Shown here: piece after piece, positions 1 to 50,737 of the stretch
How positions within the stretch are numbered: position 1 is the stretch's first letter
How the letters are laid out: each line of letters begins with the position of its first letter
Origin: Gammaproteobacteria bacterium
GTDB lineage: Bacteria > Pseudomonadota > Gammaproteobacteria > CAIRSR01
NCBI GenBank assembly: GCA_963575655.1
Contig: CAUYTY010000088.1
Coordinates: forward strand, 1-50,737
Length of the DNA: 50,737 bases
Direction: 5' to 3'
The notes under the pieces: generated by a model
The model's database searches: none
Told to the model about the DNA's origin: nothing
The model's input: the letters and a program-made list of their open reading frames with translations, nothing else
Made by a program: the position numbers and the translations under genes

Positions 1-187
1 GGGGACGATTGGATGCGATCCCGAGTTTTGAATAGGTGGCAACTTGGGTTAATTATTAGCACCTCATTGCGCTGCTCGACTTCAGTATAATCAGGAATGT
101 AGCTGAAGTTGTTTGGAGGTATTCTCCCTTGATAAATTTCCGCATGGTACTTTTCTCATCCATCCATCCCTCCTGACGAGTAGATAG

Positions 188-679
188 ATGACCTCAGCGG
201 AATGGTCAGAAGCTTGGTTGGATTTCGTTCTCTTTCAGGTGGGAGGCTATCCCTTTGCCTTGGAGGCAGACCAGGTCCTTGCCATGCATATATTGAATAA
301 TACGGAGTTGAATCAATCAGAACCTGAAGATTCCGTACCCCATTCCCTCTCTGATCTTCTCGCACTTCCGGCATTTGTGGTTGCGTTCGCTACTAAATTG
401 CGAGTATTAGAAGTAAAATGTCAGAAGGCCTCCTTGCTGGTTAGCGTGGAGGAGCCAGTAACTCTCCAACGTTTCGGGACCAATGTCCTCCATCCTTTTC
501 CTGAAATGGTACGTCACCGGCTCCACCAACCTGCAATCCTGGCCCTAATCGTCTCCGAAGAAAAGATAATTACCTTGCTGGACTCAGAAGGATTGACGAT
601 ACCAGCAAGGATAGATCTCACCACGCGTTCTGAATCTCACTCCTCGATTTATTCTCCGATCCTGATGAAAGGGGAATGA
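188..679 (+). CDS. Divergent CheW-like coupling protein
   Basis: A 163-residue protein that looks like a diverged CheW domain. CheW domains couple receptors to CheA kinases in cytoplasmic signalling arrays. Near residues 14-30 there is the typical start, VLFQVGGYPFALEADQVLAM, and near 118-133 a CheW-like closing strand pair (LALIVSEEKIITLLDSEGL). The middle is poorly conserved, so binding to CheA is uncertain. It is transcribed towards the CheA-like operon that ends at 918, with a hairpin between them. No strong Shine-Dalgarno precedes the ATG at 188. The domain call is inferred from motif pattern and from the neighbouring kinase; it could be a degenerate or specialised scaffold. Confidence 0.6.
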   Translation: MTSAEWSEAWLDFVLFQVGGYPFALEADQVLAMHILNNTELNQSEPEDSVPHSLSDLLALPAFVVAFATKLRVLEVKCQKASLLVSVEEPVTLQRFGTNVLHPFPEMVRHRLHQPAILALIVSEEKIITLLDSEGLTIPARIDLTTRSESHSSIYSPILMKGE

Positions 680-698
680 AGGCTCCCTAGAATTGGTT

Positions 699-737
699 AA
701 GCCGTTCGTGATTCGACACACTCACCACGAACGGCTT
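699..737. terminator. Perfect 12-bp stem-loop after the CheW-like gene
   Basis: Arms 699-710 and 726-737 are exact reverse complements around a 15-base loop, 20 bases after the CheW-like stop codon. No clear T tract follows on either strand. It may act as a bidirectional terminator between convergent genes, or only as a dispersed palindrome. The rest of 738-917 holds no gene. Confidence 0.5.
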
Positions 738-917
738 GGTTCAAAGCCTGATTTGCCACCCAGCAAATGGTTAGGTCGTTATTTCAATAGTGATTGTCGG
801 AATGACGGATATGCAGAGGTGTGGGAGTGATGAACCTCATTTCTAATCGTGCCCCATGGTTTAGGTCGCAATTCTGGTAGAGATTTTCTGCTCCTGCACT
901 CAATTGAATTGGAGCCT

Positions 918-3191
918 CTAGGGAGTGATTGCCTCACGCCGACGCGGCAGATGTGACGCCTCGCGCTCGGCAGCGTATTGAACCAGACTCGGCACGTCGA
1001 GAATCAGCGCTACTTTCCCGCTGCCTAGTATGGTCGAACCGCTTACGCCCCGGATTGTCCCGAAGATCGTAGACAATGGTTTGATTACCGTCTGCAACTG
1101 ACCCATGAGGCGATCTACCACCAACCCCGCCTTGCGATTACCGAAACGTACCACCACCACGTTCTGACGTCGTGCTACCGGTTCGGTGCGTCCGAAATAA
1201 TCGCGGAGATGGACAATGGGTAGTGCGGTACCGCGTAGATTCAGACAATTTTGAGTCTGTGCCAATTCAGCATCACGCGCCGTAAATTCTCGACACTCCG
1301 CTACCATATCCAAGGGCACCACGTATTGGGCTTCGCCCACTCCGATTAGGAAACCGTCGATGATCGCAAGAGTCAAAGGTAGTCGTAGGTAGATTGTTGT
1401 ACCTTCTCCGAGGTGGGTCTCGATGTTCACCTCGCCGCGCAATGCCTCGATATTGCGACGCACGACATCCATCCCTACGCCTCGCCCGGAAAGATTGGTC
1501 ACCGTATCGTTGGTTGAGAAACCGGGCTCAAAGATGAGTTTGCACAATTCGTTTTCCGTGACCTGCTGATTGGGGGTAAGAAGACCTCGTTCCTCTGCCC
1601 GTTTACGAATCTTCACGAGATCTAGTCCACCACCATCGTCGTCCACCACAATAACAATGGCGCCGGCATCGTGATAGGCGTCCAGGATCAAACGCCCATG
1701 TGCTGGTTTACCACGAGCGATGCGCAGATCCGTAGATTCGATTCCGTGGTCGATAGAGTTACGCACCAGATGGGTAAGGGGGTCGGCGATCTGTTCTACC
1801 ACCGTCTTGTCCAATTCGGTTTCGGCACCGTGGATAACCAATTCGATATCTTTACCCAGTTCCTTACTAACGTCCCGTACCACCCGTTGGAAACGACTGA
1901 ATACGTCACCGATCTGGACCATGCGCAATTGTAAGGCACCGTTACGCACGCCTTCGACCAAACGCGCCACCGCCGCGCTAGCCTCCTGGAGTTCGGAGTT
2001 ACCCCCCTGACGGGAAAGTAGGTCGGCACCCGCACTGGCAATTACCAGTTCACCGATAACCTCGATTAGGGCATCCAGTTTGGCGGCATTCACCCGTAAC
2101 GAAGAGGCATCAGCAGCTTTACGCTCCCGCACGCGACGTTGTGTCGCCAGTGCTGCTTCCACTACCTCGGGGGGGACCATTCCTTCATCTACCACCAATT
2201 GACCGAGAGGTTTGTGTACGGTCTCTTGGGGAGAAGCGACCTCATTGGCTGATGTTCTAGAAAATACTCCCTCATCCATTTTATTCTGAAGACGCAACGC
2301 CTCACTTAATCCCCAGGAGGTCAAGGCGCCGCACCGCATCAGGATTTCTCCAAGTCGTTCGGTCTCGTCCAGTTCTTCCAAATATCCCAGGTATTCGGTT
2401 AAACGGTTGCGGGGGGGGAGGATACGGAGTCGACAACTGTCGCGGACAAAACCGAATACAGCCTCTAGCTCGGCCTTTGTTGCATTTGATGCCAATCCGA
2501 TCTCGAATCCGAGATAGCAGTCCTCCGGGTTCATTTCGTTCGATCGAGGGATATCTGTAGTCACCGTGGCGATGGCAGTAATCCGTCCCAAGCGTTGCAG
2601 ATAGCGCAATAGCCCGAGGGGATCCATACCATTACGTAATACGTCACGATCGAATCGTACCGAGATATGCCAACACTCTCCCGATTGAGAAAAAGAATTA
2701 GATTCGGGGACCACCTTTGCAACGGCTGGAATTACTGCGCCGGCTGGAGAAGACTTGGTCATCACCGTCGAGGTTGAGGTAACAGAAACTTTTCCCGATT
2801 TACTTACTGCCGCTAACTGTATCCGCAAGGTGTTGCCACGGACGACTACCTCGGGGGCAAGGCTCCCTTCACTGTCCAATTCAGCGAGGTCTACCAGCGT
2901 AGTAATATAGTCAACGGCTGCTAGCAATACATCGACCCGTTCGTGTTCCAAGGAGAGCAGACCTTCGCGCACTTGCTGGAGCAAACTTTCGACGTCATGG
3001 GTAAAAGCTACTAGGTCATTCAGGCCAAACATACCTGCCGAGCCCTTGATCGTATGCGCGGCACGAAATAGGGTGTCGATAGTATCTTGGTCGGCTCCTG
3101 CCGATTCACAATTCAACAGTTCTCGCTCCATGACCTGGAGTAATTCCCGACTCTCCGTCACGAAGGTGAGCAAGGCATCTTTCATATTCAT
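918..3191 (-). CDS. CheA-like hybrid histidine kinase (second chemosensory system)
   Basis: A 757-residue CheA-family kinase. An N-terminal HPt domain (about 1-105) carries the phospho-accepting His46 in AAHTIKGSAG. A middle region (about 170-265) resembles the P2-like segment of large CheA proteins. Two short LGEIL / LGQLVV helical repeats follow (about 280-355). Then come a dimerisation helix pair, an HATPase_c domain with the N-box LVRNSIDHGIE and the G-box SGRGVGMDVVRRN, and a C-terminal CheW domain (about 610-745). It phosphorylates itself and would pass phosphate to a response regulator not present here. Its ATG overlaps the STAS gene stop by 4 bases (ATGA), so the two are co-translated. 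It differs strongly from the flagellar CheA at 14816-16861 and likely serves another output. Confidence 0.9.
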   Translation of the reverse strand: MNMKDALLTFVTESRELLQVMERELLNCESAGADQDTIDTLFRAAHTIKGSAGMFGLNDLVAFTHDVESLLQQVREGLLSLEHERVDVLLAAVDYITTLVDLAELDSEGSLAPEVVVRGNTLRIQLAAVSKSGKVSVTSTSTVMTKSSPAGAVIPAVAKVVPESNSFSQSGECWHISVRFDRDVLRNGMDPLGLLRYLQRLGRITAIATVTTDIPRSNEMNPEDCYLGFEIGLASNATKAELEAVFGFVRDSCRLRILPPRNRLTEYLGYLEELDETERLGEILMRCGALTSWGLSEALRLQNKMDEGVFSRTSANEVASPQETVHKPLGQLVVDEGMVPPEVVEAALATQRRVRERKAADASSLRVNAAKLDALIEVIGELVIASAGADLLSRQGGNSELQEASAAVARLVEGVRNGALQLRMVQIGDVFSRFQRVVRDVSKELGKDIELVIHGAETELDKTVVEQIADPLTHLVRNSIDHGIESTDLRIARGKPAHGRLILDAYHDAGAIVIVVDDDGGGLDLVKIRKRAEERGLLTPNQQVTENELCKLIFEPGFSTNDTVTNLSGRGVGMDVVRRNIEALRGEVNIETHLGEGTTIYLRLPLTLAIIDGFLIGVGEAQYVVPLDMVAECREFTARDAELAQTQNCLNLRGTALPIVHLRDYFGRTEPVARRQNVVVVRFGNRKAGLVVDRLMGQLQTVIKPLSTIFGTIRGVSGSTILGSGKVALILDVPSLVQYAAEREASHLPRRREAITP

Positions 3192-3514
3192 AGGGCCTCC
3201 GTAGCATTGCGCCAGCCAATAACGATAGGGTCGCCGAATACTGTGCTCAGGTCACACAGGTCAAAGATCTCTTGAACCACGGGGCTGTGTTGGACCAGAT
3301 GAATCTCTCGATTCTCTGCTTGGGCTTCGTGCTTGAGCAATAGCAAAAGTTGCAAGCCAGCGGTATCCAGCTCCGTCACACCGGAAAGGTCAAGTTCCAG
3401 GGTTGGCCCTTCGTTAAGTGCGGCGATTAGGGCCGTTTTGAGCGCCACCGCCTCGTAGATAGTTACGTCGCCTTCCAACCGGAAATGGCTGGCGGAAATA
3501 CGATTTAGAGGCAT
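3188..3514 (-). CDS. STAS-domain protein (anti-sigma-antagonist type)
   Basis: A single STAS domain of 108 residues, with the fold signature LDLSGVTELDTAGLQLLLLL. STAS proteins of this kind often head chemosensory operons or act as switch partners of anti-sigma factors. The position that is the phosphorylated serine in SpoIIAA (DSSG) is Ala here (DTAG), so regulation by canonical phosphorylation is unlikely. The start is placed at the third in-frame candidate, ATG 3514, because GGAG lies six bases upstream of it; GTG 3526 and ATG 3520 are alternatives. It overlaps the downstream CheA-like kinase by four bases. A second STAS gene lies 147 bases upstream in the same direction. Confidence 0.85.
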   Translation of the reverse strand: MPLNRISASHFRLEGDVTIYEAVALKTALIAALNEGPTLELDLSGVTELDTAGLQLLLLLKHEAQAENREIHLVQHSPVVQEIFDLCDLSTVFGDPIVIGWRNATEAL

Positions 3515-3661
3515 AATCATCTCCACAGAGAAATCTCGATAGATTCGGACGATATCAAGGTTACGACTGCATATCGCAACTAGGATCTCGGCAAGTTAAA
3601 ACAGGCCCCATCACCTCGGTATTCGTGAAGGGTGTCCCTCCGCCAACTTTAAGTGCAATTA

Positions 3662-3973
3662 TTAGCGCATCGCAAACAATTTATGAAAGTTGGCCACTTC
3701 GAGAATCTGGCGTACCGCACCATTACTACTGACTAAACTGAGTTTGATGCCACTCGGTTCGACTTTTTCCCGAAGTAAGAGGAGCATCCCCAGCGCCGAG
3801 CTATCCAAATAATTCACCGCCGAGAGGTCCACATTAATGGACTCGATCCCTTTCTGGCTCAGAATACGTTCATAGCTCTCTCGGAACTCACGGTTGGCAC
3901 TAAAATCAAAACGACCTTCCAGTCTTATTGTCGCCTTGTGGCCTGCTTCATCAATATTAAGTTGCATAGGCAT
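3662..3973 (-). CDS. STAS-domain anti-sigma factor antagonist
   Basis: A SpoIIAA/RsbV-like STAS protein of about 103 residues. It keeps the phosphorylatable motif, YLDSSALGMLLLL, so unlike its neighbour it could be switched by a serine kinase/phosphatase pair. The start is set at ATG 3973 because GGAG stands eight bases before it; an upstream in-frame start (4048) would add a low-complexity leader rich in Ser/Ile/Asn without an evident ribosome site. It is probably the first gene of the STAS-STAS-CheA operon. Partners such as an RsbW-type kinase are not visible in the window. Confidence 0.85.
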   Translation of the reverse strand: MPMQLNIDEAGHKATIRLEGRFDFSANREFRESYERILSQKGIESINVDLSAVNYLDSSALGMLLLLREKVEPSGIKLSLVSSNGAVRQILEVANFHKLFAMR

Positions 3974-4690
3974 ACAAGAATCTCCGCTTATTGAAGAGCT
4001 GCTAATATTTGGAACCAAATTAATGCTGTCAGTAATGGCATTGTGCATTCCGCTAGATTATGCAACGGCCATTCATCCGACTCATCCCATGGATACTACT
4101 AATGCACACGTTCAAAAAAGTAACCGTCCAACTGCCCCGAAAAAAGATGGTTATTCTGGCCATATGACGGCAGGTGAGACGCTAGCATTGTGCGTCGATA
4201 CGCACCACCGACCTTAACGTCACCGATACAAATACACCGAAAAGGATTGGTTGATATGCTGCTAACGTACTGCTTAGGCAACGATCAGTCTCTTTCCTAC
4301 ACTAAATGGTGTGGATATTCCAAACGAATAGTCACCTGGTATCCGGGATACCTAATTAATATTGTAGTATTCGGTTACTTCCTACCCCTAGTTTTTCCTG
4401 TCAATGCTCATCCAAATTTGGAGATGCCAGACTATCACTCTCATTAAAGGTGGTTATTGGGATACGGGCAGAATACCGCAACATTTTGGTACATCAACCA
4501 GAGATAAGTCAAAATCTGTTCCACTCCGATCAGTCCTAAAGGGGACGCATGATTGGAGACTAGCCCAATATTAGAAACGGCGTGATAGATGGGTAAGTTT
4601 CGGAGAACGGTAGGTGCTTCCATCCGTCTTGTAGGTGGCTACCCATATTAAAATATAAGGTTAAGTGCTTACCCCCTGTTAGTCATTGAT
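3974..4690. other. 717-base spacer with repeats, no convincing gene
   Basis: No ORF here has a recognisable domain. The longest plus-strand frame (4190-4447, 85 codons) has a hydrophobic stretch but no ribosome site and no recognisable family. The spacer carries one copy of a 31-base dispersed repeat (4581-4611) and the left arm of an inverted repeat (4633-4646). Confidence 0.5.
4581..4611 (-). repeat. 31-bp core of a dispersed repeat (inverted copy)
   Basis: These 31 bases are the exact reverse complement of 41312-41342, and match 40518-40547 with one difference. Outside the core the copies diverge abruptly, as expected for one end of a mobile element. The copies at 40.5 and 41.3 kb extend to 110 bases. 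Confidence 0.8.
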
Positions 4691-4726
4691 TTATGTGCTG
4701 TTGCGGCTTAGATGGGTAGCCAACCT
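4633..4726. repeat. Inverted repeat bounding a 94-bp element
   Basis: The arm at 4633-4646 is the reverse complement of 4712-4726 apart from one inserted base. The same GTGGGTAGCC-type core recurs at 28127-28148 and 29731-29753 as GCGGCcTgAGTGGGTAGCCA-like variants. The right arm lies inside the 3' end of the hypothetical gene that stops at 4691. Confidence 0.55.
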
Positions 4727-5518
4727 TTGGGATTTCTTCCAGTCTCGATAGACTCCAACGGTAGTGGAAATATCGATCCCACGTACAATTTCCGGGCTAA
4801 CCGCGAGAGACCACTCCCAAGTGGAATCGGCCACAGGTAGCCTTACCTCGTACAGTGCGTTTTTTTCCTCTAACAATTTTCCATCCGTAGTGGTATGGCG
4901 TATCGTCAAGTCGGTAATCAGGGTGGTGTGGCCAGGAAGTCGCAATAGATAATTAAGATGCGCTTCGATCAGATGTTTGAGAAAGGCATTAACGGTCACC
5001 TCATCACAGCGTCCCTCCAGATATCTAGCGGGTATTTGAGGAAGCTGTGATAAGAGATTAACTGAGATCGTTAGATCGATTTCTGGATCGTCCACGAATT
5101 TCATAGGATGGGAGATGGGCAGTAATCCCCCGGGAGTTAGCGTGGTCTGCTGTAGTTGTTCCATAATTTCAGTAATGTCGGCGCTAATCATCTCAACGTT
5201 GCGGAATTGATGAACTGCAAGACGGCTCAAAAACGGATGTACGATATCTACGAGTAGCACGCGATGAAATAATTGCGACAGTTCCCGAAGCGGTATATCG
5301 TGCAATAGACCCGCCCCTAAGATTACTATCTTGCGTCGCCTCTGGCAGCAACCCACCGTATCAAGAATTATGCGCCGCGTTTGGCTGATGTGTGGTGCCC
5401 AGGCACGCTTACAGCGTCGATAACGAGCCCTCACCTGGGTTGCGGACGCAAGAAACCCCATGGTCCGGGCGGTTCTGGAGCACGGGGTTAGCAAATATTC
5501 AAAAAGTTCCAGGATCAT
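4691..5518 (-). CDS. Hypothetical protein with Rossmann/methyltransferase-like fold
   Basis: I do not recognise a named family. The 275 residues show a basic N-terminal third (many Arg/Lys, about 25-65), then a glycine motif IVILGAGLLHDIPLREL (about 65-82) followed by a strand ending in an acidic residue (VLLVDI), and later MISADITE and DLTISVNLLSQLP. This order resembles the SAM-binding core of class I methyltransferases: motif I, the acidic end of strand 2, and motif IV. A catalytic motif is not obvious. The start is uncertain: ATG 5518 has no clear ribosome site and ATG 5461 is an alternative. The last eleven or so codons lie in the right arm of an inverted repeat, so the natural C-terminus may have been replaced. 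Confidence 0.65.
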   Translation of the reverse strand: MILELFEYLLTPCSRTARTMGFLASATQVRARYRRCKRAWAPHISQTRRIILDTVGCCQRRRKIVILGAGLLHDIPLRELSQLFHRVLLVDIVHPFLSRLAVHQFRNVEMISADITEIMEQLQQTTLTPGGLLPISHPMKFVDDPEIDLTISVNLLSQLPQIPARYLEGRCDEVTVNAFLKHLIEAHLNYLLRLPGHTTLITDLTIRHTTTDGKLLEEKNALYEVRLPVADSTWEWSLAVSPEIVRGIDISTTVGVYRDWKKSQRLATHLSRNST

Positions 5519-5560
5519 GGGCGTGGAGATGAATAACTCAGTTTGAATAATTCGGAACTT

Positions 5561-6532
5561 TCAGGCATGGTTCTGCAGCATTAGCTCTGTGGGGTGGGGA
5601 GTGAGGTAGATCTGCTCTTGCAGATATTGTTGGTCATATTTCCCAACGTAATGCTTGAGCAGGGTTAGTGGTACGAGCAATGGTACCTGGTGGGCATGGT
5701 AGCGCTCCATTGCCGCCAATAGTTCTGTCTTTTCCCAGGAAGTGAGTTCGTTCTTGAAATATCCCATAATGTGCTGAAGTACATTAATATTGCGACCGAT
5801 ACTGGCGATCTCTGTCAGCGCTTTCATGAATAACTCTTGATAGCGATCTAATAATTGCATGTGCGTTAACAATTTTCTCCCAGCAACTACCCCCCCCATT
5901 TCCTTGTACAATTCTGGGCTGTGGGCCATGATCAGTAGCTTGTGGCGTGTATGAAAATTGATAAGATCACCAAGACGCGGCTCAGTCATGAGAAAATCTT
6001 GCCAACGGTGATAACTGAATATTCGTTCGATGAAATTCTCGCGAATAGCAGGGTCGTTTAATCGATCCGCCTCTTCTAACGGTAGCCAGGGAAAATGTCG
6101 GGCCACGGCAGCGGCAAATAGGCCACGACCATTCTGAATAGGAACACCACTCACCCCATAGACTTTTACCTGATATAGGCCGGAGCTGGGGGATTTTTCT
6201 TTGAAGATAAAACCGCTCAATCCCTCTTTCTCCAGCGACTTAACTTTTCTTCCGCAGTATTCGAGCATCTGCTCAGTTTTATCGATTTTGGTCTGGTGAG
6301 TGACGAGCCGTGGGGCTGAAGGGTCTCCTTCCAGGCGCATTGCCTCACGCGGCGTTGACATGCCGCTCTCGACCTCGGGACAAACTGCTACCAAGTGGAA
6401 TACTTTACTCAGAGTGTCGGTGATATAACGGTTGTGTTTATGGCCGCCATCATAACGGACACACTCTCCCAACAGGCAGGCACTCACGCCGAGGTTGATC
6501 GATATGCTTTTGGTTTGGGTGTCTGGGTTCAT
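5561..6532 (-). CDS. DUF523-DUF1722 fusion (TudS-like / YbgA-like)
   Basis: A 323-residue two-domain protein. Residues 12-160 are DUF523, the family of the thiouracil desulfurase TudS: SACLLGECVRYDGG (Cys19) and VCPEVESGMSTPRE (Cys51). Residues 165-315 are DUF1722 (YbgA): HRWQDFLMTEPRLGDLINFH, then HSPELYKEMGG. TudS enzymes hold a 4Fe-4S cluster on three cysteines. The third is expected in a KSPSCG motif, but here the motif is KSPSSG (Ser117), so cluster binding may be altered or use another residue such as Cys24 or Cys93. This may be a property of the fused subfamily. It is divergent from hisI, and the 171 bases between them should hold both promoters. Confidence 0.85.
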   Translation of the reverse strand: MNPDTQTKSISINLGVSACLLGECVRYDGGHKHNRYITDTLSKVFHLVAVCPEVESGMSTPREAMRLEGDPSAPRLVTHQTKIDKTEQMLEYCGRKVKSLEKEGLSGFIFKEKSPSSGLYQVKVYGVSGVPIQNGRGLFAAAVARHFPWLPLEEADRLNDPAIRENFIERIFSYHRWQDFLMTEPRLGDLINFHTRHKLLIMAHSPELYKEMGGVVAGRKLLTHMQLLDRYQELFMKALTEIASIGRNINVLQHIMGYFKNELTSWEKTELLAAMERYHAHQVPLLVPLTLLKHYVGKYDQQYLQEQIYLTPHPTELMLQNHA

Positions 6533-6703
6533 TTTGAGTTCAGAGGATGCGGGGATCGTGGTACTGTTGCCACACGTTCGCTTTTGGTAGGCTACCGACG
6601 CGGAGGCGTTCGCGTTCCATCATACTGAGTCCTCCGCCTTACTGCGGTGGATTTTCAATCAATCACCGCGATTGAACAACGAAAATATAACCGGATTAGT
6701 GAT

Positions 6704-7105
6704 ATGCAGAATAATGAATTACCCGGCTGGCAAGATGAAATAAAATGGACCGCCGATGGTCTGGTTCCGGTTATTGCACAAGATGCCGCTAGTGGTGAAG
6801 TCTTGATGTTTGCCTGGATGAACCGCGAATCACTTACTCTGACCGTTACGGAAAGACGCGCCGTTTATTGGTCGCGTTCGCGTAATCGTTTGTGGCGTAA
6901 GGGTGAAGAGTCCGGGCATATCCAACGACTCATCGAATTGCGTCTGGACTGCGACAAAGACGTGATTCTCATGAAGGTAGAGCAGATCGGTGGGATTGCC
7001 TGTCACACGGGACGACGGAGTTGTTTTTTTCATCGCCTGGAAGCCGGACATTGGGCGGAGGTTGAGTCAGTCGTAAAAGATCCCGATACTATTTACCACC
7101 GATGA
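6704..7105 (+). CDS. hisI: Phosphoribosyl-AMP cyclohydrolase
   Basis: Catalyses the third step of histidine synthesis, opening the purine ring of phosphoribosyl-AMP in the cytosol. The 133 residues include the Mg-binding LDCDKDVIL (Asp82, Asp84, Asp86) and the zinc-binding Cys83, Cys100 and Cys107 ([12 protein letters not shown]). An upstream GTG at 6647 would add 19 residues unlike the family; ATG 6704 gives the normal length. hisE follows after 22 bases and HIT overlaps hisE, so the three form one operon. HisI and HisE are separate proteins here, not the fused HisIE of enterics. Confidence 0.95.
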
Positions 7106-7127
7106 GCCTTTATTAAATAAACGCCCA

Positions 7128-7487
7128 ATGATGAATCCTGAATCCCCTGATACTTCCCTCGAGCTGCTGACCTGTCTGGCGCAGGTTTTGGAGGAACGCA
7201 AGACCGCAGACCCGGCCACCTCCTATGTGTCTCGGCTTTATAGCAAAGGATTGGACGCTATTCTGAAAAAGGTTGGTGAGGAGGCTGCGGAAACCATCAT
7301 TGCCGCTAAAGGGGGGGAGCGGCAGGCGTTAATCCATGAAATAGCTGACCTGTGGTTTCATACCCTTATCTTGCTTGTCCACCAAGGACTCGGACCAACG
7401 GATGTGCTTATTGAATTGGCGCGTCGTTTTGGTATTTCTGGATTGACCGAAAAGGCTGCCCGTTACCAACCCGAGGAAAACTTATGA
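7128..7487 (+). CDS. hisE: Phosphoribosyl-ATP pyrophosphatase
   Basis: Second step of histidine synthesis: hydrolysis of phosphoribosyl-ATP to phosphoribosyl-AMP. The 119-residue all-helical MazG-like fold shows the key acidic helix [13 protein letters not shown] and the second metal helix [32 protein letters not shown] precedes them as in other HisE proteins. It lies just after hisI, and its TGA overlaps the start of the HIT gene (ATGA at 7484-7487), showing translational coupling. Confidence 0.95.
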
Positions 7488-7825
7488 ACGATTGTCTGTT
7501 CTGCAAGATCATTGCCGGTGCCTTGCCCGCCCATAGACTCTATGAAGATGAACAGGTAGTGGTCATCCCGGATAAATTCCCGAAGGCCGAGGTCCATCTT
7601 TTGGTATTACCTCGCCTCCACATTCCCAGCCTACGCGAGATTGGTATCGAGCATGATGGTCTAATGGTTCACATCATGCACCTCCTGCCGCGAATTGCTC
7701 AGGACAGTGGCCTCACTGATGGCTTCCGTACCGTTATCCATACCGGTAAGGGCGGTGGTCAAGAGATCTTTCACCTCCATGTTCATATTATGGGGCAGCG
7801 TCTTCCGTCAGGAGATGCTCGATAA
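7484..7825 (+). CDS. hinT: HIT-family (histidine triad) nucleotide-binding protein
   Basis: A 113-residue HIT protein, a purine nucleoside phosphoramidate or adenylate hydrolase. The catalytic triad is clear at HLHVHIMG (His97, His99, His101), and the N-terminus [13 protein letters not shown] is typical. The strand [16 protein letters not shown] is less canonical than in E. coli HinT, so it may belong to a sister group. hisI-hisE-HIT neighbourhoods are common in gammaproteobacteria, where tatABC often follows; here a MITE and a lipoprotein follow instead. Confidence 0.9.
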
Positions 7826-7835
7826 TAAAACTACA

Positions 7836-7952
7836 GGGGTCAGGTCTCACATTTGACATCTATGTTCCGTCGTTTTACTCAGAGAGTTACTCTGGTCGAG
7901 CCAGGCCAGGAAACAGGCGGAGAAGAAGTCTGCGAATGTAAGATCTGACCCC
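7836..7952. mobile_element. 117-bp MITE with GGGGTCAG... terminal inverted repeats
   Basis: The left arm 7836-7857 begins GGGGTCAGGTCTCACATT, and the right arm 7934-7952 ends AATGTAAGATCTGACCCC. They are imperfect inverted repeats. Termini of this kind flank REP-associated (IS200-like, Y1) transposase genes in many proteobacteria. No transposase is encoded between them, so this is a non-autonomous or deleted copy inserted just after the HIT stop codon. Confidence 0.7.
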
Positions 7953-7958
7953 AAGGGT

Positions 7959-8165
7959 TTACTGTTCGGCACCGGCAGCACGCGACTCGTTTTGCTGCAT
8001 TTGTTCCATCGCCTGACCGATCTTTTGTTGAACGGTGTTTATCGTTGCCTTGCCTTGTTCGATTTCCTTTTTCTTCATTGTTGCAACAGCTACAGCTGTA
8101 CTTGCAGTTTCGGCGCCACAACTAGTAAGTGCTATTGCGACAAGAGTTATGACGATCAGTTTCAT
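7959..8165 (-). CDS. Small lipoprotein
   Basis: A 68-residue predicted lipoprotein. The signal peptide ends in the lipobox LTSC, with Cys16 as lipidation site. The mature part is a single Ala/Glu/Gln-rich helix (about 30-60) that could form a short coiled coil. Aggat-type ribosome site AGAGGA stands properly before the ATG at 8165. The +2 residue after Cys is Gly, so outer-membrane sorting is possible. The family is unknown. It ends seven bases from the MITE. Confidence 0.7.
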   Translation of the reverse strand: MKLIVITLVAIALTSCGAETASTAVAVATMKKKEIEQGKATINTVQQKIGQAMEQMQQNESRAAGAEQ

Positions 8166-8287
8166 AAATTCCTCTGGTGGGAAGTAGACCTCGATTTTAA
8201 CGGACGCAATTCATTGAACGGGTTATTCTCTGATGGGTCAGTCCGACGCGACCGATAGATTGCTTTCGCCCTAATCAACTCTATTTG

Positions 8288-8734
8288 CTAACCCTGTTCG
8301 TGTTGAGCGCGGTGGAGTGCAGCAATTAACTCGGCCTCGCCTCGGGCCAGGCCAAAGGTATTGACGAGCTGTTCTACATTTGCGCCCTGGTGGGCGAGGC
8401 GGATGGCCGCTCCATAGGAGGTCTCTCCAGGATCAGTGGTATGGATCTGTTCATCCTGACGCCGCGCGAGCTGGCGCAGGCGTTGTTCCATGGCCTCCAA
8501 ACGCAATTCCATACGCCCCTCCATCGCACGGAGGTACTGCTCCTGAGTTTGGTTACGCGCCGACGCCTCGGCCTGGCAGGCACAGAGGGCCGCCAGATCA
8601 CCCCGTAGGACGCGCAACTGTCCATCCTCTGTCTTGATCTGAGAGGGGCGACTGCTGCGGACGGCCAACCATAAGGCAACTCCCGCCAGGAGCCAAGAGG
8701 CAACGCACAGAGCAACCAGCCACCAGGGAGGCAC
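8288..8734 (-). CDS. DUF2802 membrane-anchored protein of the polar chemotaxis cluster
   Basis: A 148-residue protein with one N-terminal membrane helix (about 5-27), an Arg/Gln/Glu-rich coiled-coil segment (about 55-98) and a C-terminal helix-turn-helix-like domain (SYGAAIRLAHQGANVEQLV...). This is the DUF2802 arrangement found directly after cheW in Pseudomonas-type flagellar chemotaxis operons. Its function is not established. It follows cheW by 33 bases and is the last gene of the operon. Confidence 0.85.
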   Translation of the reverse strand: MPPWWLVALCVASWLLAGVALWLAVRSSRPSQIKTEDGQLRVLRGDLAALCACQAEASARNQTQEQYLRAMEGRMELRLEAMEQRLRQLARRQDEQIHTTDPGETSYGAAIRLAHQGANVEQLVNTFGLARGEAELIAALHRAQHEQG

Positions 8735-8767
8735 GGGTTATCTCACACGGTGGACAGGAATATGGAT

Positions 8768-9244
8768 CTACATCCCGCCAACTTCCGACCACTCATCATC
8801 ACTGAGCAGTTTATTCAGGTCGACCAAGATGAGTAGCACATCACCCCGACTGGAAACGCCCAATATGTAACGGGAAGTCTCCTCGTTGCCAACGTTTGGG
8901 GCGGTTTCGATCTCGGAGGCGCGCAGATCAACAACCTCTGCCACGCTATCCACCAAAATACCTACTACCTGCTTTTCGGCCTCGATGATCACAATGCGCG
9001 AGGCATCGTCCGGATCTCGAGAAGTAAGATTGAAACGACGCCGTGCGTCAATTACCGTCACGACGTTACCACGCAAATTAATAATGCCTAAGACGTAATC
9101 CGGGGCACCAGGGACCGGAGCAATCTCGGTCACTCGCAACACCTCCTGCACTTGCATCACATTGATACCATAGGCCTCATTATCCAGTCGGAAGGTGACC
9201 CAGCGCAATACTGGGTCTTTAGGGGTTGCGGTGGTAATATTCAT
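8768..9244 (-). CDS. cheW: Chemotaxis coupling protein CheW
   Basis: A typical CheW of 158 residues linking chemoreceptors to CheA in the polar array. Signature strands: RWVTFRLDNEAYGINVMQVQ, then VPGAPDYVLGIINLRGNVVTV (receptor/CheA-binding core), then GILVDSVAEVVDL. GTG at 9274 would extend it by ten residues; ATG 9244 is preferred because GGAG lies upstream of it. It sits between parP and DUF2802, as in Pseudomonas. Confidence 0.95.
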   Translation of the reverse strand: MNITTATPKDPVLRWVTFRLDNEAYGINVMQVQEVLRVTEIAPVPGAPDYVLGIINLRGNVVTVIDARRRFNLTSRDPDDASRIVIIEAEKQVVGILVDSVAEVVDLRASEIETAPNVGNEETSRYILGVSSRGDVLLILVDLNKLLSDDEWSEVGGM

Positions 9245-9405
9245 CTGATTATTAACTCCATTGGAAGTGCGCACACGACGGGTCTAGCGTCGCAATTAGG
9301 ATATTTGTTTGGGGCAGGAAACTATTTTCACGCCATGGACCTGCTTTATTTAATCAAAAAACACCATCGGAAATTTCAAATTTCACCCTCCAATATCCTT
9401 TTCGA

Positions 9406-10278
9406 TCAGGTCTCGGGTTCTTCCAGACGCCCGGCCTTGAGCAACCGTACCAGGGATGGGACATCAAGTAGGGCACATAAGCGTTCTTTAACCGTTCCGG
9501 CGAGCCAGGAACGACGCCCGCGTTCTCCGCGCCAACGTACTTCTTCGGGTTTTAGGGAAACGACACGATCCACCGCATCGCAGGCCAAGCCAAATCGCCC
9601 CCCACCAAGCACGATCAGGTAACGTGGATTGGAACGACTCCGGGTAGCCTCTCGCAGATTTTCGGGGACAAACAGGTCAATGCTATCGACCACCATTAGA
9701 TTGGCATCGCGGTGACGGATGACCCCCAGCCCCCAGGAAGGGAGGCCAGGAACCGCCGAGAGTCGTGCTGGGTAGCGCAGAATACCGTTAAGTTCCACCA
9801 AGGGTACGGCTACCGTTAGCCCCGCGACCTGGAACAGTAGGGTTTGGAATGGCTGGGTGGGAATTGTAGGAACGGTCGCCGTTACCGGGGCCTGGACTGG
9901 TGCCCGGGCGGGTGCCTGTGTTGGGGTCTGAACCGGTGCTTTCGTCGGGGCTGGGGTTTTGACCGCAGTTGGTGTCGGGGTTGCTACCGGAGGAGGGGGC
10001 GGAGTCGGGGCCGGTGTTGGTGGGGCCACTGGCTCAGAGCGTAGCTCAAGATCGCGGGTACGTACCGGTACTGGAACCGCGACGTTGGCCACACTGGCCA
10101 CCTCCACGGGTACCGCCGCACGGGCGACGGCAGGTAGCGTCGCACCCACGGTCGGAGTAAGGGCCTGGTGGGGAGGGACCTCAGCCGGGGTGGGCGACGT
10201 TTCTCGCAGCAGGGCATCCAGATACAGACCCAATGCCTGCTCAGGATTGGCAAGGTCCAACATTACGGGATTGATCAC
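9406..10278 (-). CDS. parP: ParP-type CheW-domain protein (polar array organiser)
   Basis: 290 residues: a short N-terminal part, a Pro/Ala/Thr-rich linker (about 75-150, with repeated TPAPTPPPPP-like and KAPVQTPTQAPARAPVQAP units), and a C-terminal CheW-like domain (about 152-280; QTLLFQVAGLTVAVPLVELN, then GLGVIRHRDANLMVVD). In Vibrio and Pseudomonas, ParP links ParC to CheA and keeps the chemosensory array at the flagellated pole. The assignment rests on the domain plus position: its ATG overlaps the parC stop (ATGA at 10275-10278) and cheW follows. The proline linker is compositionally biased and rich in direct repeats, so its length may vary between strains. Confidence 0.85.
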   Translation of the reverse strand: MINPVMLDLANPEQALGLYLDALLRETSPTPAEVPPHQALTPTVGATLPAVARAAVPVEVASVANVAVPVPVRTRDLELRSEPVAPPTPAPTPPPPPVATPTPTAVKTPAPTKAPVQTPTQAPARAPVQAPVTATVPTIPTQPFQTLLFQVAGLTVAVPLVELNGILRYPARLSAVPGLPSWGLGVIRHRDANLMVVDSIDLFVPENLREATRSRSNPRYLIVLGGGRFGLACDAVDRVVSLKPEEVRWRGERGRRSWLAGTVKERLCALLDVPSLVRLLKAGRLEEPET

Positions 10279-11168
10279 TCCGCGCCCCCTCCGACGACTT
10301 TTCGCTCTCCCCTTGGTGAAGGAGAGGGACCTCCCGGTGTAACCGTCCGGGACCGTACTGCCGTGGCCGTAGTACCGGTAAGAACCTTAAAAAGATCTCG
10401 ATAGGCGAGTGCGCCGGGACTTGGTCGCATCATCTGGGTCAACAACCCCCCCGAACGACCCACTTCACGAAGCTGCGTATCCACCGGGATCATCCCCCCC
10501 CACACCTGTCCCGGTAACCCCCCTGGTAGCGCCGCAGGACCGGGTGGATGTGACGAATGCAAAATTTCCAGGGTTTCCCGTGAAACACGCGTTCGTCGGT
10601 CGTAGAGGGTCGGAACGATGAGGCAGGACAGGGGCGGGCGTCGGTTCCGATTCAGCATCTGCAAGGTGCGTATCATGCGTTCCAGACCATGCAACGCCAG
10701 AGGTTCGGTCTGGACGGGGATAACCAGGTAGTCCGCCGCAGCCAAGGCATTGATCATGAGTACTCCAAGCATCGGCGGGCAATCCACCAAGACCCGATCG
10801 TAGTGTCCAAGGGGACCTGCCAGCGTGCGCGCAAGGACCAACCCCATACCGTCACGGGTACTAAGCTGGCGGTCGAGCGTCGCCAGGGCGGTGGCCGCTG
10901 GCAGCAGTGACAACCCCGTCGTTCCAGTGGGTCGCACCATTTCGGTTGGCAATGCACTGCCGTTGGCTGCGGCCTGAAATAGGGTGTAGGAACTTGGATT
11001 CAGACTCTCTGCGTCAAAGCCAAAATAGGCACTGAGAGATCCATGAGGGTCGAAATCCACAAGGAGGACCTTTTCGCCACGGGCCGCCGCCCAGGCAGCG
11101 AGCATAACCGCCGTTGTGGTCTTGCCTACTCCGCCTTTTTGATTGGCTACGGTCCAAACAATCATCAA
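10275..11168 (-). CDS. parC: ParC, ParA/MinD-type ATPase for polar chemotaxis localisation
   Basis: A 297-residue ParA-like ATPase. The deviant Walker A is QKGGVGKTTT (residues 10-19), Walker A' is VLLVDFDPHGSLS, and Walker B is VLVDCPPMLG. In polar-flagellate gammaproteobacteria ParC forms a polar gradient and recruits ParP and CheA. Relative to relatives there is a small Pro/Gly insert (about 228-242, HPPGPAALPGGLPG). The last 25 or so residues (SRTVTPGGPSPSPRGERK...) are encoded by a hairpin repeat at 10305-10326, so the C-terminus has been rebuilt by an inserted palindrome. It overlaps parP by four bases. Confidence 0.9.
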   Translation of the reverse strand: MMIVWTVANQKGGVGKTTTAVMLAAWAAARGEKVLLVDFDPHGSLSAYFGFDAESLNPSSYTLFQAAANGSALPTEMVRPTGTTGLSLLPAATALATLDRQLSTRDGMGLVLARTLAGPLGHYDRVLVDCPPMLGVLMINALAAADYLVIPVQTEPLALHGLERMIRTLQMLNRNRRPPLSCLIVPTLYDRRTRVSRETLEILHSSHPPGPAALPGGLPGQVWGGMIPVDTQLREVGRSGGLLTQMMRPSPGALAYRDLFKVLTGTTATAVRSRTVTPGGPSPSPRGERKVVGGGAE

Positions 11169-11181
11169 ATCCTCGATTCGG

Positions 11182-11793
11182 TCAATTCGCCTTTGCCGCC
11201 CCCGGCTCTACCTCGGATGCACGACGCATCTCGGGTTGAGCGAGGATCTGCAATACTACCCGCCGATTTTTATTGCGCCCCTCGGGGGTTGCATTATCCG
11301 CTGTGGGACGGTACTCCCCATATCCCACGGCAGCCATGCGCTCAGGTTTCATCCCGAGTTTATTAAACAGATGCACCACGCTTGCCGCACGTCCCGCCGA
11401 CAATTCCCAATTCGAAGGATAGGCGACTGAGTTGATTGGTCGATCATCGGTAAATCCTCCAACCTGGACGGGATTCGGGAAATTTTTGAGAATCTCTGCC
11501 ACTTTACTTAGGATGGGCTGAGCAGTTTGCTCTAAGGCCGCGCTCCCACTGGGAAATAGAATACTGGTTTTGATCTCAACCTCAAGCCAGAGTTTATCTC
11601 TACGGACGGTGATCAGATCTTTGTCCATGAAACTACCAAGGTTCTCCCCAATTTCCTTGGAGATAAGGTCCAAGGCCCGCTGACCGGTGAGGTCTTGGGC
11701 AGCATCCGCCGATTTTTCCTCTGTGGGCGAGTCAGGCCTTCCCGCTGGGACCGGGGGAGAGATACCGAGGTGGGGGGGGGGCGTCTCGTTCAA
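11182..11793 (-). CDS. motD: MotD, C-terminal part (OmpA-like peptidoglycan-binding domain), frame 2
   Basis: The second half of a frame-split stator gene. After the poly-C tract, residues about 25-200 hold an OmpA/MotB-type domain that anchors the flagellar stator to peptidoglycan: ILFPSGSAALEQTAQPIL, VGGFTDDRPI, and NWELSAGRAASVVHLF, then RPTADNATPEGRNKNRRVVL. The listed start is a TTG inside the upstream half and has no reason to be used. Removing one of ten C (plus-strand G run 11772-11781) fuses both halves into one ordinary MotD of about 350 residues. See the upstream half and the finding. Confidence 0.85.
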   Translation of the reverse strand: MNETPPPHLGISPPVPAGRPDSPTEEKSADAAQDLTGQRALDLISKEIGENLGSFMDKDLITVRRDKLWLEVEIKTSILFPSGSAALEQTAQPILSKVAEILKNFPNPVQVGGFTDDRPINSVAYPSNWELSAGRAASVVHLFNKLGMKPERMAAVGYGEYRPTADNATPEGRNKNRRVVLQILAQPEMRRASEVEPGAAKAN

Positions 11794-12241
11794 TTTTATC
11801 CGGTACCGGAGACTTTACCAATTGTCCCACTTGGATGGGTTCCAGGCTTTTGGGCGATGAACGAAAAGCCGCCACCATTGATTCTGAGAGGACCCGATAC
11901 TTTCCCTCGTTTACAGACGAAATAGCGTACATTACCACGAAAAAAGCAAATAATAAGGTGATGAAATCTGCGTAGGACACCAACCAGCGTTCGTGATTTT
12001 CCGACTCTTCGTGGCGTTTTCTCCGACGCGTAGTAGTAATTTTTGGTATGACAATAGTCTTATTTCGATCAGCGGTAACGCGCTGTTTGCGACGACCCCA
12101 ATCTGAAGCTTCACCACCCGGTTGAATATTTCTCTTGAGGACTGATGAAGCACCACCGGGCGGCTGCATGGTAACGAAGTCATCGCGAGGTGTCTCCTCA
12201 CCCTCAGGATTTGCTAGCGTTCCGAGGTATTTGTCAGCCAT
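11732..12241 (-). CDS. motD: MotD, N-terminal part (membrane segment), frame 1
   Basis: First half of the MotB-family stator protein MotD. A charged cytoplasmic N-terminus (basic stretch near 75-90, TTTRRRKRHEE) is followed by the single membrane helix WLVSYADFITLLFAFFVVMY, which carries the proton-binding Asp of the stator (YADF). A plug-like segment follows. The frame then runs through ten C and ends after about 17 foreign residues at 11732. Alone it lacks the peptidoglycan-binding domain. It starts two bases after motC ends, so the pair is translated together. Sequencing error, phase variation or real mutation cannot be told apart here. Confidence 0.9.
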   Translation of the reverse strand: MADKYLGTLANPEGEETPRDDFVTMQPPGGASSVLKRNIQPGGEASDWGRRKQRVTADRNKTIVIPKITTTRRRKRHEESENHERWLVSYADFITLLFAFFVVMYAISSVNEGKYRVLSESMVAAFRSSPKSLEPIQVGQLVKSPVPDKIERDAPPPPRYLSPGPSGKA

Positions 12242-12243
12242 AA

Positions 12244-12984
12244 CTATTCAATATAACCCATCAGTTTTATTTCTATTACTCGTGGATTGACACCTTCGGC
12301 AATTCCAGTTAGGCCCTCTACCACCATCTGACGCATTTCGCTTTGGGTCAGGATCAGCGCTTTAAGTTTACTGGCCACGGGCAGGAAAAACAGGTTCGCA
12401 CAACCCACCCCGTAGATAGTGGCCACGAAAGAAGTGGCGATACCAGGACCCAAGGTACCAGGGTCGGCCAGGCTGTTCATCACATGGATGAGCCCCATTA
12501 CCGCACCAATGATACCGATAGTGGGGCTGTAGCCCCCCATGCTCTCAAAGACTCTGGCGGCACGCAGGTCGTGTTCTTCTCGCACATCGACTTCAAGCTC
12601 TAGCACTGCGCGGATGGCCGCTGGCTCGATCCCGTCGACGAGGAGCTGTAACCCTTTTTTGAGGAAGGGGTCTTTCTCGGTCTCGGCGATTATCTCCAGG
12701 CCCAACAGACCTTCCTTACGAGCCAAAGTACTCCACCGTGTCAGCATATCCACCATGGATTGTTGCGGTCCGGTTGGTCCCTGGAACACCCAGGGGAGCA
12801 GGTGCAGGGCGCGTATGAATACCGCAAATGGAGATTGGAGCATCACCGCCCCGCAGGTCCCTCCAAGCACGATGAAGGCGGCGGGGAAATTGAGAAGGCT
12901 AGATAGGTGCCCCCCCTCTAGAACCTGGCCCACCAAAACGCCGCCAAGCCCCAGCAGAATTCCGGTGACACTCAAGACATCCAT
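12244..12984 (-). CDS. motC: Flagellar stator protein MotC (MotA family)
   Basis: A 246-residue MotA/ExbB-type inner-membrane protein with four membrane helices (about 5-25, 32-50, 148-170, 180-202). Conserved signatures: FPAAFIVLGGTCGAVML, and the pore-lining SPTIGIIGAVMGLIHVMNSL. The cytoplasmic loop between helices 2 and 3 carries the charged residues that contact FliG. It lies between cheB and motD, exactly the Pseudomonas motC-motD position. MotCD stators serve high-load and surface motility in Pseudomonas; that role here is inferred. Confidence 0.95.
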   Translation of the reverse strand: MDVLSVTGILLGLGGVLVGQVLEGGHLSSLLNFPAAFIVLGGTCGAVMLQSPFAVFIRALHLLPWVFQGPTGPQQSMVDMLTRWSTLARKEGLLGLEIIAETEKDPFLKKGLQLLVDGIEPAAIRAVLELEVDVREEHDLRAARVFESMGGYSPTIGIIGAVMGLIHVMNSLADPGTLGPGIATSFVATIYGVGCANLFFLPVASKLKALILTQSEMRQMVVEGLTGIAEGVNPRVIEIKLMGYIE

Positions 12985-12996
12985 GGAGTCCTTACC

Positions 12997-14079
12997 TTAC
13001 ACACCCGCCGCCAGGGCGGGTCCCAGATCTGAAAGTGGCAGTACCTGATCTGCGAGTCCGGCCTCTACTACCGCCATTGGCATCCCGTAGACTACGCAGC
13101 TTGCCTCATTCTGAGCCCATACCGTGGAATTGCCTTGCTTGAGCAGACGTGCTCCCTCCCGCCCGTCAGACCCCATACCGGTGAGGATCAACGCCAACAC
13201 CTGGCCCGGAAAGGCCCGTGCGGCTGAGGAGAAGGTCACATCGACGCTGGGCCGGTAGTGTAGGTTGGGGTCTGAGTCTCGCACTAGAACCCTTGTTCCA
13301 CGGTCGTCCAGGAACATTTGTTTCCCCCCAGGGGCGAGCAGTGCCGTACCTCGGGTGAGGATGTCGCCATCCTGCGCTTCCCGTACACGCACCTGACAGA
13401 GTTGGTCCAGACGAGCGGCAAAAGTTGGGGTGAAGGTCGCCGGCATGTGTTGTATCAGGAGCAGTGGTAGCGGAAAAGAGGCGGGTAGCCGGGTCAGGAT
13501 CTCTTGCAAGGCCACTGGTCCCCCGGTAGAGGTACCGATAACCACCAACCGATAATCACGTCGTGCTCGATGTGGCGCAGGATGGGGTGTTGCGTGCGGT
13601 GTCGGAGAGGTAGCAGGTTGAAGGAGCTTCAGGGGGGGAGGTGGTTGGACAGCGGGACGTTGCACCGCTGGTTGCCGCACTCCACGCCGACCGAGCAGAC
13701 ACACCCGTTGGCGGAGTTCATTCAAAGCCTGTTCACGCTCGGTAGCGATATCCTCGAATCGCTTGGGCAAGAAATCCATCGCCCCAGCATCCAATGCATC
13801 GAGGGTCGACTTGGCCCCCTCACTGGTTAGTGAGGAAAACATCAAGATGGGTGTAGGACGGCGTCGCATAATCTCGCGCACTGCTGCGATCCCATCCATC
13901 ACCGGCATTTCCACATCCATTGTCACCACATCCGGTTGTAGTGCGAGCACCTGGTCTACCGCCTCCCGCCCATTAGCGGCGCTGCCCACCACACGAATCA
14001 TCGGATCGGCAGTGAGGATCTCGGTAAGACGCCGCCGGAAAAAACCGGAGTCGTCTACCACCAGGGCCCGTACGGGCAT
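12997..14079 (-). CDS. cheB: Chemotaxis protein-glutamate methylesterase CheB
   Basis: 360 residues. The N-terminal receiver domain (1-120) has the phospho-acceptor Asp55 (VVTMDVEMPVMDG). A Pro-rich linker follows (about 140-170). The C-terminal methylesterase/deamidase domain (175-355) shows the catalytic Ser in GTSTGGPVAL, the His in LIQHMPATFT, and the Asp in GMGSDGREGA. It demethylates receptor glutamates for adaptation. In relatives cheA lies directly upstream; here 736 bases of debris intervene, so a separate promoter may be needed. motC follows after 12 bases. Confidence 0.95.
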   Translation of the reverse strand: MPVRALVVDDSGFFRRRLTEILTADPMIRVVGSAANGREAVDQVLALQPDVVTMDVEMPVMDGIAAVREIMRRRPTPILMFSSLTSEGAKSTLDALDAGAMDFLPKRFEDIATEREQALNELRQRVCLLGRRGVRQPAVQRPAVQPPPPLKLLQPATSPTPHATPHPAPHRARRDYRLVVIGTSTGGPVALQEILTRLPASFPLPLLLIQHMPATFTPTFAARLDQLCQVRVREAQDGDILTRGTALLAPGGKQMFLDDRGTRVLVRDSDPNLHYRPSVDVTFSSAARAFPGQVLALILTGMGSDGREGARLLKQGNSTVWAQNEASCVVYGMPMAVVEAGLADQVLPLSDLGPALAAGV

Positions 14080-14226
14080 AATTGATGCCTCCTCTATAAG
14101 AGTTGTTGGCGCGTCGCAAGTTGGAACAAACCGCTATTCCGGAATATTCCTGTCGGAACGATGAAACAAATGGTCCCTATTTTGTTGTCCGTGTTTGCAA
14201 GGCAAGAATATTTTGTTGAAATTGAG

Positions 14227-14440
14227 CTAGGTGGCAATATCCACATGTTCTGTCAGACCTTTTGGGGGTTGGGATGGGAAGATGATCCTCTCGCATTCCT
14301 TCTAAATGAAATTTAATGGTTTCCTTAATTTGTTGTTTTGTCTCTTCAATAGTTTTCCCGGTTGCAATACATCCAGGCAAATCAGAAACGTATGCTGAGT
14401 ACTTGGATGTTGCCCTTTCTATTACAATGGCATAACGCAT
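14227..14440 (-). pseudogene. hicB: hicB antitoxin remnant, frameshifted near the 3' end
   Basis: A HicB-type antitoxin. MRYAIVIERATSKYSAYVSD, DLPGCIATGKTIEE and FHLEGMREDHLPIPTPK are the standard N-terminal domain. After PIPTPK the frame slips: as read it runs on into unrelated residues to 14177. Dropping one A of the AAAA run gives the usual HicB ending GLTEHVDIAT then TAG at 14227-14229. The start ATG 14440 overlaps the hicA remnant. Both genes of the pair carry lesions, so the module is most likely dead. Confidence 0.8.
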
Positions 14441-14608
14441 TTTAGATGCCACTTCCAACCAGCTTGCTTATAAATACTACTTCTGTGTGCCCGGAGCCAG
14501 GTCATTACCTGGTTTTTCAGGAACAGTAACACGTCTTGGTTTGGTTTTATGCTTGAATTGGCGATGACTTCCCTTTGTTGCAACAAGTTTCCAATCATTA
14601 TTATTCAA
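14422..14608 (-). pseudogene. hicA: hicA toxin remnant, 5'-truncated and frameshifted
   Basis: Reading the minus strand from 14608 gives WKLVATKGSHRQFKHKTKP, then RRVTVPEKPGNDLAPGTQK and a stop at 14477-14479. The HicA core with the catalytic-His motif GSHRQF is intact. One base later the frame continues SIYKQAGW, the normal HicA C-terminus, ending inside hicB. The N-terminus is missing: a TGA stands at 14612-14614, right where intergenic repeat sequence begins. HicA is a dsRBD-fold mRNA interferase. Loss of about ten N-terminal residues and the internal frameshift indicate inactivation. Confidence 0.8.
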
Positions 14609-14611
14609 TCG

Positions 14612-14735
14612 TCATTCTGGTAGGGATTGCCAGAGTCCATACCTATAGATAGCTTAGTTGGTGACTTCACGTCCCAGTGCCCTGGATTCTGGCAATTTCC
14701 GCCAGAATGGCGAATATATGACAGCTTGAGTCATC
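14612..14735. repeat. Degenerate dispersed intergenic repeat
   Basis: The block from about 14645 to 14735 (TAGTTGGTGACTTCACGTCC, then CAGTGCC...GCCAGAATGGCG...AGCTTGAGTC) matches 46026-46118 with many differences. Related GCCAGAATGACG or CATTCTGG fragments recur elsewhere (for example near 14612 and 35614). It truncates hicA at its left border. Confidence 0.45.
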
Positions 14736-14765
14736 CAGCAGACACCACCGGAAACCAAGGACTAC

Positions 14766-14793
14766 CCCCCCTCTCCTGTTAAAGAGAGGGGGG
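14766..14793. terminator. Stem-loop downstream of cheA
   Basis: The arms CCCCCCTCTC (14766-14775) and GAGAGGGGGG (14784-14793) are perfectly complementary around an 8-base loop, 23 bases beyond the cheA stop on the minus strand. It lacks a U tract. Similar CTCTCC/GGAGAG hairpins occur at 10305-10326 and near 22975 and 44283, so it belongs to a dispersed family and may only incidentally terminate cheA transcription. Confidence 0.45.
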
Positions 14794-14815
14794 GGTGGGG
14801 AGTTTCCGATAATGT

Positions 14816-16861
14816 CTAGTGTTGGCGACCGTAGATCTTAATTAGGCTTGGCACATCCAGGATTAAGGCAATGCGACCATCTCCGGTAATTGTGGCCCCT
14901 GCCATACCTTGGGTACCGTGGAGCAGGGCTCCCAATGGTTTGATGACCACTTCCTCTTGCCCGATCAGCTGATCCACTACGAAACCGAAGCGGGTCGTTC
15001 CAACACTGACCACTACCACGAAACCGTTTCCCATGTCGTAATCACTACCATCATGGATGAGCCAACGGCGCAGATAAAATAGCGGGAGGGGTTTGTTGCG
15101 CACCACTACGACCCGTTGACCGTCTACCACGTTAGTACGGGAAAGGTCTAAGTGGAAAATCTCGTTCACATTCGCGAGCGGCAGCGCAAAGATCTGGCGT
15201 CCCAGCACCACCATTAGAGTTGGCATGATGGCTAGCGTCAGAGGCACTTTCATTACGATATTGCTGCCGTAGCCAAGACGCGAACTAATCTCAATGCTGC
15301 CATTGAGCTGATTAAGGCGAGTCTTTACCACATCCATCCCCACCCCACGCCCGGAGACATCGGAGATCTCGGTCTTCGTGGAGAATCCAGGGAGGAAGAT
15401 CAGGTCGAAACACTCGCGAGGGCTCAAGCGCGCCGCCACATCGGGGTCCATGAGTCCCTTCTCGACCACCTTCTGACGGAGTTTTTCCGCATCCATGCCC
15501 GCACCGTCGTCTGCAATAGTGAGGAGGATATGGTCGCCCTCCTGGGCAGCGGACAGGATCACCGTCCCGATCTTGGATTTTCCGGCCTGCTCACGCACCG
15601 CTGGGGCCTCGATACCGTGATCGACCGCATTGCGTACCAGATGCACCAAGGGATCGGCCAAGGCCTCCACCAGATTTTTATCGAGGTCGGTATCCTCACC
15701 TTCCATGATGAGGTTGATCTCCTTGTTTAAGGAGCGTGCCAAGTCTCGAACTACTCGGGGGAAACGACCGAATACCTTCTTGATTGGCTGCATCCGGGTC
15801 TTCATGACCTCGTTTTGCAGGTTGGCTGTGACTAGGTCCAGGTGACTGACTGCCTTGCTCGTCTCGTCATCATTCCGTCCGCCTTGGAGAGTAACCAAGC
15901 GGTTTCGTACCAACACCAACTCGCCCACCATATTCATGATGCTATCGAGTAGGCGGGTATCCACCCGGACGGTGGTCTCGGTCGCAACGCCCTTAGAGCC
16001 TCCATCTGTAGCTGCGGTCTTGGAGACTACCTCCGCCGCTGGTTCCGCAGTAGCAGGAGGAGCCGGGGCTGGTTGTGGGGTAGGACGGGGTGGGGATGCC
16101 GGCGCGTGACGGGCCGCAACAGCCGGGGGGGGAGGCAACGCAGCAGCCGGCGAGACAGGGCCACGACCGTGGAGCTGGTCAAGCAGACCCTCGAACTCAT
16201 CCTCGGTGATGAGGTCATCCCCAACGACTTCTTCAACAACCGACACCTCTGTCTCAATCCGTGGACGCGGCGAGAGTACGAGGGCAGAGTCTGTATCCGA
16301 GCCCTTACTGTGCAGGGCATCTAACAGGGCCTCGAATTCGGCGTCGGTGATATCGTCCTGGGCCTCTTCTTCGGCTGGCGGCGCAGCAACGGCCTGGGCA
16401 CGGGGCGCTACCACCGCTCGAGGGGGTGGAGGAGGTGGCGGAGGTGGCGGCGGAGGTGGTGGCGCCGCTGCTGCGGGCAGTGCCAAAGACTGCAAACGCT
16501 TGATCAGAGCGGGACTCGCCGGTGAAGGCTCTTCCCGGCGCTTGAGTTGGCTGAACATCCCGTTGAGACTGTCCAGCACTTGCAGCACTGCGTCCATCAG
16601 GTCCGCATCTACCTCTCGCTGTCCCTGACGTAGGCAATTAAACACGTCTTCGGCCTGATGACAGGCATCCACCATGGATGTGAGGTTAAGAAAACCGCCA
16701 CCACCCTTGATGGTATGAAAGGCCCGGAAGACCGCGTTCAGCAGTCCCATATCGTGGGGCCGCTGTTCCAGATCGACGAGTTGCTCGCCCAAATGTTCCA
16801 GCAACTCCCCCGCTTCGACCATGAAATCTTGTAGGATTTCGTCGTCCACGGCGATGGTCAT
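14816..16861 (-). CDS. cheA: Chemotaxis histidine kinase CheA (flagellar)
   Basis: A 681-residue CheA. HPt domain 1-115 with phospho-acceptor His49 (FRAFHTIKGG). A long biased linker (124-330) includes 14 consecutive prolines (134-147) and two copies of an acidic motif, DDITDAEFEALLDALH (169-184) and DLITEDEFEGLLDQLH (216-231). A dimerisation domain follows, then HATPase_c with LVRNAVDHGIE and SGRGVGMDVVKTR, and a C-terminal CheW domain (about 545-678). The two motifs sit where Vibrio CheA binds ParP/ParC, so a localisation role is inferred. The start is ATG 16861, with GGAG ten bases upstream; the longer frame to 16942 is unlikely. cheY and cheZ are not upstream, as they would be in Pseudomonas. 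Confidence 0.95.
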   Translation of the reverse strand: MTIAVDDEILQDFMVEAGELLEHLGEQLVDLEQRPHDMGLLNAVFRAFHTIKGGGGFLNLTSMVDACHQAEDVFNCLRQGQREVDADLMDAVLQVLDSLNGMFSQLKRREEPSPASPALIKRLQSLALPAAAAPPPPPPPPPPPPPPRAVVAPRAQAVAAPPAEEEAQDDITDAEFEALLDALHSKGSDTDSALVLSPRPRIETEVSVVEEVVGDDLITEDEFEGLLDQLHGRGPVSPAAALPPPPAVAARHAPASPPRPTPQPAPAPPATAEPAAEVVSKTAATDGGSKGVATETTVRVDTRLLDSIMNMVGELVLVRNRLVTLQGGRNDDETSKAVSHLDLVTANLQNEVMKTRMQPIKKVFGRFPRVVRDLARSLNKEINLIMEGEDTDLDKNLVEALADPLVHLVRNAVDHGIEAPAVREQAGKSKIGTVILSAAQEGDHILLTIADDGAGMDAEKLRQKVVEKGLMDPDVAARLSPRECFDLIFLPGFSTKTEISDVSGRGVGMDVVKTRLNQLNGSIEISSRLGYGSNIVMKVPLTLAIMPTLMVVLGRQIFALPLANVNEIFHLDLSRTNVVDGQRVVVVRNKPLPLFYLRRWLIHDGSDYDMGNGFVVVVSVGTTRFGFVVDQLIGQEEVVIKPLGALLHGTQGMAGATITGDGRIALILDVPSLIKIYGRQH

Positions 16862-17054
16862 ATCAGCAACTCTCCGCACCGGCCCATTGCCGACATTGGC
16901 AGTACAGGCCATTGATACACTGGTAGAAAACCACGTTACCAACCAAATACCTCACCGAGAGCACCAAACCCGTGCTACCACCGGCAGAGGATCGAAGGCG
17001 TTAATATATACTACCTCAAATGCACTGGGATCCAGGTTCCGTACCTAAGTACCA

Positions 17055-17882
17055 ATGACACTACTATATTCTATCTTCCTAACAGCTATAAGCCTTGCGA
17101 TGGCAGGTGTTGTCCACGCCGAGGGGGTGGAAGTAGGCAACCCCTCGTTCATGCGCAACCTCGTGCCAGCAACCTCGTTGGAGCGTCAGGCAGAGACGCA
17201 ATATACCCAACTCAAGCAACAAGCCGCCCAGCAAAATGCGCTGGCGGGTGATGATAACCCACAAACACGACGCCTCAGAGGGATTGCTGCACGCATCATC
17301 CCTCTTACGGAACGCTGGAATCCCAGATCCAAGGAGTGGAAATGGGAGATTAACCTGTTAGGCTCCAAGCAGATTAACGCATTCTGTATGCCTGGGGGCA
17401 AGATTGCGTTCTATACAGGCATCCTCAACACCCTTCACCTCACGGATGACGAGGTTGCCATCGTTATGGGTCACGAGATTGCCCACGCCTTGCGGGAGCA
17501 TGCGCGGGAGCGTCTGGCCAAGAACGAACTGACCAACCTCGGTGCCCGCCTACTTGGGGCGTATGTGGGTGGCGGAAAATATGCCGGCGCTTTCTCCCTG
17601 GGTGGTAATCTCTTGGCCTTGAAGTTCTCGCGTGAGGACGAGAGTGAGGCAGATGTCGTTGGTCTTGACCTAGCAGCCCGGGCTGGCTTTGACCCACATA
17701 GCGGCGTGAGTCTCTGGGAAAAAATGGCGGCAGCCAACCGTGGCGCCCCCCTCCCGTGGCTCTCAACCCACCCCGCCGGAGTCGATCGTATCAAGGAGAT
17801 TGAAAGGCACCTCCCCGAGGTCCTGCCACTCTACGAGCGGGCACGCGTAGATAGAGCGAGTAAGGTAACTTCCGAGAAATAA
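17055..17882 (+). CDS. Periplasmic M48-family zinc metallopeptidase
   Basis: 275 residues with a signal peptide (cleavage probably after VVHA, residue 22). The zinc motif HEIAH lies at 140-144 and the third ligand Glu near 198 in REDESEADVVGLDLAARAGF. The C-terminus has STHPAGVDRIKEIERHLPE, typical of the LoiP/YggG and BepA-like M48 group without the long TPR domain. It probably degrades misfolded envelope proteins. It is divergent from cheA; 193 bases separate them. No strong ribosome site is seen before ATG 17055. Confidence 0.9.
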   Translation: MTLLYSIFLTAISLAMAGVVHAEGVEVGNPSFMRNLVPATSLERQAETQYTQLKQQAAQQNALAGDDNPQTRRLRGIAARIIPLTERWNPRSKEWKWEINLLGSKQINAFCMPGGKIAFYTGILNTLHLTDDEVAIVMGHEIAHALREHARERLAKNELTNLGARLLGAYVGGGKYAGAFSLGGNLLALKFSREDESEADVVGLDLAARAGFDPHSGVSLWEKMAAANRGAPLPWLSTHPAGVDRIKEIERHLPEVLPLYERARVDRASKVTSEK

Positions 17883-17958
17883 CCCACAATATCTCAAGCG
17901 ATTGCAGAGTTGAGTGGTTTATCTGTCGAGAGTTGCCTAACCATCCCGTCAGGTGTCC

Positions 17959-18378
17959 TCAAGAGACCTGAATGATCTGGTAGTCGTGCGTGATCTCAGC
18001 GGTCTTGCCGAGCATTACCGAGGCGGAGCAATATTTTTCTGCCGATAGTTGGATTGCTCGCTCGACGTGGTGTTCTTTCAGGTCGTGCCCGGAGACTAGG
18101 TAACGGACATGAATACGAGTGAAGACTTTGGGGGCTTGGTCGGCGCGTTCAGCCGACAGCTCCACTACACAATCGGTGACCTTCTGGCGGGCTTTTTCGA
18201 GGATTGAGATTACATCTACCGCCGAGCAGCTTCCCATGCCGAGTAATAGCATCTCCATCGGCCGCATCCCCAAGTTGCGTCCGCCCACCTCCGGCGGGCC
18301 ATCAATGACCACTGCGTGCCCACTACCGGACTCCGCCACGAAGGTCCCCTGTTCTACCCATTTCACGCGTGCTTTCAT
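17959..18378 (-). CDS. OsmC-family protein
   Basis: A 139-residue OsmC/Ohr-fold protein of the YhfA-like group. The two conserved cysteines are Cys51 (GMGSCSAVDV) and Cys117 (EKYCSASVML), the peroxidatic pair of organic hydroperoxide reductases. The start ATG 18378 has AGG eight bases upstream and gives the family's normal length; the frame extends to 18444 with unrelated residues. It is convergent with the M48 gene and divergent from glmM. Whether it detoxifies peroxides is not known for this subgroup. Confidence 0.9.
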   Translation of the reverse strand: MKARVKWVEQGTFVAESGSGHAVVIDGPPEVGGRNLGMRPMEMLLLGMGSCSAVDVISILEKARQKVTDCVVELSAERADQAPKVFTRIHVRYLVSGHDLKEHHVERAIQLSAEKYCSASVMLGKTAEITHDYQIIQVS

Positions 18379-18601
18379 TGAGATACCTAATTTTTGACCA
18401 CCCAGGGTTGACTCAACCGTTTCGTAGCCGTTCCCCTTCACCACGGGAGGGAAGGGGCAAAACAGATGGGTCTAGATCGGCTACAGATCCGGGAGGCGCG
18501 ATTGTACAACTGACTATTTTTGACATAAAAGGAAAATCATTAAATAATTTTTATCTATGTGCTTTCTACGTCGTTCACGGTCGCAGATGGGGGGATCTCT
18601 T

Positions 18602-19960
18602 GTGAAGAAGAAGTATTTTGGTACTGATGGTATTCGCGGTAGGGTCGGTCGGTCTCCCATCACCGCCGATTTCGTCCTCAAGCTTGGTTGGGCGGCTGGT
18701 CGGGTGTTGGTGCAAGGTCACGATCGTAATATCCTAATTGGTAAGGACACTCGCATCTCTGGCTATATGTTCGAGTCTGCCTTGCAGGCCGGGCTCTCTG
18801 CCGCCGGGGTTGATATCCGCTTGCTGGGACCGATGCCAACCCCGGCTATCGCCTATCTGACCCGTACCCTCCATGCGCGGGCGGGGATCGTCATCAGTGC
18901 CTCGCATAATCCATATTACGATAATGGGATAAAATTCTTTTCGGCACAGGGAACCAAATTACCCGATGAAACCGAGCTGGCTATCGAAGCCGCATTGGAT
19001 AATCCCATGGAAACCGTCGATTCGGCTGACCTGGGTAAGGCTGAACGCATCCTAGATGCTGGGGGACGCTACATCGAATTTTGTAAGTCCACGATCGCAA
19101 ACAGTATTGAATTCGCCGGACTAAAGCTGGTGGTGGACTGTGCCAATGGCGCTACCTATCGAATTGCCTCCAGCGTCTTTCAGGAGCTAGGTGCCCGGGT
19201 AATTTCTACCGGTATCCAGCCCGATGGCCTTAATATCAACGACAAGTGTGGTTCTAATCACCCCGAACACCTCCAACAGTTAGTACGAGAACATCATGCG
19301 GATGTAGGGGTTGCCCTGGATGGAGACGGTGACCGTGTTGTAATGGTTGATGATAAGGGTGAGCTACTCGATGGTGACGAACTGCTCTACATCATGGCAC
19401 GGCAACGCAGCAACCGCGCTGAACTGCGCGGGACCGTAGTGGGTACCGTGATGAGTAATCTAGGCCTGGAACATGCGCTGGCCGAGATGGGCCTGGCCCT
19501 TAAACGTGCCGCAGTAGGGGATCGCTATGTACTGGAGATGCTGCAACAAGGGGGGTGGATCCTGGGGGGGGAGTCATCTGGTCATATCATCTGTCTGGAT
19601 CGCACCACCACTGGAGATGGCATCATCTCGGCGCTCCAAATTCTCGCGGCTATGGTCCAGTCAGGGCGTTCTCTGCACGAACTTAAACAAGGGATGCACA
19701 AATACCCCCAGCGTATGATCAATGTCCCGTTGTCCCAGCGTATGGACATTACCTCCCTGCCCCAGGTAAGAAGTGCCGTGGCCGAGGCGGAGGCGGTCTT
19801 GGCCGGTACTGGGCGTATCCTATTGCGTTCTTCCGGTACTGAGCCGTTGGTGCGAGTGATGGTGGAGGGTACGGATGCCGCACAGGTGGAAAAAATGGCG
19901 CGCCAACTCGCTGACGTAGTCAGCACAGCCGTGGCCGAGAAGGCCTCATCCGTAGGATGA
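18602..19960 (+). CDS. glmM: Phosphoglucosamine mutase
   Basis: Converts glucosamine-6-phosphate to glucosamine-1-phosphate for UDP-GlcNAc, the precursor of peptidoglycan and LPS. 452 residues: [15 protein letters not shown] at the N-terminus; the phosphoserine loop [15 protein letters not shown] (Ser101); the Mg loop [11 protein letters not shown]; the sugar-binding GGESSGHII; and the phosphate-binding [15 protein letters not shown] 18602 is chosen, since GGGGG lies seven bases before it; the 15 codons upstream do not fit the family. In many relatives folP and ftsH precede glmM; here it stands alone. Confidence 0.97.
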
Positions 19961-20160
19961 GTAGCCATTTAACCTCGTAGCGATGGATCTCACCCCTGTC
20001 TTTTTTCCATGATTCGGAGGAGGAGGGCGTAGAGGGGGAAAATTGAAACGAGAGACCGAATACTTCTACTCCAAGAAAGATATATCGCTTCTATCGGTAT
20101 CCGGGTGAAATGCTGAGTTGCCGATAGGAATTTCCTAGGTGATGAAGAGGGTATATAGGC

Positions 20161-21123
20161 ATGAAGGTCAAAAAGGTGTGCATTTTAGGCGGTACCGGCT
20201 TTGTTGGTCGGCGCTTGGCCCTGTCCCTGTCTCTGGACGGTTACCGTGTACGGGTGCTAAGCCGTCATCCTCAACGCCATCGTGATCTCGAGTCCAGAGA
20301 TGTGGAGGTACTGGAAGCGAATGTCCACGATGAAGCGCAGTTGCGAGACCAGTTTGTGGGGGTCGATGCGGTTATCAACCTGGTTGGCATCCTTAACGAG
20401 CGTGGCGTTGACGGTCGTGGTTTCCGCCGTGTCCATGTGGACCTCCCGCGTACGGTGGTCGCGGCCTGCAAGGCTGCGGGAGTGGGGCGGTTGTTGCACA
20501 TGAGCGCCCTCAAGGCGGGCGATCCCGCCGCTATGAGCCATTACCTCCGTACGAAAGGGGAGGGCGAGGATCTGGTACACGCTGCAGCGGGTGATGATCT
20601 TGCCGTCACCAGTTTTCGACCCTCGGTCATCTTTGGGCAAAACGATGGTTTTCTGAATCGTTTTGCCTCCCTGTTACGTATCGCGCCGATAATGCCGCTT
20701 GCCTGCAGTGAGTCCCGCTTTGCACCAATATACGTAGGGGATGTAGTGGCTGCCTTTTGTGCCGCACTAAAGGACCCAACGAGCCATGGTGGTCGTTATG
20801 ACTTGTGCGGACCCAAGATTTATACCCTTCGTCAAATTGTCGATTACGCGGCCAAGCTACTTCGGTTGCCGCGCCTCGTTATTCCCCTCAGTGCGACTCT
20901 TTCACGATTACAGGCGCAAGTTTTGGAGCAGTTGCCGGGTAAGCTGTTATCGATGGACAATTACTTGTCCCTCCAACTTGATTCCACTTGTACCCTTGAT
21001 CACAAACTACCCTTTGCGATTTCGCCGACGCCGCTAGAGGCTATTGCGCCTTATTATATTGGTAACCGTAGCCAGCGTTCCCGTTATGACCAACTCCGGA
21101 GCCAGGCCGGTCGGGAGAGTTGA
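20161..21123 (+). CDS. Complex I NDUFA9-like / atypical SDR NAD(P)-binding protein
   Basis: A 320-residue extended-type short-chain dehydrogenase relative. The nucleotide-binding glycine motif is ILGGTGFVGRRLA (8-20). Later features are VDAVINLVGIL, the active-site-like MSALKA with SHYLRTKGEGE (the usual YxxxK is YLRTK), and FRPSVIFGQNDGFLNRFA, which is characteristic of the NDUFA9/YfcH-like group. Bacterial members have no proven function; some are tied to quinone or respiratory metabolism. It stands alone between two long spacers; 200 bases separate it from glmM. Confidence 0.88.
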   Translation: MKVKKVCILGGTGFVGRRLALSLSLDGYRVRVLSRHPQRHRDLESRDVEVLEANVHDEAQLRDQFVGVDAVINLVGILNERGVDGRGFRRVHVDLPRTVVAACKAAGVGRLLHMSALKAGDPAAMSHYLRTKGEGEDLVHAAAGDDLAVTSFRPSVIFGQNDGFLNRFASLLRIAPIMPLACSESRFAPIYVGDVVAAFCAALKDPTSHGGRYDLCGPKIYTLRQIVDYAAKLLRLPRLVIPLSATLSRLQAQVLEQLPGKLLSMDNYLSLQLDSTCTLDHKLPFAISPTPLEAIAPYYIGNRSQRSRYDQLRSQAGRES

Positions 21124-21661
21124 GCGTAGGATTGCAACCCGCTGAATGTGGAATCGTAGGTTGGGCTGATGCAAAAGGTCCAACCTATGGTCGGGCGCCA
21201 TTACCTAGGTGATCAAAAACAAGATCATCAGGATACGTTAGTTGTTACAAATATGAGGACGGATTCTTATAGATGTGATTTCTCTAATGCCAATAAAGAA
21301 TTCGGCGTGGCGTATTCAATATTGTAAATGTCAAGAAGACTACTTCCAAATGGGCGCGATGCCTTGAATATGACGGGGGCGGGTGGCGATTTTGTTGTCT
21401 ATTGGTCGTCTGGACCAATGAACCTAATTAGTTACGGTCGTGCTTTTAATAAGTTTCAGCGTAAGCGCCGGTTAACCTATTGTTGGTTGTTGTCAAGGTA
21501 ATAACGCGCGAAAGGTTGTGCTCCTGAGCGTGTAGTGGAGAGTTTGTCTGGCTTTGTCCAAACATGCTACTAGAAAGAAATCAGGTAGACTCTCTGGTTC
21601 GGAATCCAGTAAAGCCCGTTGCGGTAATTCCAAAGACGAGGCCAGATTTTAGGGGATCATT
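21124..21661. other. 538-base spacer with a small palindrome
   Basis: No gene-like frame is seen. An 8-bp inverted repeat, TAGGTTGG (21157-21164) / CCAACCTA (21180-21187), lies 34 bases past the preceding stop. It uses the same GTAGGTTGGG core as the larger hairpin at 36876-36910. The promoter of the parA-like gene should lie in the right half. Confidence 0.5.
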
Positions 21662-22357
21662 GTGTCGAAGAAACCGACCACCGTGCCGGGCAAAAATCAG
21701 AAAAAGGAGACCAAGCAACCTATGATCATTCTGGTAGGAAACCTTAAAGGTGGGACGGGGAAAAGTACCATCGCCTTTAATCTGGCGGTATGGTCAGCCT
21801 ATCAACAACGGCGCACCCTGCTGGTGGATGCCGATCCTCAACATACCACCTCTGATTTTATTACCCTGCGTCGCGAAGAGGGCCACCAGCCCATGATCTA
21901 CAGCCTCGTGGCCGAGGAGCGTCGTTTGGGAGAAGAACTTAGCAATGTCGAAAACATCTTCGAGAATATCGTGGTGGACATTGCAGCGGGGGATCGTGAA
22001 TCCTTCCGTGCCGCGCTCAAAGTAGCTGATCGTCTTGTTATTCCTCTGTTACCTGGTCAGGCCGATGTCTGGGCGTTGCACAACGTGATGGAACTGGTCA
22101 ATGCTGCTCGATTCGAAAAACCTTCCTTGGAGGTTATTGCCGTAATCAATCGAGCCGACACCAATGCCCAGGTACGCGAAACTCAGGAAACCGAAGAGGC
22201 CCTACGACAAATTGGGCTGCCTATCGCAAAGGTACAGATCGGAAATCGCGTTACCTTCCGGCGCAGTCTTACCGAGGGATTGGGTGTGATCGAATGGGAA
22301 CCTCGTTCTCGGGCTGCAAAAGAAATGGAGGCACTGGCCAAAGAGGTGCTGACATGA
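21662..22357 (+). CDS. ParA-family ATPase paired with a transposase-like DNA-binding protein
   Basis: A 231-residue ParA/MinD-type ATPase of the short partition class. A basic N-terminal tail (1-20) precedes the deviant Walker A LKGGTGKST (28-36, with both lysines), TLLVDADPQHTTSDF (Walker A') and IVVDIAAGDRE (Walker B region). It lacks the N-terminal DNA-binding domain of large plasmid ParA proteins. GTG 21662 is supported by GGGG six bases upstream; an ATG at 21722 is possible. Its stop overlaps the next gene's ATG (ATGA at 22354-22357). No ParB or parS sites are seen nearby, so the partner is presumably the overlapping downstream protein. Confidence 0.9.
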   Translation: MSKKPTTVPGKNQKKETKQPMIILVGNLKGGTGKSTIAFNLAVWSAYQQRRTLLVDADPQHTTSDFITLRREEGHQPMIYSLVAEERRLGEELSNVENIFENIVVDIAAGDRESFRAALKVADRLVIPLLPGQADVWALHNVMELVNAARFEKPSLEVIAVINRADTNAQVRETQETEEALRQIGLPIAKVQIGNRVTFRRSLTEGLGVIEWEPRSRAAKEMEALAKEVLT

Positions 22358-22899
22358 ATACGGCGGATCCACAACACTCTCTACTGACCTCCGATCAGAT
22401 CGATAATCTGCGCTCTACCGCAAAGAATATGTATGGCGCCAACCGTCGCTCCTTTCAGGCCGAGATCACCATACAGTATTGTCATGGTAGCGCTCGAAAA
22501 GCCGAGAAGATATTTGGCTGGGGACGCCGTACCATTAAAATCGGATTAGCTGAACGTAAGGCCGGGGTTGTCTGTGTTGGAGCCCAACCCGCCTTTTGTG
22601 GTAGTAAAATCTGGGAAGAACGTTATCCAGAAGCGGCCGGAAAATTGCGTGAATTGATCGAGACCCACTTTCAGCCAGCTTCAGAGCTACGCTCCCCAGC
22701 CACCGTTCCTCGCTTGACTTCTAAAAAGGTCTTAAATAGACTGAGCAAATTAGTACCTGAGGAATATTTGCCCTCACTCAGTACCATGGATAATATTCTT
22801 ATCCGCATGGGTTATCGTATTCGTAAGAGTAAAACGCATCATCCGCAGCAAAAGATCGAGGAAACTGATCGCACCTTTGCCGCTGCCGAGAATGTCTAA
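22354..22899 (+). CDS. ISAzo13-type transposase N-terminal domain as a stand-alone protein
   Basis: 181 residues matching, from memory of the family, only the N-terminal part of ISAzo13-family transposases: a helix-turn-helix (YCHGSARKAEKIFGWGRRTI), then GAQPAFCGSKIWEERYPEAA, then TSKKVLNRLSKLVPEEYLPS and STMDNILIRMGYRIRKSK with HHPQQKIEETDRTFA. The DDE catalytic domain that should follow is absent. Translation stops at TAA 22897-22899 and the sequence beyond shows no transposase similarity in the same frame. The reading frame is clean and overlaps parA by four bases, arguing for a maintained two-gene unit. It could be a domesticated DNA-binding adaptor for the ATPase, or a fortuitous truncation. 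Confidence 0.75.
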   Translation: MNTADPQHSLLTSDQIDNLRSTAKNMYGANRRSFQAEITIQYCHGSARKAEKIFGWGRRTIKIGLAERKAGVVCVGAQPAFCGSKIWEERYPEAAGKLRELIETHFQPASELRSPATVPRLTSKKVLNRLSKLVPEEYLPSLSTMDNILIRMGYRIRKSKTHHPQQKIEETDRTFAAAENV

Positions 22900-23035
22900 T
22901 CACAATGGCTTTCTGTTTCGTTTGCGTGCCAATTTACCGGGCATTATCTGAAACTCAGCTGAATCGTAATCATTCCCCCCCCTTCCACGGTGAGGGGGTA
23001 GTTATAGACCATCCAGCAGCGTAGCGACTATTCCC

Positions 23036-23419
23036 ATGCCTCATCAAGCCATTAGCACTGAGTACGCTCCTCAAGCTATCGGGACTTACTCTCAGGCCAT
23101 CAAGGCCGGTAATACGGTTTATTTGGCCGGTCAGATTCCATTGCATCCTGCTACTATGGGGTTGGTTTCCGGTGATTTCCGTGACCAGACCCGGCGGGTC
23201 TTTGAGAATCTCCAAGCAGTTGCCTTGGCCGCAGGAGGGTCCCTGGTCGATACCGTCAAACTCAATGTCTATCTCACCGACTTGACCAATTTCTCGATAG
23301 TTAACGAAGTAATGGCGGAATATTTTTCTCCTCCGTATCCTGCCCGTGCAGTCGTTGGCGTAGCAACTTTGCCACGGGGTGCAACGGTGGAAATGGACGC
23401 TGTATTGGAATTGGGATAA
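23036..23419 (+). CDS. ridA: RidA family enamine/imine deaminase
   Basis: A 127-residue RidA (YjgF/YER057c) protein that hydrolyses reactive 2-aminoacrylate and related imines, protecting PLP enzymes. Signatures: [31 protein letters not shown], and the substrate-binding Arg104 in [22 protein letters not shown]. The length is exactly that of the family. It is followed after seven bases by the likely lptD start, an unusual partner for lptD; co-transcription is inferred from spacing only. Confidence 0.95.
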
Positions 23420-23426
23420 CCATACC

Positions 23427-25913
23427 TTGTCCCGCTTCCGTTTTATCGCGATAATTTTAACCTACCTGCTTGCCGTTTCGAGTGCAGCAGAAGAGGCGGG
23501 GATCATCGCCCATGATCCAGGACTCGAAATAGACACGGAGCGTTGCAGTGGAGAGATCATAACGCAACCGGAAACACTATCAACAGTGTCGGTCAATTCC
23601 TCCCAAGAAGGAGACGGGGCATTCGCGAACGGTAATACACGGTCCGAGGATCCGCTTCCTTTTTCCGTGGCCCTTCCGGCCACCGCAGCAACGGCGCCAT
23701 CCGTACCATTCCCTCTTGCTGCGGCCACCTCGCGTCGGAAGGGAGATATCGACTGGTCATTTTGTCCTGATGCCGTTACCCGGCGTCCTCCTTCAATTGC
23801 GGATCAACCGTTGGATCGCCAGGCCCCCATTGATATTAACTCCGACCATGCCACGGTATATGAACAGGATACGGCCGTTTTATGGGGGCATGTCCGTTTG
23901 GCGCATCCTGGAGAATTATTGGAGACTCCCTGGTTACTCTATGACCTGAGCCTAGATATCGCACAGGCCCAATATGGCCTGCGCTACCGTCGCGGTGGAC
24001 TTATCTTGGAAGGGAAAGAGGGATTTTTCGATCTGGAATACAGTCGGGGGGTTATGGAGGCTGCGCGTTATTATCTTCCGGTGCGCCATGCCTATGGTAC
24101 AGCAACCACCGTGCGTGTAGACGACCGTACTCATAGCCATTATACCGATGCCACCTATTCTACCTGCCCCAAGGGTCAAGAGGATTGGATACTGCGAGCG
24201 CAGACCCTAGACTTAGACCAGACCCGCAATCAGGGAGCAGGTTACAATGTGACTACTTATTTCAAGGGGGTACCACTGTTTTATACCCCTTATATCTCTT
24301 TTCCACTCTCCGGCAAGCGAGAGTCTGGGCTTCTAATTCCTTCGGTTGGAACCTCTGCACGATCTGGGTTGGATCTACGGATCCCTTATTATTGGAATAT
24401 CGCCCCGAATTACGATGCTACTCTTACCACACGGATCCTTACTCAACGCGGGATCCAATTTGATACCGAATTCCGTTATCTCACCCCACGGAGCAATGGC
24501 CAGGTAGATCTTGAATATCTACCCAGTGACCAGGTTTATGGGAAGGAACGTAGTCTGTTGTCTCTGCATCATGTTGGGGAGATCTCCCCGCGTACCCATA
24601 GTGATATCACGTTTGGTGTTACCTCCGATAACAACTACTTCCACGATCTGGGCAACACTCTGACACTAACCAGCCTTAGTTATTTAGAACGCCGGGCCGA
24701 CCTCACCTACATGGGAGATAATTGGTCGGGGCTGGGACGGGTACAGGGTTTTCAAACTCTTGACGAGAGTCGACCATTCGAACGTCTGCCGCAACTCCAG
24801 ATCACCTTTAATTCTCCCGATCGACCAGGACGTGAGCAATATACTGCAATTGGCGAAGTCAGTAATTTTTATCGGAGTACCATCGCTAACGGTAGCGCTA
24901 CTAATCAGAATTACACTGGAACTCGCTTATGGTTGCAGCCTTCGATCGCTTATCCACTTACAGGGCTTTCGGGATTTTTCACGCCACGTCTAACACTGCA
25001 CCATGTTGATTACACTTTGACGGATACGGCACCGGGGTTACCATCGGGTCCGAGCCTAACGCTGCCCATCTTTTCGGTCGATGCGGGATTATTTCTGGAG
25101 CGCAATATCACTTTTGGAGGGCGCGATCTGGTCCAAACACTGGAACCGCGTTTCTATTACCTGTATGTCCCCTATCGGAATCAAAATAATCTCCCCATCT
25201 TTGATACAACCCTACTCGATTTTAGCTTTGGCCAACTCTTCCGTGAGAATCGTTTCAGTGGTCCGGATCGAGTCGGGGATGCCAATCAACTCGCGATTGG
25301 GGTAACCAGCCGTTTTCTGGATACTACGACGGGTACTCAACTCCTTTACGGCAGTCTTGGGGAGATCCTCTATCTCCGGGATCGATTGGTAACTCTCGAC
25401 TATGGCGCGACTAGCACAATTGCCAATGGCGGCGGGGCGACGGGTCGTTCTGATGTTGTGGCCGAGGTGGGGGCGCGCCTTGGGAAATACTGGACGGGGA
25501 GTAGTACCGTTCAATGGAATCAACAACAAGGTCAACCAGAAAAACGCACTCTGCGTCTGCGCTATCAATCGGATCGGGATCGTATCGTCAATATCTCCTT
25601 TCGTAATCGTCGCGACCTTTTGGAGCAAACCGATCTCTCCGCCGTATGGCCAATGGGCCGCCAGTGGCGGGCGGTGGCGCGTTGGAATTATTCTATAAAG
25701 GACAGCCAAACCTTGGAATCATTTGCCGGGGTCCGCTACGACACCTGCTGTTGGGCGCTGCAGTTCGTTGCACGTCGCTACGTTAATCTGCCCGGCGAGG
25801 CCCCTCAAAGTGATGTTATGCTGCAACTCGAACTCAAGGGATTGGCCAATATTGGCGAAAAACTTGACCCGCTATTGACCAACAGTATCTTTGGCTACGT
25901 GCCTACACACTAG
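23427..25913 (+). CDS. lptD: LPS-assembly outer-membrane protein LptD
   Basis: Inserts LPS into the outer leaflet with LptE. About 828 residues if it starts at TTG 23427: a signal peptide (RFRFIAIILTYLLAVSSAAE), a variable region (30-135), an OstA beta-jellyroll (about 140-240; VYEQDTAVLWGHVRLAHPG), then a large beta-barrel. The conserved cysteines for the inter-domain disulfides are present: Cys113 (WSFCPD), Cys247 (STCPKG) and adjacent Cys774-775 (DTCCWAL). An ATG at 23379 lies inside ridA and would bury the signal peptide. lptE is not in the window. surA follows, but an inserted element separates them. Confidence 0.95.
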   Translation: MSRFRFIAIILTYLLAVSSAAEEAGIIAHDPGLEIDTERCSGEIITQPETLSTVSVNSSQEGDGAFANGNTRSEDPLPFSVALPATAATAPSVPFPLAAATSRRKGDIDWSFCPDAVTRRPPSIADQPLDRQAPIDINSDHATVYEQDTAVLWGHVRLAHPGELLETPWLLYDLSLDIAQAQYGLRYRRGGLILEGKEGFFDLEYSRGVMEAARYYLPVRHAYGTATTVRVDDRTHSHYTDATYSTCPKGQEDWILRAQTLDLDQTRNQGAGYNVTTYFKGVPLFYTPYISFPLSGKRESGLLIPSVGTSARSGLDLRIPYYWNIAPNYDATLTTRILTQRGIQFDTEFRYLTPRSNGQVDLEYLPSDQVYGKERSLLSLHHVGEISPRTHSDITFGVTSDNNYFHDLGNTLTLTSLSYLERRADLTYMGDNWSGLGRVQGFQTLDESRPFERLPQLQITFNSPDRPGREQYTAIGEVSNFYRSTIANGSATNQNYTGTRLWLQPSIAYPLTGLSGFFTPRLTLHHVDYTLTDTAPGLPSGPSLTLPIFSVDAGLFLERNITFGGRDLVQTLEPRFYYLYVPYRNQNNLPIFDTTLLDFSFGQLFRENRFSGPDRVGDANQLAIGVTSRFLDTTTGTQLLYGSLGEILYLRDRLVTLDYGATSTIANGGGATGRSDVVAEVGARLGKYWTGSSTVQWNQQQGQPEKRTLRLRYQSDRDRIVNISFRNRRDLLEQTDLSAVWPMGRQWRAVARWNYSIKDSQTLESFAGVRYDTCCWALQFVARRYVNLPGEAPQSDVMLQLELKGLANIGEKLDPLLTNSIFGYVPTH

Positions 25914-26035
25914 GCCTTAGCAAGTCGAACGTATTTCTTGGTTGTCCATCCCCCCTCTATGTACAGGCGGTGGGCCATCAAAAATAAAACACAACACTAT
26001 TACACGCTACCTCGACCACCACGGGGAAACACCGT

Positions 26036-26418
26036 GTCAATCACCCTGGGCTAAAGCCCGTGGCTTGTGAAAGCAAGCCCGAGATTGACCAGCCGTAGTC
26101 CGAGAAATCGGACTACGTTGCAACGAAGTACAAGACTCACCTTGGGGCGCTTCCTCAACTCCAAGCTCTGAAAGCAGCAGAAGCAGACACGCGACGGGTA
26201 CGCACGAAACGGTCTGCTGCAAGGTTCGCAAGAATCGAAGCTGCGTTGCAACATTGGCGAGGGGAGCCACACCGTAAGGTGTGCGTCACTAGGCCCTTAC
26301 GGGCTGACAGCCGGGAAAGAGCGGCAACTTTAAAGATTTTGCTATCCAATGGGGCGGAAAAAACCGTCCCCTTTCCTCCCCGCCCTCAAGGGCGGGGTTT
26401 CTCGGGGACACTGATGAA
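26036..26418 (+). repeat. 383-bp structured repeat, copy A (upstream of surA)
   Basis: This block and 29017-29399 are the same length and differ at about three bases, all in the first 65. It is built of hairpins: GGGCTAAAGCCC, GGCTTGTGAAAGCAAGCC-like, AGTCCGAGAAATCGGACT, CACACCGTAAGGTGTG and a strong CCCCGCCCTCAAGGGCGGGG followed by TTTCTC. It has no credible ORF. The last five bases contain the surA ATG. Dense palindromes, a strong hairpin near the right end and no obvious target duplication suggest a non-autonomous IS200/IS605-like element; that is inference. Confidence 0.85.
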
Positions 26419-27727
26419 AGGTTTTAGAAGTTTTATTCCCGCGTTTACTATTATCTTGGTCTTGCTCAGCCATTCCGCAGCTGGTGTCGGGAATATTAAT
26501 CATATTGTTGCTGTCGTAGATGATGATGTTATCGTTCGCACCGAATTAGACGATGCAATCCGTACCATCACTGCTCAGCTTCGCCAGAAAAATACAGAAC
26601 TACCACCCGCCACCGTTATTGAACGACAGGTCCTGGAACGTTTGGTTATCCAACACCTGCAACTCCAACTTGCGGCCCGGACTGGAATTCAGGTAGACGA
26701 CGAGACACTGACCTCAGCCATTCGTAATATCGCTGACCGTAATCACGTCTCCCTATCCGACTTTCGTACCATCCTAGAGCGGGATGGTTATAATTTTGAG
26801 AATTTTCGTGGCGACATCCGTGAACAATTAATCATCAGTCGTTTGCATCAACGGGAGGTGGCCAATCATGTTACGGTTACCGACCAGGAAGCCGACGATT
26901 TTCTGGCCAGTACCCGTTCTCAAGAAAATGAAAACGTGCCAGGCGATGGCGAGTGGAAACTTGCCCAGATCCTCGTTGCGATCCCCGAAGGAGCCAGTCC
27001 CGAGCGTATTCAGGCTGCTCGGGAAAAGATGGATGCCATATTGGCACGTTTGCGGGCGGGCGAGGATTTTCGTACCTTGGCAATGACGCAATCGAATGGT
27101 CGAGATGCCCTGGAAGGAGGGGATTTAGGGTGGCGGCGCATGGGTCAGATTCCTTCATTATTTGCCAGTGTTGTACCTGGAATGAAGAAAGGAGACCTGG
27201 CTGGTCCCCTGCGTAGTCCGGCGGGTATGCATGTCATCAAACTCGTGGACTATCGTGGTCAAGAAGTGGGAACCGTGGCACAGACTCGGGCACAACATAT
27301 CCTAATTCGTACCGGCGAGAATACCACCGATGATGAAGCTCGCACGCGCCTTACTCAGTTACGCCAACGTATCCAAGGCGGAGATAGCTTTGGTGAATTA
27401 GCCCGCGCCCATTCCGAGGACAGTGCCACCGCAAGCAATCAGGGATCGCTAGGTTGGGTCAACCAGGGTGATTTGGTCCCGGAATTTGAGCAAGTAATGA
27501 ATAGTCTTGCCCCCAATGCCATCTCGGGACCCTTTAAAACGCCTTTTGGCTGGCATATCGTCCAGGTTTTGGAGCGTCGCCAACAGAGTAGTAATACCCA
27601 AGATAGTCTGCGCGCTAAAGCCATGGATGCGATCCGCACCCGTAAGACCGAGGAGGAATTGGAGGCGTGGCTACGCCGGTTGCGCGAAGAAGCCTACGTC
27701 GAATTCCGTTTGGAAACTGACAATTAA
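26414..27727 (+). CDS. surA: Periplasmic chaperone and peptidyl-prolyl isomerase SurA
   Basis: 437 residues: a signal peptide (FTIILVLLSHSAAG), a SurA N-terminal chaperone domain (about 28-165; NHIVAVVDDDVIVRTELDDA), two parvulin domains (about 176-280, with GGDLGWRRMGQIPSLF; and about 290-395, with QHILIRTG and GSLGWVNQGDLVPEFE), and a C-terminal helix. It escorts outer-membrane proteins, LptD among them, to the BAM complex. ATG 26414 is chosen because the signal peptide begins there. The start and its GGGG ribosome site belong to the inserted 383-bp repeat; the frame running upstream to 26246 is only repeat. The usual followers pdxA and rsmA are absent. Confidence 0.95.
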   Translation: MKGFRSFIPAFTIILVLLSHSAAGVGNINHIVAVVDDDVIVRTELDDAIRTITAQLRQKNTELPPATVIERQVLERLVIQHLQLQLAARTGIQVDDETLTSAIRNIADRNHVSLSDFRTILERDGYNFENFRGDIREQLIISRLHQREVANHVTVTDQEADDFLASTRSQENENVPGDGEWKLAQILVAIPEGASPERIQAAREKMDAILARLRAGEDFRTLAMTQSNGRDALEGGDLGWRRMGQIPSLFASVVPGMKKGDLAGPLRSPAGMHVIKLVDYRGQEVGTVAQTRAQHILIRTGENTTDDEARTRLTQLRQRIQGGDSFGELARAHSEDSATASNQGSLGWVNQGDLVPEFEQVMNSLAPNAISGPFKTPFGWHIVQVLERRQQSSNTQDSLRAKAMDAIRTRKTEEELEAWLRRLREEAYVEFRLETDN

Positions 27728-28011
27728 TAAGGGTGCAGGCGAAGAATAACATAGTCGTAATGGATGTGTTGGACAAGCAAAACTACCAGACCTAATCACT
27801 CGTGGTGTTTTGCGCAACTTTGTGCTGGTGGCTACGCTTTGCTGTTCTACTCGGCTTACTTTCCATTCTCTATCTAAATGAAAACCGTCCATCCCATCGG
27901 CCAGTTTCTTGCCATCAGCACCGAGGGGCTATTCAATTAGTCCGTGACACATGCTGGCGTATCCGACGTGGGGTAGTGCAGGTCGAGAGGCTTGTACCCC
28001 TGTCATTCATT

Positions 28012-28110
28012 AGACCTTATCGGAAACCTCCTCATCACCCACCACAGTCAATATAAATCATGAGGTTGCGTTGTCCGGCAGAGCTAGGTAGGGGGTTTCC
28101 GATAAGGTCT
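28012..28110. mobile_element. 99-bp MITE with perfect 17-bp terminal inverted repeats
   Basis: AGACCTTATCGGAAACC at 28012-28028 is the exact reverse complement of 28094-28110. Both ends abut a TA dinucleotide, as in Tc1/IS630-like target sites. No coding capacity. Related single ends occur at 14801-14817 and in the relic at 43147-43203. Confidence 0.75.
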
Positions 28111-28243
28111 ATTGATTTCTATACTGCCGCGACTTAAGTGGGTAATCTGTTATCCGAAAGGAGCAGTGAGGTGGAACTATCCAAACGTTTGAGCATTCCC
28201 TGCGGTACCTTGAGATATTGGCTCTCACGCGAAGCCCACCTCG

Positions 28244-28708
28244 ATGGTTCGGGAGAACTTGCGAAGTTTTCCGAAACTTCCGATGAATTTGTGCCCCTTA
28301 ACTGTATTGTTTTTCTATGGGCTGGGTGGGCACGATCTGTTTCACATTCAACAGGATTTGGTTCGTGGGGTATTTCCTGGTTTGGGACGAGAAATTAAAC
28401 GAGACAAAGAACAACAAGAGGCACTGGCCAAGATTACCGCCATTTGAGAAGGAGTCCCCACCAAAAGCAATGGCCCCCCCCCAATTGTGCACACCATTTG
28501 GAGGAAGTACGAAGCAGAGGTCGTACAAGCCTGCGTCACAATTCACCACCCCGTAGCACGCCGCTTATTGTCTTCCTTGGTGGTAACCATGATGTTTGTT
28601 CTGGCCTTCATTCTTACTCGAGTAGACGAATTGAACCTGCTAAACGAGTTTAAACGGATCATGCGTCAGCAACTTACTAGCCGTTTTGGTCTACCCGCAC
28701 GCAAATAA
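28244..28708 (+). pseudogene. Broken small membrane-protein gene (unrecognised)
   Basis: From 28244 one frame reads HDLFHIQQDLVRGVFPGLGR and REIKRDKEQQEALAKITAI, reaches TGA at 28445-28447, and then continues in the same frame through EGVPTKSNGPPP to 28708 with a hydrophobic helix (RLLSSLVVTMMFVLAFILTRV) and a basic tail. The 28138-28398 frame may hold its displaced N-terminus. A run of nine C lies at 28474-28482. I recognise no family. It may be a decayed gene, or the part from GTG 28487 may be a 73-residue membrane peptide. Codon-level evidence is weak. The flanks 27728-28011 and 28709-29016 show no gene. Confidence 0.35.
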
Positions 28709-29016
28709 CCTACTCATTCAATTCAACCCCCCTTTTTGCGAAGGCAGCCTGACGAAACGATGACCAAGGTCGCTAACTCATCCGTTGTACTTCAAGGTTG
28801 AATCCACCTTCCGTGCTTTTTTCCAGAGAATGCAATCACAAATTGATAAAAACGAGCTCGAAGATACCATCTCTAAGGAAGTATTCAACGAGATATTTCG
28901 TTCGTTTTAGAATAATAGGTGAACGGTAAATTGTAGATTAGACTAAAGGTTGCTTAGAACGCTTGGTTATTCTGAAATCCGAGGCATAGAAGTGAGGTTC
29001 GTCAACTTATGCTCTC

Positions 29017-29399
29017 GTCAATCACCCCGGGCTAAAGCCCGTGACTTGTGAAAGCAAGCCCGAGATTGACCAGCCTTAGTCCGAGAAATCGGACTACGTT
29101 GCAACGAAGTACAAGACTCACCTTGGGGCGCTTCCTCAACTCCAAGCTCTGAAAGCAGCAGAAGCAGACACGCGACGGGTACGCACGAAACGGTCTGCTG
29201 CAAGGTTCGCAAGAATCGAAGCTGCGTTGCAACATTGGCGAGGGGAGCCACACCGTAAGGTGTGCGTCACTAGGCCCTTACGGGCTGACAGCCGGGAAAG
29301 AGCGGCAACTTTAAAGATTTTGCTATCCAATGGGGCGGAAAAAACCGTCCCCTTTCCTCCCCGCCCTCAAGGGCGGGGTTTCTCGGGGACACTGATGAA
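29017..29399 (+). repeat. 383-bp structured repeat, copy B
   Basis: Second copy of the element at 26036-26418, same orientation, 2,981 bases downstream. The left flanks (GCTCTC versus ACACCGT) and right flanks differ at once outside the shared block, which defines the borders. No gene follows directly. With copy A it forms direct repeats that enclose surA and the broken frames, so recombination between them would delete surA. Confidence 0.85.
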
Positions 29400-29509
29400 C
29401 CCTGGATTGCGGTATTCCCTACCAAAGTGACGGATAGACAGCAACTTGGGTTGTCCATTACCCTAGAGGCTATCCACCGATGCCGTAACAACCGTTAAGA
29501 GTAATGGGT

Positions 29510-29753
29510 TAGGCCGCGTAGCGGCCTAATGAACTTGGTAGTGGATTTCAACTCGCATATTTGAGCGGTTAACCGTTATGTACGTCGCGTTAGCGACGAT
29601 TGAGTTAGAACTAAATCAGGGTTCTATTCAATTATCGCTAACGCGACGGAATAGAAATGTCTCTGTTTCCGTGGGTTGAAACCCATGGCTAAAGCCGCTA
29701 CGCGGTGCCAATTCAGCCTTTGCAAGTTGTCGCGGCCTGAGTGGGTAGCCACT
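29510..29753. repeat. Cluster of palindromes upstream of the efflux operon
   Basis: 29510-29528 is a perfect hairpin (TAGGCCGC, GTA, GCGGCCTA). 29583-29598 is another (CGTCGC, GTTA, GCGACG). 29584-29596 is also the reverse complement of 29635-29647, with partial pairing inward, making a larger stem of about 25 pairs. 29731-29753 carries the dispersed GCGGCCTGAGTGGGTAGCCA motif. No gene is seen; these may influence expression of the TolC gene starting at 29795. Confidence 0.6.
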
Positions 29754-29794
29754 TTGGTGCCTCACATAGTAACCCTATAAGACGGAGAATTTTT

Positions 29795-31132
29795 ATGAGT
29801 AAACGATTTTGGAGAGTACCCGCCAAGAAATGCTTCAAGGTGTCGGTAGCCTTTGGTGTATTGCTAGGCAGCACCATAAGCGTTACTGCTCAAGGGGCGG
29901 ATTTGGTTTCTGTCTACCAACAAGCACTAAATAACGATTCGGTGCTGCGTTCTGCTACAGCCGGACGAGATGCTGCTAAGGAAGTTGTTCCCCAAAGTCG
30001 GGCGGCCTTACTTCCGGCAATTATGTTGGAAAGCGACCATTCGCGGGTACAGCAAAAGAAAACCTTTCCAGAAGACTATTCCATCAATGGATGGAGTCTA
30101 AGTCTGGTTCAACCTCTGTTTCGTTGGGACCGGTGGCTTACACTGAAACAGGCCGATGCAAAAAACATTCAGGCAGAACGGCGTTTTCAGGCCGCGACCC
30201 AGGGATTGTTGCTCCGGGTGACCTCCGCCTATTTTGATTTGCTCGCAGCCGAGGAAAATGTACGTTTTTCCGCAGCGGAAACTAAAGCCATGGCCCGACA
30301 ATTAGCGGTTGCTAAGGAACGTTTAGCGGTTGGCGCCGCAATCCTAACGGAACAACACGAGGCCCAGACCGGTTTCGATTTTGCGCAGGCCCAAGAAATC
30401 GCTGTGCAAAACGAGTTAGAAAACCGGCGTGAGGCCCTGCGCGAGATCGTTGGGACGTTGCCCGAATCATTGGCCACGTTGCAGAACAATATTACCTTCC
30501 CCCAACCCAATCCGTCGGACCCGGAAAAGTGGATAGCCTCCGCACGCGACAATAATCCCGATCTGCAAGTTGCCCGCCTCCAAGTTCAGATTGCCGAGCA
30601 AGACCACAAAAAGGCAAAAGCCGGCCACCTCCCGAGTGTGGATCTGGTTCTGTCTCATACCTCAGAGGATAATCAATCAAAATTTTGGTTAGGAGCAGAA
30701 AGGGAAACCGATGTTGTCATGCTAAAAATGACCCTCCCGTTATTTCTTGGGGGGCAGGTAACCTCAGCAGAGCGACAGGCAGTGGCTGGGATAGAACAGA
30801 CTCGTGATGATCTGGATAGCGCCGATCGGCAAATAGTCCGAGGGATTCGGGACGCCTTCCGCATGGTTCAAACCAGTCTCGCCCAGATTAAGGCCTACAG
30901 CCAGGCATTGGTATCTGCCAAGAGTACGTTGGACACTACCAATGAAGGTCGCGAGGTGGCGGTGCGTACCATGGTAGATGTTCTAAACGCCGAAAAAGAT
31001 TATTACCGTGCCCAACGCAACCTGAGTTCGGCCCGCTACGGCTATATCTTGAGTTCCTTCAAATTAAAAAGTTTGGATGGTTCCCTCGCACCGGCAGATT
31101 TGGCCGCCGTCAATCAATGGTTGGTGCGGTAA
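29795..31132 (+). CDS. TolC-family outer-membrane efflux channel
   Basis: A 445-residue TolC-type protein. The signal peptide ends near ISVTAQGA (about 32). Two internally repeated helical hairpins follow: ADLVSVYQQALNNDSVLRSA, AYFDLLAAEENVRFSAAET and QIKAYSQALVSAKSTLDTTN, then YYRAQRNLSSARYGYILSSF, all typical of the TolC repeat. It trimerises into an outer-membrane barrel with a periplasmic tunnel. ATG 29795 has GACGGAG upstream and starts the signal peptide; an earlier start at 29741 lies in repeat sequence. It is the first gene of a tripartite pump operon. Confidence 0.92.
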   Translation: MSKRFWRVPAKKCFKVSVAFGVLLGSTISVTAQGADLVSVYQQALNNDSVLRSATAGRDAAKEVVPQSRAALLPAIMLESDHSRVQQKKTFPEDYSINGWSLSLVQPLFRWDRWLTLKQADAKNIQAERRFQAATQGLLLRVTSAYFDLLAAEENVRFSAAETKAMARQLAVAKERLAVGAAILTEQHEAQTGFDFAQAQEIAVQNELENRREALREIVGTLPESLATLQNNITFPQPNPSDPEKWIASARDNNPDLQVARLQVQIAEQDHKKAKAGHLPSVDLVLSHTSEDNQSKFWLGAERETDVVMLKMTLPLFLGGQVTSAERQAVAGIEQTRDDLDSADRQIVRGIRDAFRMVQTSLAQIKAYSQALVSAKSTLDTTNEGREVAVRTMVDVLNAEKDYYRAQRNLSSARYGYILSSFKLKSLDGSLAPADLAAVNQWLVR

Positions 31133-31191
31133 TTGTGTAACCGTTCACTCCTCCTTCCATATTATTACCTCTACTTTGACTTAATGGCACG

Positions 31192-32229
31192 ATGATGAAA
31201 ACGAGCATATTACTATTATTGAGTTCCTGGATGATGATAGACGCATTGGCGGGAGAGGCCTTACCTACTGAGGCAATTGCCTATCGTACCCTTCCCACGG
31301 AGGTTCTCCTGGATGGCGTAGTGGAGGCGGTTAATCAGGCCACACTCTCCGCGCGTACCTCTGGGGAAGTTACCGCAGTCAATTTTGATGTCAATCAGTT
31401 TGTTCAAGAGGGACAGGTTTTATTACGGATCAAGGCGGTGCGTACTCAATCAGGGGTAATCCAGGCTAAGGCCGGTGAACAAGAGGCTGAGGCGTATCTG
31501 CGTCAGGCCGAGAATGAATATAACCGAGTGAAACGACTCTTTGAGAAACAGATGGCGACCGGATCGGCAATGGATCAGGCGCAGGCGGCCCTTACCAGCG
31601 CCCATGCCCGAGTAGGTGCAGCCAAAGCCCAAGGTACCTCTGCTCAAGACGTCGCTGGTGACACAATTGTACGTGCCCCCTATTCCGGTTACGTAATTAA
31701 GCGCTATGTAGAAGTGGGCGAAACTGCTCAGGTTGGACAGCCGCTCTTTACCGGGATCTCTCTCGAGAAATTACGGGTCCGCGTCGATATACCCCAAAAC
31801 CGGGAAAATGTAGTCCGTCAGGCAAAAACTATTCGCATCTTGCGCGGGGAAGGGATATCTCCTCTAGCGGGAGGCGCGGTAACTATTTTTCCCTATGCGG
31901 ATGAGTCGTCCCATTCCTTTCGTGCCCGCGTTGACCTTCCCGAAAAAGATGTCGGGATAAAGCCGGGCATGTTGGTTAAGGTCGCTTTTGTGATTGGTAC
32001 GAACGATCGATTATTGGCCCCGGTTAAGGCCCTGGTACAACGGGGCGAGATTACCGGTGTCTATGTCTTGGGAGACAATGGTCAGCTCCGTTTCCGATCG
32101 GTGCTCACTGGTAGATTACAAGACGATGGAAAAATAGAACTCCTCACTGGTCTATCTGCGGGTGAGAAGGTAGTTTTGGATCCGGTGAAGGCAGGACAGC
32201 AATACCGCTCCGGCGGAGAGAAACTATGA
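31192..32229 (+). CDS. RND efflux periplasmic adaptor (membrane fusion protein)
   Basis: 345 residues: a signal peptide (LLLLSSWMMIDALAG), lipoyl-like halves around GVVEAVNQATLSARTSGEVT and DTIVRAPYSGYVIKRYVEVG, an alpha-hairpin coiled coil between them (about 85-145), then beta-barrel and membrane-proximal domains (PEKDVGIKPGMLVKVAF). It bridges the RND pump and the TolC channel. It lies 59 bases after tolC, and its TGA overlaps the pump gene ATG (32226-32229). The substrate cannot be read from the sequence. Confidence 0.93.
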   Translation: MMKTSILLLLSSWMMIDALAGEALPTEAIAYRTLPTEVLLDGVVEAVNQATLSARTSGEVTAVNFDVNQFVQEGQVLLRIKAVRTQSGVIQAKAGEQEAEAYLRQAENEYNRVKRLFEKQMATGSAMDQAQAALTSAHARVGAAKAQGTSAQDVAGDTIVRAPYSGYVIKRYVEVGETAQVGQPLFTGISLEKLRVRVDIPQNRENVVRQAKTIRILRGEGISPLAGGAVTIFPYADESSHSFRARVDLPEKDVGIKPGMLVKVAFVIGTNDRLLAPVKALVQRGEITGVYVLGDNGQLRFRSVLTGRLQDDGKIELLTGLSAGEKVVLDPVKAGQQYRSGGEKL

Positions 32230-35200
32230 GCAATACCTTTTCCATCTCTGGTCGTGTCGCGGCGGCCTTTCAGAATTCGGAGATCACCCCACTACTGGCT
32301 CTGGTCGGTTTACTATTGGGGATATTCGGTGTTTTGGTAACTCCCCAAGAGGAGGAACCCCAGATTTCGGTGACCTTTGCTAACGTATTTATCCCATTTC
32401 CTGGTGCCTCTGCTGCGGAAGTGGAACAAGTGGTCGCCACGCCTGCGGAGCAAATTCTATCCGAGGTCGATGGGGTCAAGCATGTCTATTCAGTCTCGCG
32501 ACCTGGGATGGCGATTCTTACCGTTCGCTACGAGGTCGGAGAGGATCGTACCGCAGCCATTCTGCGTTTGTATAACGCGATCTTTTCCAACCAGGATTTT
32601 CTCCCGAGAAATTTGGGTGTAGGGCAACCGCTGGTCAAGCCCAAGGGTATCGACGATGTCCCGATTGTTACCTTCACCCTGTGGAGTGCTCAACCAGAAT
32701 TTGGGCAATATGAACTCTCGCAGGTGGCCCACACCCTGGAGGCCGAATTAAAACGAGTACCCGGGAGCCGCAATGTTTATACCATCGGTGGTCAGGATCA
32801 AGTGGTTCGAGTGATATTAGACCCGGAAAAATTGGCGGGCTATCGATTAGCCTTGGATGATCTGCAACGGGCCTTGCAATCTGCCAATACCTCTATCCAT
32901 GCTGGTGACAGCGTGACCAATAATGTTTCGATCCCAGTTCAAGCGGGTATCTTTCTCTCAGATCCGGAGGAGGTCGCGGATCTTGTCGTGGGAATGCACG
33001 AAGGTCGCCCCGTACGGCTGGGCGATGTCGCTCAGGTTTCTTTAGGGGCGGATACTCCGAAGAATTTGGTTTGGATGGAATTTGGACCGACAGAGGAACA
33101 TCTCGCGGTTGAGGGAAAGTCGGCCCATGACAAGCCAGCCCACGGACGTTTTCCCGCAGTAACGTTGGCTGTGGCCAAGAAATCCGGGGTCAATGCCTCG
33201 GCGCTAACCGCTGATGTGATTAAACGTATGGATCAATTGCGGGGCGTCGTTATTCCTGATGGGGTTGAATATACCGTGACCCGCGACTATGGGGCCACGG
33301 CAAAAGAAAAGGCCAACAAGCTGATTGGAAAGTTGATTTTTGCCACCTCGTTCGTAGTATTGCTGGTCTTGGTCTCAATGGGCTGGCGCGAGGCGCTTAT
33401 CGTTGGGGCTGCAGTAACTCTAACCCTGGCACTCACACTCTTTGCCAATTGGGCGTGGGGGTTTACCCTCAATCGCGTATCGCTGTTTGCGCTGATTTTC
33501 TCAATTGGTATTCTGGTGGATGACGCCATTGTGGTGGTAGAAAACGTCCATCGCCACATGCATCTTAGCCATAAACCGCTACTTTTGGTTATTCCCGAGG
33601 CGGTGGACGAGATCGGTGGCCCGACAATTCTGGCAACCTTTACGGTAATCGCTGCGCTATTGCCGATGGCTTTTGTTACTGGCCTGATGGGGCCTTACAT
33701 GAGCCCTATCCCGATTAACGCCAGTACCGGTATGTTGATCTCCTTGGTGATTGCCTTCGTGGTAACGCCCTGGCTCTGTCACAAGGGACTAAAAGGGGTT
33801 CACGCCAAGCTAAGTGCGGCGGATCATGCGGGGCATGGTCACGAGGGTGGAGAAGAGGTTTCGGCGCGATTGTTGGCATTTTTCCGTCGGTTTTACAATC
33901 CATTTGTCACCCATTCTCGGGCAACACTGAATCGGTTGTTGCTTGGGGTCGCGATGTTGGCGTTGGTTGCGGGTTCCATGGCCCTGGTGGCGGGGAAACT
34001 GGTTATTCTCAAGATGCTTCCTTTTGATAATAAGTCCGAATTCCAGGTCGTCGTGGATATGCCAGAAGGGACCCCACTGCAACAAACCGATCGGGTAATG
34101 GATGCCTTGGGTGCCTATCTTGCTACCGTACCGGAGGTTACCCACTATCAGGCATATTCGGGGAATGGTTCGCCGGTTGGTTTCAACGGTTTGGTACGGC
34201 AATATTATTTGCGGAATCAGCCTTATCTGGGAGATATTCAGGTAAACCTGGTAGACAAACACCATCGGAGTCGTAAGAGCCACGAAATCGCCCGATCGGT
34301 GCGTGAACCACTCCAGGAGATCGGACGACGCTATCAGGCCACCGTGAAAGTAGTCGAGGTGCCACCCGGGCCGCCAGTACAATCGCCACTGGTGGCCGAG
34401 GTTTATGGTCCTGACTATGCGAGCCAATTACGAGTAGCCGGGCAGATCCGAAAAGTCTTTGACGCCACTCCCGATATTGTCGATGTCGATGTTAGTAGCG
34501 AACATGATGCAACCCGTCTCCTGGTACAGGTAGATCGGCAACGCGCAGCTCAATTAGGGGTGCCCGCTCAAGCAGTAACGGATACGGTAACGGGATTGCT
34601 CTCTGGGTTGGATGCCTCGTTTATGCATACTGTCAAGGCGAAGTTTCCTATTCCGATCCGTCTGGAGCTGTCCGATGCGGATAAAGGAGATCCTGATCGC
34701 TTTCTGTCGGTAAAGACTCACAATCAGAATGGCGGTCTGGTGGCTCTCTCGGAGTTTACCAAGAATCGACGTGATGTCTGGGAAAAGTCGATCTACCATA
34801 AAGATCTGGTGCGCGTGGTTTACGTCACTGGCGATATGGCAGGAAAATTGGATAGTCCCCTCTACGGTATGGCGGATCTCCATCAACGGCTGTCAGAATT
34901 GAGCGTAGAGGACAAATTGCCAGTGCATCAGCAATTCATCAGCCAACCAGAGTACTACCATGATTATACGATTAAATGGGATGGTGAATGGCAGGTAACC
35001 TATGAGACTTTCCGAGATATGGGCATCGCCTATTCGGTAGGATTGCTCATGATCTATCTGCTGGTGGTGGGACAATTTCGTTCCTACGTGACCCCATTGG
35101 TAATTATGGCGCCGATTCCACTCACCATTATTGGCGTCATGCCGGGTCACGCCTTGATGGCCGCCCAATTTACCGCAACCTCCATGATCGGCATGATTGC

Positions 35201-35492
35201 CCTAGCGGGGATTATCGTGCGTAATTCAATCCTGTTGGTGGATTTTATCAATCATGAGGTTGCACGCGGGATTCCGTTGGCGGAGGCGGTAGTCTTGGCG
35301 GGGGCTGTTCGGGCTAAACCAATTGCTTTAACCGGTCTCGCAGCGATGTTGGGCGCCTTATTTATCCTGGATGACCCGATCTTCGGTGGTCTGGCCATCT
35401 CACTAATCTTCGGTATCTTTATCTCTACTTTGTTGACCTTGTGGGTGATTCCCATCCTCTATTTCACGGTCAAACGCAAGCAGATGGCCTGA
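32226..35492 (+). CDS. RND-family efflux transporter permease
   Basis: 1,088 residues with the AcrB-type plan: TM1 near 22-40, a periplasmic porter domain (VFIPFPGASAAEVEQVVATP), TM2-6 with the proton-relay acidic pair in FSIGILVDDAIVVVENVH (near 430), a second porter domain and TM7-12 (ALAGIIVRNSILLVDF). A loop after TM6 is His/Gly-rich (near 535-550, SAADHAGHGHEGGEE), which could bind metal. Hydrophobic or cationic compounds are likely substrates, but heavy-metal type residues are not evident. It is coupled to the adaptor by a four-base overlap. Confidence 0.93.
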   Translation: MSNTFSISGRVAAAFQNSEITPLLALVGLLLGIFGVLVTPQEEEPQISVTFANVFIPFPGASAAEVEQVVATPAEQILSEVDGVKHVYSVSRPGMAILTVRYEVGEDRTAAILRLYNAIFSNQDFLPRNLGVGQPLVKPKGIDDVPIVTFTLWSAQPEFGQYELSQVAHTLEAELKRVPGSRNVYTIGGQDQVVRVILDPEKLAGYRLALDDLQRALQSANTSIHAGDSVTNNVSIPVQAGIFLSDPEEVADLVVGMHEGRPVRLGDVAQVSLGADTPKNLVWMEFGPTEEHLAVEGKSAHDKPAHGRFPAVTLAVAKKSGVNASALTADVIKRMDQLRGVVIPDGVEYTVTRDYGATAKEKANKLIGKLIFATSFVVLLVLVSMGWREALIVGAAVTLTLALTLFANWAWGFTLNRVSLFALIFSIGILVDDAIVVVENVHRHMHLSHKPLLLVIPEAVDEIGGPTILATFTVIAALLPMAFVTGLMGPYMSPIPINASTGMLISLVIAFVVTPWLCHKGLKGVHAKLSAADHAGHGHEGGEEVSARLLAFFRRFYNPFVTHSRATLNRLLLGVAMLALVAGSMALVAGKLVILKMLPFDNKSEFQVVVDMPEGTPLQQTDRVMDALGAYLATVPEVTHYQAYSGNGSPVGFNGLVRQYYLRNQPYLGDIQVNLVDKHHRSRKSHEIARSVREPLQEIGRRYQATVKVVEVPPGPPVQSPLVAEVYGPDYASQLRVAGQIRKVFDATPDIVDVDVSSEHDATRLLVQVDRQRAAQLGVPAQAVTDTVTGLLSGLDASFMHTVKAKFPIPIRLELSDADKGDPDRFLSVKTHNQNGGLVALSEFTKNRRDVWEKSIYHKDLVRVVYVTGDMAGKLDSPLYGMADLHQRLSELSVEDKLPVHQQFISQPEYYHDYTIKWDGEWQVTYETFRDMGIAYSVGLLMIYLLVVGQFRSYVTPLVIMAPIPLTIIGVMPGHALMAAQFTATSMIGMIALAGIIVRNSILLVDFINHEVARGIPLAEAVVLAGAVRAKPIALTGLAAMLGALFILDDPIFGGLAISLIFGIFISTLLTLWVIPILYFTVKRKQMA

Positions 35493-35544
35493 GGGGGAAG
35501 GTTGATAAAGAAAAGCCACAGAGATTATTGCCAGGCCAGGTGAG

Positions 35545-35569
35545 GTAGGATACGCATTGCGTACCCTAC
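35545..35569. repeat. Palindrome after the RND gene
   Basis: GTAGG-A-TACGCA / TTGCGTA-C-CCTAC forms an 11-pair imperfect stem 52 bases beyond the RND stop. It could end the efflux transcript. No T tract follows. The rest of 35493-35696 holds only dispersed repeat fragments (for example GTGGCAATTTGGGTTA, similar to 36-55). Confidence 0.45.
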
Positions 35570-35696
35570 TCGGTTAACCAAAAGAACCAAGTTGCCATCT
35601 ACGATTAAGTCGTCATTCCAGGCAAGGCTTGCCGAAATGATGATCTAATGGGTGAGAGGTGGCAATTTGGGTTACCCTATTTAGGACTATTTCTAG

Positions 35697-36272
35697 ATGT
35701 CCGAATTCAGCGAATCTCCTCTTGACCAGGCAACGATGCTTTGTGAGAGTATCACCAGATTCAACCACGCTGTGCAATTACGTAATGAAATGCACATGCG
35801 GATTGGCAAACGCATTACATTTATTATTCGGGTGGGAATGTTTAGTATGGCGGTTGTGGCCGTGGCCTTCCTGCTGTTGGTCTTGGTTCTTTCTTCCAAA
35901 ATACATATTATGGTAAATGCCATGGACATCATGAATGGTCACTTCACTTCCATGGCAGACAATATGAATAAGATGAACACGGTGATTCAAGATATGGATG
36001 GCAATGTCGGGACAATGCCCACTATTGTCTCGGAGATTCAACGGATGAATGTCGCAATGCAAACCCTCCATCAGAGTGTAGCCACCATCTCTGGTAACCT
36101 TGCAGCCATGACGGGAAATGTTGGGCGGATGGGTGGCAACGTAGCGCGGATGACCAGTGATTTCCAAAGGATGGATAGTTCGGTCTCTGGTATTGGTTAT
36201 GATGTCAATACCATGTCGCAGCCCATGAAGGTATTTGACTCTTTCCGTTCCATGATGCCGATGTCTTGGTAA
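35697..36272 (+). CDS. Met-rich membrane-anchored coiled-coil protein, paralogue 1
   Basis: 191 residues, no named family recognised. The first 45 residues are cytoplasmic and amphipathic. One membrane helix spans about 47-72 (MFSMAVVAVAFLLLVLVLSS). The rest is a helical, heptad-like region unusually rich in Met, Asn and Gly (MADNMNKMNTVIQDMDGNVG, MTGNVGRMGGNVARM). It lacks a HAMP or receptor signalling tip, so it is not a chemoreceptor, although the helix pattern resembles one. The next gene has the same plan. ATG 35697 is preceded by AGGA eleven bases upstream. Confidence 0.75.
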   Translation: MSEFSESPLDQATMLCESITRFNHAVQLRNEMHMRIGKRITFIIRVGMFSMAVVAVAFLLLVLVLSSKIHIMVNAMDIMNGHFTSMADNMNKMNTVIQDMDGNVGTMPTIVSEIQRMNVAMQTLHQSVATISGNLAAMTGNVGRMGGNVARMTSDFQRMDSSVSGIGYDVNTMSQPMKVFDSFRSMMPMSW

Positions 36273-36304
36273 CTGCTCAGAATATCTTCCCGAGAATTTC
36301 TCTT

Positions 36305-36844
36305 ATGACTACGCCCCAGGATCCAACGCAATTCATCTACGATTCGATGCTGCGCTTTGAGCAGGAGATGATCACTTACAGCGAGGCGGGACGCCACATT
36401 GCCAAGCGTACTATTAGGATTGTACGTTCCGTCATTATTTTGTTAACTATCATCGCAGTAATTATCTTTGTCCTCATCGGCAATCTTACCAACAGTATGG
36501 TGTACGCTATTGGTAATATGGTCTACATGTACGAGCGTTTTGGCACTATGTCTGGGGATATGAAAAATATTACCAAGGCGGTTACCAGTATCAGCAATAA
36601 TGTCGGAGGGCTCCCCGCCATTGCCAAAGAAATGGTTGCCATGGATCAGGCTGTTGTCGGAATGGCGGGGGATGTAACTGCGATAAAGACCAACATCACT
36701 CGCATGGATGATACGGTCTTAACATTAGGGATGAACGTCCAGGAGATGGCCTCTCGTTTCGAGAGTCTGAATCACTCGGTGTATGTAATGCGTTACAACG
36801 TCAATCGCATGAGTTCCCCGTTAATGGGGCCACGTCTTCCTTGA
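36305..36844 (+). CDS. Met-rich membrane-anchored coiled-coil protein, paralogue 2
   Basis: 179 residues, tandem paralogue of the preceding gene after 32 bases. Similar N-terminus (FIYDSMLRFEQEMITYSEAG versus ATMLCESITRFNHAVQLRNE), one membrane helix (about 45-68, VIILLTIIAVIIFVLIGNL), then a Met/Asn/Val-rich helical repeat region (MSGDMKNITKAVTSISNNVG, MDDTVLTLGMNVQEMASRF) and an ending close to its partner (NVNRMSSPL versus DVNTMSQPM). ATG 36305 is preferred over the frame beginning inside gene 1. Both likely form hetero- or homo-oligomeric coiled coils outside the inner membrane. Function unknown. Confidence 0.75.
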   Translation: MTTPQDPTQFIYDSMLRFEQEMITYSEAGRHIAKRTIRIVRSVIILLTIIAVIIFVLIGNLTNSMVYAIGNMVYMYERFGTMSGDMKNITKAVTSISNNVGGLPAIAKEMVAMDQAVVGMAGDVTAIKTNITRMDDTVLTLGMNVQEMASRFESLNHSVYVMRYNVNRMSSPLMGPRLP

Positions 36845-36875
36845 GGAAACAAAGTCATCGCCGAGGGTAAATTGA

Positions 36876-36910
36876 CGTAGGTTGGGTTAATGTAGTCAAC
36901 CCAACCTACG
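36876..36910. terminator. Perfect 13-bp hairpin between convergent genes
   Basis: CGTAGGTTGGGTT (36876-36888) pairs exactly with AACCCAACCTACG (36898-36910) across a 9-base loop. It lies 32 bases past paralogue 2 and 48 bases past the lspA stop on the other strand. It is suited to bidirectional termination but without T tracts. The GTAGGTTGGGTT core also occurs at 21156-21165, so it is a dispersed palindrome. Confidence 0.6.
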
Positions 36911-36957
36911 TAGGTTCAAGGAATCGGGGCATTCCTGCATCCAAGGCGGTTGCTATT

Positions 36958-37509
36958 TCAACCGTGTTTGGTATCTGTGGTTCCGTGTGTGAACAGGGTA
37001 TCCAAGATCAGCAACCCTGCGCCAATGGTGATGGCGGAATCGGCGACGTTGAAGGCAGGAAAATACCAATCGTGCCAATGGAGTTGGATGAAGTCGATAA
37101 CATAGCCGAATTGGATGCGGTCCCACAGATTACCCAAGGCTCCCCCCAGAATGAGGGTGATACCCAGGGCCTCCGAGATCGCACCTGGGTGCAAACGGCG
37201 CAACCAAGCCACCAGTCCAACACTGACAATCAGTGCCAACCCACTGAAAAACCAACGCTGCCAGCCCCCGGCTTCCGCCAATAAGCTAAAAGCCGCACCA
37301 GGGTTGTGGGCAAGGGTAAGATTGAACACCGGCAACAGTTCTACCGTGTGGTGGAGGGGCAGCGCTGCCTCCACTGTGGCCTTGCTGACCTGATCGAATA
37401 GGACAATTGCCGCCGATCCCCATAACCAGTGTAGAGAGGTGGCATTGTCTGTCTTTCTTCTTCCCATTCCTTTGATTTTCTGGTTCGTACCAGCGTCTTC
37501 CTTTGCCAT
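36958..37509 (-). CDS. lspA: Lipoprotein signal peptidase (SPase II)
   Basis: About 183 residues, four membrane helices. Cleaves the signal peptide of diacylated prolipoproteins at the lipobox Cys. The two catalytic aspartates lie in LWDRIQFGYVIDFIQ and FPAFNVADSAITIGAG; LAHNPGAAFSLL is the family's first motif. The N-terminus is about 20 residues longer and more polar than in E. coli. ATG 37509 is preferred: AAGGGG stands before it and it begins ten bases after the ileS stop. ileS-lspA adjacency is standard. Confidence 0.95.
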   Translation of the reverse strand: MAKEDAGTNQKIKGMGRRKTDNATSLHWLWGSAAIVLFDQVSKATVEAALPLHHTVELLPVFNLTLAHNPGAAFSLLAEAGGWQRWFFSGLALIVSVGLVAWLRRLHPGAISEALGITLILGGALGNLWDRIQFGYVIDFIQLHWHDWYFPAFNVADSAITIGAGLLILDTLFTHGTTDTKHG

Positions 37510-37519
37510 CGTTGCCCCT

Positions 37520-40381
37520 TTAGGCATGATGACGCTCCTCACCTGGTCCTTCGATATTGGTTACACAACGCCCGCATAGGGTGGGATGGGTTGCATGGGT
37601 ACCGACATCGGCACGGTGGTGCCAGCAGCGTTCGCATTTGGGATGGGACGATGGGGTTACCCGTAGCCATAATCCGCCACCCGCCTCTAGCGCATCCGCA
37701 GGCCGCTGCGCCGCCGGGACAAGTGTTGCCGCAGAGGTAATAAAGACAAAGCGCAACTCATCTCCCAATTGGCGCAGGGTCATCCACAATTCCTCCTCAC
37801 ACCATAAAGTCACCTCGGCATCTAACGAGGAACCAATCGTTCCGATGGTCCGTAATCCCTCTAGCGCCTTAACCACGGCCTCGCGTACCGTGAAAACTTG
37901 TTCCCAGCTGGTATGGTCTAATTCCGCATTGGTGGGGTCGCCAAAAAATACCGGTCGCGCATACCAAGTGGTCAAGAACACCGAATCGGGGCGATCCCCC
38001 GGGAGATAGTTCCAGATCTCATCTGCGGTAAAGGAAAGGATCGGCGCGAGCCAACGTGCGAGGGCCTCAAGAATATGGTAGGCCGCACTTTGCGCGGAAC
38101 GGCGCGGACGACTCATTGCCGCCATGGTGTATTGGCGATCTTTGATGATATCCAGGTACAAAGCGCCCAGATCCACGGCACAGAAATTGTGAACCTTCTG
38201 GTAGATCAAATGGAATTGATAAGAGTCATAGGCAATGCGGACCTCGTCTTGGAGTTGGAAGGCGCGGTCTAGGATCCAACGGTCCAGGGACAGCATCTCT
38301 CCGAGGGGCAATAGGTCGCGGCGCGGGTCAAAATCATTGAGATTGGCCAGGAGGAAGCGAGCGGTGTTACGTATCCTCCGGTAGGAATCGGCCATACGCT
38401 TGAGCACTTCGTTAGAAATAGTCATCTCGCCGCGATAATCGGTAGATGCTACCCACAGCCGCAGGATATCGGCCCCCAAGCTCCCGACCACCGTTTGGGG
38501 GTCAACAACATTGCCTAGCGATTTGGCCATCTTGCGGCCTTGCTCATCGACGGTGAAACCGTGGGTGAGCACCCCACGGTAGGGCGCGGCCCCCTCGCGC
38601 ATCGCAACCCCAGTGAGTAGGCTCGACTGGAACCAGCCACGGTGTTGGTCTGAACCCTCTAAGTAGAGGTCGGCGGGCACGGTAAGCCCCGCACGACGCC
38701 CCAGGACAGCGGCATGGGTGACGCCAGAGTCGAACCATACATCCAGGGTATCGTGGAGTTTGTGGTAGTCCTCGGCCTCCGCCCCTAACAGCTCGGCTGG
38801 GTTCAGTTCGAACCAGGCATCGACCCCTTCTTTCTCGATTCGTAGTGCGACGGCCTCAATCAGTTCCTGAGTACGCGGGTGCAATGCCCCCGTGGACTTG
38901 TGGACGAATAAGGCAAGCGGCACACCCCAAGTACGTTGCCGCGAGATGCACCAATCGGGGCGATTTTCGATCATGCCTACGATGCGTGCCTCGCCCCAAT
39001 CCGGGTGCCAACTCACCTGACGAATCGCTTCCAGCGCCTGGAGACGCAACCCGCCTTGCTCCATTCCAATAAACCACTGGGGGGTGGCACGGAATATGAT
39101 TGGGGTCTTGTGACGCCAGCAATGGGGATAGGAATGGCGGATGGTCTCGTTGTGAAGCAGCATCCCACGCGTACGAAGTACCTCTAGGACGTGGGCATTG
39201 GCCTCGAAGACCGGTTCGCCAGCGAAGATTTCGGTATCCGGCAGGAAGCGCCCATGCCCTCCAACCGGGTTGTACACCGGCAGGTTGTAGCGCAGCCCCA
39301 CCGCATAGTCCTCCTGGCCGTGACCGGGGGCGGTGTGAACTGCACCGGTACCGGCGTCAACGGTAACGTGTTCCCCGAGGATGACGGGGACCTCGCGGGC
39401 GTAGAAGGGGTGATGCAGGAGCAGTCCTTCGAGGCTAGCCCCCTTGACGTGGGCCAAGACCGTGTATTGCTCCCGTTCCCGACCGTAGCGCGCCATGACC
39501 TGCTCAAGCAACGCCTCCGCGATGACCAGACGCTCCGAGTGGTCCTTCCCTTGGCCATGATGGGAGTGGCTCGTGACGCGTACCACCACGTAATCCAGTT
39601 CGGGATGCAACGCTACGGCCTGGTTGGCGGGTAGAGTCCAGGGAGTGGTGGTCCAGATCACGATGGAGAGCGGGTCATCACCCCGGACCTTGGCCGCCGC
39701 TGAGAAACGGTTCGAGAAGGCCGATTCGTTCACCACCGGAAAACGCACATCGATGGCTGGTGAGGTGCGGTCCTGATATTCCACCTCAGCCTCGGCCAAG
39801 GACGAGCGACAGTCAGCACACCAATGGACGGGTTTGAAACCAGCGTAGACATAGCCTGCGGCAATAATCCGTCCCAGCGAGCGCAGAATATCGGCCTCAG
39901 CCCGGAAATCCATGGTTAGATACGGTGCTAACCAGTCCCCGAGCACCCCGAGGCGTTGGAAGTCGCGTGACTGCGTCGCGACCTGTTTCGCCGCATAGGT
40001 CCGGCAGGCGTCGCGGAACTGGCGAGCGGTTACCTTGCCTCCTGGTTTACCTACTTCTTTCTCCACCTGCAACTCGATAGGAAGGCCGTGGCAATCCCAC
40101 CCTGGAACATAGGGTGAATCGTAGCCAGACAGGGTCTTGGCCTTGACGATGATATCCTTAAGGATTTTGTTGACCGCATGACCCAGGTGGATACTACCGT
40201 TGGCGTAAGGAGGGCCATCGTGGAGGATAAACTTGGGTCTTCCCTCCCCCATTGTACGCATCCGCCGATAGAGGTTGATGGCCCCCCAGTGGTGCAACCT
40301 CTCGGGTTCACGCTGGGCGAGGTTGGCCTTCATGGGAAAATCAGTCCGGGGGAGGTTTAAGGTGTGCTTGTAATCAGCCAT
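37520..40381 (-). CDS. ileS: Isoleucyl-tRNA synthetase
   Basis: Class I synthetase of 953 residues charging tRNA-Ile with Ile, with an editing domain against valine. The HIGH motif is in PPYANGSIHLGHAVNK (about 57-72). The editing (CP1) domain spans about 200-400 (TTTPWTLPANQAVAL). The KMSKS variant is KMAKS in GRKMAKSLGNVV (about 605). The C-terminal zinc finger is CERCWHHRADVGTHATHPTL followed by CGRC. Start ATG 40381 gives the family N-terminus MADYKHTLNLPRTDFPMKAN; no clear Shine-Dalgarno is seen. ribF, often upstream, is absent. Confidence 0.97.
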   Translation of the reverse strand: MADYKHTLNLPRTDFPMKANLAQREPERLHHWGAINLYRRMRTMGEGRPKFILHDGPPYANGSIHLGHAVNKILKDIIVKAKTLSGYDSPYVPGWDCHGLPIELQVEKEVGKPGGKVTARQFRDACRTYAAKQVATQSRDFQRLGVLGDWLAPYLTMDFRAEADILRSLGRIIAAGYVYAGFKPVHWCADCRSSLAEAEVEYQDRTSPAIDVRFPVVNESAFSNRFSAAAKVRGDDPLSIVIWTTTPWTLPANQAVALHPELDYVVVRVTSHSHHGQGKDHSERLVIAEALLEQVMARYGREREQYTVLAHVKGASLEGLLLHHPFYAREVPVILGEHVTVDAGTGAVHTAPGHGQEDYAVGLRYNLPVYNPVGGHGRFLPDTEIFAGEPVFEANAHVLEVLRTRGMLLHNETIRHSYPHCWRHKTPIIFRATPQWFIGMEQGGLRLQALEAIRQVSWHPDWGEARIVGMIENRPDWCISRQRTWGVPLALFVHKSTGALHPRTQELIEAVALRIEKEGVDAWFELNPAELLGAEAEDYHKLHDTLDVWFDSGVTHAAVLGRRAGLTVPADLYLEGSDQHRGWFQSSLLTGVAMREGAAPYRGVLTHGFTVDEQGRKMAKSLGNVVDPQTVVGSLGADILRLWVASTDYRGEMTISNEVLKRMADSYRRIRNTARFLLANLNDFDPRRDLLPLGEMLSLDRWILDRAFQLQDEVRIAYDSYQFHLIYQKVHNFCAVDLGALYLDIIKDRQYTMAAMSRPRRSAQSAAYHILEALARWLAPILSFTADEIWNYLPGDRPDSVFLTTWYARPVFFGDPTNAELDHTSWEQVFTVREAVVKALEGLRTIGTIGSSLDAEVTLWCEEELWMTLRQLGDELRFVFITSAATLVPAAQRPADALEAGGGLWLRVTPSSHPKCERCWHHRADVGTHATHPTLCGRCVTNIEGPGEERHHA

Positions 40382-40517
40382 GGGAGAGAAAAATATCCAT
40401 TGTTTGAGGTGGCAATCAAGTGAGTACGGGGGCTTTTCCACCCATAGTATTGGGGATGGTATTTATTCCCTGGCGGGATGAGAGTCCTACCAGTTAAGGG
40501 GCATCGGGAGTGGGACG

Positions 40518-40627
40518 CCGTTCTCCGAAACTTACCCATCCATCACGATGACAAATGGTGTTTGGTTCCTGCTTCATCGAGGCTGCCCAGGGAATGGCTT
40601 GGTTTTCGCCAGTAAGACTCCCCTTAG
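40518..40627 (+). repeat. 110-bp direct repeat, copy 1, ending in a hairpin
   Basis: Matches 41313-41422 with about three mismatches. In this copy the sequence runs on into a complete perfect hairpin, AAGACTCCCC (40614-40623) / GGGGAGTCTT (40629-40638). Its first 30 bases are the dispersed core seen inverted at 4581-4611. Confidence 0.8.
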
Positions 40628-41312
40628 CGGGGAGTCTTACGCGGATTGCGCCGCAGCCGACAACTCCCCCAGGTCTCACGACCTCTCCACAGGCTTAAGA
40701 TTCCGTGGAACTCACGGTACGTTGATATTGTTGACTATCCAGTTTGGTTTAGCAAACGAGCCGAGGTGGGTAAAAACATCCCGTGGTCCTATGTCAAGGG
40801 GGGTATTTGTGAGTGTATGTCCATAAAAGAGCACATACCTGACACCAGTCGACTACCCCCAATCCGGTTGCGTAATGTAATGGAGCAGGGAACGCGAGGG
40901 CAATTCTAAAGCCGCTGTTGTTGAGGTTCAGCCTGCCCGCCGGCCTTTGACATTTCTGTAAAAATGTCGGTCTTTCCCGGCTGTCAACCCGTAAGGGTAA
41001 CTTGGCTTACGCCAGTTAAAGTCTCCTCGCCCAGAGCAGGAAGGTCGTTCAGACTAAGGATTGGGTCTTGTCCCGTCTCGACCGTCATTCCTTTCGTCGT
41101 CAGAGCCTGGGACTGGAGAAGCATCCCTGGGTGACTCGCTTTCGCTGCACTTCTTGTCAGCTGCCTTTCGGCGGGCTGGTTGAATCTCAAACTTCTCAGT
41201 CAGCGGAATGGATTCCGCTAGGTTGAAAAGTTAGGCGGCGACTCAACGAGACGATGAGCACCAGACGTGGGGAGGCTATAACACATCGGGGCATACTACG
41301 CTGGAGCACTCA

Positions 41313-41422
41313 CCGTTCTCCGAAACTTACCCATCTATCACGATGACAAATGGTGTTCGGTTCCTGCTTCATCGAGGCTGCCCAGGGAATGGCTTAGTTT
41401 TCGCCAGTAAGACTCCCCTTAG
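41313..41422 (+). repeat. 110-bp direct repeat, copy 2, cut by an IS5-like element
   Basis: Second copy of 40518-40627. Identity ends at 41422, in the loop of the hairpin (CTTAG), where a different sequence begins (AGGATGTCCGGCACAAATTT) that leads into the transposase gene. This places one end of the IS element at about 41423. Confidence 0.8.
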
Positions 41423-41449
41423 AGGATGTCCGGCACAAATTTGTGTTAT

Positions 41450-42130
41450 TTATGTTTTTATGATTTTCCTAAATATAATCAATGCACAACCTAAATGAAC
41501 CATCGCCAAGTAATTTCTTGCTTTACAGATGTAACGGGTACGAATCGCCCGAAAACCTTTCACCCAGGCAATTGTTCGCTCGACCACCCAGCGTCGGGCG
41601 GTACGCGCTTTCTTTCCTTTCCCGATTTTCTTTTCACCAATGCGGCGAATGTGTGGAACATAATCATTTTCCCTCACTTCTTTTTCGACGCGAGGGTAGT
41701 CGTACCCTTTATCTAAGCACATATTTTGGGGACGTTCTGGCGTCGGTTTAGGGCGCGGGAGAATATCGGTTTCCAACGTTAAGGAGACTAAACGGCTATC
41801 GTGGACATTGGCTCCAACAACAACTACTCCCAAAGGTATTCCATCTTGATCCACATGCAAATGGAATTTACTTCCGCTACGTCCTCGGTCGGTCGGATTA
41901 TGTCCTAATCCTTCTTCCGCCAAACATACTATCTGCCCCCGTACGGGCGCTTGTACCAATGAACCATCCATAGACTGCCATTCCCACCTAACGTCTTTAA
42001 GTTCTTGATACTCTTCAGAACTTAAACGAAGAATTTCACGAAAAACGCCAGCGACCTCCCATTGTTGAAAGTGCTCATGAACCGTACTCTTTGAGCCATA
42101 GATTAGTTGTGTCAAAGGTTTTTGCGGCAT
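41450..42130 (-). CDS. IS5-family (ISL2/IS1031-like) transposase, N-terminally truncated
   Basis: 226 residues with the complete DDE catalytic core: Asp in QSMDGSLVQAP, NPTDRGRSGSKFHL, Asp in CLDKGYDYPRVEKE, and Glu in RRWVVERTIAWVKGFRAIRT. The N-terminus begins within the conserved YGSKSTVHEHFQQWEVAGVF, so about 60 residues present in full IS5-type proteins are missing; an in-frame TAA lies just upstream of the ATG. The upstream sequence does not show the missing part in another frame. One IS end seems to lie at 41423; the opposite end is not found. Probably an inactive deleted copy. Confidence 0.85.
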   Translation of the reverse strand: MPQKPLTQLIYGSKSTVHEHFQQWEVAGVFREILRLSSEEYQELKDVRWEWQSMDGSLVQAPVRGQIVCLAEEGLGHNPTDRGRSGSKFHLHVDQDGIPLGVVVVGANVHDSRLVSLTLETDILPRPKPTPERPQNMCLDKGYDYPRVEKEVRENDYVPHIRRIGEKKIGKGKKARTARRWVVERTIAWVKGFRAIRTRYICKARNYLAMVHLGCALIIFRKIIKT

Positions 42131-42326
42131 AGCCGCGATTTAAATCCCAAGGCCACATGGAACAACCAAGAATATCTTGACAAAAACCATAAACGAACTG
42201 GTCTGCTCCCGTTATGAACACTCAAGAACTGTAGACTGAAACAACCGCCATCACCCAAGAAATTGTGTAATTGGAAAACAGCGCGGAACAGGCCATTGTT
42301 TCAATACTATTGAACCTCTTGATCGC

Positions 42327-42518
42327 GTGGTGGAAGACTATGCGTCTTTGGAAAAAGAAATCCAGGAACTCCGCAACGAGACTAACCGATTGAAGGGCGA
42401 GCAGGGTAAGCCTGACATTAAGGCTAGTAAGAAAGAAGACATGGACATTTCCTCAGAAACAGAACACAAAGAAGCTGAGGCAAAGGCCAATAGTGATATA
42501 GTGGCGACGGTTCGTTAG
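42327..42518 (+). pseudogene. N-terminal remnant of another transposase (IS66-like type)
   Basis: 63 residues, LEKEIQELRNETNRLKGEQG then KPDIKASKKEDMDISSETEH, matching the coiled-coil leader of a family of IS66-like transposases (LRDENNRLKGEQGKPDIK-type). The catalytic part is missing; the frame stops at 42516-42518. The open frame can be followed some codons upstream of the GTG 42327. Remaining sequence 42131-42326 and 42519-42679 shows no gene. Confidence 0.6.
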
Positions 42519-42679
42519 ACCCCGATGGTAAGAAGAAACGCTAGCACGAGTCGGAACTCAAGAATTTAACTCGTGACTGATGATATTTTTATTGCTATTT
42601 CTCAGACACAGGATTGTGGTTGAGTCAACGCAGAAATGTTCAACACGAGGCACTATTAGAAATAAAGGTAACCGTAACC

Positions 42680-43132
42680 GTGAACGTGAAAGATGAAATC
42701 TGGATGGGTCGGGCGTTGGAGTTAGCGCGTCAGGCGGGTGCAGAGGGTGAAGTCCCGGTGGGGGCGATATTGGTTCGCGACGGTATGATTCTGGGGGAGG
42801 GGTGGAATCGCCCGATTACGCTATGCGATCCCACTGCCCATGCCGAGATTCTAGCGCTACGTGCAGCTGCTCAATCGGTAGGTAATTATCGTCTCCCAGG
42901 CGTTACGATCTATTCCACCCTGGAGCCCTGTCCAATGTGTGCTGGTGCGATGGTCCACGCCCGTCTGGCACGTTTGGTTTTTGGTACCCACGACCTGCGT
43001 AGTGGTGCCGTTGTCAGTCAATTCGACCTGCTCCAGTCCGCTACGCTTAATCACCGTGTAGCTTGGGAGGTTGGGGTTTTGCAGGAAGAGTGTGCGACTC
43101 TACTTCGGGAGTTTTTTCGTAGTCGGCGTTGA
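42680..43132 (+). CDS. tadA: tRNA-specific adenosine deaminase TadA
   Basis: Deaminates A34 to inosine in tRNA-Arg(ACG). About 150 residues, cytidine-deaminase fold: zinc-binding His54 and catalytic Glu56 (TAHAEILAL), and the zinc cysteines Cys84 and Cys87 (EPCPMCAGAMVHAR). GTG 42680 or GTG 42686 is the likely start, with AAAGG upstream of the first; the frame back to TTG 42614 is not supported. It stands beside IS debris on its left and is convergent with rpoS. Confidence 0.95.
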   Translation: MNVKDEIWMGRALELARQAGAEGEVPVGAILVRDGMILGEGWNRPITLCDPTAHAEILALRAAAQSVGNYRLPGVTIYSTLEPCPMCAGAMVHARLARLVFGTHDLRSGAVVSQFDLLQSATLNHRVAWEVGVLQEECATLLREFFRSRR

Positions 43133-43146
43133 ATTTCCGGTTTCCC

Positions 43147-43203
43147 GACCTTATCGGAAATCTCGCGGCCTCTGATGGGGTCGCACGGTTTTTGATAACA
43201 TTT
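43147..43203. mobile_element. 57-bp relic of the GACCTTATCGGAAA MITE
   Basis: GACCTTATCGGAAATCT at 43147-43163 matches the terminal repeat of the 28012-28110 MITE. The right end (GGTTTTTGATAACATTT) is a diverged partner. It lies between the convergent tadA and rpoS genes. Confidence 0.5.
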
Positions 43204-43216
43204 AGTGACCGCGATA

Positions 43217-44236
43217 TCACGAAAGCAAATGGTCCAAGCGGTAGCCCTCACGCTCCAGAATCTCACGTAGCTGCTTAAGTGCTTCTATCTGAACCTGGCG
43301 GACCCGTTCACGGGTGAGGCCAAGCTGGCTCCCTACTTCATCCAAAGTGAAAGCATCGTAGCCGTTCAAACCAAAGCGACGCTCTACTACATTGCGCTGT
43401 TTTTCATTGAGCTGTTCCAGCCAATGCTCTATGTTAATAGATATATCGTTATTCTGGAGTAGATCGAAGGGATCGACGAGGTTGTCGTCTGGAATAATAT
43501 CGATCAGATCTCGGTCGGAATCCTCCCGGCCATGGTCTATTGTAGTGGCTCCGCTCAGATTGAGTATTCGTTTAACCTCCTCGATAGATTTGTCTAGGGC
43601 ATTGGCTACTTCCTCGGTGGTGGGTTCATGGTCTAGGTGTTGGGCCAATTTCCCCGAGGCCCGTAAACAAGAGTTGATCTCTTTGATCACGTGGATGGGT
43701 AGTCGAATCGTTCGGCCCTGATTCATAATGGCCCGCTCAATATTCTGGCGAATCCACCATACCGCATAGGTAGAGAAACGGAAACCGCGCTCCGGGTCGA
43801 ACTTCTTTACTGCATGAATAAGGCCGAGATTGCCCTCTTCAATAAGGTCGAGTAGGGCCAGGCCACGATTCATATAATGCCGTGCGACTCTCACTACTAA
43901 ACGCAGATTACTTTCGATCATATGCGTCCGCGCCTGAACATCACCTTGTTGGGCGCGGCGGGCGTAATATACCTCTTCTTCAGCGGTGAGCAACGGAGAA
44001 TCACCGATCCTGCTCAGGTAGAGCTGCGTAACATCCAACTCGGTATCCTGCAAATGAGGATTGAGGATACCCTCTCGATAGAGTTTTGAGTTTTCTACGG
44101 CATTGTGTTGCTCATCATCTCCACAAGGTTCTAGGCTGTTCTCTTTAATTTCAGCCCCAACCAAAATATCCATCTCTATTTTGGTCTCGTCTCCCGAGTC
44201 TTTGTGTTCACCAAATCTACCACGTTGACGACTCAT
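43217..44236 (-). CDS. rpoS: Stationary-phase/general stress sigma factor RpoS
   Basis: 339 residues, sigma-70 group 2. Region 1.2 begins at [20 protein letters not shown]. Region 2 has [20 protein letters not shown] and [20 protein letters not shown] (the -10-binding helix). Region 3 follows with [18 protein letters not shown]. Region 4 has the -35-binding [28 protein letters not shown] stands well before ATG 44236. Position downstream of nlpD is classical; in enterics the main rpoS promoter lies inside nlpD, and 96 bases with a small hairpin separate the two genes here. Confidence 0.97.
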
Positions 44237-44332
44237 AAAATTCCCTCCCTGTTTGTTATTGAGAAATCACCCGTTCCCCTTCTGTTTAAGAGAGGGGAGT
44301 GAGCCGGTTACGTTATTGCATGGCTGAGATAA

Positions 44333-45175
44333 CTATCGCTGAGGAAGGTAGGGTAGCGGGTCTACTGATTTGCTATTGCGCCGGATTTCAAAATGGAGCA
44401 CTACATGGCGGCGTTGATCTCTACCCATGTCTGCGATCTGTTGACCGCGTGTTACCCGATCTCCTTCCTTTACTAAAAGCTGCCGATTGTGGGCATAGGC
44501 ACTTAGATAGGTATTATTGTGTTTGAGAATGATCAAAGGGCCATATCCAATAATCCCGGTACCGCTGTAGACAACTTTACCCTCTGCCGCAGCATAGACC
44601 GGGTCGCCTTCACGGCCATCGATATCGATCCCCTGATTGTTTGACGAAAAATCGTTGAGAATTTTTCCACGGGACGGCCACTGCCAAGATATCCTTTCTG
44701 CAAATCGCTCTTCCATGATATCTACAGCCCCCACTGTTTTTGTATTCTCTGGAGTTTTTGAATCCTCTGGTAGAGCGAGACCTTTTCTTTCTATTGGTTT
44801 GGCGCTTTCCGGGGCGGTTTCTTTTGGTTTGATCGGAGAGGTGGAGCGTACCTCGCCACGTGTCTCGGGAGATTTTCCGGTAGTGGGCGGAGGGGTCAAG
44901 CGGAGACGTTGACCAGGACGGATGGTATAGGGAGGGGCAAGGTCGTTCCAGCGTGCGATATTGCGATAACTCTCTCCATGTTGAAGAGCAATGACAGAAA
45001 GGGCATCACCGGGTTTGACGACATATACGAGCCCCGCAGCCTCCTCGGGAGAAAGCTCAGGCAATAGGGGAGGGGAGGGCTCAGTGCTACAAGCGGATAT
45101 AACACACAGCCCCACCAGTATTGGAAGGCGTCTCCATTTCCTGCGAGTATTTCCGTCCAACGGTATGTCGTTCAT
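44333..45175 (-). CDS. nlpD: NlpD-like murein hydrolase activator lipoprotein
   Basis: 280 residues: a lipoprotein signal with lipobox ISAC (Cys29), a LysM domain (about 50-100; YVVKPGDALSVIALQHGESY), a linker rich in Lys/Pro/Glu, and a C-terminal M23 (LytM) domain (about 175-278; GIDIDGREGDPVYAAAEGKV, VLHFEIRRNSKSVDPLPYL). The first zinc His of M23 enzymes (HxGID) is Gln here (NQGID), so the domain is probably catalytically dead and activates an amidase such as AmiC. ATG 45175 overlaps the surE stop by one base (TAATG). pcm, which commonly lies between surE and nlpD, is missing. Confidence 0.93.
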   Translation of the reverse strand: MNDIPLDGNTRRKWRRLPILVGLCVISACSTEPSPPLLPELSPEEAAGLVYVVKPGDALSVIALQHGESYRNIARWNDLAPPYTIRPGQRLRLTPPPTTGKSPETRGEVRSTSPIKPKETAPESAKPIERKGLALPEDSKTPENTKTVGAVDIMEERFAERISWQWPSRGKILNDFSSNNQGIDIDGREGDPVYAAAEGKVVYSGTGIIGYGPLIILKHNNTYLSAYAHNRQLLVKEGDRVTRGQQIADMGRDQRRHVVLHFEIRRNSKSVDPLPYLPQR

Positions 45176-45921
45176 TACAGACCTTCGAGCCAACCTGCTA
45201 CGCGGTCAATGACCGTGTGGCGCGTTAAATCTACATGGATAGGCGTAACTGAAACATAGCGGTTGCGGATGGCGTGGAAATCAGTACCCGGACCCGCGTC
45301 TTGCTCTGGTCCGGCAGGTCCTACCCAATAGATAGTGCGGCCACGGGGGTCCGTAGCACGAATTACCGGTTCAGCCTTATGGCGGTGACCTAAACGTGTA
45401 GCCTTAAAACCGGCCAGTTCTCCCCACGGCAGATCGGGGACGTTGACATTGAGGATGGTATCGGCCGGAAGCGGTTCTTTTTGGATACGCATTACCAGGA
45501 CGCGCGCGACCGCTGCCGCAGTTTCATAATGCTCGTCCTTGAGATTGGCGAGCGAAATAGCAATAGCTGGCAATCCTAGGAAACGTCCCTCCATGGCCGC
45601 TGCGACGGTACCAGAATAGATTACGTCATCACCCAGGTTAGCACCGGTATTGATCCCGGATACCACCATGTTTGGCTCTTCCTCTAATAGCCCGGTAATG
45701 GCCAAATGGACGCAATCTGTGGGAGTACCATCCACGCGATAGAAGCCGTTGTCCGTACGCACTGCCCGGATGGGCGTGTCCAGGGTCAGCGAATTACTGG
45801 CCCCGCTGCGATCTCGTTCGGGGGCAACGACGACGATCTCGGCAATCTCACCCATACTTTGGGCCAAACAACGTAAGCCGGGCGCTTGATAACCATCATC
45901 ATTACTGAGAAGAATCCTCAT
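45175..45921 (-). CDS. surE: 5'/3'-nucleotidase SurE
   Basis: A 248-residue survival protein, a metal-dependent phosphatase acting on nucleoside monophosphates and short polyphosphate. The signature N-terminus [20 protein letters not shown] carries the metal-binding Asp-Asp. [13 protein letters not shown] and [20 protein letters not shown] are the other conserved blocks. ATG 45921 is preceded by GGAG at seven bases; the extension to 45957 is not needed. It is the first gene of surE-nlpD-rpoS. Confidence 0.96.
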
Positions 45922-46187
45922 GGCAATACTCCATCCGCTTAAGGTGGTCGTTATCAATCACAGAATAGAGATTGTGAGAGCATTCCTTGCTTTCAAGATA
46001 TTTAATGAGTCAATTACCGGGATGGCTTAGTTAGTGATTACACATCCCTGTGTCTTGCATTCCGATAATCTCTGCCAGAATGACAACTTAATAGGTTATA
46101 GGTAGCAACTTAAGTCAAGACTACAGATCTCAACGATTCTAAAGAACAACGCAACCCACTCCCAGATTTACAAACGACCAACGCCAG
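45922..46187. repeat. Spacer with degenerate dispersed repeat
   Basis: From about 46026 to 46118 the sequence is a diverged relative of 14645-14735 (TAGTTAGTGATTACACATCC ... TGCCAGAATGACAACTT ... GCAACTTAAGTC). No gene is seen between surE and ppiD. The surE promoter should lie near the right of the surE start. Confidence 0.4.
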
Positions 46188-46223
46188 ACTGTGAAAGCTA
46201 CCGAAACTCTGTTCTTTCACAGT
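46188..46223 (-). terminator. Stem-loop downstream of ppiD
   Basis: ACTGTGAAAG (46188-46197) pairs exactly with CTTTCACAGT (46214-46223), 21 bases past the ppiD stop on the minus strand. The loop is 16 bases and no U tract follows, so it is a weak candidate for intrinsic termination. Confidence 0.5.
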
Positions 46224-46244
46224 GAGGCGTAGCGTTGATAGAAA

Positions 46245-48158
46245 TTAGAAACGTTCAGGGTGTACCACCACCTTGGTTTTTGCCTTGAGATCTGCGACCA
46301 ATGCGGTGAAATTCTGTTCACCTGCGGCGCGTGATAACTGGTGGCGCGCTTCGTCGCGGTCGGTTGCAGTTGTTGTGCTTGGGTCTCCCTCTTTGACCCC
46401 GGTAATCTGTATTACCGCAAATTCACCCCCAGATAAGACGAGACCACCATAACTCGGCTTGCCCTCGGAGGGTCGAGGCAAACGGAAGGCCTCAGCTACT
46501 AATTCTGCAGAAACGCCGGGGGCTTGGCGTCCCAACCCATGGGAATGTTGCCAGGTAAGTTTGGTCTGCTCTGCTAGTGCAGCGACATCTTTTCCGTCAC
46601 GCAGGTCCTTGAGGAGGGACTCTCCCATGGTCTTTGCTTGGGCCTGAGCACGTTCTTTGCGTATTGCTGTTGTGACGATTTCACGAACCTCATCCAAATT
46701 CTGGCGGCGGGTGGTCTGGTGGTCCGTCACTCGCAACACCACCAAACGGTTTCCGGAAAGCTCGATGGGGTCGCTGTTGTTGTTCTTGTTCATGACATCG
46801 TCGCCGAAGGCTGCTGTCGTAACCTTGGGATCGGTCGCAATCCCGCTACCACCACTCCTGGGGAAGGGGCCAACTGTCTGGATGGTGAGGCCCAACTGGG
46901 TCGCACTTGGCTCTAGGCTGTCGGGATGCTCATAGGCAAGGTTGGCCAAGGTCTCGGAACGTTCGAAGAACTGCTTTTCCCCCTGGATACGACGATACTC
47001 TTGCAATACAGTGGGTTGCGCCTCGGTAAAGGTCTGCTCGTGGGCAAGTTCAACACCCGTGAGTTTGATGAGGTGGAAGCCAAAAGTGCTCCGGATCGGT
47101 TCGCTGACCTCACCTTCCTTCATGGCAAAGACTGCGTCTTCAAATGGCTTGACCATGGCGCCACGCCCGAAGAAACCTAAATCACCCCCCTGCGAAGCTG
47201 ACCCTGGGTCTTGAGAGTGGGTGCGGGCAAGCTCCTCGAAGGGCACAGTACCAGCCACTATCTGTTGTCGCAGGTCGGTTATCTTCGCCTGGGCTGCGGT
47301 TATCGTTGCGGCGTCTGCCTTTTCGTCCACTGTCACCAGGATATGACTAGCCCGTCGCCGTTCCTCCCGCTGGTAGTTGGCGCGGGTTTCCTCATAGAGA
47401 GCTTGGAGAGCGGCATCGGTTGCCTCAATGCGAGAGGCTAATGCCTCTGCAGACAATTCTAGGTAGGCGATGGTCACCTGCTCGGGTACCAGATACAAAT
47501 CAGGGTGCTCATCGTAGTAGCGTCGTTGATCATCCTCGGAGACGGTTACCCCCTCCAAAAAACGGGCAACCGGCACGGTCAGAGAGGAGATATCACGAGT
47601 TTGCCCCTTGAGACGGAGGTGATCATCCACTTGAGAGGGGGTAACAAAGGCCGCGTCGACCAGGCCAGTGTAGAGCTGACGGATGAGCAAGGTGGCGCGC
47701 GTCCGCTGCTCAAAGGTAGCGGGCGTCATTCCTTGGTTGCGTAGCACCTGCTCGTAACGATCCTTAGAGAACCGACCACCGACCTGAAAGGCATCAATGG
47801 CATTGAGCTCGGCAGCGAGTAGGGAATCGCCGATCCGCATCCCCGTATTGCGGGCCATGTTGGTTAGGACTATGCGATCGACCAGGTCAGTGACTACCTG
47901 TTGTTTGACCCGTTCTTCGGTAAATCCGGACTGCTCAAACGCATTTCCCAGCATGGAACGGAGACGGTCGCGTTGCTGCTGGTATGCGAATTGGAAATCA
48001 CGTAGGCCAATCTCGGTGTCACCTACACTGAGGACAGGCACGTTGGGATTGGGGGTGAAGAAACTCTGAATTCCCCAAACGGCGAACACCAGAATGATGA
48101 GGCCGATGATAATCCAGGCAATCCAGCCCTGGGCGCGTTCACGGATGGATGTGAGCAT
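46245..48158 (-). CDS. ppiD: Membrane-anchored periplasmic chaperone PpiD
   Basis: 637 residues: one N-terminal membrane anchor (about 12-33; IAWIIIGLIILVFAVWGIQ), a SurA-N-like chaperone domain (about 35-255), one parvulin domain (about 262-365; ASHILVTVDEKADAATITAA, GGDLGFFGRGAMVKPFEDAV), then a C-terminal chaperone region. It sits at the Sec translocon exit and helps newly exported proteins. ATG 48158 gives the family start MLTSIRERAQGW; codons upstream to 48224 are excluded. It lies downstream of the hupB-tRNA unit, as in other gammaproteobacteria, but after a terminator, so it probably has its own promoter in 48159-48274. Confidence 0.95.
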   Translation of the reverse strand: MLTSIRERAQGWIAWIIIGLIILVFAVWGIQSFFTPNPNVPVLSVGDTEIGLRDFQFAYQQQRDRLRSMLGNAFEQSGFTEERVKQQVVTDLVDRIVLTNMARNTGMRIGDSLLAAELNAIDAFQVGGRFSKDRYEQVLRNQGMTPATFEQRTRATLLIRQLYTGLVDAAFVTPSQVDDHLRLKGQTRDISSLTVPVARFLEGVTVSEDDQRRYYDEHPDLYLVPEQVTIAYLELSAEALASRIEATDAALQALYEETRANYQREERRRASHILVTVDEKADAATITAAQAKITDLRQQIVAGTVPFEELARTHSQDPGSASQGGDLGFFGRGAMVKPFEDAVFAMKEGEVSEPIRSTFGFHLIKLTGVELAHEQTFTEAQPTVLQEYRRIQGEKQFFERSETLANLAYEHPDSLEPSATQLGLTIQTVGPFPRSGGSGIATDPKVTTAAFGDDVMNKNNNSDPIELSGNRLVVLRVTDHQTTRRQNLDEVREIVTTAIRKERAQAQAKTMGESLLKDLRDGKDVAALAEQTKLTWQHSHGLGRQAPGVSAELVAEAFRLPRPSEGKPSYGGLVLSGGEFAVIQITGVKEGDPSTTTATDRDEARHQLSRAAGEQNFTALVADLKAKTKVVVHPERF

Positions 48159-48274
48159 GGTGGTTGTATTAAGAACGGATGGGGGACAAGCGATACCAAG
48201 ATCGTCGTCGCGTCGGACGCCCAATGGGCAACACTCTCCCTGAATCCTTCCGACAAAACGATGACGACTGGCAA

Positions 48275-48310
48275 CAAAAAGGGCGCCCCCCTTATCGAGA
48301 TGCGCCCTTT
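48275..48310 (-). terminator. Intrinsic terminator after tRNA-Asp
   Basis: Read on the minus strand: AAAGGGCGC (48310-48302), a 15-base loop, GCGCCCTTT (48286-48278), then more T. This is a GC-rich stem followed by a T run, the best intrinsic terminator in the window. It would end the hupB-tRNA-Val-tRNA-Asp transcript before ppiD. Confidence 0.8.
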
Positions 48311-48408
48311 CTCAAGGCAACCAGCTAACCATTCCTTTCCTAATCTCTCTTGGTCGAAGAGGACAACAATTAAGAAGAAAATTGGTTAACGGCTGCCATC
48401 TCTAAAGA

Positions 48409-48485
48409 TGGCGGAGTGGACGGGACTCGAACCCGCGACCCCCGACGTGACAGGCCGGTATTCTAACCAACTGAACTACCACTCC
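48409..48485 (-). tRNA. tRNA-Asp (GTC)
   Basis: A 77-base cloverleaf including an encoded CCA (48409-48411). The acceptor begins GGAGTGG and ends CCACTCC. The anticodon loop is CTGTCAC (anticodon GTC); the T loop is GGTTCGAGTCC. The anticodon stem has one G-T pair. Confidence 0.96.
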
Positions 48486-48515
48486 GTTTAAACCATAAAA
48501 TCGCTAAATCGCTGA

Positions 48516-48588
48516 TGGGTGCTGAGGGGTTCGAACCCCCGACATTCGCCTTGTAAGGGCGACGCTCTCCCAGCTGAGCTAAGCACCC
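48516..48588 (-). tRNA. tRNA-Val (TAC)
   Basis: A 73-base cloverleaf with acceptor GGGTGCT/AGCACCC, D loop AGCTCAGCTGGGAGAGC, anticodon loop CTTACAA (TAC), and T arm GGGGGTTCGAACCCC. The 3' CCA is not encoded. It lies ten bases from the hupB stop and 30 bases before tRNA-Asp, so the three genes are probably one transcript. Confidence 0.96.
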
Positions 48589-48598
48589 TGAAGAGGTT

Positions 48599-48871
48599 TT
48601 ATTTTAACCTCTCCTTAAGCGTTTTACCAGGCTTGAAGCCAACTGTTTTGCTGGCCTGGATCTCTAGTACTTCTCCGGTACGCGGGTTACGTCCAGAACG
48701 GCCCGCACGCTCACGAACTGCAAAAGTCCCAAACCCAATCAGGGTAACACTATCCCCTTCCTGCAAGGACTCGGCTACTGCCTCCACGAGAGCATCTACC
48801 GCTCGCCCCGCCGATGCCTTGGAAATATCTGCCTTCTCGGCAACCTTATCGATTAATTCTGACTTATTCAC
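48599..48871 (-). CDS. hupB: DNA-binding protein HU-beta
   Basis: A 90-residue HU histone-like protein that bends and compacts DNA as a dimer. [20 protein letters not shown] begins the helical dimer domain. [20 protein letters not shown] holds the DNA-binding beta arm with the usual RxGRNPxTGE, and [17 protein letters not shown] ends it. GTG 48871 gives the exact family length and has GGGG six bases upstream; the frame extends to 48988 but that covers the promoter. It lies 116 bases downstream of the lon gene end. Confidence 0.96.
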
Positions 48872-48958
48872 TTTCGTCCCCTTCGGTACCACTGCGACCC
48901 GGTTTCCATCAACCGGTCTCATCTTTGGTTTGTTATGGGCTTGGGTTGTAACGCAGGT

Positions 48959-48988
48959 CTTATACCAACTACCGAAAACCTGTGTCAA
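48959..48988 (-). promoter_or_regulatory. Sigma-70-type promoter of hupB
   Basis: On the minus strand TTGACA (48988-48983) and TATAAG (48964-48959) stand 18 bases apart, about 88 bases before the hupB GTG. The -35 box is a perfect consensus. This would drive hupB and the two tRNAs independently of lon. Confidence 0.7.
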
Positions 48989-49104
48989 GAACGGGATTCT
49001 AGCTTCTTCATCTTGATCTCAGCACCCGTCCTGATTAGCCCGCAGCTAGAGCCGATCATTGGCACTCTGAGCAGGACTCAAAATACCTATTGAGGCCAGT
49101 AAAA

Positions 49105-50737
49105 TCAATGGGGACGGAGGATGCCCGACTCCTGAATCGAGGTCTTTTCCACACCACTCGCCACTATCGTGTCTTCTTCGACGCGGCGCGGCTCCGGGAT
49201 CCGTTCCAAGGCGACCTGCAACACCTCATCGATCCAGCGTACCGGTCGAATATCCAGGTTTTGTTTGATGTTTGCCGGAATGTCTGTTAGATCACGCTGG
49301 TTTTCATCAGGGATAAGTACGATCTCGATCCCTCCCCTGTGGGCGGCCAGCAGCTTCTCTTTGAGGCCTCCGATGGGTAACACCCGACCACGTAGCGTAA
49401 TTTCTCCAGTCATCGCCACATTGGCATGTACTGGGATGGAGGTCAAGGCCGATACCAGGGCAGTACACATCCCCACACCAGCACTGGGTCCATCTTTCGG
49501 AGTCGCTCCCTCCGGGACATGCACGTGAAAGTCGTGCTTTTGATAAAACTCTGGGTCTAATCCAAGGCTTACCGAGCGACTACGAACCACACTGACTGCG
49601 GCTTGGACTGACTCCTGCATCACATCGCCAATCTGACCGGTGATAGTGAGTTGGCCCTTACCCGGAACCACTGCCGTCTCGATGGTGAGCAGCTCGCCGC
49701 CGACCTCGGTCCACGCCAAGCCAGTGACCTGCCCCACCTGGTTGTGTTCCTCGGCACGACCGTAGCGAAACCGTTTGACCTCCAGGTACTTCTCCAGATT
49801 ACGTGGGCTGACCAAGGTTTTTTTGTCTTGGTCGTGCAACACATGATCCTTGACCACCTTGCGGCAGATCTTGGAAATTTCGCGCTCCAAATTTCGTACC
49901 CCGGCCTCGCGGGTATAGTAACGCACGATGTCCCGCAACGCTCCCTCACCAATGACGAGTTCCTTAACCTTTACCCCGTTTGCCTTTACCTGTTTGGGTA
50001 TTAGATAACGTTGGGCAATATGGATTTTCTCGTCTTCGGTATAGCCAGGCAACCGGATGACCTCCATGCGGTCCAACAGGGGAGGGGGGATGTTGAGGGT
50101 ATTGGCGGTGGCGACGAACATCACATCGGAGAGATCGTAGTCCACCTCCAGGTAATGATCGTTGAAGGTATGGTTTTGTTCCGGGTCGAGCACCTCAAGC
50201 AGGGCGGAGGATGGATCACCGCGGAAATCCATGGCCATTTTATCAACCTCATCCAGGAGGAATAACGGGTTGCGGGTTCCGACCTTGGACAATTTCTGGA
50301 TGATCTTGCCTGGCATCGAGCCGATGTAGGTACGGCGATGACCGCGGATCTCGGCCTCGTCGCGAACCCCTCCTAGGGACATTCGTACGAATTGGCGGTT
50401 GGTGGCGCGAGCGATGGACTGGCCAAGCGAGGTTTTGCCCACCCCCGGCGGACCCACTAGACACAAGACCGGACCCTTGAGCTTACGGACTCGCTGCTGG
50501 ACGGCGAGGTATTCGAGAATGCGTTCCTTTACCTTTTCCAAGCCGTAGTGATCCGCTTCTAGGATTTTTTCTGCTGCGGAGAGGTCGTTACTTACCTTGG
50601 TGCGCTTCTTCCACGGTACATTTACCAGGCAATCGATGTAGTTACGCACCACCGTTGCCTCGGCGGACATCGGTGCCATCATCTTGAGTTTGGCGAGTTC
50701 CGCAAGCGCCTTGGCCTTGGCCTCCTTGGACATCCCG
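49105..50737 (-). CDS. lon: ATP-dependent protease Lon (5' end outside window)
   Basis: The C-terminal 543 or so residues of Lon; the coding strand enters from the window's right edge, so the N-terminal substrate-binding domain is not seen. AAA+ module: Walker [15 protein letters not shown], Walker [13 protein letters not shown], sensor region [20 protein letters not shown]. Protease domain: catalytic Ser in [13 protein letters not shown] and Lys in [14 protein letters not shown]. It degrades misfolded and regulatory proteins in the cytosol. The C-terminal tail ([17 protein letters not shown]) is unusual in sequence. hupB follows, the common gammaproteobacterial order. Confidence 0.96.

Follow-up and report, generated by a model that had tools for sequence, protein, structure and literature searches.

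A gene derived from an ISAzo13-type transposase overlaps a chromosomal parA gene in one gammaproteobacterial genus

In a stretch of 50,737 nucleotides from a gammaproteobacterial genome, hereafter the window, a chromosomal gene for a ParA-type ATPase is followed, with an overlap of four bases, by a gene whose product corresponds to the N-terminal region of ISAzo13-type transposases and lacks the catalytic DDE domain. This second protein, referred to as OrfA, is very probably domesticated, that is, a fixed, selected and immobile remnant of a mobile element, and it is probably a working host protein; its partnership with the ATPase is plausible, at a little less than an even chance. ParA-type ATPases have a great variety of partners, most of them of unknown origin, and the locus provides a before/after comparison: of two sister genera that share this ParA, one lacks and the other has the captured DNA-binding module of a transposase. 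The features concerned are the following:

21722..22357, + strand: parA, with corrected start ATG 21722; encodes a 211-residue ParA-type protein, a small, type Ib-like deviant Walker A ATPase
22354..22357, + strand: start/stop overlap ATGA, found by sequence comparison; GTGA in the sister species
22354..22899, + strand: OrfA-like gene; encodes a free-standing ISAzo13-type transposase N-terminal DNA-binding protein (putative) of 181 residues, DDE domain absent
22825..22899, + strand: C-terminal tail of OrfA, codons 158-181, unconstrained remnant of the DDE-side linker; contains what is left of an IS OrfB start

The parA gene, its overlapping neighbour and the surrounding locus

The product of the first gene belongs to the ParA partition ATPases, since it combines the KGGxGK[ST] signature with a match to a ParA-family profile. 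The deviant Walker A motif LKGGTGKST is intact, in agreement with the initial annotation; the NCBIfam model ParA_partition is matched over its entire length (203/203 positions) with 167 bits, below the equivalog cut-off of 180, and the ParA-type Pfam families AAA_31, CbiA and MipZ are matched above cut-off. The protein is small and devoid of an N-terminal extension, like the ParAs of type Ib plasmids, and ParF (PDB 4dzz) is among its best sequence matches in the PDB. Its plasmid relatives are up to 39% identical, its orthologues beside ridA are 93% identical within the genus and 84-89% identical in the sister genus, and in a phylogenetic tree it forms a clade of its own. The gene had been annotated from GTG 21662, but ATG 21722 is most likely the true start to judge from sequence comparison: this codon, the GAGA upstream of it and the protein downstream are kept in four related genomes, and the GTG is unlikely because the open frame of the sister species reaches only about 7 codons 5' of the ATG position.

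The second gene runs from ATG 22354 to the stop codon at 22897-22899. Both frames are open and undamaged, and joined by the ATGA overlap, as had been described. A Shine-Dalgarno-like GAGG lies within the 3' end of parA and, together with the overlap, suggests that the two genes are translationally coupled. The parA stop codon of the window genus falls in the OrfA start, and the last ParA codons read VLT-stop there as opposed to VLL-stop in the sister genus.

Homology to the ISAzo13 family covers the N-terminal DNA-binding region of the transposase and no DDE catalytic domain. The NCBIfam model transpos_ISAzo13 matches OrfA with 34 bits over positions 3-155 of 387, short of the full-length cut-off of 200, and Pfam DDE_Tnp_ISAZ013 gives 20 bits over positions 12-76 of 308 only, which is below cut-off. 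The protein ends at a clean stop, and a hidden DDE remnant behind it was rejected: tblastn with OrfB found none 3' of OrfA in the window or the sister locus, and neither did a reading of the 3' frames in both species. The claim that the gene retains only the N-terminal part of the transposase is thus borne out. Pfam and NCBIfam profile searches detected no ParB or ribbon-helix-helix match in OrfA.

That OrfA binds DNA is inferred from its homology to the transposase DNA-recognition region and from a predicted helical model of the helix-turn-helix (HTH) type. For residues 11-70 (domain 1), the model confidently shows four helices, two of which form an HTH-like pair, and a second, less certain winged-helix-like region is predicted at about residues 123-151. 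Fold comparison of this model gave nothing at E <= 0.001; tandem-HTH proteins, such as the paired domain, Noc and the Hsmar1 domain, are among the weak matches, which do not count as evidence.

The region had been described as full of broken IS elements, a picture that does not hold: the immediate neighbours of the pair are housekeeping genes (glmM, an NAD-dependent epimerase gene, ridA, lptD and surA), and the only clear trace of an IS that profile searches of the tested window proteins brought up is a transposase fragment with a DDE_Tnp_1 domain at 41450-42130. Some 480 bp of additional non-coding DNA, present in a single copy, separate the epimerase gene from parA in the window (21124-21640), compared with a spacing of 70-120 bp in G003 of the sister genus and G001 of the same genus; the 517 bp upstream of parA were considered as a repeated element, and this was rejected since they are single-copy. 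A chemotaxis cluster with a ParA-type ATPase of its own (10275-11168) occupies 8768-16942, and in G002, the other sister-genus genome, the window-type parA stands directly after the chemotaxis cluster, which points to a rearrangement upstream of parA. All four family genomes encode a second ParA (L130:372-1034, L131:2063-2725, L132:3591-4268 and L134:1837-2514), 34-37% identical to that of the window. Downstream of it, in the same orientation, lies the gene for a protein that begins with MTNSQPRASRPSAIRRRPQ or a similar sequence and has an apparent membrane segment; the two that were checked have no Pfam match, and the second ParA and this adjoining MTNSQPRASRPSAIRRRPQ protein are a possible ParA-partner pair.

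Ancestry, distribution and selection of OrfA

The nearest relatives of OrfA outside the genus, with about 43-50% identity over nearly the whole length, are the OrfA proteins of ISAzo13-type elements, which are mostly of a two-ORF, frameshifted type. Cyanobacteria are their main hosts; a few come from Chromatiaceae and Myxococcota, and more distant ones from Planctomycetota. A DDE-bearing OrfB follows in nearly all of these IS homologues, the exceptions being truncated copies or copies at contig ends. In those cyanobacterial copies that were examined, the OrfA start lies about 85 bp in from the end of the element, behind an inverted repeat beginning TAGGTGATTTCT; the OrfA start codon of the window overlaps the parA stop, and the left end and leader of the element have therefore been lost. 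No terminal inverted repeats were recognised around the OrfA unit: matches to the cyanobacterial IS end are at chance level, a comparison in which diverged ends could be missed. A full ISAzo13 transposase was detected neither in the source genome nor in its three nearest relatives. A trace of OrfB appears to survive in the OrfA tail, where QQKIEETDRTF resembles the KKIPETDAIF of IS OrfB starts (compared with several OrfB starts and with the fused IS protein of L054). A phage or viral origin and a known defence gene were likewise considered and rejected, as the respective searches, including PADLOC, gave no match. Many of the ISAzo13-type elements (L005-L012, L038-L116) have two ORFs with a change of frame at an A-rich stretch (KAKPQKK), possibly a site of programmed frameshifting; the ISAzo13 family models are single-ORF, and L054 carries a version fused in frame.

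The parA-orfA pair recurs in G001, the sole other genome examined of the same genus, at the same locus between the epimerase gene and ridA-lptD and with the four-base overlap kept as GTGA instead of ATGA. Outside the genus, no ParA was found beside OrfA homologues among 79 homologous loci, nine plasmid loci and the matches from 369 genomes of the class. A scan of 398 genomes of the phylum yielded just four further OrfA hits, all weak and partial, and the initial contig scan with a single OrfA protein as query had given no match. The co-occurrence across distant taxa envisaged by the initial annotation was thus not encountered in hundreds of class and phylum genomes. A widespread ParA-OrfA module was rejected, and the pair is a lineage-specific innovation confined to one genus among the loci and genomes searched.

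Comparison of the two species reveals how the gene has evolved. In the core of OrfA, of which 151 codons up to residue 160 were aligned, 112 residues (74%) are identical, and differences at codon positions 1, 2 and 3 number 36, 15 and 85, even though synonymous sites are saturated (dS) and the flanking intergenic DNA has no significant similarity, aligning no better than shuffled sequence. When the same substitutions were placed at random in 5000 selection-free simulations, the best simulated core retained 88 identities, compared with the 112 observed, and 99% gained a stop codon. The check on neutrality that had been suggested for the second gene therefore comes out as purifying selection. 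After residue 157 the picture changes to 13/13/16 differences and 5 identical residues out of 24, so drift is confined to this tail, which is what is left of the DDE-side linker. Phylogenetically, the two OrfA proteins of the genus form one clade (support 100/99), and a long stem (0.87) separates it from every IS copy. A single capture is assumed because the junction is identical in both species, and on this assumption the evidence supports purifying selection on the DNA-binding core ever since.

A fixed and shared locus, lost mobility and purifying selection are the marks of a domesticated mobile-element gene, and all three are found here: the second species has the same locus and overlap, the core is selected, and no ISAzo13 copies were found in these genomes, which upholds the earlier suggestion of selection and domestication. 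The opposite reading, that OrfA is no more than a truncated transposase in decay next to an orphan parA, would fit the loss of the DDE domain, the neutral tail and the restriction to one genus; it is nevertheless disfavoured, and of very slight probability, in view of purifying selection over residues 1-157 at saturated dS and of simulations that nearly always gain a stop and never reach the observed identity.

Possible roles of OrfA beside ParA

The sister genus shows the locus without OrfA. The corresponding parA of G002 (89% identity to that of the window) and of G003 (84%) immediately precedes ridA, from which no more than about 45 bp separate it. The parsimonious reading is that OrfA was gained within one genus beside an old chromosomal ParA; the reverse polarity, loss of OrfA in the sister genus, is the less parsimonious alternative. 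Between the window and G001, identity is 93% for ParA, 70% for the epimerase and 80% for RidA, and between the window and G002 it is 89% for ParA and 65% for RidA. ParA is thus conserved better than its flanking proteins and its ancestral role appears to be independent of OrfA; the sister-genus ParA does without it.

Selection on OrfA is read directly from the species comparison, and the route of its capture may be reconstructed as follows. In the ancestor of the genus, an ISAzo13-type element would have inserted beside a chromosomal parA that was already old and stood alone, and would then have lost its left end with the leader of about 85 bp, which would have brought the OrfA start codon to overlap the parA stop, as well as its catalytic OrfB. 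What remained would be a bicistronic operon whose second protein retains, under purifying selection, the DNA-binding module of the transposase with its bipartite helix-turn-helix. To judge from the overlap, the amounts of ParA and OrfA are probably coupled through translation from a single mRNA. OrfA might then bind specific DNA sites and act with ParA as an adaptor resembling ParB or ParG, and possibly also repress the operon, as type Ib centromere-binding proteins do.

By analogy with such operons, OrfA is tentatively regarded as the DNA-binding accessory of the parA operon and as an adaptor for ParA, at somewhat under an even chance. The parA-parB/parG gene order is matched by a small type Ib-like ParA followed by a small, putatively DNA-binding cistron. 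Against this reading, the pair occurs in two genomes only, and in the sister genus ParA is strongly conserved although OrfA is absent. Nor were the other components of a parABS system found at the locus: the gene adjoining parA is ISAzo13 OrfA-like instead of encoding ParB or a ribbon-helix-helix partner, no repeat family near the operon goes beyond two-copy matches of a chance type, and no block is conserved with the sister species. The search for conserved DNA motifs, which the initial annotation had proposed, likewise found no site resembling parS, an operator or IS ends conserved near the pair between the two species carrying it. The wider reading, in which a chromosomal ParA has acquired a young ParB analogue through a captured transposase DNA-recognition module, with the OrfA-less state still visible in the sister genus, is possible but held with somewhat lower confidence.

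Persistence of ParA without OrfA in the sister genus also suits the idea that OrfA is a domesticated transcription regulator of the parA operon or of other genes, with operators derived from IS ends or from elsewhere, and not the positioning partner of ParA. The retained and selected DNA-binding module would serve such a function equally, and the co-option of HTH proteins of mobile elements as regulators is well documented and has been reviewed (PMC8987985). This explanation is unlikely, though to be taken seriously: no operator-like sequence upstream of parA is conserved between the two species, and a regulator would not require tight translational coupling with parA.

The high conservation of the sister-genus ParA in the absence of OrfA could, in addition, mean that OrfA is a functional host DNA-binding protein unrelated to ParA, its overlap being an accident of the deletion of the IS left end that was kept for expression. 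The exact overlap has persisted in two species despite saturated synonymous divergence, which speaks against an accident but is also expected if the overlap merely provides translation; such independence from ParA is considered quite improbable.

Finally, OrfA might repress ISAzo13-type elements or confer immunity against them, occupying IS ends without a DDE part and so poisoning transposition. OrfA-only products of other IS families, such as InsA of IS1 and OrfA of IS911, repress transposition, and the two OrfA-carrying genomes contain no ISAzo13 elements; however, the two sister-genus genomes without OrfA are free of them as well, selection of this kind would be intermittent, and the coupling to parA is left unexplained, so that this role has a low probability.

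Comparison with known systems

The adaptor reading of OrfA can be placed beside several known arrangements. ISAzo13-type two-ORF elements, mainly cyanobacterial, share with the window an OrfA that is homologous almost over its full length, including R48, E51, G55-W56 and R58; there, however, OrfB follows in nearly all copies, those that were examined are bounded by IS ends, and a neighbouring ParA was not found, whereas in the window OrfB and the ends are gone and parA precedes. The type Ib plasmid partition systems of the ParF-ParG type likewise combine, in one operon, a ParA of about 210 residues lacking an N-terminal HTH with a gene for a small DNA-binding protein. Their partner proteins (ParG or omega) are ribbon-helix-helix proteins that bind centromeres and often repress the operon, whereas the candidate partner in the window is a transposase-derived HTH protein, the locus is chromosomal and no centromere array was found. 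A recurring chromosomal ParA-TPR operon is found among gammaproteobacterial relatives of the window ParA (L017:1501-3029, L018, L021 and L024), with ParAs that are 40-46% identical to it; the second gene there encodes divergent TPR proteins with an apparent N-terminal membrane segment, and such a partner was not detected in the genomes of the window family. Among the papers that literature searches listed, none shows a ParA whose partner derives from a transposase.

The best analogy is offered by SETMAR, in which the Hsmar1 transposon landed downstream of the human SET methylase gene, and purifying selection acts on the DNA-binding domain of the transposase, whereas its catalytic domain drifts (PMC6326780). 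Both cases involve a transposon downstream of a host gene and selection on its DNA-binding part; SETMAR is a primate protein fusion, whereas the present locus consists of two overlapping bacterial genes from which the catalytic domain has been lost altogether. The locus is thus a prokaryotic parallel of SETMAR, in that the DNA-binding part of a transposon is kept and its catalytic part decays, and if OrfA is indeed the partner of ParA, it illustrates how systems for partition or positioning can acquire DNA specificity in a single step.
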